This document shows, piece after piece, positions 1 through 37,910 of a stretch of 37,910 nt of DNA. The stretch is from NCBI GenBank assembly GCA_963169875.1, contig CAUJEL010000187.1:1-37910 (forward strand), written 5' to 3'. This stretch comes from Candidatus Zhuqueibacterota bacterium (GTDB lineage Bacteria > Zhuqueibacterota > Zhuqueibacteria > Residuimicrobiales > Residuimicrobiaceae). Made by a program: the position numbers and the translations under genes. The notes under the pieces are model-generated. The model was not told the DNA's origin and did not search any database. It worked only from the letters and a program-made list of their open reading frames with translations. How positions within the stretch are numbered: position 1 is the stretch's first letter; each line of letters opens with the position of its first letter.

Positions 1-463
1 CCCACTCATGCGGCACTGTGCCGTTGATATCCGCGATGGTGCGGTTGGTATAGATATAGCCGTCCTCTTCCTGGGCCATCCCGATCCAGGCGATGAGGGA
101 ATCCAGTTGGGCCTCCAACACAGGATCGGGCGTGGTTTGCAGGGAATAACTGGCCGCTTCGATCATTTTATAAATATCGGTGTCATCAAAAGGAAAAATA
201 CTTTGAAAAGGACCCTGTTCCGTTCCTGCGGCGATTTTGAAATTCCTGACCCGGCCGGTCTTTTCGTTTTGCGCCAGGGCGATGGGAATGGTCACCTTTT
301 TGTTGGTTTCAATTTTTGGCAACCAGAACGCATCCGTGACCTTGACGCAGGTGAAAGGCACCGGCTGGATGGGATAGCCGCTTGGCGCGCCGGAGGCCAT
401 GCTTGCGCCGCCGCAGAGCAGCGCCGCGACCATGACCGCAAGAAGTGTGTTTTTCATACCCAT
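1..463 (-). CDS. GH127 (DUF1680) beta-L-arabinofuranosidase-like protein, C-terminus outside window
   Basis: Only the first 154 residues are inside the window; the frame stays open to base 1. A signal peptide (Met-Lys then a hydrophobic Leu/Ala/Val run, about residues 3-26) implies export. The mature N-terminus has the hallmarks of the DUF1680/GH127 family: a PVPF/VKVTDAFW start, the TNKKVTIP segment, a DDTDIYKMIEAASY helix and the AQEEDGYIYTNRTI motif. Characterised members release L-arabinofuranose from beta-linked arabino-oligosaccharides. The catalytic Cys/Glu region is off the window, so activity cannot be judged. I chose the ATG at 463 because AGGA lies 6 nt upstream; an in-frame ATG at 457 is the alternative. 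It lies 94 bp downstream of the CotH-type gene on the same strand. Confidence 0.85.
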   Translation of the reverse strand, partial: MGMKNTLLAVMVAALLCGGASMASGAPSGYPIQPVPFTCVKVTDAFWLPKIETNKKVTIPIALAQNEKTGRVRNFKIAAGTEQGPFQSIFPFDDTDIYKMIEAASYSLQTTPDPVLEAQLDSLIAWIGMAQEEDGYIYTNRTIADINGTVPHEW

Positions 464-501
464 TTTTTGTCCTGCTCCTGATCTGTATTATTTTTATGTT
501 T

Positions 502-535
502 TTCTTTGCGCCCCTCGGCGTTCCTGGCGGTGAAT
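502..535. repeat. 9-bp periodic intergenic repeat (copy A)
   Basis: Between the CotH-type and GH127 genes lies a GC-rich run with a 9-base period (TTTGCGCCC, CTCGGCGTT, CCTGGCGG, ending TGAAT). The reverse complement of 10425-10460 has the same pattern, and 8362-8385 is a relative. Its function is unknown. Confidence 0.5.
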
Positions 536-557
536 CATTCTGACCAGGATGTCTGCC

Positions 558-3494
558 CTAGCGAATCAAGACCATTTTTTGCACCGCGGTCTGGCGACCG
601 CACTGCAGGCGCACAAAGTAGAGTCCACTGGCTATATTGCCGGCATCGAAAACAAGGCGATGATACCCTGCGGACTGCATCCGCTCCGTCCATTGCTGCA
701 CGCAGCGTCCGCTGGCATCAACAATGGCCACGCTCACCACGCCGGGCCGGTCTAGTTCATACACAATGGCCGTTTGCGCGTTGAAGGGATTGGGATAATT
801 TTGCAGCAGGCGCACGGCCGCAGGCAGCATCTCGGTGTTTGCATCCACGTTCGTGGCTGTATTTGCAGAGCCCGGACTGGGCGCATTCAGAGCCATCAGA
901 TTTTCAGAGCCATCCGGGGAGCGGCCCCAGGAGACATCGGTCGTTTGCGCCGCAAAGACGATCTGGTCCAGCAGTTCCAGGCCGGAGGGGGTTGCCCTGG
1001 AAAGGCCGATCTCCTCGCCATCCCCGCTCAATTTGATGCCGAGGTGCAGCACGCCTTGCGCCGGCGTGCCGTCGGCCCACAAGAGCAGAAAGCCACCCGG
1101 GGGAATGGTGGTCAGCTGCGGCGCGTTAGCGGGAATGCGGAACTTGTTCAATTTGGACAGATCGTCCGTGATGTAGAGGCCGCCGACGTCGACTGCCTCC
1201 GGATTGTCGTTGAAAAGCTCGATCCAGTCATCATGCTCACCAAATTCATCGGCGCGGGTCTTGTCATTCAGGGCCATGATTTCATTGAGACGCAAGCCCG
1301 CATAGATCCGGGCTTGATCCGGCTCGAACAGCGCGATCAACGTATCATCCGCCGTCAAGTTCAGGCTGATGGAATCATCGGCTGAGACAACGGCTCCCTG
1401 CCACCCGGCAAATCGGTAGCCATAGCCGGGCTGTGCCTGAACCGGAATGGGAATATCCTTGAAATAGATCCCCTTGAACTCCTGGCCTGGCAAATTAATA
1501 CCGTTGAGAAACACCTCACCGCCCTGGGCTGCGCTTTTTTGCAGCGTCAACAGGGCGGAGCCACGGAGACTGAATTTGGCGGAGATATGCGCGCGGATGT
1601 TTTCAGGACGCTTGACGGCAAATTCATTCATGACAGTGAGATGATAAGCCCAGCCGCCGTTGAACGAGGTGGATTGCGGCCATTTTTCGATATGCCGGGG
1701 CATTTCGGGTTCGATCTGTTTTTTGAGGCTGTCGATGATGGCGAGCACCCGTTCGGGATGAAAGGTGGTGTTGAGATGACCGGCGAAACGTTGTATGAAT
1801 TCGTCGCGGAATGAATGATTCTTGAGTAAAGTCCGCAGCAGAAACGTGGACCAGCTCGGATTGGCATAATAGGTGGAAGTGGGGGTTGTGGCATTTTCCA
1901 GCGTGTTGCTGTTGTATTGCCCGAGATTGTGGGCGCCAAAACCCAGGTCGGTGTCGTAGAGAATCCAGCGCCATTTGTGGTTGTCGCCCTGCTGGCGCCA
2001 GTATTCGATATTGCCGCCCGGCCAATCGATGTTGGCAAAATAAATCTCGGCGATGACATAGTTGATGTATTCGTGAACATCCATCTGGGTGCATATCCAG
2101 GCATAATTTTGCGGCAGGGTGATGTCACTGGTTTCGAGGAAGCGAATCATGTTCTTGTAATGGGTGGCGGATCCCTGCTCCACCGCGGCATTGTCGGCGA
2201 GAATATCGATTTCATCGGGATCGATGTTGTGATTGGCGGCGATGTAGTGTTCATTGTGTTTCTCGCGCAGATCATGGATGCCCCAATATTCGCCGTTCAA
2301 GAATAAAATCACCGGCCGGTAGGCGATCCAATCGATATCCATGCGCTCCTTGACCAGCGTGTGCATCATGCCGTCGCGAAACATGGCGCGCCACCAGTCC
2401 TGGCCGCCGTTGCGCAGCAGAAGATTGTTATAGCTCGTCATGGGTTTGTCTGCGAAGAGCTTGTAGTTGATTTCGCTGTAGCCGTATTCGGAGCGGGTGT
2501 AAAACGCCAGCGGTTTCTCGGGATAGAGCCGTGTGCAGCCGCCGCCAATGCGCATGCCGGCGTCGATCTTGAATCCGGGCGCTTTATCCGCTTCATAAAG
2601 CTCAAAGCTGACTGGTTTTTCCCAGGGTTGATTCCAGTTGCGCGGCTGGTTGGAGCAATATCCGGTGATGCCGTTGGTGCCGGCGACGTAAATACCGATC
2701 CGGTCATCCCAGAGATTGGCGGGATCCGTGGCGACTGACACGACCGGCAATGTCGTCGATAGATCGATGAAGTAGGTGTGCGTTGTAACGCGGCTGGAGA
2801 GATATCCAGGTCTTTGCGCCACTGCCCGGAGTACCGCCGTTGCGGTGATGGTTATGGGGGACAGGTATTTTATGGACGAGGTTTCAGGTGCAGAACCATC
2901 CAGGGTATAATACAGGATGGCATCTGCATCGGGATGCGTCAGAGTGACCGTTTGCGCTCCACTGTAAAAGCCGCCGGGCAGTGATACAACAGGGGGATCC
3001 GCTTGCCCGAAATAACCGGAGGGGCTGTTGGCCGCCTCGGGCGTGGGTTTGGGGAACGCGAGCCAAAACGAGCCGCCGTCCGGCGAGCGCCCCATGGAGA
3101 CATTGGCCGTCTGCGTGCCAAAGACCACGGAATCGATGAGAACGCTGCCCAGAAAAAGACCGATGGCTTCACCGTCGGCGGAGAGTTTGAAATTCATGTG
3201 CCGGCCGCTGTCATGGTCATCGGCCCAGAAGAGCAGATACCCTTTGGCGGGGATCATTGTCCCGGACGGGATCGCCCATTTTTGCGGCGCATCGAGATCA
3301 TCCGTCAAAAAGTAGCCGCTAAGATCAACCGGAAAGACTTCGTCATTATAGAGCTCCAGCCAGTCGGCGTATTCCTTAAAGTCGGGGGATGTATTCGTCG
3401 ATGAATTGGAAGCAAGAAACTCGTTGATATGTAGTTTGCAAAAAGCTGGAGCTGTCACCAGTAGAGCGAACATTAAAAAAGCGCGCAATTTCAT
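558..3494 (-). CDS. Secreted CotH-kinase family protein with two lamin-tail domains and a T9SS-type sorting domain
   Basis: A 978-residue exported multidomain protein. In order: signal peptide (1-19); lamin-tail domain (about 20-160, INEFLASN...DWLELYN...GYFLTDD); chitobiase/hexosaminidase C-terminal-like Ig module (about 168-245, YYTLDGSAPE); CotH kinase-like region (about 250-640, with FLNGEYWGIHDLREKHNE and WRWILYDTDLGFG); a short bacterial-repeat-like beta segment (about 650-725); a second lamin-tail domain (about 735-880, LNEIMALND...DDWIELFND); and a C-terminal sorting domain from 896 with YPNPFN at 900-905. CotH of Bacillus is a protein kinase of spore coat proteins; the substrate of this secreted version is unknown. 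The two lamin-tail domains are clearly duplicated (both have the WGRSPDG or MGRSPDG phrase). The C-terminal domain predicts type IX secretion and surface attachment. Confidence 0.9.
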   Translation of the reverse strand: MKLRAFLMFALLVTAPAFCKLHINEFLASNSSTNTSPDFKEYADWLELYNDEVFPVDLSGYFLTDDLDAPQKWAIPSGTMIPAKGYLLFWADDHDSGRHMNFKLSADGEAIGLFLGSVLIDSVVFGTQTANVSMGRSPDGGSFWLAFPKPTPEAANSPSGYFGQADPPVVSLPGGFYSGAQTVTLTHPDADAILYYTLDGSAPETSSIKYLSPITITATAVLRAVAQRPGYLSSRVTTHTYFIDLSTTLPVVSVATDPANLWDDRIGIYVAGTNGITGYCSNQPRNWNQPWEKPVSFELYEADKAPGFKIDAGMRIGGGCTRLYPEKPLAFYTRSEYGYSEINYKLFADKPMTSYNNLLLRNGGQDWWRAMFRDGMMHTLVKERMDIDWIAYRPVILFLNGEYWGIHDLREKHNEHYIAANHNIDPDEIDILADNAAVEQGSATHYKNMIRFLETSDITLPQNYAWICTQMDVHEYINYVIAEIYFANIDWPGGNIEYWRQQGDNHKWRWILYDTDLGFGAHNLGQYNSNTLENATTPTSTYYANPSWSTFLLRTLLKNHSFRDEFIQRFAGHLNTTFHPERVLAIIDSLKKQIEPEMPRHIEKWPQSTSFNGGWAYHLTVMNEFAVKRPENIRAHISAKFSLRGSALLTLQKSAAQGGEVFLNGINLPGQEFKGIYFKDIPIPVQAQPGYGYRFAGWQGAVVSADDSISLNLTADDTLIALFEPDQARIYAGLRLNEIMALNDKTRADEFGEHDDWIELFNDNPEAVDVGGLYITDDLSKLNKFRIPANAPQLTTIPPGGFLLLWADGTPAQGVLHLGIKLSGDGEEIGLSRATPSGLELLDQIVFAAQTTDVSWGRSPDGSENLMALNAPSPGSANTATNVDANTEMLPAAVRLLQNYPNPFNAQTAIVYELDRPGVVSVAIVDASGRCVQQWTERMQSAGYHRLVFDAGNIASGLYFVRLQCGRQTAVQKMVLIR

Positions 3495-3938
3495 GATAAA
3501 TGTAAATCCTTTCCAAAATAGAAGTATGATTGCGTACGGTTCTTACGCTGATTCGGTGGCAACGATCGCCTGAGTCTCAACACAATACACCAGGAGGGTG
3601 TATGCATTTGTGCTCTCCGGGCAGTTTAACGCAGCATACGGGCTCACCCGGATGCCGCGTCAATTTGATCAGCTGACGCAAATGGTTTTACCTTTTCGGA
3701 ACATAAAAAGGAGCAGTAGGCAGATCATGGCGCCGGCTGCGGGCCTTTGTATGCAGATTTTAGTTAAATTATGGAATCACTAGTGTCCAGTTGTTGCCAA
3801 AATCATAGTACAATAGATTATTGATAACATGTAAGATAGAATACATTTATTTATGGGATCTATTTGAAATCAAATTATGCTAATTTTGCAGTTTTTAATA
3901 TGGTTATGCGCGTTTATTCGGGTAACCGGACAGTACTG
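3495..3938. other. 444-bp intergenic region with a cluster of small hairpins
   Basis: No convincing gene. The CotH-proximal part (3532-3679) holds five consecutive short inverted repeats: 3532-3536/3544-3548, 3558-3562/3566-3570 (pairs fully only as minus-strand RNA through a G-U pair), 3585-3591/3597-3603, 3634-3642/3647-3655 (one mismatch) and 3657-3662/3674-3679. This could be the structured 5' leader of the CotH-type mRNA. The distal part (about 3770-3935) is AT-rich and without clear structure, and could hold the promoter. A 61-codon plus-strand frame at 3598-3783 looks accidental. Confidence 0.45.
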
Positions 3939-5228
3939 TTATGGAGTGAATGTTTCATTCAAGTCATTCATCTGTGCCGTGTTCAATAACCGGGCAGAGC
4001 CGAGGGCTTGTGCCGCGATGAGGCTGGCGGCGGTGTTCTCCGCCACCTCGAGGCGGTCAAAAACCTGAAACAGGGAATCGCCCGTGATGATCACTGCTTC
4101 ATGGTCGAGCAGCGCGGCACAATGCTTCGCATCGAATGAGGCGGCGATCTGGTCGGGTTGACGGTATAACGTTTCAAACGGGAACCGCGATATACGGCCA
4201 AGCAGCATATAGCTTTCGGGAATGGTCTGGGATGCGAAAGCCTCGCTGGTCACCGCATAGGCCATGAGGTGAACGGGGTGACCTGTCGCGATGGCATTGA
4301 TAAACGGGTGCTGCTGATAGATGCGCCGGTGCAGCATGGCATAGCGTGAAGGCCGTTCACCATGAACCAGAGAGCCCTTTTCGATGCGGACCACGTCCTG
4401 CAAATCGAGGGTCAGCCAATCCCCGCCCTCCGGGGAGATGAGAAAATCATCGGCGCCAAGACGCATCGAGTAACAGCCGGATACGGCCGTATAAAGTCCA
4501 CGCTGGTAAGTGCGCCGGCCAGTATGAACCAATTCGCCTGCTGCATCCTGTTGATGGGGCTGCAAGGGTTGGGATGTCGTTCGCGGCCACTCCAGTTTGT
4601 GCAGCGTCAGAGCCAGCACTTTTGCCGATGATGACCAATGATGATCCCGATTCAATCGGGCGGCGCAAATGAGGATGGCAGCCATATGCTGCAAATTTTC
4701 AAGGCGATAATAAGCTTTCAGCAAATCAGCACCGGTGGTGATGATGCCATGATTTTCCATTAAAACAGAGCATACGTCACCCTCGAAAGCCGCGGAGACT
4801 GTTTCGCCCAACTCGGCACTGCCCGGCGAGGCATAGGGCGCCCGGCCCACCGGCGTAAAAGTCATGTCCAGCACCGGCAAGCAGGTGAAATCTGCTTGAG
4901 GATCGACCAGGCTCAGAGCCACAAGGTCAGCTGGATGAGCATGGACCACCGCACGCACGTTTGCTTTAACGCGATAAATCCCTTGATGAAAATGGTATTC
5001 CATCGACGGTTTGTGATAGCCTGTGATTTTGCCGTCAGGAGCGATGCAAACGATGTCGCACGCCTGCAGTTTTCCCTTGTCGATTTGAGATGGCGTCACC
5101 CAGATAGAGCCGTCCTGGTCCCGCAGGCTTATATTGCCGCCGGAAGGCGTGGTCATGCGGCGCTCATAGATACGCGTCATGATGTGCGCCACCTGCTCAG
5201 CGGGTGACTGGTGCATCCATGGTTTCAT
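3939..5228 (-). CDS. Tandem class II aldolase/adducin-domain protein, second domain degenerate
   Basis: 429 residues made of two class II aldolase/adducin domains (about 5-205 and 230-420). The family includes L-fuculose-1-phosphate aldolase and L-ribulose-5-phosphate 4-epimerase, Zn enzymes of sugar-phosphate metabolism. The first domain keeps the expected active-site set: E77 (PSMEYHFH), the Zn ligands H96 and H98 (VHAHP) and H160 (ENHGI). The second aligns motif for motif but has Y296 in place of the glutamate and T315 in place of the first His; H317 and H376 remain. It is therefore probably structural or regulatory. Start supported by AGGAGC just upstream. The gene is divergent from the CBM9-like gene at 5451. 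The exact substrate is not determinable. Confidence 0.85.
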   Translation of the reverse strand: MKPWMHQSPAEQVAHIMTRIYERRMTTPSGGNISLRDQDGSIWVTPSQIDKGKLQACDIVCIAPDGKITGYHKPSMEYHFHQGIYRVKANVRAVVHAHPADLVALSLVDPQADFTCLPVLDMTFTPVGRAPYASPGSAELGETVSAAFEGDVCSVLMENHGIITTGADLLKAYYRLENLQHMAAILICAARLNRDHHWSSSAKVLALTLHKLEWPRTTSQPLQPHQQDAAGELVHTGRRTYQRGLYTAVSGCYSMRLGADDFLISPEGGDWLTLDLQDVVRIEKGSLVHGERPSRYAMLHRRIYQQHPFINAIATGHPVHLMAYAVTSEAFASQTIPESYMLLGRISRFPFETLYRQPDQIAASFDAKHCAALLDHEAVIITGDSLFQVFDRLEVAENTAASLIAAQALGSARLLNTAQMNDLNETFTP

Positions 5229-5302
5229 TCATCGCTCCTGATAGAGGACAATCGCCAGCAGAAAATAGGCAATCATGCGGATAAAATCAAGTCTGAATCC
5301 CT

Positions 5303-5334
5303 GTCCTGCTTAAACGGATGTTGTCGAGCAGGAC
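5303..5334. promoter_or_regulatory. 8-bp perfect inverted repeat between divergent genes
   Basis: GTCCTGCT (5303-5310) and AGCAGGAC (5327-5334) flank a 16-base spacer in the divergent region between the aldolase-like and CBM9-like genes. No T-run follows on either strand, so an operator site is likelier than a terminator. The binding protein is unknown. Confidence 0.4.
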
Positions 5335-5363
5335 GAAGATCAGTTGCCAGTCTGGACTTGTTC

Positions 5364-5392
5364 TTGCATCGCATCTTTTTTATCGCTATACT
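5364..5392 (+). promoter_or_regulatory. Candidate promoter for the CBM9-like gene
   Basis: A -10 box TATACT (5387-5392) lies 17 bases after a weak -35, TTGCAT (5364-5369), about 58 bases before the CBM9-like start codon. Only the -10 box is a strong match. Confidence 0.4.
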
Positions 5393-5450
5393 ATGCGCAG
5401 AGAGCTAAAGGGGACGTTTTTGGTGAAATTTTTCCAAGAGGCCGCCAATC

Positions 5451-6143
5451 ATGAAATCCAGCGATTCGCAAGAGCGTTTCACCGCCGTGTGCCATCGCCT
5501 GCGTAACCCTTTACTGCTGCGCGGCGATGTCTCTGATCCATCATGGCATCAAGCGATTCCTCTCGAACTGGTCGACGCCATCACAGGCCAGCCGGGAAGA
5601 TACACAACAACCGCGCGCACCTTGTACGATGACCGCTATCTATATGTCAGCTTTGTTTGCGAAGACAGGTACGTCTGGGGCACGCACTCGCAGCGAGATG
5701 CCGCCATTTATGATGAAGAGTGCGTCGAGATTTTTCTCAATCCCTGCGGCTGCGGACATCAATACTTTGAGATCAACGTCAGCCCGAAAAATGTACTGTT
5801 TGATGCCTGTATCTTGAACCAGCGCACCGAGCGCAATCCGCATGCGCCCTTTGCCGGACTCCACGGCTGGGATCTGCAGGATTTCAAATCAGCCGTAGCC
5901 ATACAGGGCGTCCCGGATATACCGGATGGCGCCACGGCCTGGAGCGCCGAGTACGCCATTCCTTTTAAAGAACTCTATGGGGCTGTGAACCTGCCGCCCA
6001 AGCCGGGAGATCTCTGGCGCATCAATTTTTTTCGCATCGATGCCCTGAAGCCCGGCGCACCGGAACTGTACGCCTGGCGGCCGCCCCTGGCGGATACGTT
6101 TCATCTGCCCTGGCGGTTCGGGTGGCTGCGGTTTGCCGATTGA
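5451..6143 (+). CDS. Carbohydrate-binding family 9-like (CBM9) protein
   Basis: 230 residues, essentially a single CBM9-like beta-sandwich domain. Typical motifs are present: LYDDRYLYVSFVCED (about 63-77), YDEECVEIFLNP, HQYFEINVSPKNVLFDA, WSAEYAIPF (about 167-175) and LWRINFFRID. There is no signal peptide or membrane segment, so it is either cytoplasmic or exported by an unrecognised route. CBM9-like domains bind terminal sugars in xylanases, but many stand-alone members have no known ligand. An AGAGG site lies 9 bases before the ATG. It is divergently transcribed from the aldolase-like gene, and the two may share a regulator. Confidence 0.8.
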   Translation: MKSSDSQERFTAVCHRLRNPLLLRGDVSDPSWHQAIPLELVDAITGQPGRYTTTARTLYDDRYLYVSFVCEDRYVWGTHSQRDAAIYDEECVEIFLNPCGCGHQYFEINVSPKNVLFDACILNQRTERNPHAPFAGLHGWDLQDFKSAVAIQGVPDIPDGATAWSAEYAIPFKELYGAVNLPPKPGDLWRINFFRIDALKPGAPELYAWRPPLADTFHLPWRFGWLRFAD

Positions 6144-6191
6144 AATGAAAAGGATCGCGAAGCAATTCATAATCGCGCGCTGAGCAAATGC

Positions 6192-6385
6192 CCGCGCAAG
6201 GGGGAGCTGCTCGAGTACCTGGTGCAGTCTATGCTGCGATGGCATTGTGAGGTTTGCTTGCACGCCGCGCAAGGGGGAGCTGCTCGAGTACCTGGTGCAG
6301 TCTATGCTGGGATGGCATTGCGAGGTTTACTTGCACGCCCGCGCAAGGGGGGGAGGTTCGAGTGCCTGGTTCAGCATGTGCGCAG
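6192..6385. repeat. Tandem repeat, about 2.6 copies of a 73/74-bp unit
   Basis: Units begin at 6192, 6265 and 6339, each opening with CCGCGCAAGGGGG. The first two copies differ at only a few positions. The third has diverged and fades out near 6385. The array fills most of the gap between the CBM9-like and B3/B4 genes and can be read through in frame with the latter, but the true start codon lies downstream at 6432. Confidence 0.9.
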
Positions 6386-6431
6386 TAAAGGCTATCGACT
6401 TGTCCGGAAATTGTTCTATCGGAGATTTACT

Positions 6432-7085
6432 ATGTGGAGCATCGAGGCAGAACTGAGCGTGCAACTGGCCATCATTCATCTGGATGGGTTGCGGGTCAAG
6501 GAAGAAAAGAAAGCATTTATCGAACTGACCGACCTGGCCAAAACCTATCAGGTGCGATTCGCGGATGTGCCTATCAGCGAAATTCCCGGGGTGCAGGCCA
6601 GCCGTTCTTTTTTTCGCGCCATCAGCCTGGATCCCACCAAGCGCCGGCCCTCGTCCGAGGCGCTGCTTAACCGCGCCCTCAAGGACAAGGAGCTTTACAG
6701 TGTGAACGCGCTGGTTGATGTGGGCAACTGGTGTTCTCTCGATTTTCTCCTGCCGATCTGCGTCTATGATGCAGCCAGGATTCATCCGCCGGTGACCATG
6801 CGTCTGGGCCGGGCGGGAGAATCCTATGCGGGTCTGAATGATCAGGACATTCACCTGGAAGGACGTTATTGTCTGGCTGACGCTGAGGGCCCCTTCGGCT
6901 CGCCGGTGACCGATTCGGTGCGCACCTCGGTCACCACGGCGACGCGGGAAGCGTGGCTGGTCATTTTTGCGCCCCGCGAGTTCGACAGAATCCTGTTGCA
7001 CCGGCACGCCGATCTTTTCGCGCAGCGCGTTCTCGAAATTTGCGGAGGACAACTCCAACTTTTGCACCTCATTCCTTCATTATGA
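6432..7085 (+). CDS. B3/B4 tRNA-binding domain protein (PheT-like editing domain, stand-alone)
   Basis: 217 residues matching the stand-alone B3/B4 domain found inside the beta subunit of phenylalanyl-tRNA synthetase, where it handles tRNA and edits mischarged Tyr-tRNA(Phe). Visible features are the segment SRSFFRAISLDPTKRRPSSE (residues about 57-76), the ALVDVGNWCSLDFLLPICVYD block and DSVRTSVTT near the end. Stand-alone members are thought to act on mischarged tRNA or free aminoacyl groups; that role is not shown here. The start at 6432 is preceded by GGAG with 7 bases of spacing. The frame is open upstream through the tandem repeat, but that extension would encode repeat-derived sequence. 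The stop overlaps the next start (ATGA), so the two genes are probably translationally coupled. Confidence 0.8.
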   Translation: MWSIEAELSVQLAIIHLDGLRVKEEKKAFIELTDLAKTYQVRFADVPISEIPGVQASRSFFRAISLDPTKRRPSSEALLNRALKDKELYSVNALVDVGNWCSLDFLLPICVYDAARIHPPVTMRLGRAGESYAGLNDQDIHLEGRYCLADAEGPFGSPVTDSVRTSVTTATREAWLVIFAPREFDRILLHRHADLFAQRVLEICGGQLQLLHLIPSL

Positions 7086-8320
7086 AAGTCTCTATGTTCA
7101 ATGAGCTGTGGATTCAAGCCCTCGTCACCGAAACGCTGAGTCAGGTCTTCATCCATCATAACCGGGCTGATCGGGTGCTGCAGCGCAGCCTGGCCAGCCA
7201 TTCAGCGCTGAGCGAAGGTGATCGCGGTCAGATTGTGGATGCGGTCTATGATATCATCCGCTATCTCCGCCGCCTGGAAACGGCCTTGCAAATGTCGGGT
7301 GAACCCGCAGCAGGTGATCCGGATAAATGGTACGATGCCTGGCAGCTGTGGCGCGGCCTGCGTCCGGCCGCTGGTGAGGCGGATGCCCTGCTGTTACATC
7401 GTATCGAGTTGCCGGATTTACCCAGGGCAGTGCGCGAGTCCGTGCCCGACTGGCTGGACGCGCGCGGTTTTGCGGAACGCGGCGAGTCGTGGGATGCGCT
7501 GCTGGCGGCTCTGAATGAAAAACCGCAGCTGGTGCTGCGTGCAAACACGTTGAAAACGCCGGCGAATCAATTGTTTGCTTTAGTTCGCGATTCGGGCGTA
7601 CCCTGGCATCCACTGGACGGAGCGCCGCAGGCTGTGGTGCTGGATGCGTTTGCGCCCGTTTTTCAATGGCCATCCTTCAAGCAGGGCTGGTTTGAGATTC
7701 AGGATGCCGCCTCGCAGATGGTGGCGCCGTTTGTGGAGGTCCGGCCGGGCATGCGGGTGGTGGATGCGTGCTGCGGCAGTGGCGGCAAGACGCTGCATCT
7801 GGCCGCTTTGATGCAGAACCGCGGCCGCATCATCGCGCTGGATGTGGATGCTGAAAAACTGGCGGAACTGGAAAAGCGCGCCCGCCGCGCCGGCGCCGGC
7901 ATCATCGAGACCCGGCTGATCAAATCCACCAAGGTGATCAAACGGCTGGCGGATTCCGCTGACCGGGTTCTATTGGATGTGCCCTGTTCCGGGACTGGCG
8001 TTTTGCGCCGCAATCCGGATATCAAGTGGCGCATGCAACCGGATGATTTGCAGCGGTTGCTGGCCGAACAACAGCACCTGTTGAGCTATTACAGTCGCAT
8101 GGTCAAGCCGGGCGGACGCTTGGTGTATGCCACTTGCAGTGTGCTGGAGTCGGAGGGGGAAGATCAGGTGCGGACTTTTTTGCAGAGCTATATGGAGCGG
8201 TTCAAGCTGGTGGAAGAAAAGCGGCTGGATCCGCACACCTTTGGATTTGATGGATTTTATATGGCGGCACTGGAACGTATTACTCAACCTTGCGAAGGTC
8301 ATCGACCTTCGCAAGGTTAA
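7082..8320 (+). CDS. RsmB/NOP-family rRNA (cytosine-C5) methyltransferase
   Basis: 412 residues. The N-terminal 140 residues are helical, resembling the NusB-like domain of RsmB. The catalytic Rossmann domain (about 150-400) carries the SAM-binding motif VDACCGSGGKT (227-237), DVPCSGTG with C302 and VYATCS with C352. In RsmB the TCS cysteine forms the covalent adduct and the PCS cysteine helps release the product; both are present. The expected substrate is a cytosine in 16S rRNA. The start is the ATG of an ATGA overlap with the B3/B4 gene. The natural end appears to be near residue 400; the last dozen residues and the stop are supplied by a 15-bp palindrome (8286-8318). Confidence 0.9.
   Translation: MKVSMFNELWIQALVTETLSQVFIHHNRADRVLQRSLASHSALSEGDRGQIVDAVYDIIRYLRRLETALQMSGEPAAGDPDKWYDAWQLWRGLRPAAGEADALLLHRIELPDLPRAVRESVPDWLDARGFAERGESWDALLAALNEKPQLVLRANTLKTPANQLFALVRDSGVPWHPLDGAPQAVVLDAFAPVFQWPSFKQGWFEIQDAASQMVAPFVEVRPGMRVVDACCGSGGKTLHLAALMQNRGRIIALDVDAEKLAELEKRARRAGAGIIETRLIKSTKVIKRLADSADRVLLDVPCSGTGVLRRNPDIKWRMQPDDLQRLLAEQQHLLSYYSRMVKPGGRLVYATCSVLESEGEDQVRTFLQSYMERFKLVEEKRLDPHTFGFDGFYMAALERITQPCEGHRPSQG
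8286..8318. repeat. 15-bp perfect palindrome at the 3' end of the methyltransferase gene
   Basis: AACCTTGCGAAGGTC (8286-8300) and its exact reverse complement (8304-8318) flank a 3-base loop. It encodes the last residues of the methyltransferase and runs into its TAA stop. There is no T-run, so it is not a standard terminator. It looks like a mobile REP-like palindrome. Confidence 0.85.
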
Positions 8321-8361
8321 GCCTAATGCCGCAACCCAGGGCTACACCCGGCCGGATTTTT

Positions 8362-8423
8362 CTCCGTGCCTCTGTGTCCCTGTGGGAAATTCTTTTCACT
8401 ACCAAGGCGCAGAGACACAGAGG
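8362..8423. repeat. Inverted pair of 9-bp periodic repeats (copy B)
   Basis: CTCCGTGCCTCTGTGTCCCTG (from 8362) and CAGAGACACAGAGG (8410-8423) are inverted relatives. The 14-base arms 8369-8382 and 8410-8423 match at all but one position. Period and flavour match copies A and C. Confidence 0.65.
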
Positions 8424-8459
8424 GGTTTTGCAGCCGCTCACGCTTCCAGAGATGGATTC

Positions 8460-8516
8460 GTAGGAGTCTCCAGAGCGCGATTTGATGCGCGGTCGGCCTC
8501 AGGAGAGGCCTCCTAC
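8460..8516. repeat. REP-like cruciform element
   Basis: Outer arms GTAGGAG (8460-8466) and CTCCTAC (8510-8516) enclose an inner hairpin GGCCTC (8495-8500)/GAGGCC (8505-8510) and a pair of CGCG words. The outer right arm and the inner right arm share one base. The design resembles bacterial interspersed palindromic elements; I cannot name a family. Confidence 0.6.
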
Positions 8517-8673
8517 ACTGGTGTTACAACGAATCCCCGCGCAAGAAAGCGGAAGAAAATTAGATAATTCGCTTTTGCCTTGGGGACCTGGGCAGACATT
8601 GAATCAGATGGATATTTGCTAAAAGGTCCCTTCTGGATGACAGGTTGGATGAAAGGTAATCGATCCGGACCAT

Positions 8674-10338
8674 TTAGAACGTCTTCTCGACCGCCGTGAC
8701 CACCTGTTCACATATTTGCACCACTTCCCGGCGCATATTTTCCGCTTCCTGCCGCGTGGCCGTTTTGAACGCATCATCCTGCAATCCACCGAGATTGATG
8801 CAGACGTTGAAAAACGCCCCTTCCGCCGCCGTTCTTGCGCACAGGGCGCCTACACCCGCATCGCTGATGGAATTCTTGTTGCCCTTCTCCACCGCCTCGG
8901 CCGCCAGGCGCACCGCATCCACGCAGCGGCGCAGCACCTCCAGCGGCACCCGGGTGGCGCCCTTGGTGGCCTCTTCCACCGCGGCCTGACGCGCGGCTTT
9001 TTCTTCATCGGTCTTTTTGGGCAGACGGAAGGCGTCCATAACTTTATTGAACGCCGCGGTGTCGCGATCCACATCAAATAAAAATTCATCTTTCAGTTTT
9101 TGCGCGCGGATGCCGAGCTGTTCCATGTCCGGCCAATGGGCCTCATAGCCCTTCTTGCCGTGGGTGAGACTGCCGACCATGGCCGCCAGGGCGCTGCCCA
9201 GCGCGCCGCACAAGGCCGCCACGCTGCCGCCGCCGGGCGCTGGTGACTCGCTGGCGAGGACATCGACGAAGCGGTTCACCGTCATGCTGACCAGAGGTCC
9301 CGCTTCGCGCAACTGATATTCGATGATTTTTTTATCCGCTTCGAAGGCATAGAGCTCACTCAATCCCAAAGAGAGCACGGCGATGTGGACCAGTTCGGCC
9401 TCCGACACGCCGGTGCTGCGCCCCTGTTTGCGCAGATAGTATGCGCCCGCCTCCAGCATCGCCTGCAGCGGAATCAATCCCACCAATTCGCTGCCGGTGA
9501 CCCGCACGCCCAGCTCTTGTGCGATTTGGCAGCATTCATCAAACACGAGATGGGGCGGGGTGACATGATAATTGACCAGGTTGATGGAAATTTGCGCGCG
9601 GCCAAAGTCGTCCATGTACCAGCCCACGGCTTTGCAGGCGGTGAATTTGCCGGGGATGCGCAGGGCCTCACCGTTTTCGTCGCGGATGATCTTGCCCTGC
9701 TCGTCTTTTTTCGGACGGCCGGTCTCGCGGATGCGGCCGGCAATCTCGTTGGCGATCCTGGTGTCCCGGGTGTTCAAATTGACATTGTAGGCGATGAGGA
9801 ATTCGCGCGCGCCGATCACCGTGGCGCCGCTGCGGGCGTTAAAAGTCCGGGAGCCGAAATCGGGCGCCCAATGCGGATGCTGCAGTTTTTCGGCCAGGCC
9901 TTCATACTCGCCGCTGCGGACGTCGGCGAGGTTTTGACGATGTGGACGGGAAGCTGCCGCTTCATAGAGATACACAGGAATGCCCAGTTCATCGCCAACG
10001 CGCTGGCCGAGCTGACGCGCCAGTCCGGCGCATTCTTCCATGGTGATGCCGGCTACCGGCACAAACGGGCAGACATCAGTGGCGCCCATGCGCGGATGCG
10101 CGCCCTTGTGCTTCGCCATGTCGATGATTTCAGCCGCGCAGGCGATCGCCGCGAAAGCCGCCTCCACGGCGGCCTCGGGCGCGCCGACGAAGGTCATCAC
10201 GGTACGATTGGTATCTTTGCCCGGATCGACATCCAGCAATTTGACGCCATCCACGGCGCGAATCGCCGCGGCAATTTGTTCGATCTTGGCCGCGTCCCGG
10301 CCTTCACTGAAATTGGGTACACATTCAACCAGCTTCAT
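8674..10338 (-). CDS. ftcD: Fused glutamate formimidoyltransferase / formimidoyl-THF cyclodeaminase
   Basis: 554 residues with two enzymes in one chain, as in mammalian FTCD (541 residues). The N-terminal transferase (about 1-330) begins with KLVECVPNFSEGRD and has H81 in AHPRMGATDVCPFVPV, equivalent to the catalytic His82 of the pig enzyme. The cyclodeaminase (about 350-550) contains FVDVLASESPAPGGGSVAALCGALG. Together they move the formimino group of N-formimino-L-glutamate to tetrahydrofolate and deaminate it to 5,10-methenyl-THF, the last steps of one histidine degradation route. A charged insert of about 20 residues (DEQGKIIRDENGEA region, near 225) sits within the transferase. AAGGAG lies 5 bases before the ATG. 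No other hut genes are nearby. Confidence 0.93.
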   Translation of the reverse strand: MKLVECVPNFSEGRDAAKIEQIAAAIRAVDGVKLLDVDPGKDTNRTVMTFVGAPEAAVEAAFAAIACAAEIIDMAKHKGAHPRMGATDVCPFVPVAGITMEECAGLARQLGQRVGDELGIPVYLYEAAASRPHRQNLADVRSGEYEGLAEKLQHPHWAPDFGSRTFNARSGATVIGAREFLIAYNVNLNTRDTRIANEIAGRIRETGRPKKDEQGKIIRDENGEALRIPGKFTACKAVGWYMDDFGRAQISINLVNYHVTPPHLVFDECCQIAQELGVRVTGSELVGLIPLQAMLEAGAYYLRKQGRSTGVSEAELVHIAVLSLGLSELYAFEADKKIIEYQLREAGPLVSMTVNRFVDVLASESPAPGGGSVAALCGALGSALAAMVGSLTHGKKGYEAHWPDMEQLGIRAQKLKDEFLFDVDRDTAAFNKVMDAFRLPKKTDEEKAARQAAVEEATKGATRVPLEVLRRCVDAVRLAAEAVEKGNKNSISDAGVGALCARTAAEGAFFNVCINLGGLQDDAFKTATRQEAENMRREVVQICEQVVTAVEKTF

Positions 10339-10706
10339 GCATGCTCCTTGATAAATCTGTTCACGTGGATACTATTAGCACTCGAATCGCCGAGCTGTTT
10401 TTGTCGGTATTATCCTGTTCTATTCATAAACCGCCGAGCGCGCCGAGGCCGCCGAGCTTTTTAAATTGGGATTATTGACCAACTTTGAATTTTAATTTTC
10501 ATTCCAGCGATAACAATTGCTATCGATGCAATTTGTAAGCCTATCATTTCGTTGCGCGTTTTTGCATTCTCGTATGTGAATCGTGCCAATAAATATACAA
10601 AGTCTTTGCATCAATGCAAAAATCCTTTTGAGAATTGAGTTGCAAAAGTGCTCTTTTTTTCGCATTTTTGTCCAGTCAACATCGCATACGAATCGGATCG
10701 AAAACC
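10339..10706. other. 368-bp divergent intergenic region
   Basis: Lies between the divergent ftcD and TSUP-transporter genes, so it should hold both promoters, but I see no convincing -35/-10 pair. It contains the 9-bp periodic repeat copy C (10431-10457) and a short AT-rich inverted repeat TTTGCAT/ATGCAAA (10605-10611/10614-10620) about 86 bases before the TSUP start. No gene is visible. Confidence 0.5.
10431..10457. repeat. 9-bp periodic intergenic repeat (copy C)
   Basis: Three adjacent 9-mers share the core CGCCGAG: CCGCCGAGC, GCGCCGAGG and CCGCCGAGC. The reverse complement, with its flank ending GGTTTAT, resembles copy A at 502-535. Confidence 0.65.
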
Positions 10707-11453
10707 ATGCCCATCGAACATTTTATTATTCTCATTGCGCTGGGAACGGCCGCCGGATTTCTTAATGCCATCGCCGGCGGCGGTTCGATACTCACGGTGC
10801 CGGCGTTCATTTTCCTCGGACTGGACGGCGCCACCGCCAATGGCAGCAACCGCATCGCCGTCATCGTGCAGAGCTTATCCGCCATACTCTCCTTTCGCCG
10901 CGAAAAAATGGCGGCCTTTCGTAAAAGCGCCCGCTATGCCATTTTCACCCTGCCCGGCGGCATCCTCGGGGCGCTCATCGCCGTCAACCTCAAGGATGAG
11001 GTCTTTAAAATCATCCTCAGCGTGCTGATGATCCTGATTGTCTTGACGCTCTTCGTCCCCATCAACAAGCGATCCAGCAAAGCAGCAGAAGGAAAAAAGA
11101 AATCCTGGTGGATTTATCCCAGCTTGTTGGGCATTGGACTTTATGGCGGATTTCTCCAGATCGGTGTGGGTTTTCTCATCATGGCGGCGCTTTATCATAT
11201 TGAACGGCTGGACTTGGTCGAAGTCAACATGCATAAAGTCTTCATGATGCTGTTTTTCACGCTGCCGGCGTTTCTGATATTTCTCTTCAGCGGCAATATC
11301 AACTGGATTTATGGTCTGGTACTTTCTGCGGGAAATGCTTTGGGCGCGTGGTGGGGCGCCAAAGTTTCGGTCAAAGGCGGGGAAAAGGCCATTCGTATCA
11401 TGGTGGCGGTGGCTGCGATCATCATGGCTTTGAAATTAGTGCAATCTATGTGA
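10707..11453 (+). CDS. TSUP-family (TauE/SafE) membrane transporter
   Basis: 248 residues, almost entirely hydrophobic, with seven or eight predicted membrane helices. The N-terminal GFLNAIAGGGSILTVPAF (about 18-35) is the TauE/SafE glycine-rich signature, and a second copy of the half-repeat begins near SLLGIGLYGGFLQIGVGFL. Members export sulfite, sulfonates or other organic acids; the substrate here is unknown. The frame is open further upstream, but the ATG at 10707 gives the standard family N-terminus, with only a weak GGA upstream. It is followed after 17 bases by a small coiled-coil membrane protein on the same strand, probably co-transcribed. Confidence 0.85.
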   Translation: MPIEHFIILIALGTAAGFLNAIAGGGSILTVPAFIFLGLDGATANGSNRIAVIVQSLSAILSFRREKMAAFRKSARYAIFTLPGGILGALIAVNLKDEVFKIILSVLMILIVLTLFVPINKRSSKAAEGKKKSWWIYPSLLGIGLYGGFLQIGVGFLIMAALYHIERLDLVEVNMHKVFMMLFFTLPAFLIFLFSGNINWIYGLVLSAGNALGAWWGAKVSVKGGEKAIRIMVAVAAIIMALKLVQSM

Positions 11454-11470
11454 TTATTACGGAGGTTCAG

Positions 11471-11812
11471 ATGGGCATCGGTGTTATACTATCGCGCGTT
11501 CCCTGGGGCAAAGTCGTCACGCTTTTGCCGCCAATCATCAAGACGGCCAGAGAGCTTCTGGCGAAGAGCAAACAGGAAGAAATTGAATATCCGGTTGTTT
11601 ATGATTCCAGCGCGGAACTGGAAGAACGCATTCACCAGCTGGAGGAGAATGAGCGCCAGCAGGCTGCGTTGATCGAAAAAATCGCCGTGCAGCTGCAAAA
11701 CTTTGCCGATACCATTCAGATCATCGACACGCGCATGCGCACCATCTTGTGGCTGGCGCTGCTGGCACTGCTTTTTTCGCTGTCAACTCTGATTTACGTT
11801 CTTTTGAAGTGA
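11471..11812 (+). CDS. Small coiled-coil, tail-anchored-like membrane protein, unknown function
   Basis: 113 residues, not recognised. A charged helical stretch (about 44-85, rich in Glu/Gln/Leu: AELEERIHQLEENERQQAALIEKI) looks like a coiled coil, followed by one C-terminal membrane helix (about 92-112). This suggests a tail-anchored oligomer with the coiled coil facing the cytoplasm. GGAGGT lies 4 bases before the ATG, one of the strongest ribosome binding sites in the window. It follows the TSUP gene by 17 bases. Its last 19 bases overlap the 3' end of the opposing gene at 11794-12171. Confidence 0.75.
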   Translation: MGIGVILSRVPWGKVVTLLPPIIKTARELLAKSKQEEIEYPVVYDSSAELEERIHQLEENERQQAALIEKIAVQLQNFADTIQIIDTRMRTILWLALLALLFSLSTLIYVLLK

Positions 11813-12171
11813 ACGTCCTGGTCGCCGCCGTAACGGGGATAGAACGGCAACTGCACAATCCCCTTGCGGCGATCCGTTTCGATGCGCCAATGGTAAAACG
11901 TGAGCAAGGCGCCGAGCAAATAGCCCAGCAATATCGCCAGTCCGCCATGATGGGCAATACCGTTCACCATCAGGGATGCATACTTGATCAAAGCGGCATA
12001 CAAGAGACTCAATGCTGCGCTCTCTTTATCGGTTATACTGATCAAATAGGCAATCGTTGAAGCCAGACCCAAAGCGGCAAGCCCGATTTTAAACACGGTT
12101 CTTGCCGTCACATACCCACCCGCCAGTCCACCCACAAAAAGAAAAGCCTGCGTGTAAAACTGCTCAGACAT
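11794..12171 (-). CDS. Small multi-helix membrane protein, possibly FUN14-like
   Basis: 125 residues. Hydrophobic segments at about 8-26, 30-45, 55-72 and 83-100 with glycine-rich turns (FVGGLAGGYVTARTVFKIG near the start, GGLAILLGYLLGALL near the end) recall the FUN14 family, whose bacterial members are of unknown function. That assignment is weak. AGGAGG lies 5 bases before the ATG at 12171. A longer reading frame starts at 12195, but it lacks a ribosome binding site. The 3' end overlaps the convergent gene by 19 bases. Confidence 0.6.
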   Translation of the reverse strand: MSEQFYTQAFLFVGGLAGGYVTARTVFKIGLAALGLASTIAYLISITDKESAALSLLYAALIKYASLMVNGIAHHGGLAILLGYLLGALLTFYHWRIETDRRKGIVQLPFYPRYGGDQDVHFKRT

Positions 12172-12355
12172 GACTGCCTCCTGTCTGGTGGGCACTCGAA
12201 CCCTCCACGCGATACATAGCAGAAGTCATGCCAATGATTAATGCAGGAAAACCGTATTTTTAGCAATGTAAATAATAGAATTAAGAAAAACAGATCCGCT
12301 GGCACAACCATAACAATCGGGATTTTTCATGCACTTTCATGAAGGATGCACGACA

Positions 12356-13081
12356 TCATGGCAATCGCCGCCCCGGCAGGCGCCACCACGGCGTGCGCGG
12401 ATAGAGATGATGTTCGAGGTGATAACCAAAGTGATAGCAGGTGAAAAAGGAGAGCCACACCGGATAGCCCGAACTGCGCGCCCGGTGTTCCGCATCCCGG
12501 GGTTTTCCCTTTTCCCGGTGCGGCAGATAGGTGCCAAAATAAAATAATTGCATCGTGCTCAGGAGAGCCGGCAAAACCCAGAAGATCAACAACCGCTCCA
12601 CGGAAATGCCCAATCCATATTGCAGCAGATTGAACAGCAAGGCCATGCCGGCTATCTGCCACCAGGTGATATAGTGCAACATGAAGCGCCAATACCAGCG
12701 CCCAAAACTCTCGTGTACGCCATCGTTGTAATCAGGGTCCCGGCTGCTGGCGGGATAGCTGTGATGCATGCCATGGCGGCGCTGCAGATTGCCGTAATGC
12801 ATCAGCGCATAGCTGAAAACCGCAACGCGTCCGATCCAGCGATTCAGCCTCAGGGAATAAGGCGCCACTGCATTATGCATGGCATCGTGGGCGGTGATGA
12901 AAAGACCGGTATATAGCAATGTTTGCAGCATTATGCCGGCCACGGCCAGGCCCCAAAAGAGAGGTGGACGGGACGGATGCAGCCAGAAACTCAGATTCCC
13001 CAGCCACAGCGCCAGGATCGTCAGGGCGATGAACGCGCCTGGCCCATTTTTTCCGGTACCCTGTTTTTTATTTTCGTTCAT
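12356..13081 (-). CDS. crtW: CrtW-type beta-carotene ketolase (membrane fatty-acid-hydroxylase/desaturase fold)
   Basis: 241 residues with hydrophobic segments and the His boxes of di-iron carotenoid ketolases: HDAMH (65-69), HGMHH (103-107) and HLEHH (221-225), plus RDPDYNDG (114-121) and FGTYLPHRE (182-190). The phrases LFITAHDAMH and CYHFGYHLEHH are characteristic of CrtW rather than of generic desaturases. It should add a 4-keto group to a beta-ionone ring. Last gene of the carotenoid operon; its ATG overlaps the stop of the CruF-like gene by 4 bases. No strong terminator follows. Confidence 0.88.
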   Translation of the reverse strand: MNENKKQGTGKNGPGAFIALTILALWLGNLSFWLHPSRPPLFWGLAVAGIMLQTLLYTGLFITAHDAMHNAVAPYSLRLNRWIGRVAVFSYALMHYGNLQRRHGMHHSYPASSRDPDYNDGVHESFGRWYWRFMLHYITWWQIAGMALLFNLLQYGLGISVERLLIFWVLPALLSTMQLFYFGTYLPHREKGKPRDAEHRARSSGYPVWLSFFTCYHFGYHLEHHLYPRTPWWRLPGRRLP

Positions 13082-13773
13082 CTACTGATCCACACTAAAA
13101 TAAAGTAGCACAACTGCGCCGCGTAAACATGCCCGGCGAGCGCGGGCAGCTTTTCGGCGAAGAGACGCAAACGCCACCCCAGAGCGGCATATGCCATGGA
13201 AAGGGCAAACCAGGCGAGGTAATTTTGCGCGGGTATCTCGCCCCCGCGCCAGGTCCAATAGCCCAGTTTCATGGCCGCCGGCTCCATGACCGCGTCGAAC
13301 GCCACCATGAGCACGGCTGTGGCCATGATGAACGCCAGCGCATGCCTGCGCAGCTTTTGCGGCAGCAGCCGCTGTGCCACCGCGGCCGAGGACCAAATCA
13401 TCACCAGCCAGGCAAATCCGATGGCGAGGGGCACCCCTGCCACCTGCGGCTGGAGGATCTGACCATAGTGGTAAGATCCAAATATCAAACCGCTGCGTAC
13501 ACCGTACCATTCAATGCAATGGGAGGTGGCCACGACCGCCAGGCTGTAGATCCAGGCCCTGCGCCTCCAGACCAGGGATGACCCGGGACCGGTCATAGCC
13601 ATCAGTGTAACCAAAGCAAGCGCCATCAGCATGGGGCCGGCCAGCAGCCGCATCAAATCCTGGAACCATCCCAGCACATGCCACAGTCCGCCCGCCAGCA
13701 GCAAAAAATAGAGCAGAAAGATGCGCCGGCGTTCTGCTGTGAAAAAAATCGACTCAAATCCATCGCGTTTCAT
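13078..13773 (-). CDS. cruF: CruF-like carotenoid 1',2'-hydratase (DUF422 family)
   Basis: 231 residues, a polytopic membrane protein with about seven hydrophobic segments. Diagnostic DUF422 motifs are IEWYGVRSG (87-95), FGSYHYG (98-104) and DAVMEPAAMKLGYW (160-173). The family includes CruF and the bisanhydrobacterioruberin hydratase, which add water across the terminal double bond of an acyclic carotenoid psi-end to give a 1'-hydroxy group. That hydroxyl is the usual attachment point for the sugar added by the neighbouring glycosyltransferase. Start and stop both lie in ATGA overlaps with the adjacent genes. A longer upstream frame exists but would overlap the glycosyltransferase by 120 bases. 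Confidence 0.82.
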   Translation of the reverse strand: MKRDGFESIFFTAERRRIFLLYFLLLAGGLWHVLGWFQDLMRLLAGPMLMALALVTLMAMTGPGSSLVWRRRAWIYSLAVVATSHCIEWYGVRSGLIFGSYHYGQILQPQVAGVPLAIGFAWLVMIWSSAAVAQRLLPQKLRRHALAFIMATAVLMVAFDAVMEPAAMKLGYWTWRGGEIPAQNYLAWFALSMAYAALGWRLRLFAEKLPALAGHVYAAQLCYFILVWISR

Positions 13774-14882
13774 CGCAAGGGCACCTGCCGCTCTTTCCAG
13801 ACGATGTTGCCGATCTGATAATAATAAAAAGAGGTCAAGCCCACGAGAATGGTCAGTAAGATGCCCAAAGGATGCAGGATAATCCCTTCCCAAAGCGGCT
13901 GCTTGTACTTGACGGCCAGCAGCCAGCGCAACAGGATATTAATGAGCACGGCCGGCCAGGCCCACGGGAAAAAGAACCGGCTCCAGATCAACAGGTACGG
14001 CAGGATAAAAATAAAAAACAGCAGGCCTAACAGCAGAAAGAACGGAAGCGTCTTGTATTCCATCAGGCCAAAGGCGTTCTTGGCGAAACCGTACCACACT
14101 TCGCGCCAGCTGTGATACATTCGTCCCATGACCGCGTCACGGCCCGAAGCTGTGAGGGTCTTGAGCCCAAGTCGTTTGGCGCGGCGGCTCAAGGCGGTAT
14201 CCTCGACAATCTGGTTTTTCACTGCAGCATGGCCGCCCACGGCCATGTAGCCTGGACGTGTGAACGCGATCCATTGGCCATTGGCCGCGGCCAGTGAAGG
14301 CTGGGGACTGCGGTAGGTTAAACGCAGGGGCAGAAACGCATACACGAAGAGATCGTAAACGGGTACGATGAGCTTTTCCGCCAGGGTGATGGTGATCTGC
14401 TGCGGAAACGCCGAGAAAAGCGCCAACTCCAGTTTTTGCATCCATCCCACCGTGCGGGAGACCGCAACAGGTGCGTAAAAATTATCGGCGTCGGTGAATA
14501 ACAAGATATCGCCCCGGGCGACGCGGCTGAGTTGGTGGCAAGCCCAGTTTTTTCCGGTCCAGCCGTGCGGCAGAGACTCGCCCTGGATCGATCTCACCCG
14601 CGCATCCATGGATGCATAGGCTTCCACCATTTCCAGAGTCTTGTCCCGGGAATGATCATCGAGGACGATGATCTCCAAATGGGGGTAATCCTGTGCGCAC
14701 AGACTGGCCAGGCAGGTCTGGATGTTGCGTTCCTCGTTGCGCGCGGGTACGAGCACTGAAACCAGCGGCGCCGCGGCGGGCTTGGGTCCACGCGCCACCA
14801 ACGGCGCTGTGAAAGCGTTGAACAGCGCCACCGCAAATGTCATCCCCAGCAGTGCATAGAGCACGATAAAAAAGAGGGTCAT
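13770..14882 (-). CDS. GT2 glycosyltransferase, probable carotenoid glycosyltransferase (CruC/CrtQ-like)
   Basis: 370 residues. An N-terminal membrane helix (1-22) precedes a GT-A domain with VSVLVPARNEERNI (41-54), the nucleotide-binding LDDHS (74-78), the metal-binding DADN (131-134) and an ED pair (227-228) as putative base. The GWTGKNWACHQLS stretch (108-120) is common in GT2 enzymes that glycosylate carotenoids and related lipids. Three or four C-terminal membrane helices follow (about 275-365). It probably transfers a hexose to the tertiary hydroxyl made by the CruF-like enzyme. AGGAGC precedes the chosen ATG, which overlaps the acyltransferase stop (ATGA). Confidence 0.8.
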   Translation of the reverse strand: MTLFFIVLYALLGMTFAVALFNAFTAPLVARGPKPAAAPLVSVLVPARNEERNIQTCLASLCAQDYPHLEIIVLDDHSRDKTLEMVEAYASMDARVRSIQGESLPHGWTGKNWACHQLSRVARGDILLFTDADNFYAPVAVSRTVGWMQKLELALFSAFPQQITITLAEKLIVPVYDLFVYAFLPLRLTYRSPQPSLAAANGQWIAFTRPGYMAVGGHAAVKNQIVEDTALSRRAKRLGLKTLTASGRDAVMGRMYHSWREVWYGFAKNAFGLMEYKTLPFFLLLGLLFFIFILPYLLIWSRFFFPWAWPAVLINILLRWLLAVKYKQPLWEGIILHPLGILLTILVGLTSFYYYQIGNIVWKERQVPLR

Positions 14883-15607
14883 TTTTCGCTCCTGTGCCAC
14901 AAACGCCGCCACTGCTGCCACCGGTCGCTGACCGAGGCATGACCGTGCAAGAGTTCACGGCCCTGTTCACCGGCCAAAATGCGGCCCTCCATGCGCTCCA
15001 GCAGAGCGGCGTGGGCTGCGTCCATTTCCGCCAGTTCGGGTGTCTGGCCGGCCGCAAGCGACAGCGGCTGGAATTCAAAGAATACGTCTGCATGCTGATG
15101 CTCGAGATACTCGATGCGGATGCCCAGTTGAACCACGTCGACGGCGGCGGGTGATTGCCGCAGCAGCCAGATGATGCCCGGCTTGTAACCCAGGGGCCGC
15201 ACCTGCGACCGCCGCAGTTCCCCCTGGGGAAAGAGGCAGAACATGATTTCCCCGGCTGCATGCGATGTAAAGACCGATCGCAGATAATTCAGCGAACTTT
15301 TGGCCGCCGCAAAGCCTTCGGTCTTGACTGAAAACACACCCAACCGCGCAAAGAAACGATGCTGTGACAGCTGTTCCTCCAGCATCATGAGATACGGTTT
15401 GCGCTGCCACAGACGTTCATTGAGCATATGGATGAAGAATCCATCCCACCAGCTGACATGATTGGGCAGAATGAACAGGGTTCTCTGCGGCGGCCACTCA
15501 GGCACCTCTCCGAGCAGATGGAAGCCATGAAAATGTCGCCGCATCAGGCGCATGACGTAGGGATGAAACAGAGCCTGCGCCCATTTGCTGTGGCGCGCGG
15601 GGATCAT
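14879..15607 (-). CDS. PlsC-like acyltransferase, probable carotenoid glycoside acyltransferase (CruD-like)
   Basis: 242 residues. The acyltransferase HX4D motif is NHVSWWD (H50, D55), and the block that is normally FPEGT reads FPQGE (126-130), followed by KPGIIWLL. No long hydrophobic helix is evident, suggesting peripheral membrane attachment. The family acylates glycerol phosphate, but members inside carotenoid operons acylate the sugar of carotenoid glycosides (CruD, CrtO of Staphylococcus by analogy). Location between phytoene synthase and a glycosyltransferase, with ATGA overlaps at both ends, supports that role. A general lysophospholipid acyltransferase remains possible. Confidence 0.75.
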   Translation of the reverse strand: MIPARHSKWAQALFHPYVMRLMRRHFHGFHLLGEVPEWPPQRTLFILPNHVSWWDGFFIHMLNERLWQRKPYLMMLEEQLSQHRFFARLGVFSVKTEGFAAAKSSLNYLRSVFTSHAAGEIMFCLFPQGELRRSQVRPLGYKPGIIWLLRQSPAAVDVVQLGIRIEYLEHQHADVFFEFQPLSLAAGQTPELAEMDAAHAALLERMEGRILAGEQGRELLHGHASVSDRWQQWRRLWHRSEK

Positions 15608-16476
15608 CGCCGCAGCCTTTCATGCAACAGGATGGACAGTTTTTGATGCATGGGCAGATAGGCCCGTCCGAGAAAGGGATTGTACCCCGTATGCTCGATC
15701 TTGCCGAGGATGCCGCGATAGATGCGGCTGGCTGCATAGATGGCAAAGCGGGATTCGTGGCTCAACAGAGGTATGCCGCGATCCGCCTCATCATAATAAC
15801 CATGAGCGCGCTGCACATGAAAGCGGATCAGATCCACCAGGGCCGGACTCAGCCGCTCCGCCATGATATCCTCTTCATCCACTTTATAGGCCTGCATCTC
15901 CTGCCGCGGCAGGTAGATGCGTCCCATGTTTTTGTCCTCCTGTATGTCGCGCAGGATGTTGGTGAGCTGCATGGCGATGCCGAGTTTCTCAGCCGGCGCA
16001 AATGCGGCTGCATCGCTATACCCGAGAATGTGGGTCATCATCAATCCCACCACCCCGGCGACGCGATAGCAAAAAACATACAGGTCGTCGAACGTCTCAT
16101 AGCCGGCGAACTGGATATCCATTTCGCAGCCGCGTAGCAGATCGAGCGGATACTCTATGGGAATCTCGTAACGCTGCGCTGCCACAATAAAGGCTTTGAG
16201 GATGGGATGTTCGGACTCGCCCGCTTCATAGGCATGGGAGAGTTCCTGGGCAAAACAGCTGATTTCCGCCAGCTGCTGCTCCTGCGTCCTCTTTCGCGGC
16301 AGGTCGATGAGGTTGTCGGCATAGCGGCAGAAACCGTAGAGGGCATAGGTCGCCCAGCGCCGTTCCGGAGGCAAAAACCGGGCGGAGATGTAAAAGCTCT
16401 TGGCATAGCGGGCGGTCAGACTGCGCGCATACTCAAAAGCGGGGTGCAAATTTTCATCTTGCCAGTATTTATCCAT
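15604..16476 (-). CDS. crtB: Phytoene synthase
   Basis: 290 residues, standard size for the squalene/phytoene synthase family. Two Asp-rich diphosphate-binding motifs are visible, DNLID (54-58) and DIQED (177-181), along with CRYADNLIDL, YCYRVAGVVG-like FCYRVAGVVGLMM (135-147) and LTNILRD (171-177). It condenses two geranylgeranyl diphosphates into phytoene. No GGPP synthase is in the window, so crtE must be elsewhere. It lies 15 bases downstream of crtI and overlaps the acyltransferase start by 4 bases. Confidence 0.93.
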   Translation of the reverse strand: MDKYWQDENLHPAFEYARSLTARYAKSFYISARFLPPERRWATYALYGFCRYADNLIDLPRKRTQEQQLAEISCFAQELSHAYEAGESEHPILKAFIVAAQRYEIPIEYPLDLLRGCEMDIQFAGYETFDDLYVFCYRVAGVVGLMMTHILGYSDAAAFAPAEKLGIAMQLTNILRDIQEDKNMGRIYLPRQEMQAYKVDEEDIMAERLSPALVDLIRFHVQRAHGYYDEADRGIPLLSHESRFAIYAASRIYRGILGKIEHTGYNPFLGRAYLPMHQKLSILLHERLRR

Positions 16477-16491
16477 ACGTCATTGATAGAA

Positions 16492-17979
16492 TTAGTTCAA
16501 ATCCTTGGCAATCACGGCATCTGTGGTCGCCGCCGTGAGCAGCACGCCGGGCACGCCGGCGCCGGGATGCGTGCTGGCGCCCACCAGGTAGAGACCGGCC
16601 ACATCCTCGCTGCGGTTGTGCGGCCGGAATATGGCTGTCTGGGTAAGCTTGGGCTCCACCCCCCAGGCGCTGCCGTACCAGGCATTCTGCTTTTTGCGGA
16701 AATCTTCCGGCGTGAAGACTTCCATGACATCGATATTCTCTTTCAAGTCCTCCATGCCAAAACGCTGCTCGAGATGATTGAGGACGTGCTGCGTCAGGGG
16801 ATGTGCCAATTCCGCCCAATTCTGCCCGCCCTGCAGATTGCTCACCGGGATGAGCACATAGAGGCTCTCGCATCCCGGCGGTGCCATGGTGTCGTCGCTG
16901 CGTGTGGGTGCGTGGAGATACATGGAGAAATCATCGGGCACGGTCTTGCGGTCAAAGATATCCCGCACCAGGCCCTTGTAACGGTGCGACAGGATCAACG
17001 TATGGTGCAACAGCTGCGGATAGCGCCGCTTCAGTCCCAGGTAGATCAGGACCGCACTCATGGAATAATCCACGCGCCGCAGCCGCCGATCGGTCCATTT
17101 GCGGCGATGCACTGCGGGGATGAGATCGCCATAGGTATGGAGAAAATCGGCGTTGGAAACCACCACCTCGGCTTCGTATTCCCGCGCCGCCGTGCGCACG
17201 CCTCTGGCGCGTCCCTGGTGCACGATGATTTCCTCGACTGGCTCGTTGGTGATAATATGACCGCCTTGCTCCAGAAACAGTTTTTCCAAAGCCTGCACCA
17301 GGCTATACATGCCGCCCTGACTGTACCACACGCCGCCGGTCTTTTCCAGATAAGGGATCATCTGGTAAACCGCGGGCGCGCGAAAGGGATTACCGCCGAT
17401 GAACAGGGGATGAAAGGAATAGATAAAGCGGTGCCGGAAATCCCTGAAATAGAGGCTGGCGAAGAGATGGGCCGGCAGAAAAGCGTTCAGCCGCAGCCCC
17501 CGGGGCATGAAAGAAAACATGGTGCGCCAATCCATGAAAGGCGTCCTGCCCATGCCTTCGCCGATGACGGCGTCGTAGAGATTTTTCGAGGCTGCCATAA
17601 ACGCATCGTAGCGGCCGGCGTCCTTGCGGCTGAACTGCGCCATTTGTTCGCGCATGCGCGCGCCATCGCTGCAGTAGTCGATGTGCGTACCGTCATGAAA
17701 ATAGATGCGGTAAAAGGGATCGAGGAGCTGCAGTTGCAAATAGTCCTTCATGGTACGTCCCGCAAGCTGAAAAATTTCCTCGATCAAGTCGGGCGCCGTG
17801 ATCAGCGAGGGCCCCATGTCAAAGGTGTATCCCTGACGCTGCAGGGGATAGGCGTGTCCGCCGGGTTTTGCGTTTTTTTCAAGGATGGTCACTGTGTGGC
17901 CGCGCGATTGCAGCCGGTTGGCGAGGGCCAATCCGCCGAATCCGGCGCCGATGACGACCACCTGTTTTTTATCTGCCAT
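16492..17979 (-). CDS. crtI: Phytoene desaturase (CrtI family)
   Basis: 495 residues. The N-terminal FAD-binding fold begins VVVIGAGFGGLALANRL (about 8-24) with the acidic end of the second strand (LEK, 33-35), then PGGHAYPLQRQGYTFDMGPSL. The C-terminal FAD-binding motif is GLYLVGASTHPGAGVPGVL (from 462), the standard CrtI signature. It performs the stepwise dehydrogenation of phytoene towards lycopene. It is 12 bases downstream of a second, divergent paralogue. Which of the two is the four-step phytoene desaturase is inferred from similarity and position next to crtB. A long plus-strand open frame across this gene is antisense shadow. Confidence 0.88.
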   Translation of the reverse strand: MADKKQVVVIGAGFGGLALANRLQSRGHTVTILEKNAKPGGHAYPLQRQGYTFDMGPSLITAPDLIEEIFQLAGRTMKDYLQLQLLDPFYRIYFHDGTHIDYCSDGARMREQMAQFSRKDAGRYDAFMAASKNLYDAVIGEGMGRTPFMDWRTMFSFMPRGLRLNAFLPAHLFASLYFRDFRHRFIYSFHPLFIGGNPFRAPAVYQMIPYLEKTGGVWYSQGGMYSLVQALEKLFLEQGGHIITNEPVEEIIVHQGRARGVRTAAREYEAEVVVSNADFLHTYGDLIPAVHRRKWTDRRLRRVDYSMSAVLIYLGLKRRYPQLLHHTLILSHRYKGLVRDIFDRKTVPDDFSMYLHAPTRSDDTMAPPGCESLYVLIPVSNLQGGQNWAELAHPLTQHVLNHLEQRFGMEDLKENIDVMEVFTPEDFRKKQNAWYGSAWGVEPKLTQTAIFRPHNRSEDVAGLYLVGASTHPGAGVPGVLLTAATTDAVIAKDLN

Positions 17980-17991
17980 GTTACCTGTCCG

Positions 17992-19470
17992 TTATCTGTC
18001 CTTTTCCATCAATAATTCCGCAGCCATTTTGCCGGAGAGCAGCACCAGCGGGATGCCGCCGCCGGGATGGCAGGCGCCGCCGGCGAAGTAGAGCCCGCGC
18101 ACATCGCGGCTGCGATTGGCGGGCCGGCGGAAAGCCATGCTCCGGGAGTTGCTGGAGATGCCATAAATGCTGCCGCGATTGCTGCTGTATTTTTCATAAA
18201 AATGAATCGGCGTCAAAACCCTTTCACAGGTTATGCGCCCCGATAAATCGATGCCGTGATCCCGCAGTTTTTTCAAAACGGTTTCGCGCATCTGTGGAAC
18301 AGCGGCTTCCCAATCCTGTCCTTCCGCGAGATAAGGCATGTTCAACAGCACAAACCAGTTCTCACCATCGGGCGGCGCATCCGCGGCATCAACCCGGTTG
18401 GTGATGGCGACATAGATGGTTGGATCATCCGGGGGGCGCCGCTGCTGAAAAATCTGCTCGAATTCGCCGCGATAATCTCTGGAGAAAAAGATATTATGCT
18501 GCAGCAATTCCGCATGATGGCCTTGAACACCCCATAAAAAGACCAGTCCGGAAAGGGAGGGTTCGAGGCGATTCAGTTGTGAACGTCTTCGCGGCGCCTC
18601 CTCGATCAGCTCATTGAACGCGGTCACCACATCCGCGTTACACACCACGCGTTCACAGGTGATGGTTTCGCCCTGCGCCACAATGCCGGCGACGCGGCCG
18701 TTCTGCTGCAGAATGCGCGAAACCCTGGTGTTGGTGTGAATCTCCACACCCAACCGCCTGGCCAATTCTTCTAACGCATTTACCAGGCGATACATTCCAC
18801 CGCGCACATAATAGGCGCCCAATCCATATTCAACATGAGGAATGATATTCAGCGTCGCCGGCGCCTGATAGGGATTGGAGCCGTTATAGGTCGCATAACG
18901 GTCAAACAACTGCAGGACTTTTTTATTCTTGAAAAAGCGCGCCAAACCGCCATGCACGGTGCGGAAGGGATCGATGGCGGGCAGGGAGAGCAGGGTTGGC
19001 ACATGCCGCCAGCGCAGCAGCTTGCGCCATTCCTGGATGGGGGTGAAGAGGAACACCTCCGCCGTGGTATCATAAATTTTCCGGCTGTAGGCGAGAAAAT
19101 CGCGCAACCGCTCCCCGTCGGGGGGCGAGAAAGAGGCGAGGGCGGCGCGCATTTTTTCGACATCGTGGCTGGCGTCGAGACGCGTGCCATCGGGAAAAAA
19201 GTAGCGGCACATGGGTTCCACGGGAACCAGGTCGAGGAAATCACCACGCTGTAAGCCTGCGGCGGTGAAAAGTTCGTCAAGGACAAACGGCATGGTCAGC
19301 AGCGACGGCCCGGTGTCGAAGCGAAATCCGTCCTGGCGGATTTCGCCCATCTTGCCGCCCAGTTGGGCAGTCTGTTCATACAAAGTGACTTTATAATCCT
19401 GCTTCGCCAGCCGGATGGCCGCGCTCAATCCCGCGAGACCGCCACCAATGACAGCCACCTGTTTACGCAT
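17992..19470 (-). CDS. crtD: CrtI-family carotenoid desaturase, probable CrtD (3',4'-desaturase)
   Basis: 492 residues, paralogue of the adjacent phytoene desaturase. FAD motif VAVIGGGLAGLSAAIRL (about 5-21), then LGGKMGEIRQDGFRFDTGPSLLTMP; C-terminal GLYFAGGACHPGGGIPLVL (from 459). In operons with a CruF-like hydratase the second CrtI homologue is usually CrtD, which introduces the 3',4' double bond next to the hydroxylated end; CrtN-like or CrtOx (oxygenase) functions are alternatives. I chose the ATG at 19470, which has AGGCGG upstream and overlaps the cyclase stop by 8 bases; another in-frame ATG at 19491 would extend it by 7 residues. Confidence 0.78.
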   Translation of the reverse strand: MRKQVAVIGGGLAGLSAAIRLAKQDYKVTLYEQTAQLGGKMGEIRQDGFRFDTGPSLLTMPFVLDELFTAAGLQRGDFLDLVPVEPMCRYFFPDGTRLDASHDVEKMRAALASFSPPDGERLRDFLAYSRKIYDTTAEVFLFTPIQEWRKLLRWRHVPTLLSLPAIDPFRTVHGGLARFFKNKKVLQLFDRYATYNGSNPYQAPATLNIIPHVEYGLGAYYVRGGMYRLVNALEELARRLGVEIHTNTRVSRILQQNGRVAGIVAQGETITCERVVCNADVVTAFNELIEEAPRRRSQLNRLEPSLSGLVFLWGVQGHHAELLQHNIFFSRDYRGEFEQIFQQRRPPDDPTIYVAITNRVDAADAPPDGENWFVLLNMPYLAEGQDWEAAVPQMRETVLKKLRDHGIDLSGRITCERVLTPIHFYEKYSSNRGSIYGISSNSRSMAFRRPANRSRDVRGLYFAGGACHPGGGIPLVLLSGKMAAELLMEKDR

Positions 19471-20143
19471 GGTTCCGCCTGTATTTTTCATAGATCGAGG
19501 TGCAACCGAGGATTAAGCTGAATCCATAGAGGAAATCTTCAACGGGAATGGTGTAGAGACGGATATCGAGCTGATATTGGGCCTGATAGAGCACGACCGG
19601 ACGGGCGGTGAGATAGCCGTTAAAAATAAACATCAATGCGGTCAGAAGGATTGCATACCAAAGGACGTTGGCCCGCGTCAAAACGCGTCCGCCCCGGGTG
19701 AGATCATACCAGGCCGTGATGGTGAGCGCGAAAAAGACCAGAGCAGTGTACTCCTTGCCCAGGCAGGCGAACATCAGGGCCGGCGCGAATCCAATGGCCA
19801 GCCACAGGGGATGAATCCCGGCGCCCGGCAGAGCGCCTCTGGGGCGGTAGTGCCGCAGCACATCCCAGACAAACAGCGAGGCAAAAGGCACGCTCAAAAA
19901 AAAGAGCCATTCGCCCAGAGGCAGGGCGCCGATGAACGTTCCGGCCGTATAGACCGGATTGAACCACCAGTGCCGGTCCGTGACCAGCCAATCCCAGATG
20001 ATGAAAAGGGCCATAACAGGCAGGATGGAAAGCAAAGCGTGGCGCCACTGCCGGACGAAGCGCAGTTGGCGGTCAAAACTCAGGAGTACAGGTCCCATGA
20101 GGACCACCAGGTTGAACAGAATATACTCAAGGTGTGTTGGCAA
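19463..20143 (-). CDS. crtYcd: CrtYcd-type (fused heterodimer) lycopene cyclase
   Basis: 226 residues, about six or seven membrane helices, made of two CarR-type lycopene cyclase repeats. The C-terminal repeat has the usual motif PVEDFLYG (200-207). In the N-terminal repeat the equivalent PLEEW motif reads PLGEW (75-79), with Gly in place of the first acidic residue. The family, found in Actinobacteria, Bacteroidota, archaea and fungi, converts the psi-ends of lycopene into beta-rings; a one-ring product would fit the rest of the operon. No ATG fits the family N-terminus, so I chose the TTG at 20143, which overlaps the upstream gene by 17 bases and has a GGAAGA-like site. Confidence 0.83.
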   Translation of the reverse strand: MPTHLEYILFNLVVLMGPVLLSFDRQLRFVRQWRHALLSILPVMALFIIWDWLVTDRHWWFNPVYTAGTFIGALPLGEWLFFLSVPFASLFVWDVLRHYRPRGALPGAGIHPLWLAIGFAPALMFACLGKEYTALVFFALTITAWYDLTRGGRVLTRANVLWYAILLTALMFIFNGYLTARPVVLYQAQYQLDIRLYTIPVEDFLYGFSLILGCTSIYEKYRRNHA

Positions 20144-20705
20144 GCCCCAGTTCTTCCTTTAACTGTTGCAGCAGCAGTTGTCCATCTTCGTCGAGATGCG
20201 CTTTTTCTGCAATAAACAGCACAACATTGCGAATCATTCCCGGTTCATAGGCCTGAAAATGCCGGGGGAGTAATTGCAGGATCGTGCGAAATTTTTCCTG
20301 GGCATCTTTGCCGCGGTTGAAAAAAAAGGGGAGGAAATAGCAGGTGGAGCTGTGGATGAAGAGCGCTTCGATATCGTCCGGCGCCTGCGCCACGCCTTCA
20401 TCCATGATGGCGATGCCGCGCTTGGCCAGATGCAGCTTGTCATGGGGCCAGAAGGCGTGTTTGCCACGGAGCGCCTCGACGGCACCGATATAGGTCAGGG
20501 CACGGCCGGCCAGGGCGGGATAATCCCTGCGGATAGCCTGAAAAGCCGCCAGAGCGGGTTCGATCTGCTTTTTATCAGTGACACTGGCATAAAATAGATT
20601 TCTGGCGACGTGGAGTTGAAGCGAAAGGGTATCTGTTTGCGGAAAAACAGCAGAACAAGATAGCAGCACGATTAAGACCGGTAAGCGGTTTCTCAGCTCC
20701 AGCAT
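20127..20705 (-). CDS. Exported protein of unknown function, first gene of the carotenoid operon
   Basis: 192 residues, not recognised. The N-terminus is a signal peptide; either a lipoprotein with Cys17 (LLSC) or a protein cleaved near residues 22-24. The remainder is helical, with alternating ALAAFQAIRRDYPALAGRALTYIGAVEAL and EKFRTILQLLPRHFQAY stretches that suggest two or three degenerate TPR-like helix pairs. It overlaps the lycopene cyclase by 17 bases, so it is tied into the operon. A periplasmic protein in a pigment operon could act in pigment delivery or membrane organisation, but nothing in the sequence proves it. Confidence 0.75.
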   Translation of the reverse strand: MLELRNRLPVLIVLLSCSAVFPQTDTLSLQLHVARNLFYASVTDKKQIEPALAAFQAIRRDYPALAGRALTYIGAVEALRGKHAFWPHDKLHLAKRGIAIMDEGVAQAPDDIEALFIHSSTCYFLPFFFNRGKDAQEKFRTILQLLPRHFQAYEPGMIRNVVLFIAEKAHLDEDGQLLLQQLKEELGLANTP

Positions 20706-20751
20706 GGCGGTAACATCACTCCGATGTTAGAATTTCAGGTTTGTTTTTGCC

Positions 20752-21663
20752 TCATTGCGGCGGCCCCGGTGGCGGTGGTTCTTCGTGCAAACGCTGTTGT
20801 TCTTTTAAACGTTCCTCCTCGTGCGCTCTTTTTGTCTCCTGGAGGATGGAATCCTCAATGGCTATGCCAAATTGTTTGGCCATGACGGACCATTTCGCCA
20901 CCTGATCCAGGACACGCCGCAATGAGTCGTTGCTCATGACATGCTTCAACTCAAGCTCGCGGTGCTTTTGTTCCCATTCCAGCCAGCGTTTCTTTTCCAA
21001 TTCTTTGAATTTCCGGGCCAAATCGGAATTCTCATCGCCCAAGGCATCGCGCAGCGTCGCATCGACCCGGACGGTCAACCCGCTATCGGTGGGCGAAAAA
21101 TAATATTTTTGCCGGATGATGTGCTTCTTATCAGAGACACGCGCCAGTTTTTCCATCTGCTTTTGGAAATTTTGCATGCTGCGCAAGCGCTCGGCCATTT
21201 CTTCGGGTGTATAAGTCCGGACCATTTTGGGAGGACGTTTGAGAACGATGGGTTGGCTTTCCAGGGCTGGGGCGGCTATATTGATGTGATAACCGTCCTG
21301 CCCCGGTGAATCCACTTTCATGACAACGTCTGGCGCCTCCATTGTCAACAGCGCCAGGGCTTCTCTGCCGGAGATGAGGGAGTCTTTGCTGCTCAAATTC
21401 AAAATCTGTGCGGCAACGTCTTCCACCTGCTCCGGCGGAATTTCCTGTGCTTCGGCCCTGTTGACAAAAAGTTCGTAATTTTTTTCCAGTTCGTGTTTTT
21501 CAGAATCATCACGGACAGCGTTGAAGAGCTGGGCGCCCAGTGCTTCCAGGGTGGGCCGCAGCACCTCTTTTTTGGTCTGTTTATCACTGACCATGAGGAG
21601 AAAAATAGCTGTTGAAATTCCCAGCACAAGCATGGTCAAGGCAATTTTTCGTAGCCAATTCAT
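20752..21663 (-). CDS. Membrane-anchored coiled-coil protein of unknown function
   Basis: 303 residues, not recognised. One N-terminal membrane helix (about 7-25) anchors a soluble domain that probably faces the periplasm. The middle (about 65-165) is mixed; the C-terminal third (about 190-290) is rich in Glu, Lys, Arg and Leu (FKELEKKRWLEWEQKHRELELKH), typical of a long coiled coil, ending in a proline-rich tail (PPPPGPP). GGAGGAG lies about 10 bases before the ATG. The carotenoid operon begins 46 bases downstream on the same strand, so read-through is possible. Confidence 0.75.
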   Translation of the reverse strand: MNWLRKIALTMLVLGISTAIFLLMVSDKQTKKEVLRPTLEALGAQLFNAVRDDSEKHELEKNYELFVNRAEAQEIPPEQVEDVAAQILNLSSKDSLISGREALALLTMEAPDVVMKVDSPGQDGYHINIAAPALESQPIVLKRPPKMVRTYTPEEMAERLRSMQNFQKQMEKLARVSDKKHIIRQKYYFSPTDSGLTVRVDATLRDALGDENSDLARKFKELEKKRWLEWEQKHRELELKHVMSNDSLRRVLDQVAKWSVMAKQFGIAIEDSILQETKRAHEEERLKEQQRLHEEPPPPGPPQ

Positions 21664-21748
21664 GGATGGGTTACTCCTCCCAATAGGTTACCCTCATCCT
21701 TATCAGACTCGCGAAAATTGAAATAGTTTCACAATTAATCAGAATTTT

Positions 21749-22720
21749 TTAATTATTCGCGTTCTTCAAGCCGGTTATCTCTTGCAGTTTTTTGGCGTGC
21801 GTGCGTACCCAGCGTTTGAATTTTTCGCCGCTCTCGGGGTCCGGGACAATGACGGTCAACGCGTCTTTTTTGATATGAACATTGAGGTTGACCGGAGCGT
21901 CCACAGGCTCTCCATCCACATGGAAGGGCCCCGGTTTTTCTCGAAGGATCCTGACCGAGGTAGCCTGGTAGCGCTCATATTCGCGTATCTTGTCAATTTT
22001 ACCGGTGAAAAGTTTGGGCAGATGCCAGATGGCCCGCAGCATGCCAATACGGTGCAAAATACAGATATCCAGCAAGCCATCATCCGGTTCCGCCTGGGGT
22101 GCCACATAGACACCATTGCCCCACTGTTTGGTATTGGCAATGGTCACCAAAAGCGCGCGAATGGTGAGTTTGCGGCCGTTGAATTCCAGCGTGAACATCT
22201 CCGGCCGGTAGAAAAAGAATTCACGGACGCCGATATAGAAATAGGGCAGTGGTCCGCGCAGACTGCGATCATCGAACAGTTTGCCGATCAGGGCGTCAAA
22301 TCCGATACCAGTGACGATGAAAAAATGGCGATCCTCAATACAGCCGGCATCGATCACCCGCGTCGTACCATCCTGGAGGAGGCGCGCCGCGCGGCGAACC
22401 GCCACGGGAATGGACAATCCCCGCGCCAGTCCATTTCCGGAGCCGATCGGTATGATCCCCAAGGCCACGTTGGTGTAGAGGAGCGCGCTCGCCACCTCGT
22501 TGGCGGTACCATCTCCCCCAATCGCCACCACTGCATCATAGCCATCGGCGACCGCCTGTTTGGCGAGTTCGTGTGCATGCCCGCGGTATTCGGTTTCCAC
22601 AAAATCATAGACAAAGGAAGCGTCGTATAACGTATATTCGATCACTTTGCGAATGAGCATCGGACTGCGCATCAATCCTGATTTGGGATTATGAATAAAT
22701 TTTACTTTCTTCAATTCCAC
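21749..22720 (-). CDS. Diacylglycerol kinase-family lipid kinase (YegS/DgkB-like)
   Basis: 323 residues. The N-terminal catalytic domain has FIHNPKSG (8-15), the nucleotide-binding AIGGDGTANEV (66-76) and IPIGSGNGLARGL, all diagnostic of the DAGK_cat family (YegS, BmrU, DgkB). The C-terminal half is the beta-sandwich domain, with LLDICILHR and a final GPFHVDGEPV motif. The protein phosphorylates diacylglycerol or a related lipid on the cytoplasmic face of the membrane; the substrate is unknown. The start is a GTG at 22720 with AGG 7 bases upstream; the overlapping ATG is in another frame. Confidence 0.88.
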   Translation of the reverse strand: MELKKVKFIHNPKSGLMRSPMLIRKVIEYTLYDASFVYDFVETEYRGHAHELAKQAVADGYDAVVAIGGDGTANEVASALLYTNVALGIIPIGSGNGLARGLSIPVAVRRAARLLQDGTTRVIDAGCIEDRHFFIVTGIGFDALIGKLFDDRSLRGPLPYFYIGVREFFFYRPEMFTLEFNGRKLTIRALLVTIANTKQWGNGVYVAPQAEPDDGLLDICILHRIGMLRAIWHLPKLFTGKIDKIREYERYQATSVRILREKPGPFHVDGEPVDAPVNLNVHIKKDALTVIVPDPESGEKFKRWVRTHAKKLQEITGLKNANN

Positions 22721-22822
22721 ATGTGTGCCTTTTTCAATTCATTTTTGCGTATCTAATAATTTCATAATTTTTATTATTTATAGCAATGAATATTTAATCG
22801 ATCTGCAAATACCTGCAAAACG

Positions 22823-22874
22823 AAAAAAGCCCGTCAGAATCCAGACACCTCCACATTCTGAAAGGCCTTTTTTT
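22823..22874 (-). terminator. Rho-independent terminator after dsbD
   Basis: Minus-strand RNA would form an imperfect stem between GGCCTTTCAGAAT and ATTCTGACGGGC with an 11-12-base loop, followed by six U residues. The complementary A/T runs at the other side make it potentially bidirectional. It lies about 105 bases past the dsbD stop. Confidence 0.75.
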
Positions 22875-22979
22875 GAAACCATTGCAGGTCGATGAGACTC
22901 GTCGACCTGCTTCATTGTCCTTGCTGATACAAATTCTGGAAAAAATGAACGGCTGGTAAGGTTAGTCAGTTCGCCAGCA

Positions 22980-24767
22980 TCATTCCACTGCTGCTTTCAA
23001 ACTCTCGAGAAATTTATCGGGCCCGACAAACCCGATCTCGCGCAGGGATTTGATCTCCTCACCCTCTGTGTTTAGGAATATGAGGGTGGGCATGCCGCTG
23101 ACCGCGAATTTTTCCATCCACGCGCGCGTCTGTGCGTCAGGTTTGGTGCAATCCACTTTCACCAGGGTAAAGCCGGCAAAGGCTTCGACCACCCGCGCAT
23201 CACTGAAGGTCTCGCGTTCCAGCTGCTTGCAGGGCGCGCACCAATCCGCATAGAAATCCATGAATACGGGTTTTTGCGCCTCCAGCAGTTGTTCAACGGT
23301 CTGGCCGCGATAGGGCTGCCAGGGCAGTTCCGAGACTTTTGCTTCGATGCCCGAGCGCACCATAAAAAATCCCAGCAGCAGCAGAATAACTCCGGCGACG
23401 TGCCGGAACCATTTGAAGCCCTTGCCATAGCCGCCATCGTGATCGAGAAAGCCCAGCAAGACACCAGCGACCAGCGCGACCAGTCCCACTAAAAAGGATA
23501 ACTTGTCGTTGATTCTTTCCAGCTGCGGGGTGATGAAATAGAGCGCCACACCGATGAGCAGGAATCCAAAGAATTTTTTAACCCAGATCATCCACATGCC
23601 GGACTGTGGCATGCGGTTAAGGAGGCCGGAAAAAGTAGCCAATATGAGATAGGGTAACCCGAGTCCCAATCCCATGACGAAAAACAAGATGCCGCCTTTT
23701 ACCACCAGGCCAAGTTTCGCCACCAGGCCGACCAGTCCGATGATGATCCCTGCGGCGCAGGGTGCGATGATGACGCCCACGGTGAGTCCCATGATGAGCG
23801 CGCCGAGGATGCCTTCGCGGGCGCCGCCAAAACGGGTGAGCAAGCCGGAGGGCACGCTGATTTCAAAGGCGCCGAACATGCTGGCGGCCATGAGCAAAAT
23901 GATACCTGCAATCACGACGACAAACCAGGGACTCTGGAACAAAAAGCCCCATTGCTTGCCCGCCAGCCCGGACAGCACGCCCAGCAGGGCGAACGACAGG
24001 GCAATGCCGATCAGATAGAACAGAGCGCTGATAAAGCTGGAGCCTCGGCTTTTGCTGCTCTGCCCGCCGAAGTAACTCACGGTGAGGGGAATCACCGGAT
24101 AGACGCAGGGCGTGAGATTCAACGCCAGTCCGATCAAAAAGAAAGCCAGAATCGCATAGGGCAGTCCCTGTTCGAGAATCTCCAGGGCGCGGCGTTCATC
24201 CTGGGTGAATTGAACGGAAGCGGGCGCCGGGTCTGTTTCGTCCGTAAAAGAGGGGGCAAGTGGAGCTGTTATCGCGGTGCCTGCTGCCACCACCTCAATT
24301 TGAGCGGATAATTTGATCTCGTCAGGGGCGAAGCAGCTATTGTCATTGCATCCCTGGTAGGAGAAGACGCCCTCAATAGTTTTTATGCCCAATGCCGCCG
24401 AGGGCGCAACCTGCGCCCGGGCGTTGATTTGTATTTTATCCTCATAGACCGACAAGGGCTCATCGGAGAAGGCGAATGGTTTGGAGAGGGGTTGGGGATA
24501 AAGGACGGCGCCAAAGCTCACATCAGCGGCCGGGGTGAATTTGAATTCAGCCGGAATGAGATATTCTTGCGCGGGTTTATTCGAGTTGATATGCAAGCCG
24601 TGATGAATATCCACGATGACCGCGATCTGAAATTCGCCGCCTGCGCTCACCTGGGGCTGCAAAACGGACATTTGCGCCGTGAGCACCTCGGGTTCCTGGA
24701 ACCCTTGCGCGAAAACCGCGGAAAAAACAGAGAACAGACCAAGACAAAGAACGATCCACTTATTCAT
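22980..24767 (-). CDS. dsbD: Thiol:disulfide interchange protein DsbD
   Basis: 595 residues with the full DsbD architecture. Signal peptide (1-20); N-terminal immunoglobulin-like domain with the redox pair C140 and C145 (GCNDNSC); eight-helix membrane domain (about 200-470) with C221 (LTPCVYP) and C337 (IAPCAAG); C-terminal thioredoxin domain with CAPC (510-513). It carries reducing power from cytoplasmic thioredoxin to periplasmic substrates for disulfide isomerisation and cytochrome c maturation. All six catalytic cysteines are present. It starts 17 bases after the stop of the ECF sigma factor gene, implying co-transcription. Confidence 0.95.
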   Translation of the reverse strand: MNKWIVLCLGLFSVFSAVFAQGFQEPEVLTAQMSVLQPQVSAGGEFQIAVIVDIHHGLHINSNKPAQEYLIPAEFKFTPAADVSFGAVLYPQPLSKPFAFSDEPLSVYEDKIQINARAQVAPSAALGIKTIEGVFSYQGCNDNSCFAPDEIKLSAQIEVVAAGTAITAPLAPSFTDETDPAPASVQFTQDERRALEILEQGLPYAILAFFLIGLALNLTPCVYPVIPLTVSYFGGQSSKSRGSSFISALFYLIGIALSFALLGVLSGLAGKQWGFLFQSPWFVVVIAGIILLMAASMFGAFEISVPSGLLTRFGGAREGILGALIMGLTVGVIIAPCAAGIIIGLVGLVAKLGLVVKGGILFFVMGLGLGLPYLILATFSGLLNRMPQSGMWMIWVKKFFGFLLIGVALYFITPQLERINDKLSFLVGLVALVAGVLLGFLDHDGGYGKGFKWFRHVAGVILLLLGFFMVRSGIEAKVSELPWQPYRGQTVEQLLEAQKPVFMDFYADWCAPCKQLERETFSDARVVEAFAGFTLVKVDCTKPDAQTRAWMEKFAVSGMPTLIFLNTEGEEIKSLREIGFVGPDKFLESLKAAVE

Positions 24768-24784
24768 TGCACTTCCATGTTAAT

Positions 24785-25372
24785 TCAATTCGCTTTACTT
24801 TTTATATATCCTTCCTGACGGGCGTATTTTTCCAGCACTTTCTGCAGCATGCGCCTGCCGCGAAACAAACGCGACATCACCGTGCCGATCGGCCGGTCAA
24901 TGATATCGGCGATTTCCTTGTAGGCAAAGCCCTCCACATCCGCCAGCAGAATGACCATGCGGAACTCTTCACTCAGCTGCTGCAGCGCCGCCTTGATATC
25001 GTCATCGAACAATTCTTCATAATTGGCTTCGTCGAAACCGCCCCACTCCTTGACGCCCTGCTGGACATTTTCATTTTCCAGGCCGAATTCGACTTTTTCG
25101 AGCTGCACCTGCTGCGGGGTGCGAATCTTTTTCCGGTATTTATTGATGAAGGTATTGGTGAGGATTTTAAAAATCCACGCCTTGAAATTGGTTCCCTCTT
25201 CGAATTTATCGAAAAAACGATAGGCCCGCAAATAGGTGTCCTGCACCAGATCCTCGGCCTCCGCTGTATTGCGTGTCATGCGCAGAGCCGTGCTGTACAG
25301 AGAATCCATGTATTCGAAGGCAATATCTTCGAATTTTCTTTTTTGTTCTTCACTGATCAATTCTATCTGCAC
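24785..25372 (-). CDS. ECF sigma-70 factor
   Basis: 195 residues. Region 2 spans about 12-80, with [13 protein letters not shown] (42-54) and the -10-recognition helix, and region 4 about 130-185, with the helix-turn-helix [27 protein letters not shown] 45-residue linker separates the two. No anti-sigma factor gene is adjacent; dsbD follows directly. The listed start is a GTG at 25372 without a good ribosome site. A TTG four codons later has GAGGTG 9 bases upstream and may be the real start. Confidence 0.9.
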
Positions 25373-25418
25373 CTCGTCTGAATCAATATGAAGATTGTTT
25401 CGCCTGAGTAAACCTACT

Positions 25419-25450
25419 GAAAAATACTAAATATACCACCATAAAGTCAA
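25419..25450 (-). promoter_or_regulatory. Candidate Bacteroidota-type promoter of the sigma factor-dsbD operon
   Basis: On the minus strand TTGACT (25450-25445) is followed by TATTTTTC (25426-25419). This fits the TTG-N(about 20)-TAnnTTTG promoter of Bacteroidota with one mismatch. It lies about 47 bases before the sigma factor start. Confidence 0.45.
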
Positions 25451-25505
25451 ATTATTATTTCGATTTTACGAGAAAACAGGGTTTAATGCAAAAATCTCTT
25501 CAGCG

Positions 25506-26090
25506 CTACATCTGTGATTCATCTTTCCAACGCGTGATGCGCCATTTTTCGTCATATGGATTTTTACGCATGTTAAAGATGGCATTCCCCGTGAGATTAT
25601 ACTCCCCTCGACTTCCGAACATGTGAAGATGGAGCGTTTTTGCGATCTCGGCCGCGGTGCCATCCAGCGACTCATAAATGGTAGAGTCCCAGACCAGATT
25701 GAGCGTTTCAAAGTTGCGAAAAAGCCGTCCCGTCGTTTTGAGCTCAACATCCCGGTTCCAGGAAGCATACAGGCCTGAAGTGCCCAGATTGGGATCAAAA
25801 TACACAAAAACGAAACTACTATCAAGCAAATTATCATACACCAGTGAATCGCGAAAGGTATAGGCATAGACGAAATTTTCCAGCACTTCAGCGGGTTCCG
25901 TCTGTTCTGTGATGCGCAACCCGCTGGCGGCATCGCGATCAAGGGCAGGGGCGAAAGGATTGAAGCAGGACAGCTGCAACGCCAGCAAACAGATGACGGC
26001 GATCGCATGGATTTTGCCATACGCTGACGGAGAAACACCGTCATGAGATAACCACGGTGATGCATCATTGTGGCAGAGCGGGTGACTCAT
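25506..26090 (-). CDS. Putative lipoprotein of unknown function, possible frameshift near the N-terminus
   Basis: 194 residues from the ATG at 26090, not recognised. A hydrophobic stretch ending LQLSC (Cys42) is a good lipobox, but 26 polar residues precede it, which is abnormal for a signal peptide. In the neighbouring frame, an ATG followed by GCA AAA gives Met-Ala-Lys. One extra A in the run at 26012-26015 would join it to the hydrophobic segment and give a normal lipoprotein signal. The mature part is compact with aromatic, strand-like segments (SFVFVYFDPNL, EKWRITRWKDES), resembling NTF2-like nuclear-transport-factor folds only vaguely. The gene lies about 86 bases downstream of the S41 protease. 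Confidence 0.55.
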   Translation of the reverse strand: MSHPLCHNDASPWLSHDGVSPSAYGKIHAIAVICLLALQLSCFNPFAPALDRDAASGLRITEQTEPAEVLENFVYAYTFRDSLVYDNLLDSSFVFVYFDPNLGTSGLYASWNRDVELKTTGRLFRNFETLNLVWDSTIYESLDGTAAEIAKTLHLHMFGSRGEYNLTGNAIFNMRKNPYDEKWRITRWKDESQM

Positions 26091-26176
26091 CGAGCGCGTC
26101 CACACTGTATAGCCCTCTCATGCTGTACCGCCAGTTCGCTGGTTTCGCCCTCCTCAAAACCGGGCCTGACAAAAAA

Positions 26177-27772
26177 TCACCAACCGCCCTGTTTCAGGAT
26201 TTCCGCCGCCTTGGGCAGCAGCGACAGGGCTTCTTTCAATTCCGGATCCTCCTGGCGCAGCATCATATAGTAATGGCTGCTGTCCCAGAGATTGCGTGCG
26301 ACTTCTGCTTTGACGATGCCGCTGATGAACACTTGATCCCGTTTATACGCCTCTTCGCTGAATTCCATCTTGTTTTTCTTGACCAGTTCCTGCAAGTCTC
26401 CGGTTAATTCATCGCCAACCGTATACTGCTTGCGGAAGGTCTGGTAGTCCTGATATTTTCCACGGAGTGCCGCCGCATATTTTGCGCCCAGTTCAAAGAA
26501 AATGCGTTTAGCGAACAATTCATTGGTAAAACGGGAGACGCGCTCGGCCTTGAGCATGCTGTCCGGGGTGATGCCACCGCCGCCGTAGACCGTGCGGCCG
26601 GATCGGGTTTGATAAATTTGCCGGCTTGAATCCTGCGCCGGTTTCGGCTCCTCATCGCTATAGGCTTCGGAATAGTAATCCGCCAGGCCGTCGTCATAGG
26701 GCCGCTGGATGAGGCGGCCGCTGGGCGTGTAATAGCGCGCCACGGTGAGACGCAGGCCGGAGCCGTCTTTGAGGCCAATCTGATTTTGTACCAGTCCCTT
26801 GCCGAAACTGGTTTGTCCGACCACCATGCCGCGGTCCAAATCCTGAATGGCGCCCGCCACAATTTCAGAGGCGCTGGCGGAACCGTGGCTGATCATGACC
26901 ACCATGGGGAACATGGGCAGGTCGTTGCCGTTGGTTGAATAGAAATCATCGTCCGCCGCCTTGATGCGGCCGCGCGTATAGACCAGCTTCTGGCCTTCGG
27001 GGATGAAGCGGTCAGCCACTTCGACGGCTTGTTCCAGCAGTCCGCCGGAATTGGAACGCAGGTCGAAGACAAGCTGTTTCATACCCTGCCGCAGCAAATC
27101 CTGCATGGCGCGGTCGAGCTCATCCGAGGTCGTCCTGGCAAAACGGGCCAGCCAGATATAGCCGGTCTTGCCGTCGTCGAGCATAAAAGATGAATAGATG
27201 CTGTTGATGGGGATTTTATCCCGTGTGATGACCGCATCAAAGGGCTCCTGCATGCTGCTGCGGCCGATGCTGAGCTTGACCTTGCTGCCCTTGGGGCCGC
27301 GCAATTTTTTGAACACCTCCTCTTCGGTGATGCCATAAGCGGATTGGTCATCGATGCGAATGATCTGGTCGCCGGGCATCAAACCCACCGCTTCGGAAGG
27401 GCCGCCGGGAATCGGCGAGACCACGGTCAGCACTTTATTCAGAACGATGAATTCGATGCCAATGCCCTCGAAACTGCCTTCGAATTGCTCCGTGACTTTT
27501 TCAAGGCTTTTCTTGGGGATGTATACCGAGTGCGGATCGAGTTTGCCCAGCAAGCCTTCGATGGCGCCGGTGATCAATTTATCACTGTCCACGGGTTCCA
27601 CATAAAACCGTTTCACATAGGCGAAAACCTCTATGAATCGATCCAGTTCGGCGCGAATGTTATCCTGGGGATAGAGCTCATTGTTGCCAAATTTGGTGAA
27701 CCCGATGCCAATGATGATTCCCAGCGTGGCCAGCACGAGGATCCAGGAAATTTTTTTATTCATCTGTTTCAT
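26177..27772 (-). CDS. S41-family C-terminal processing peptidase (CtpA-like)
   Basis: 531 residues. One N-terminal membrane helix (about 9-26), a helical segment with LDPHSVYIPKK, a PDZ domain (about 100-185, FEGIGIEF...GLMPGDQIIRID), and the S41 catalytic core. The nucleophile is Ser300 in HGSASASEIVAGA and the general base is Lys325 in SFGKGLVQ. The roughly 160-residue C-terminal extension is common in FCB-group members. The protein would be periplasmic and trim the C-terminal ends of exported or misfolded proteins. The ATG at 27772 was chosen over the TTG at 27778 and ATG at 27763. The gene starts 18 bases after the GH57 stop. Confidence 0.92.
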   Translation of the reverse strand: MKQMNKKISWILVLATLGIIIGIGFTKFGNNELYPQDNIRAELDRFIEVFAYVKRFYVEPVDSDKLITGAIEGLLGKLDPHSVYIPKKSLEKVTEQFEGSFEGIGIEFIVLNKVLTVVSPIPGGPSEAVGLMPGDQIIRIDDQSAYGITEEEVFKKLRGPKGSKVKLSIGRSSMQEPFDAVITRDKIPINSIYSSFMLDDGKTGYIWLARFARTTSDELDRAMQDLLRQGMKQLVFDLRSNSGGLLEQAVEVADRFIPEGQKLVYTRGRIKAADDDFYSTNGNDLPMFPMVVMISHGSASASEIVAGAIQDLDRGMVVGQTSFGKGLVQNQIGLKDGSGLRLTVARYYTPSGRLIQRPYDDGLADYYSEAYSDEEPKPAQDSSRQIYQTRSGRTVYGGGGITPDSMLKAERVSRFTNELFAKRIFFELGAKYAAALRGKYQDYQTFRKQYTVGDELTGDLQELVKKNKMEFSEEAYKRDQVFISGIVKAEVARNLWDSSHYYMMLRQEDPELKEALSLLPKAAEILKQGGW

Positions 27773-27790
27773 TCCCAAAAAAAAGTAATG

Positions 27791-29950
27791 TTAACAATCA
27801 CTGCATGACAGGAGTAATTTCATCCGCCACATCTCTTCGGGCTGCAGTCTGATGCGCCAGTGCGGCATGACCACCGAGCACTGGTAGATGCGCTCGAAAC
27901 CGGCTTCGGAGAGCGAGACGGTTTCAATTGGAAAACGCCAGAACGTCGCCGGCCGGTCCACCGCCACCTGCACTTCCAGACCATTCCATTCATCGCGCAT
28001 GCCCAGGGTCTGTATATTTTCCAGGACTCCCGTGCTGGCCAGATTTCGCGGCAGCACCTTGCAATCTGGAGAAATAAAATAACGGTCTTTTGCATCTCCC
28101 GCCAAAAGGGCGAATGCGGACTCGCTGGCGAACCAGAGATCGACTGTTTGTGCATGGCGGTTGATAACCGTATAATCAACTTCCACAACCGTCGACCTGC
28201 ATCTGATGCTGATTTGCTTGCGCAACTGAATGGGCACAAAATGGGGGCCCATCCAGACATGTCCCTCTCGTTCCAGTGTGATGATCGCGACCGTGGCATT
28301 TTCTGCGATATCGAATGCATAGGGCTGATCGACAAAATCGCCCTGTTCGCCGTATTTTGCCCGCGCGAACTGTTCCAGCTGTGTCGACGGATGCAAAAAA
28401 TGATCGATCAAGGCGCTGCGGCGATACCAATCATAATGCAGGTATCGTTGCAGATTTTCTTCTTTTGCAGTCGCCAGATCGCTGATGCTGGTTGATTCCA
28501 TGGTCGACCTGGTCTGGTCCAAGACTGTCCGGGCGTGGCGCAGGCGATGATGATAGCCCTCTTCGCGGCGCGTCATGGTGTCCAGCAGATTTACGGCCTT
28601 GTGTTTGATATCCCATTCAAAGAGCGCGCCGCCATTACCCGGTGCAAAATACAGACTCATGCGATCGGACTCGATGATCAATTCATCCTGTGCATCCGCG
28701 TCAAAATCGATCACGTCTGCCGTCACCCAACCTTTTTTCAGCTGTGCCGCTGTTTTGCCCGCCTGATCCATGGCGCAATCGGCCTGGATGAGGTTCTGGT
28801 AAATCGGATAGCGCAGATTGGGCAGATAGAGCCCGCCAAAGACGCCGTGCCAGTAGGGACAATTGCATTGACTGGCGTAGAGATGCTCGCGCGCTGCGGC
28901 GAGTTGCGGCGTCTCTTCTCCCTGCCAGGCGCGCAGCCGCTGACTGGTTCTGAGCATGCGCTTGTGCATGGAATTGGCTTCCGGGTATTTGGCGAGAAAG
29001 TTGCGCCAGAAGCCTCCGTGAATGAACGATTTATACTCCACGGGAAGATGATGGTCCGCGAGCCATTTGCTGCATTCATCATATTTGATGATGGTTTGTG
29101 CCGGCATGGACCATTCCATCATCTCACGATAGGAGGCTGCCGGCAAATAGATTCGGCCCAGGGGCGTCAGTTTTTGCAGCGCTTCCTGAAAGGTCACAAC
29201 CTGGAGCCAATCCTGATTGTCCTGCAGCAGGCTGAAAAACGCATGCAGCCAGCCGCTTTCATAACATTGTGCATAGGTCTCTGGCCAGACGCCGAACTTT
29301 TCTCCATCATCGGCGAATACAGCGATGCGATCTCCTTCTTCGGTCGCCAGACTGTGCAGATATTCAATCGTTTCTTCGGGTGGACGAAAAGGGATGGTAT
29401 AACGCAAACGCTCGCTGATTGGGAATATACGCATCAGGGCGCCCAGATGTTCCGTAAGATAATACCCGTAAAGTTGTTCATCTCGCAAGCCGGCGAATTT
29501 GAAATGCACATCGTCGACCACGCTGTAAGAGATGCCCGCCTGTACCAGGGCGTGCGGCAGTTCGGGTTCCCACACGCGCTCTGCCAGCCAGGCGCCTTCC
29601 GGATGGGTGTACAAGTTGGCTTCGATATAGTGCGTCAGTTTACGAATCTGGGCAATTTTATCTTCATCCGGAATGGCGATCAAGATGGGTTCGTAAAAGC
29701 CGCCGGACATGAGTTCGATTTGTCCGCGGCCGGCCAGGGCGCCCAACCTGGTGATGAACTCGGGATGGTGCGCAGCGATCCATTGCAGTAATATGCCGGA
29801 ATAGTGTTGAGTGATTTTGATTTGAGGAAACTGTTCGATCAGGTGCAAAAAAGGATCATATGCTTTCTGATAGGCGTCTTCAAAAACAAAATCAAAATTT
29901 CCCACCGGTTGATGATTATGTACCCCGATGGTCAGATATATTTTTTTCAA
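27791..29950 (-). CDS. GH57 family 4-alpha-glucanotransferase / alpha-amylase
   Basis: 719 residues counted from the chosen start. The GH57 motifs are present: HNHQP (11-15), the nucleophile in WLAERVWEP (E124) and the acid in DDGEKFG (D214/D215). These align with the E123 and D214 of the Thermococcus litoralis glucanotransferase. The C-terminal part, about 300-719, has the DUF1925 and DUF1926-type domains of that enzyme group. It acts on alpha-1,4-glucans, probably glycogen or maltodextrin, in the cytoplasm; there is no signal peptide. The TTG at 29950 has AGGAG 5 bases upstream and yields the family N-terminus MKKIYLTIGVHNHQP. A longer frame from a GTG at 29995 has no such site. Confidence 0.9.
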   Translation of the reverse strand: MKKIYLTIGVHNHQPVGNFDFVFEDAYQKAYDPFLHLIEQFPQIKITQHYSGILLQWIAAHHPEFITRLGALAGRGQIELMSGGFYEPILIAIPDEDKIAQIRKLTHYIEANLYTHPEGAWLAERVWEPELPHALVQAGISYSVVDDVHFKFAGLRDEQLYGYYLTEHLGALMRIFPISERLRYTIPFRPPEETIEYLHSLATEEGDRIAVFADDGEKFGVWPETYAQCYESGWLHAFFSLLQDNQDWLQVVTFQEALQKLTPLGRIYLPAASYREMMEWSMPAQTIIKYDECSKWLADHHLPVEYKSFIHGGFWRNFLAKYPEANSMHKRMLRTSQRLRAWQGEETPQLAAAREHLYASQCNCPYWHGVFGGLYLPNLRYPIYQNLIQADCAMDQAGKTAAQLKKGWVTADVIDFDADAQDELIIESDRMSLYFAPGNGGALFEWDIKHKAVNLLDTMTRREEGYHHRLRHARTVLDQTRSTMESTSISDLATAKEENLQRYLHYDWYRRSALIDHFLHPSTQLEQFARAKYGEQGDFVDQPYAFDIAENATVAIITLEREGHVWMGPHFVPIQLRKQISIRCRSTVVEVDYTVINRHAQTVDLWFASESAFALLAGDAKDRYFISPDCKVLPRNLASTGVLENIQTLGMRDEWNGLEVQVAVDRPATFWRFPIETVSLSEAGFERIYQCSVVMPHWRIRLQPEEMWRMKLLLSCSDC

Positions 29951-30013
29951 ACCGACTCCTGCAGCCGCGGAACTCATCCTGGCGATAGACAACACGCACT
30001 TTATTTAAAACCA

Positions 30014-30039
30014 GCAGCCGTGGCCGATGCCGCGGCTGC
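30014..30039 (-). terminator. Hairpin between the IDH-family and GH57 genes
   Basis: Arms GCAGCCG (30014-30020) and CGGCTGC (30033-30039) with a GC-rich loop. As minus-strand RNA it is followed by UGGUUUUAAAU, a weak U-tract. It probably ends or attenuates transcription from the isocitrate-dehydrogenase-like gene. Confidence 0.5.
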
Positions 30040-30075
30040 CTGATTTATAACTGTATTTCAATACGCCTGCGTACA

Positions 30076-31194
30076 TCACAGGTGAGCAGCCACCGCTTTG
30101 GCGATGTCGAGACTGGAACTGCTGCCGCCCATATCGTAGGTGCGTGTTTTTCCCTCGGCGATGACCGCTGATACTGCTTTTTCGAGCCGCTGCGCCATCT
30201 CCGTTTCGCCGAGCCAATCCAGCATCAATTTGACGGTCAGCAACATGGCCATGGAATTGACTTTATACTGTCCGGCGTACTTGGGCGCGGAACCGTGGGT
30301 GGGTTCAAAGACGGCGTACTGATCGCCGATGTTGCCGCTGGAACTGAATCCCAACCCGCCGATGAGCTGGGCGCACAGATCGGAGATGATGTCACCGAAC
30401 ATGTTGCTGGTGACGATGACGCCATAGTCCTGCGGATTTTTGATCAGCCACATGCACATGGCATCGATGTTCGCTTCCCACAGGGCAATGCCCGGGTATT
30501 CGGCAGCGATCTTGCGCGCTTCGCGAATGAACAAGCCGCTGGTTTCGCGGATGACATTGGGCTTTTCAACCACGGTGACCGACTTGTAGCCGTACTTTTT
30601 CGCATATTCGAACGCATCGCGCACGATATTGTGCGAGGCCTGGCGCGTGATGATGCGCAAGGAAATTGCGATGTCATTCAAGGGTACGGCAGCGAACCGT
30701 TTCATCTTGGGGGAATGCTTGACCAGCGTTTGCATCACTTCTTCGGGGATGGGATGAAACTCAACGCCCGCATAAAGATCTTCGGTGTTTTCGCGAAAGA
30801 CCACAAGGTCGATATCATCACGATAGTTGAGGGGATTGCCTGGATAGGCTTTGCAGGGGCGCAGGTTGGTGCGCAGGTTGAATTCCTGACGCAAGCGGAC
30901 GATGGGACTGGAATAGACGAGTCCCTTGCCTTTCAATTCAGGCGCCAATTCCGCTTCCGCTTCTTCCTTGGGCTTGGAGGTAATGGCGCCAAAAAGACAG
31001 CAATCAGTCTTTTTTAATAATTCAGTGGTGCGTTTGGGAAGCGGATCCCCTTCCTGGCACCAAAATTCCCAGCCGATGTCCCCGGGAAAATATTCCGCAT
31101 CCAGGGCCAGCTTGTCGAGCACGATCTGTGCTGCATCCATGACATCTTTGCCGATTCCATCTCCCGGCAGCAGAGCAATCTTGTACTTGGCCAT
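30076..31194 (-). CDS. Isocitrate/isopropylmalate dehydrogenase family protein, NADP-type signature
   Basis: 372 residues. N-terminus LLPGDGIGKDVMDAA; substrate region YSSPIVRLRQEFNLRTNLRP (94-113); VVFRENTEDLYAGVEF (131-146); metal-binding ANIDAMCMW with D244 and FGDIISD with D268 and D272; cofactor loop HGSAPKYAG (300-308). The KY pair (305-306) matches the Lys344/Tyr345 of E. coli NADP-isocitrate dehydrogenase, whereas NAD enzymes usually have acidic/hydrophobic residues there. The E. coli Arg395 equivalent is missing (Gly), and the Asn115 equivalent is Ile. Isocitrate is the likeliest substrate, though homoisocitrate or isopropylmalate is not excluded. AAGG lies upstream of the ATG at 31194; a GTG 9 bases earlier is the alternative. 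Confidence 0.85.
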   Translation of the reverse strand: MAKYKIALLPGDGIGKDVMDAAQIVLDKLALDAEYFPGDIGWEFWCQEGDPLPKRTTELLKKTDCCLFGAITSKPKEEAEAELAPELKGKGLVYSSPIVRLRQEFNLRTNLRPCKAYPGNPLNYRDDIDLVVFRENTEDLYAGVEFHPIPEEVMQTLVKHSPKMKRFAAVPLNDIAISLRIITRQASHNIVRDAFEYAKKYGYKSVTVVEKPNVIRETSGLFIREARKIAAEYPGIALWEANIDAMCMWLIKNPQDYGVIVTSNMFGDIISDLCAQLIGGLGFSSSGNIGDQYAVFEPTHGSAPKYAGQYKVNSMAMLLTVKLMLDWLGETEMAQRLEKAVSAVIAEGKTRTYDMGGSSSSLDIAKAVAAHL

Positions 31195-31221
31195 CGCGTT
31201 CACCCTTACATTAGTTCAGAA

Positions 31222-31253
31222 TGATTAAAATACAAATCTTTATATTTTAATCA
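31222..31253. promoter_or_regulatory. 11-bp perfect AT-rich inverted repeat upstream of the IDH-family gene
   Basis: TGATTAAAATA (31222-31232) and TATTTTAATCA (31243-31253) flank a 10-base spacer, 28 bases upstream of the start codon. It is too AT-rich for a strong terminator, so an operator or AT-rich promoter element is likelier. Confidence 0.5.
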
Positions 31254-31284
31254 ATTTAAAGAGCTTTCGCAAGGGAAAAACGTC

Positions 31285-32187
31285 TCAAAATTGCAGCGTA
31301 AACGAGAATCGATGCGCTTGACCAAGATCTTCCTTGAATGGAATGTAGGCGTAATCCAGCGCGGAGCGGCCAAAGCGCAGGCCAAATCCGGCGCTGAGAT
31401 CGCGCGCCTCATAGCCCGCCATGTAACCGGCGCGCAGCGCCAGCATTTCCACCGGCCGCAGCTCGGTGCCCACATGCAGGTGACTCTCCTGGTCCTGCAC
31501 CGAGACATAATCGGCCGTGACCAGCCAGAAGGATCTTGAAGCACTCACCGGGAGTGCATAGGAGATGCCGGCCCGCAGCGTGCGCGGCAGTGTCACCTCT
31601 TCGACTTGCAGTTCCGACATGGCGCCCAGATGTTGCAGAGCGGCTCCGGCCCAGAGTCCCTTGATGGGCGTGCGATACTGCACGCCGAAATCCATGCTGA
31701 ATCCGCTGGCGCTTTCCACATAGATTTTTTCGTGCAGATAACGCACGTTGATGCCAACGGTGGCCTTATCGCCAAGATGCCGGGCCAGATTCAGGCCGAA
31801 TACGACGTCATGGGCGGAGAAAGTGCCGAGCGGCTCTTCCGTGGGCGTGATGCGCTGTTCGATATCGGAAACGGAATTTACCAGCGCATGCAAACCGATG
31901 GCCCATTTGCCGCGGGGAAAGGCAACCGCTGCCGCGCTCTGCTGGATATCCTGGATCCACTGGTTATGGCTGAAATGAGCCTGACGCCTGGAGATTTGTG
32001 CGATGCCCGCGGGATTCCAGAATGAACTGCCGGCGTCCTGCGCGGCAGCCACGATGCTCTCGCCCATGGCGGCCGGACGCGCGCCAGCGCCGATCTGCAG
32101 AACCGCCAGGCCGGTTTTCCATTGCGCTTCCGCGGCAGAAATTCCCAGTAGCAGCAAAAGTATGATAATTTGATTTTTTTTCATCAT
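31285..32187 (-). CDS. PorV/PorQ family outer-membrane protein (second of two)
   Basis: 300 residues. Signal peptide (1-22, KNQIIILLLLLGISAAEA) and a beta-barrel-type sequence with the family opening QIGAGARPAAMGESIVAAAQDAGSSFWNPAGIA, a conserved PorV/PorQ/UPF0164 motif, and an aromatic C-terminal residue (SFTLQF) typical of outer-membrane barrels. PorV is the shuttle of the type IX secretion system. The gene directly follows a paralogue (20 bases from stop to the chosen start). The ATG at 32187 (or the adjacent 32184) was preferred over the GTG at 32199. Confidence 0.82.
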   Translation of the reverse strand: MMKKNQIIILLLLLGISAAEAQWKTGLAVLQIGAGARPAAMGESIVAAAQDAGSSFWNPAGIAQISRRQAHFSHNQWIQDIQQSAAAVAFPRGKWAIGLHALVNSVSDIEQRITPTEEPLGTFSAHDVVFGLNLARHLGDKATVGINVRYLHEKIYVESASGFSMDFGVQYRTPIKGLWAGAALQHLGAMSELQVEEVTLPRTLRAGISYALPVSASRSFWLVTADYVSVQDQESHLHVGTELRPVEMLALRAGYMAGYEARDLSAGFGLRFGRSALDYAYIPFKEDLGQAHRFSFTLQF

Positions 32188-32207
32188 CGAATCTTTCACG
32201 TCCTATG

Positions 32208-33182
32208 TTAAAATCCGAAATGCCAGGAGAAAATGTGGTCTGCGCTCGGCGCTTCATCGGGCGCGGCATAGGCATAATTGAGCGCCAGGTCGGTTCCCAG
32301 AAACCGCAAACCGAAACCAAGGCCGAACGTCAACCGTCCTTCATCCAGTCCCATGCGCAAGGCGCCCACCTGCGGCAGGGTTGCTTCCGCACCAACATGA
32401 TATCGCGGATTTTGTTCCTTGCTGTCTTCGACTTCTCCGCTGACCAGCAGCCAGCGCAACGGGGTTCGATAGGCCACGGCCGCGCGCATGACCCGGGGGA
32501 ATTTGTCCGTGACGCTGGTGCCGCGCTCCCATACCTTTTCCGTGTTCCAGGTGTATTTGGACATGTTATCGCGCAACACCAATCCAAAATTCAAATCCTC
32601 AATGGGGGTGAAATAGGCGCCGACATCCAGTCCAAATCCACTGGATGTCAATGCCGCATTATCGCTGGTGATATCCGGTATGCGGCTGTACAAAACCTTG
32701 CCGCTCACGCCCAATGAGAATTTCTCGTGCGGACTGAGCGCGAACGAAAGATAGAACGCATTCTCTGAAAACGAGTAATCCTGGGTGTGATTGCCAGACA
32801 GGTCACGGCCGTCGATATGGTCCACGCCGGCATGAATCCAGGCCAGTGCGAATCCGGCCCGCATGGGACCCGAGCCTTCCTCATCGCCCCGTTTTGGATG
32901 GAGCGGCTGTGCATAGCCGATATAATTCAATTTGCGATCCAGCGGCAAAAAAGCAAATGAAATAGCCGCCTGCCGGCCTGAAAGATTAGGGAGCAGTGCG
33001 GGATTATAAATGCCGGAGAAGGCATCTTCCGGGATGGCACTGAACGCATCCCCCATCGCCTTGGCGCGGGCGCCGATCCCCATGCGCAGAAAAGCGCCGG
33101 CATAGCCGCCGTCTCCATGCTCTGCTAAAACGCTTTGCGCCAGCAGCATACAAGCGATCGCCCAAAAAACAATTTTTTTCAT
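32208..33182 (-). CDS. PorV/PorQ family outer-membrane protein (first of two)
   Basis: 324 residues. Signal peptide (1-20), then the PorV/PorQ opening FLRMGIGARAKAMGDAFSAIPEDAFSGIYNPALLPNLSGRQ, which has the same GARA..MG..F/S design as its neighbour. It ends in the aromatic-rich HIFSWHFGF, a barrel-insertion signal. It lies 27 bases downstream of a T9SS-tailed propeller protein. A dedicated PorV-like partner for that substrate, or a stand-alone outer-membrane channel, are the two likely roles. Confidence 0.82.
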   Translation of the reverse strand: MKKIVFWAIACMLLAQSVLAEHGDGGYAGAFLRMGIGARAKAMGDAFSAIPEDAFSGIYNPALLPNLSGRQAAISFAFLPLDRKLNYIGYAQPLHPKRGDEEGSGPMRAGFALAWIHAGVDHIDGRDLSGNHTQDYSFSENAFYLSFALSPHEKFSLGVSGKVLYSRIPDITSDNAALTSSGFGLDVGAYFTPIEDLNFGLVLRDNMSKYTWNTEKVWERGTSVTDKFPRVMRAAVAYRTPLRWLLVSGEVEDSKEQNPRYHVGAEATLPQVGALRMGLDEGRLTFGLGFGLRFLGTDLALNYAYAAPDEAPSADHIFSWHFGF

Positions 33183-33209
33183 ATGCTCATTTCCTCAACC
33201 TTGTCCTGC

Positions 33210-34646
33210 TCAGTTCACGATCAGCACTTTGCCCCAATAGGTTCCATCGCCTTCGATCTCTACGCTGTAAAAATAAACCCCATTGGCGACCGCATCGCCA
33301 TAATCATTGCGGCCTTCCCAGACCTCGGCATAATCACCCGCACCAGTCAGGAACTTATCCTCCACGACGGTTTTCACCAAATCCATGGCAAAGTCGAATA
33401 CCTTTACGGTGACTTTGGCCGCAGCGCGTGTGTTATATTGAAAACGGACGTTTCCTTCGCCGCCGAGTTGATTATGGCGCATGGGTGAGAAGGGATTGGG
33501 ATAGGCATAGGTGCGCTTTTCGCCCTCTTTTCCCGTGGGCACAAAAGCGCGAAAGATGTCCCACCAGTACCCATTGGTGGTGGTGCGGGCCAGGCCATCC
33601 GCTGTACCGGCCCAAAGCGCCCCATCCTTGGACAGGGCTGAATAGACTTCGTTGCTGTATATGCGCACATCCCGCACCACATCGACCATTTCGGGGAAGC
33701 GGTACCAGTTCTTGCCGAAATCATCGCTCACAAAGAGGCCGTTATCGGTGGCGACATAGGCGATGGAATCATTGAAGGCAAAATTATGAGCTTTTTCATC
33801 GCGCAGACTGGTCTGCCAGGAAAGACCGCCGTCCATGCTGCGCGACACGGCATAATATTCATTTTCACCCTCGGCTTTCCAGGTAGCCGCCCAGATGACA
33901 TCGGCCCGGGTCGCCTTCTGGTAACCGAGCGCCACGACGAAATCCCCGGAGATCGGTTCGGGTTGATTGCTATAGTTATAATTGCTCCAGGTTACGCCAC
34001 CATCGCTGGACTTGTTGATACCGCCCGCGGTGCCGATCCAGAGTTCGTCGCCCACGCTGATGGCTGAAAAACCGAGATGATTCAATCGCGCGGTGTTGAA
34101 AATAAAGGTGTCCGGTGGCGCCTGCTGCCAGGTTTCGCCCCAATCCGCGGACTTTTGAATGCCACCGCCCCAGCAGGTGATCCAGACCACGCCCCTCAGA
34201 ACCGCAATGTCATAGGCCAGGTTCTGAACCGGGGTTGGGCCCGGCTGGGGGACATGACGCCAGGTCGCGCCGCCATCGAAAGAAAAACTCAGCCCGGTCC
34301 CCTTGGAGAGCGGTTCCGGCGTCACTTGGGTCACTGTGTCCGTCGCTGTCGCCACAATGACCGTGTCGCCGCTGGCCCAGATGGCGGCCACGCTGCCGTG
34401 CCCCAGGCCTTGATTGGTGCCGTATGTTTCAAAGGTATTCGTGCTCAGCGTCAGCCGGCTCAGACCATTGCCCGTACCGATCCAGATGTACGGACCATTG
34501 CTGCAGAGATCCGTGATTCCGTTTCCGGACAAGCCGGGACGAGGCGCCGGTGATGCAGAGAACCGGTAGGTCGATACGGTGCTGCTCAGCAGCAGTGCGG
34601 GAAACACGATTATAGCAACAAGGCATATCATCGATTTTTTGTGCAT
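33210..34646 (-). CDS. Secreted beta-propeller (BNR/two-component-regulator-like repeat) protein with T9SS-type sorting domain
   Basis: 478 residues. Signal peptide (about 1-22), then repeated propeller blades with SxDGGxTW-like Asp-boxes: SFDGGATW, SADWGETW, SSDGGVTW, SMDGGLSW, SDDFGKNW, and WIGTGNGLSRL/WIGTAGGINKS segments resembling two-component regulator propeller repeats. The C-terminal 90 residues are a FlgD-like/T9SS sorting domain (YPNPFSP, VFDFAMDLVKTV, GRNDYGDAVANGVYFYSVE). It is probably exported and displayed on the surface, perhaps binding polymers. AGGGA 9 bases upstream supports the ATG at 34646 over the TTG at 34655. Stop-to-start spacing with neighbours is 12 and 27 bases. 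Confidence 0.88.
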   Translation of the reverse strand: MHKKSMICLVAIIVFPALLLSSTVSTYRFSASPAPRPGLSGNGITDLCSNGPYIWIGTGNGLSRLTLSTNTFETYGTNQGLGHGSVAAIWASGDTVIVATATDTVTQVTPEPLSKGTGLSFSFDGGATWRHVPQPGPTPVQNLAYDIAVLRGVVWITCWGGGIQKSADWGETWQQAPPDTFIFNTARLNHLGFSAISVGDELWIGTAGGINKSSDGGVTWSNYNYSNQPEPISGDFVVALGYQKATRADVIWAATWKAEGENEYYAVSRSMDGGLSWQTSLRDEKAHNFAFNDSIAYVATDNGLFVSDDFGKNWYRFPEMVDVVRDVRIYSNEVYSALSKDGALWAGTADGLARTTTNGYWWDIFRAFVPTGKEGEKRTYAYPNPFSPMRHNQLGGEGNVRFQYNTRAAAKVTVKVFDFAMDLVKTVVEDKFLTGAGDYAEVWEGRNDYGDAVANGVYFYSVEIEGDGTYWGKVLIVN

Positions 34647-34658
34647 CGTTCTCAATCC

Positions 34659-35813
34659 CTATTCATGTAAAAGTACGGTGTGTTCAAGGATTTCACTGAG
34701 ATTCCCCACCCAATCCTCCGCCTCGAAAGTCAGACGATAGTTGCCCAGGGCCTGGGATGGATCGAAGATGATGGTCATGGAGTAGGTGCCATCTCCCGCC
34801 GTCTCATCGCCGCGGTAACCGATATTCCAGCGATTGATGTCCAGTGGCAGGCCGTTGTCGTACATGGTAAATGGATTGCTGTTGAATCCGCTTCCATCGG
34901 GATTATAGGCGCGCAGCCAGATGCGTTTGATATCGCCGCGGCCCTGGGGGTCCTGAATCTTCACGGTGACCAGAGATGCCAACAGTCCGGATACAGGTCT
35001 TTGTGCATTGTCGGGTGCGGTCAGACCGGACAGCTCCGGCTTTCCATTGATGATAAACAGAGTTTGTTGCACCACGGCGCTTTCCAGGCCGCCTTTGTCC
35101 ACGGCTTTCAGCCGGATTTCGTAGAGCCCGCTCTTAAAGGCGCCGAACTCGCGGCTGATGGCCAGAGAAAATATACCATCCCCTGGCAGCGGATCGCCAT
35201 GGGTGGCATCATCGTAGAGCAGCGTATCAAACGAGGCTTTGCCGGGTGAGGTACCCATCAATTCGACGCGGGCGATATCGCCGGCACCGCTCGAATCACG
35301 CACGGTGACCTGGAACAGCACCGTGCCTTCGAAGCCGCTCGCCAGGGTGTCCGGGATGGAAACAGCCGTGATGGCCGGCGCGATGAGAACGCCGGAAAAA
35401 ATCTTCACACTCAGCGTTTCCCCAGTTACCTGGTCATTGCGCAGCGCTGTGAAGGTGAACGTAAAATTTTGCGGCAGCGCGCTTTTGGGATTCCACTGAA
35501 TCATTTGACTGAAAAAGCCATCGCCCGCTACATAGTCTTTGTCATTTGGGTGGATGGCGCCGCCATCATCATGGAGGTAATGGACCGCATCCGCGGTATT
35601 CTGGCCGGACGGAAAAACGTCCAGCCGCAGCGAATCGATCGCTCCCTGTGTCTCCACTTCAATGCGATACCACTTGCCCTGGCCCATGATTGAACTCAGG
35701 CGGGCGCGCACCAGCTGGACCGCACCGTCCTGCAAAGGCGGCGTTGGCAGTTGGCGCTCTTCACAGCCGATAAAAATGGTCAGTGTAACGAGCAATAGAA
35801 CAATGCGACACAT
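34659..35813 (-). CDS. Lipoprotein with repeated choice-of-anchor-X-like beta domains
   Basis: 384 residues. A lipobox IGC gives Cys17 as the lipidated residue. The rest is beta-rich and threefold repeated, each unit carrying a DDG/DDA...GD...GDGxFS or GDGTYS turn (YVAGDGFFSQ, GDPLPGDGIFSLA, GDETAGDGTYSMT), the style of choice-of-anchor-X and Ca-binding Ig-like domains. Such domains usually bind other surface proteins or glycans. It is the first gene of the four-gene T9SS-related operon and starts directly after a leader with a terminator-like hairpin. AGGA precedes the ATG. Confidence 0.8.
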   Translation of the reverse strand: MCRIVLLLVTLTIFIGCEERQLPTPPLQDGAVQLVRARLSSIMGQGKWYRIEVETQGAIDSLRLDVFPSGQNTADAVHYLHDDGGAIHPNDKDYVAGDGFFSQMIQWNPKSALPQNFTFTFTALRNDQVTGETLSVKIFSGVLIAPAITAVSIPDTLASGFEGTVLFQVTVRDSSGAGDIARVELMGTSPGKASFDTLLYDDATHGDPLPGDGIFSLAISREFGAFKSGLYEIRLKAVDKGGLESAVVQQTLFIINGKPELSGLTAPDNAQRPVSGLLASLVTVKIQDPQGRGDIKRIWLRAYNPDGSGFNSNPFTMYDNGLPLDINRWNIGYRGDETAGDGTYSMTIIFDPSQALGNYRLTFEAEDWVGNLSEILEHTVLLHE

Positions 35814-35826
35814 ATCCTGTCCTCAT

Positions 35827-35915
35827 AAAAAAAAATCCGAATGCTGGCAGCCTCGGACTAGGGGGCTCTGACCCAATTGCATTCGGAAAAAAGTAAGGGA
35901 GGTGCACCTAGTCCG
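35827..35915 (-). promoter_or_regulatory. Structured leader with interleaved stems and terminator
   Basis: In minus-strand order: CGGACTAGG (35915-35907), GCATTCGGA-complement TCCGAATGC (35887-35879), CCTAGTCCG (35862-35854), GCATTCGGA (35844-35836), then nine Ts (35835-35827). Stem A (35854-35862/35907-35915) and stem B (35836-35844/35879-35887) are both perfect 9-bp pairs and interleave A-B-A-B. They must form a pseudoknot or exclude each other. The T-run ends about 14 bases from the lipoprotein start codon, so stem B works as a terminator or attenuator. Confidence 0.65.
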
Positions 35916-35958
35916 TTAAAGAATTATAAGAAAACCAGAATAGTGGAAATCTTTAACG
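35914..35958 (-). other. 9-bp inverted repeat in the leader (P1)
   Basis: CGTTAAAGA (35914-35922) and TCTTTAACG (35950-35958) form a perfect 9-bp stem around a 27-base AT-rich loop. It overlaps stem A of the leader by two bases, so all three helices could stack into one compact fold. Confidence 0.6.
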
Positions 35959-35999
35959 AACGTGTATAAGCGCACTCCTCTAATGGATAATATTATTTG

Positions 36000-36030
36000 A
36001 CTAAAGATAAATACATTTATTCTATTTGTC
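36000..36030 (-). promoter_or_regulatory. Candidate promoter for the leader and lipoprotein operon
   Basis: On the minus strand TTGACA lies at the end of the HAD gene, with TATCTTTA 17 bases further on. This fits both a sigma-70 -35 (perfect) with a poor -10 and the Bacteroidota TAnnTTTG element (one mismatch). A transcript from here would have a leader of roughly 180 bases. Confidence 0.5.
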
Positions 36031-36672
36031 AAGATTTTTTTGTTGCAGCCAATCCAGAAACGCATGGTGATTGGGCAGGATCAAATCCGCGCTCTCGAGG
36101 AGTTCGGCCTGCAGGGTTGTTGTCAGCGCAATGCAGTACATGCCGGCATTTTTTGCCGAGACAATACCCAGCGGCGCATTTTCGACCACGACACATTCCT
36201 GCGGCGGCACGGCCAGGCGCTCCGCCGCGGTCAGATAGGGCTCGGGCTTGGGTTTACCCTGCTCATAATCGCCCTCCCTGATGACGAGATCGAACTTGCC
36301 CAGTCCTTCTTCGCCCAGCACGTACGCGAGATTTTCATGGCTGCTGCCGGTGACCAGCGCGGTTTTGATGCCCTGCTGTCGCGCGTATGCCAGGGCGGTG
36401 AAGACCTCCGCATAGACCTCCGGCTTTTGGCCGGCACGGAAAATTTCATTCTTGGCCGCGGCCAGTTTTTTGGCTTCCTCCTCGTCGATTTCAACCCCCG
36501 CCTTGCGGCACAGCGCCTGGGCGATTTTCCAGGCCGAAGAACCCTCATTGAGGCGGACCACCAGGGAATCCGGCTCGACGCCCATCACCGGCAGCACCTG
36601 GCGCCAGGCGTGAAAATGATACTCGAACGAACGCGCGGTGACACCATCGAAATCAAAAAACAATCCCTCCAT
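36022..36672 (-). CDS. HAD-superfamily phosphatase/phosphomutase (beta-phosphoglucomutase-like)
   Basis: 216 residues, typical of the beta-PGM-like subclass. Motif I is DFDGV with D7 and D9 (followed by TARS rather than the usual LxDS); the EYHFHAWRQ stretch that follows is close to the cap-side sequence of beta-phosphoglucomutase. Motif II is VTGSS, motif III KPKPEPYLTAAERL, motif IV VVENAPLGIVSAKNAG. It should hydrolyse or isomerise a small phosphorylated sugar; the substrate is unclear. Its ATG shares one base with the stop of the tryptophanase gene (TGATG), so the two are probably coupled. Confidence 0.85.
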   Translation of the reverse strand: MEGLFFDFDGVTARSFEYHFHAWRQVLPVMGVEPDSLVVRLNEGSSAWKIAQALCRKAGVEIDEEEAKKLAAAKNEIFRAGQKPEVYAEVFTALAYARQQGIKTALVTGSSHENLAYVLGEEGLGKFDLVIREGDYEQGKPKPEPYLTAAERLAVPPQECVVVENAPLGIVSAKNAGMYCIALTTTLQAELLESADLILPNHHAFLDWLQQKNLDK

Positions 36673-37910
36673 CAGAATAACTCCTCCATGCGGGCCGTGA
36701 AATGACGCAATAACGGCGCTTCATGAACCAGACGCAGGCCCTTGATCTGGTCGCGATTTTTGAAGATTTCAATGATCGAATCCGCCACATAACTCATGTG
36801 CATCGAGGTATAAACCCTTCTGGGGATGGCGAGTCTGACCAATTCAAGTTCCGGATACTTTTCGCCGCCTTTTTGCTCATCTTTTTCACCGAACATGAGG
36901 CCGCCGATTTCCACGGCGCGGATGCCCGCTTCGCGGTACAGCGCCACCACCAGCGCCTGGCCCGGGAAGTGCTCGCGCGGAATATGCGGCAGAAATTTTT
37001 TGGCGTTGAGAAACACCGCATGTCCGCCCACAGGTTTGACAAAAGGCACGCCCGCCTTTGCCAGCATGCCGCCGAGAAAGCGTATCTGGCCGATGCGGAA
37101 GGCGAGATAATCCTCATTGACGACTTCCTCGAGTCCGCGCGCGATGGCTTCGAGATCGCGGCCCGCCAGACCGCCATAGGTGGTGAAGCCTTCGACCACG
37201 ATGAGGAGATTGGCGGCTTTTTCAGCCCAGGCGTCATCATTCATGGCGATGAATCCGCCGATGTTGACCAGGCCATCCTTCTTGGCGCTCATGGTGCAGC
37301 CGTCGGCATAGGAAAAAAGCTCGCGGGCGATATCAAAGATGCTTTTATCCGCATAGCCCGGCTCGCGTTCCTTGATGAAAAAACAATTTTCGGCAAAGCG
37401 GCAGGCATCGATGAAAAACGGCCGGTTATATTTGCGGGCGATGGCGCTCACGGTGCGCACGTTTTCCATGGAAACCGGCTGCCCGCCGGCGCTGTTGTTG
37501 GTGACGGTGATCATCACTAGGGGAATCCGTTCTGCGCCCGCTTCCTGGAATAGTTTTTCCAGTTTGGCGGGGTCCATATTGCCTTTGAAGGGATGTTCGG
37601 TCTCCGGATCCATCGCCGCGTCTATGGCCAGATCCACGGGCACGCCGTGTTTGTGCATGACATTGGCGCGGGTGGTGTCGAAATGGATGTTATTGGGGAC
37701 GATATCCCCCTCTTTCAGGGCGACGGAAAAGAGGAGATTTTCCGCGGAACGGCCCTGATGGGTGGGTATGACGTTTTTAAACCCGAAAAGGCTTTTGATG
37801 GTGGATTCAAAGTGATAATAATTCTTGCTGCCCGCGTAGGACTCGTCGCCGAGCATGATGCCGGCCCACTGGTTGTCGCTCATGGCAGAGGTGCCGCTGT
37901 CGGTGAGCAG
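36672..37910 (-). CDS. tnaA: Tryptophanase, N-terminus outside window
   Basis: 412 residues are visible; about 50 N-terminal residues lie beyond base 37910, and the frame runs in as LLTDSGTSAMSDNQW. It is a fold-type I PLP beta-eliminating lyase. The Schiff-base lysine lies in TMSAKKDGLVNIGG; VTNNSAGGQPVSM, AGGRD-type AGRDLEA and the C-terminal FTARMEELF block match the tryptophanase/tyrosine phenol-lyase family. The GIRAVEIGGLMFG segment, with no Arg at the TPL Arg381 position, points to tryptophanase. It cleaves L-tryptophan to indole, pyruvate and ammonia. An internal ATG at 37883 is not the true start. Confidence 0.88.
   Translation of the reverse strand: MLTDSGTSAMSDNQWAGIMLGDESYAGSKNYYHFESTIKSLFGFKNVIPTHQGRSAENLLFSVALKEGDIVPNNIHFDTTRANVMHKHGVPVDLAIDAAMDPETEHPFKGNMDPAKLEKLFQEAGAERIPLVMITVTNNSAGGQPVSMENVRTVSAIARKYNRPFFIDACRFAENCFFIKEREPGYADKSIFDIARELFSYADGCTMSAKKDGLVNIGGFIAMNDDAWAEKAANLLIVVEGFTTYGGLAGRDLEAIARGLEEVVNEDYLAFRIGQIRFLGGMLAKAGVPFVKPVGGHAVFLNAKKFLPHIPREHFPGQALVVALYREAGIRAVEIGGLMFGEKDEQKGGEKYPELELVRLAIPRRVYTSMHMSYVADSIIEIFKNRDQIKGLRLVHEAPLLRHFTARMEELF

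Follow-up and report, generated by a model that had tools for sequence, protein, structure and literature searches.

For most bacteria, we know of no described route by which carotenoids or flexirubins reach the membrane in which they reside. The flexirubin/aryl-polyene type of gene cluster has been described, and flexirubin itself is an outer-membrane pigment (PMC3992019; PMC11885536). The carotenoid cluster of Chryseobacterium lacus holds a hypothetical gene (RS06200) between crtB and crtZ, light-induced along with the crt genes, and is flanked by the gene for a lipocalin-type outer-membrane lipoprotein (PMC7064467); Rhodothermus marinus has a small operon of four genes, namely crtB, crtI, cruD and one unassigned gene, and a CruF/CrtC homologue is reported absent from this bacterium (PMC5822342). 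Periplasmic TPR-like helical proteins include TatT (Tp0956; the T-component of TPAT) and BstC, which binds a terpenoid lipid (PMC10942540). Among open-access papers, we found none that joins carotenoid lycopene-cyclase gene clusters with a tetratricopeptide repeat (TPR) protein, and we provisionally regard the family presented here as undescribed.

The window, that is, the whole stretch of DNA analysed, comprises 37,910 nucleotides of a Candidatus Zhuqueibacterota contig (CAUJEL010000187.1), and it encodes one member of this family, referred to here as the query. We suggest that this family is probably a common accessory of several pigment pathways, with a part in handling coloured lipids at the cell envelope. 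With homologues in both types of pigment cluster, and fusions in places to the first carotenoid enzymes, this exported protein would be a single candidate for pigment placement; hypothetical genes of many crt and flexirubin clusters in Bacteroidota could then be given a provisional role.

A TPR-like protein in the carotenoid operon of the window

The carotenoid operon of the window consists of nine genes on the (-) strand. It starts with the query gene (20127-20705), followed by a CarR/CrtYcd-type lycopene cyclase (19463-20143; PF18916, E 2e-28; TIGR03462, E 2e-26), a CrtD-like carotenoid desaturase (17992-19491; NF042421, E 6e-125, under cut-off; TIGR02734 above cut-off), a phytoene desaturase of the CrtI family (16492-17979; TIGR02734, 546 bits), a phytoene synthase of the CrtB family (15604-16476; SQS_PSY, E 5e-78), an acyltransferase (14879-15607; PF01553), a CruG/HpnB-like glycosyltransferase (13770-14921; PF00535; TIGR03469 and NF045692 under cut-off), a CruF-like carotenoid hydratase (13078-13893; PF04240, E 9e-29) and a CrtW-like beta-carotene ketolase (12356-13081; NF045690, 279 bits vs. 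a cut-off of 350). The operon has no dedicated exporter gene. As the preliminary description of this DNA had it, the query ORF, starting with ATG, encodes 192 aa and overlaps the ORF of the cyclase, whose identity the PF18916 and TIGR03462 matches bear out, by 17 bases; the overlap is identical in a sister genome. The same description placed the gene at the head of the operon, which holds for 8 of 18 loci, where the upstream neighbour is divergent, and is less clear in the window, where an ORF on the same strand (20752-21663) precedes it by 46 bp. This ORF encodes 303 aa, an N-terminal hydrophobic segment and then a charged remainder, belongs to no family and has matches in near relatives only (58% in L021, 43% in L024).

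The N-terminus of the query resembles a signal peptide (approximately residues 1-23; 20637-20705); it contains the hydrophobic segment LPVLIVLLSC and forms the low-confidence end of the AlphaFold model. We scored such a segment as a 10-residue mean hydropathy of at least 2.0 inside the first 30 residues and found it in 18 of 20 core, 18 of 18 Bacteroidota-carotenoid and 14 of 14 flexirubin-type homologues; since it is kept in nearly all of them, export looks like a property of the family. The earlier proposal of a signal peptide agrees with this; the accompanying suggestion of a lipoprotein anchored through Cys17 was rejected, as the cysteine is not conserved and the other homologues have no genuine lipobox (the one further match to the lipobox pattern, in L021, is positioned before its hydrophobic stretch).

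AlphaFold modelled the query as an all-helical protein (pLDDT 91.6, pTM 0.83) with eight helices after the signal (residues 24-43, 45-61, 63-83, 87-107, 112-124, 132-152, 155-168 and 173-185), and a flexirubin-type homologue was predicted to share this fold class (pLDDT 88.8). TPR structures came out on top when the query model was compared with PDB folds, with weak scores (E >0.02, TM 0.3-0.5), and no PDB fold matched either model under E 1e-3. Like TPR proteins, the query model appears to have paired helices, and its distant relatives (alignment A2) score above the Pfam cut-offs for TPR_16 and other TPR models and align with the query family (alignment A1) over 105 columns (hhalign E 8e-23); unlike them, the query matches no TPR profile above its curated cut-off (the best E values among A1 members are 0.04-0.4). 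The degenerate TPR-like helices of the preliminary description agree with the model and with the relatives, if not with a profile match in the query itself. The query matches no Pfam or NCBIfam family, and Pfam, NCBIfam and PDB sequence searches found no family for it or for the carotenoid and flexirubin sub-alignments; one match of a sub-alignment to a designed protein (6e-05) was discounted, as it covers 26 columns only and has no matched stretch of its own. The predicted fold may be described as a generic TPR-like solenoid; no function is assigned to it. No viral contig carried a query homologue, and a viral fold search returned nothing significant.

The query also differs from TPR proteins in that its helix turns carry conserved inserts, and many of its invariant residues lie in or beside two of these loops. 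The first, KHAFWPHDK (residues 82-90; 20436-20462), is flanked by model helices 63-83 and 87-107, and its P87 and K90 are invariant across the 20 rows of the core alignment; the second, the aromatic loop LPFFFNR (residues 125-131; 20313-20333), is flanked by helices 112-124 and 132-152, and its P126, F128 and F129 are likewise invariant. By pattern, the first loop occurs in 18/20 core, 11/18 Bacteroidota carotenoid and 0/14 flexirubin members, and this retention in most core members together with its absence from the flexirubin subfamily suggests a possible part in the choice of pigment or partner.

We also compared the query with described periplasmic carriers. LolA-like carriers have the half-barrel LolA/LolB fold, in contrast to the all-helical model of the query, and no LolA model matched it. 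The flexirubin-type model has weak fold matches to the PTPIP51 TPR domain, the TPAT protein 8g53 and the bacterial sterol transporter 7t1s (E 0.17-0.6 for the latter two). TatT and BstC share with the query a TPR-like helical character and, as predicted for the query, a periplasmic location; unlike the query, they work with TRAP or Bst partners, which are absent from the query loci, and Pfam and PDB sequence searches found no sequence likeness to TatT (PF16811) or BstC.

The family is linked to the lycopene cyclase across phyla

Strong matches to the query were found in 20 of 60 related genomes (its own counted), the others at 37-68% identity, and the query homologue and the cyclase are adjacent in 18 of these 19 other genomes, with an insert between them in one. 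A profile search of the related genomes added a divergent member adjoining the cyclase (G051) and confirmed a fragment adjoining it in G018, and a later search added one further member (G025). A scan of 84,980 species genomes, which has several assemblies in common with the 19-genome set, returned 37 loci, chiefly from Poribacteria and candidate division KSB1, the remainder being from Calditrichia, Ignavibacteria, Kapaibacterium and Bacteroidetes. In 35 of the 37, the homologue lies directly upstream of the lycopene cyclase, the next downstream crt gene; the two exceptions are a Kapaibacterium locus, where it precedes CrtD, and a Bacteroidetes locus, which is at a contig end. The commonest gene order is that of the window (query-cyclase-CrtD-CrtI-CrtB-acyltransferase-glycosyltransferase-CruF-CrtW), and in most loci with a readable cyclase ORF, the two reading frames share 4-17 bases.

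The linkage to pigment genes holds across several phyla at 35-60% identity. Within the class, a carotenoid-type member always comes with the cyclase: 23 of the 34 cyclase-bearing genomes have such a member, and none of the 26 cyclase-less genomes does (Fisher 1e-8). Two loci (L031 and L033; genomes G057 and G041) present an isolated query-cyclase pair, with no other crt genes of the window within 18-19 kb; the G052 contig is too short to judge such isolation. Several sister genomes have the cyclase operon and no query homologue. At L088 and L089 (genus g23), where the cyclase operon is present and the query absent, the operon adjoins a divergently transcribed 163-aa gene and a 713-746-aa gene.

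The members in G051 and G025 belong to a Bacteroidota-type cluster, where they stand between crtB and another small gene that is followed by the cyclase (in G025, this small gene encodes a fatty-acid-hydroxylase-family protein). With the G051 protein as query, 247 genomes from the phylum of a Bacteroidetes locus yielded members in 48, and a profile search of the same genomes yielded them in 52 (48 without four marginal hits). The core and Bacteroidota carotenoid sets are homologous as judged from profile comparison along their full length (hhalign E 1e-31). Among Bacteroidota genomes with a cyclase above cut-off, 27/54 have the family (Fisher 3e-9) and 27/54 do not, and 22 of the 27 with both have the member within about 3 kb of the cyclase. 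Many of these homologues have crtB on one side and crtZ or the cyclase on the other, a slot that C. lacus RS06200, a candidate member by position, also occupies. A strict need of the cyclase for the query was rejected, given the 27 of 54 Bacteroidota genomes and the several sister genomes that have the cyclase without it; the family is accessory, and dispensable in some Bacteroidota and sister genomes.

Fusions place the query domain beside carotenoid synthesis

Three genomes (G088, G093 and G240) carry an operon that encodes a query homologue, an acyltransferase, CrtI and a fused CruF-CrtB protein of 583-586 aa, and two more (G115 and G304) carry a single ORF of 847 and 853 aa, respectively, that reads CruF, CrtB, a hydrophobic stretch and a C-terminal query domain (profile E 1e-31 and 3e-29). 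The CrtB with an N-terminal CruF-like multi-TM domain was located at L168:7314-9074, L169:7097-8857, L171:9601-11352, L170:7302-9845 and L173:7337-9898. The two longer proteins are 50% identical across 819 residues, so the fusion is not one assembly error. The hydrophobic stretch, clear in G115 and weaker in G304, is apparently the former signal peptide. CrtB resides in the cytoplasm, so with the hydrophobic stretch between them, the query domain of the fusions would lie on the periplasmic side; cleavage at the internal signal may still be possible. The fusion ties the query domain to the carotenoid synthesis complex. As to the enzymes themselves, the CruF-like domain of the fused CrtB is 30-33% identical to CruF, and the content of the G088, G093 and G240 operons fits the published small operon of Rhodothermus marinus; if the fused loci are Rhodothermus-like, this domain may be the missing hydratase.

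A flexirubin-type subfamily and a transporter-associated outgroup

A second Bacteroidota group, of approximately 161 aa, occurs in a constant operon that is of flexirubin/aryl-polyene type by gene content, its genes including those for a ketosynthase, a deacetylase, LolA, a 211-aa gene in the LolB-like position, an OMP barrel, a FabA/ApeI-like dehydratase, the query homologue, a GT2-DUF2062 protein, an MMPL-acyltransferase and an FAD oxidoreductase. This content matches the described cluster type. Profile comparison relates the subfamily to the query set (hhalign E 7e-10). The small gene of these flx/dar-type loci, with their LolA and LolB-like genes, is thus like the query in being homologous, apparently exported, of the same predicted fold class and part of a polyene cluster; it is unlike the query in being shorter, in lacking the first loop and in serving a cluster of other pigment chemistry. 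On the tree, the 14 flexirubin-operon members fall together in a single supported group within the carotenoid-linked part of the family, with moderate inner support and with one member from a KS/ABC cluster (L174) on a long branch. This nesting suggests that the family was recruited from carotenoid to flexirubin clusters. Homologues are found overwhelmingly in clusters of these two kinds, beyond the CruF/CrtW-type operons for which co-occurrence had been proposed as a check, and conserved adjacency to the CarR/CrtYcd cyclase or to CrtB recurs in the 37-locus, 19-genome, Bacteroidota and fusion data. The original idea would have lost ground had most homologues lain away from pigment operons, or had the fold been one of established, unrelated function; we found neither.

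The sister family on the tree, an outgroup of mostly exported TPR proteins, resembles the query in these respects and differs in its company, which is of transporters and not of pigment enzymes, bar L045. At L042-L044, L176 and L178, these proteins adjoin an ABC ATPase, an FtsX/MacB permease and LolA-like genes, a module that has the look of a so far undescribed system for lipid transport in the envelope. The module also includes a protein of approximately 427 aa and of no known kind. Another outgroup member (L040) has an AcrB-type gene as its neighbour. At L045:4083-10585, an outgroup-type TPR protein lies between HMG-CoA reductase and a TonB-dependent receptor, in the vicinity of an RPE65-type carotenoid oxygenase, CruF and CrtW.

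A proposed role in pigment handling and its alternatives

We propose, at about an even chance of being right, that the query is an exported TPR-like accessory of polyene-pigment biosynthesis that works at the periplasmic face of the carotenoid complex, where it receives or steadies pigment or organises the complex. The signal peptide suggested by the conserved N-terminal segment would carry the protein across the inner membrane; it would then act near the lycopene cyclase and CrtB, on the periplasmic side of the membrane complex that makes carotenoids, and receive or steady the nascent lipophilic pigment, perhaps through its two proline/aromatic helix-turn loops, before the pigment is handed to the outer leaflet or onward toward the outer envelope. 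The flexirubin company, the LolA, MMPL and ABC genes and the exported N-terminus all speak for a protein that handles or delivers pigment. The light induction of the same-slot gene of C. lacus together with the crt genes (PMC7064467) lends independent support. The functions first put forward (pigment delivery, outer-membrane loading or membrane organisation) are thus partly supported; delivery to the outer membrane is plausible, with the fusion pointing to an inner-membrane complex. A broader and more tentative possibility is that carotenoid and flexirubin clusters of Bacteroidota, KSB1-type bacteria and Poribacteria share a family of periplasmic TPR-like pigment chaperones that take polyene lipids from inner-membrane complexes and start their outward transport; if true, this would explain in general terms how coloured lipids get out of the inner membrane.

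The most serious competitor, though a somewhat doubtful one, is that of a pure scaffold: on the periplasmic side, the TPR-like domain would attach to the cyclase and CrtB/CruF and cluster or stabilise these enzymes without touching the pigment. TPRs are classic protein-binding modules, and the frame overlap with the cyclase, the isolated query-cyclase pairs and the CruF-CrtB fusion would all fit such a scaffold. The flexirubin subfamily, however, lacks these enzymes as neighbours, so that its partner would need to be another; what carotenoid and flexirubin clusters share is not an enzyme but a lipophilic, membrane-lodged polyene, and this tips the balance toward pigment handling.

A soluble, LolA-like carrier in the periplasm that brings the completed pigment to the outer membrane is unlikely, although it would suit the outer-membrane residence of flexirubin (PMC3992019; PMC11885536), the LolA, MMPL and OMP genes of flexirubin clusters, the ABC, FtsX and LolA-like genes of the outgroup and the fold likeness of the flexirubin-type model to 7t1s and 8g53. 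Those fold matches are not significant, flexirubin clusters already encode a LolA while carotenoid operons have no exporter, and the CruF-CrtB fusion suits an inner-membrane anchor; together with the reading-frame overlap with the cyclase, the CrtB fusion makes work at the inner membrane likelier than that of a free shuttle.

It is very improbable that the query regulates the crt operon or senses light or stress for it, a role put forward for the same-slot gene of C. lacus: light co-induction has been reported there (PMC7064467), and the gene is first in several operons, but Pfam and NCBIfam searches found no DNA-binding, receiver or anti-sigma domain, the N-terminus appears exported, and the protein is fused to enzymes. 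That the gene merely hitch-hikes in the operon or neighbours it by coincidence, which would agree with the pathway running without it in many genomes, is contradicted by the multi-phylum linkage, the two pigment types and the gene fusions and has next to no chance of being right.

Two narrower ideas were also set aside. A link to glycosyl or acyl transfer is unsupported, as crtI-crtB-query-crtZ loci (L118, L141 and L144) have no such enzymes nearby. Acylated keto-carotenoid glycosides serve xanthorhodopsin, and a rhodopsin antenna was considered and rejected, as none of the 60 relatives has a rhodopsin above cut-off. Finally, two Bacteroidota crtZ-cyclase clusters that have no query homologue encode a 164-aa protein in the position before crtZ (L180:5508-6002 and L181:5491-5985), which by eye resembles an SRPBCC/START-type domain; START-type proteins include known carotenoid binders.
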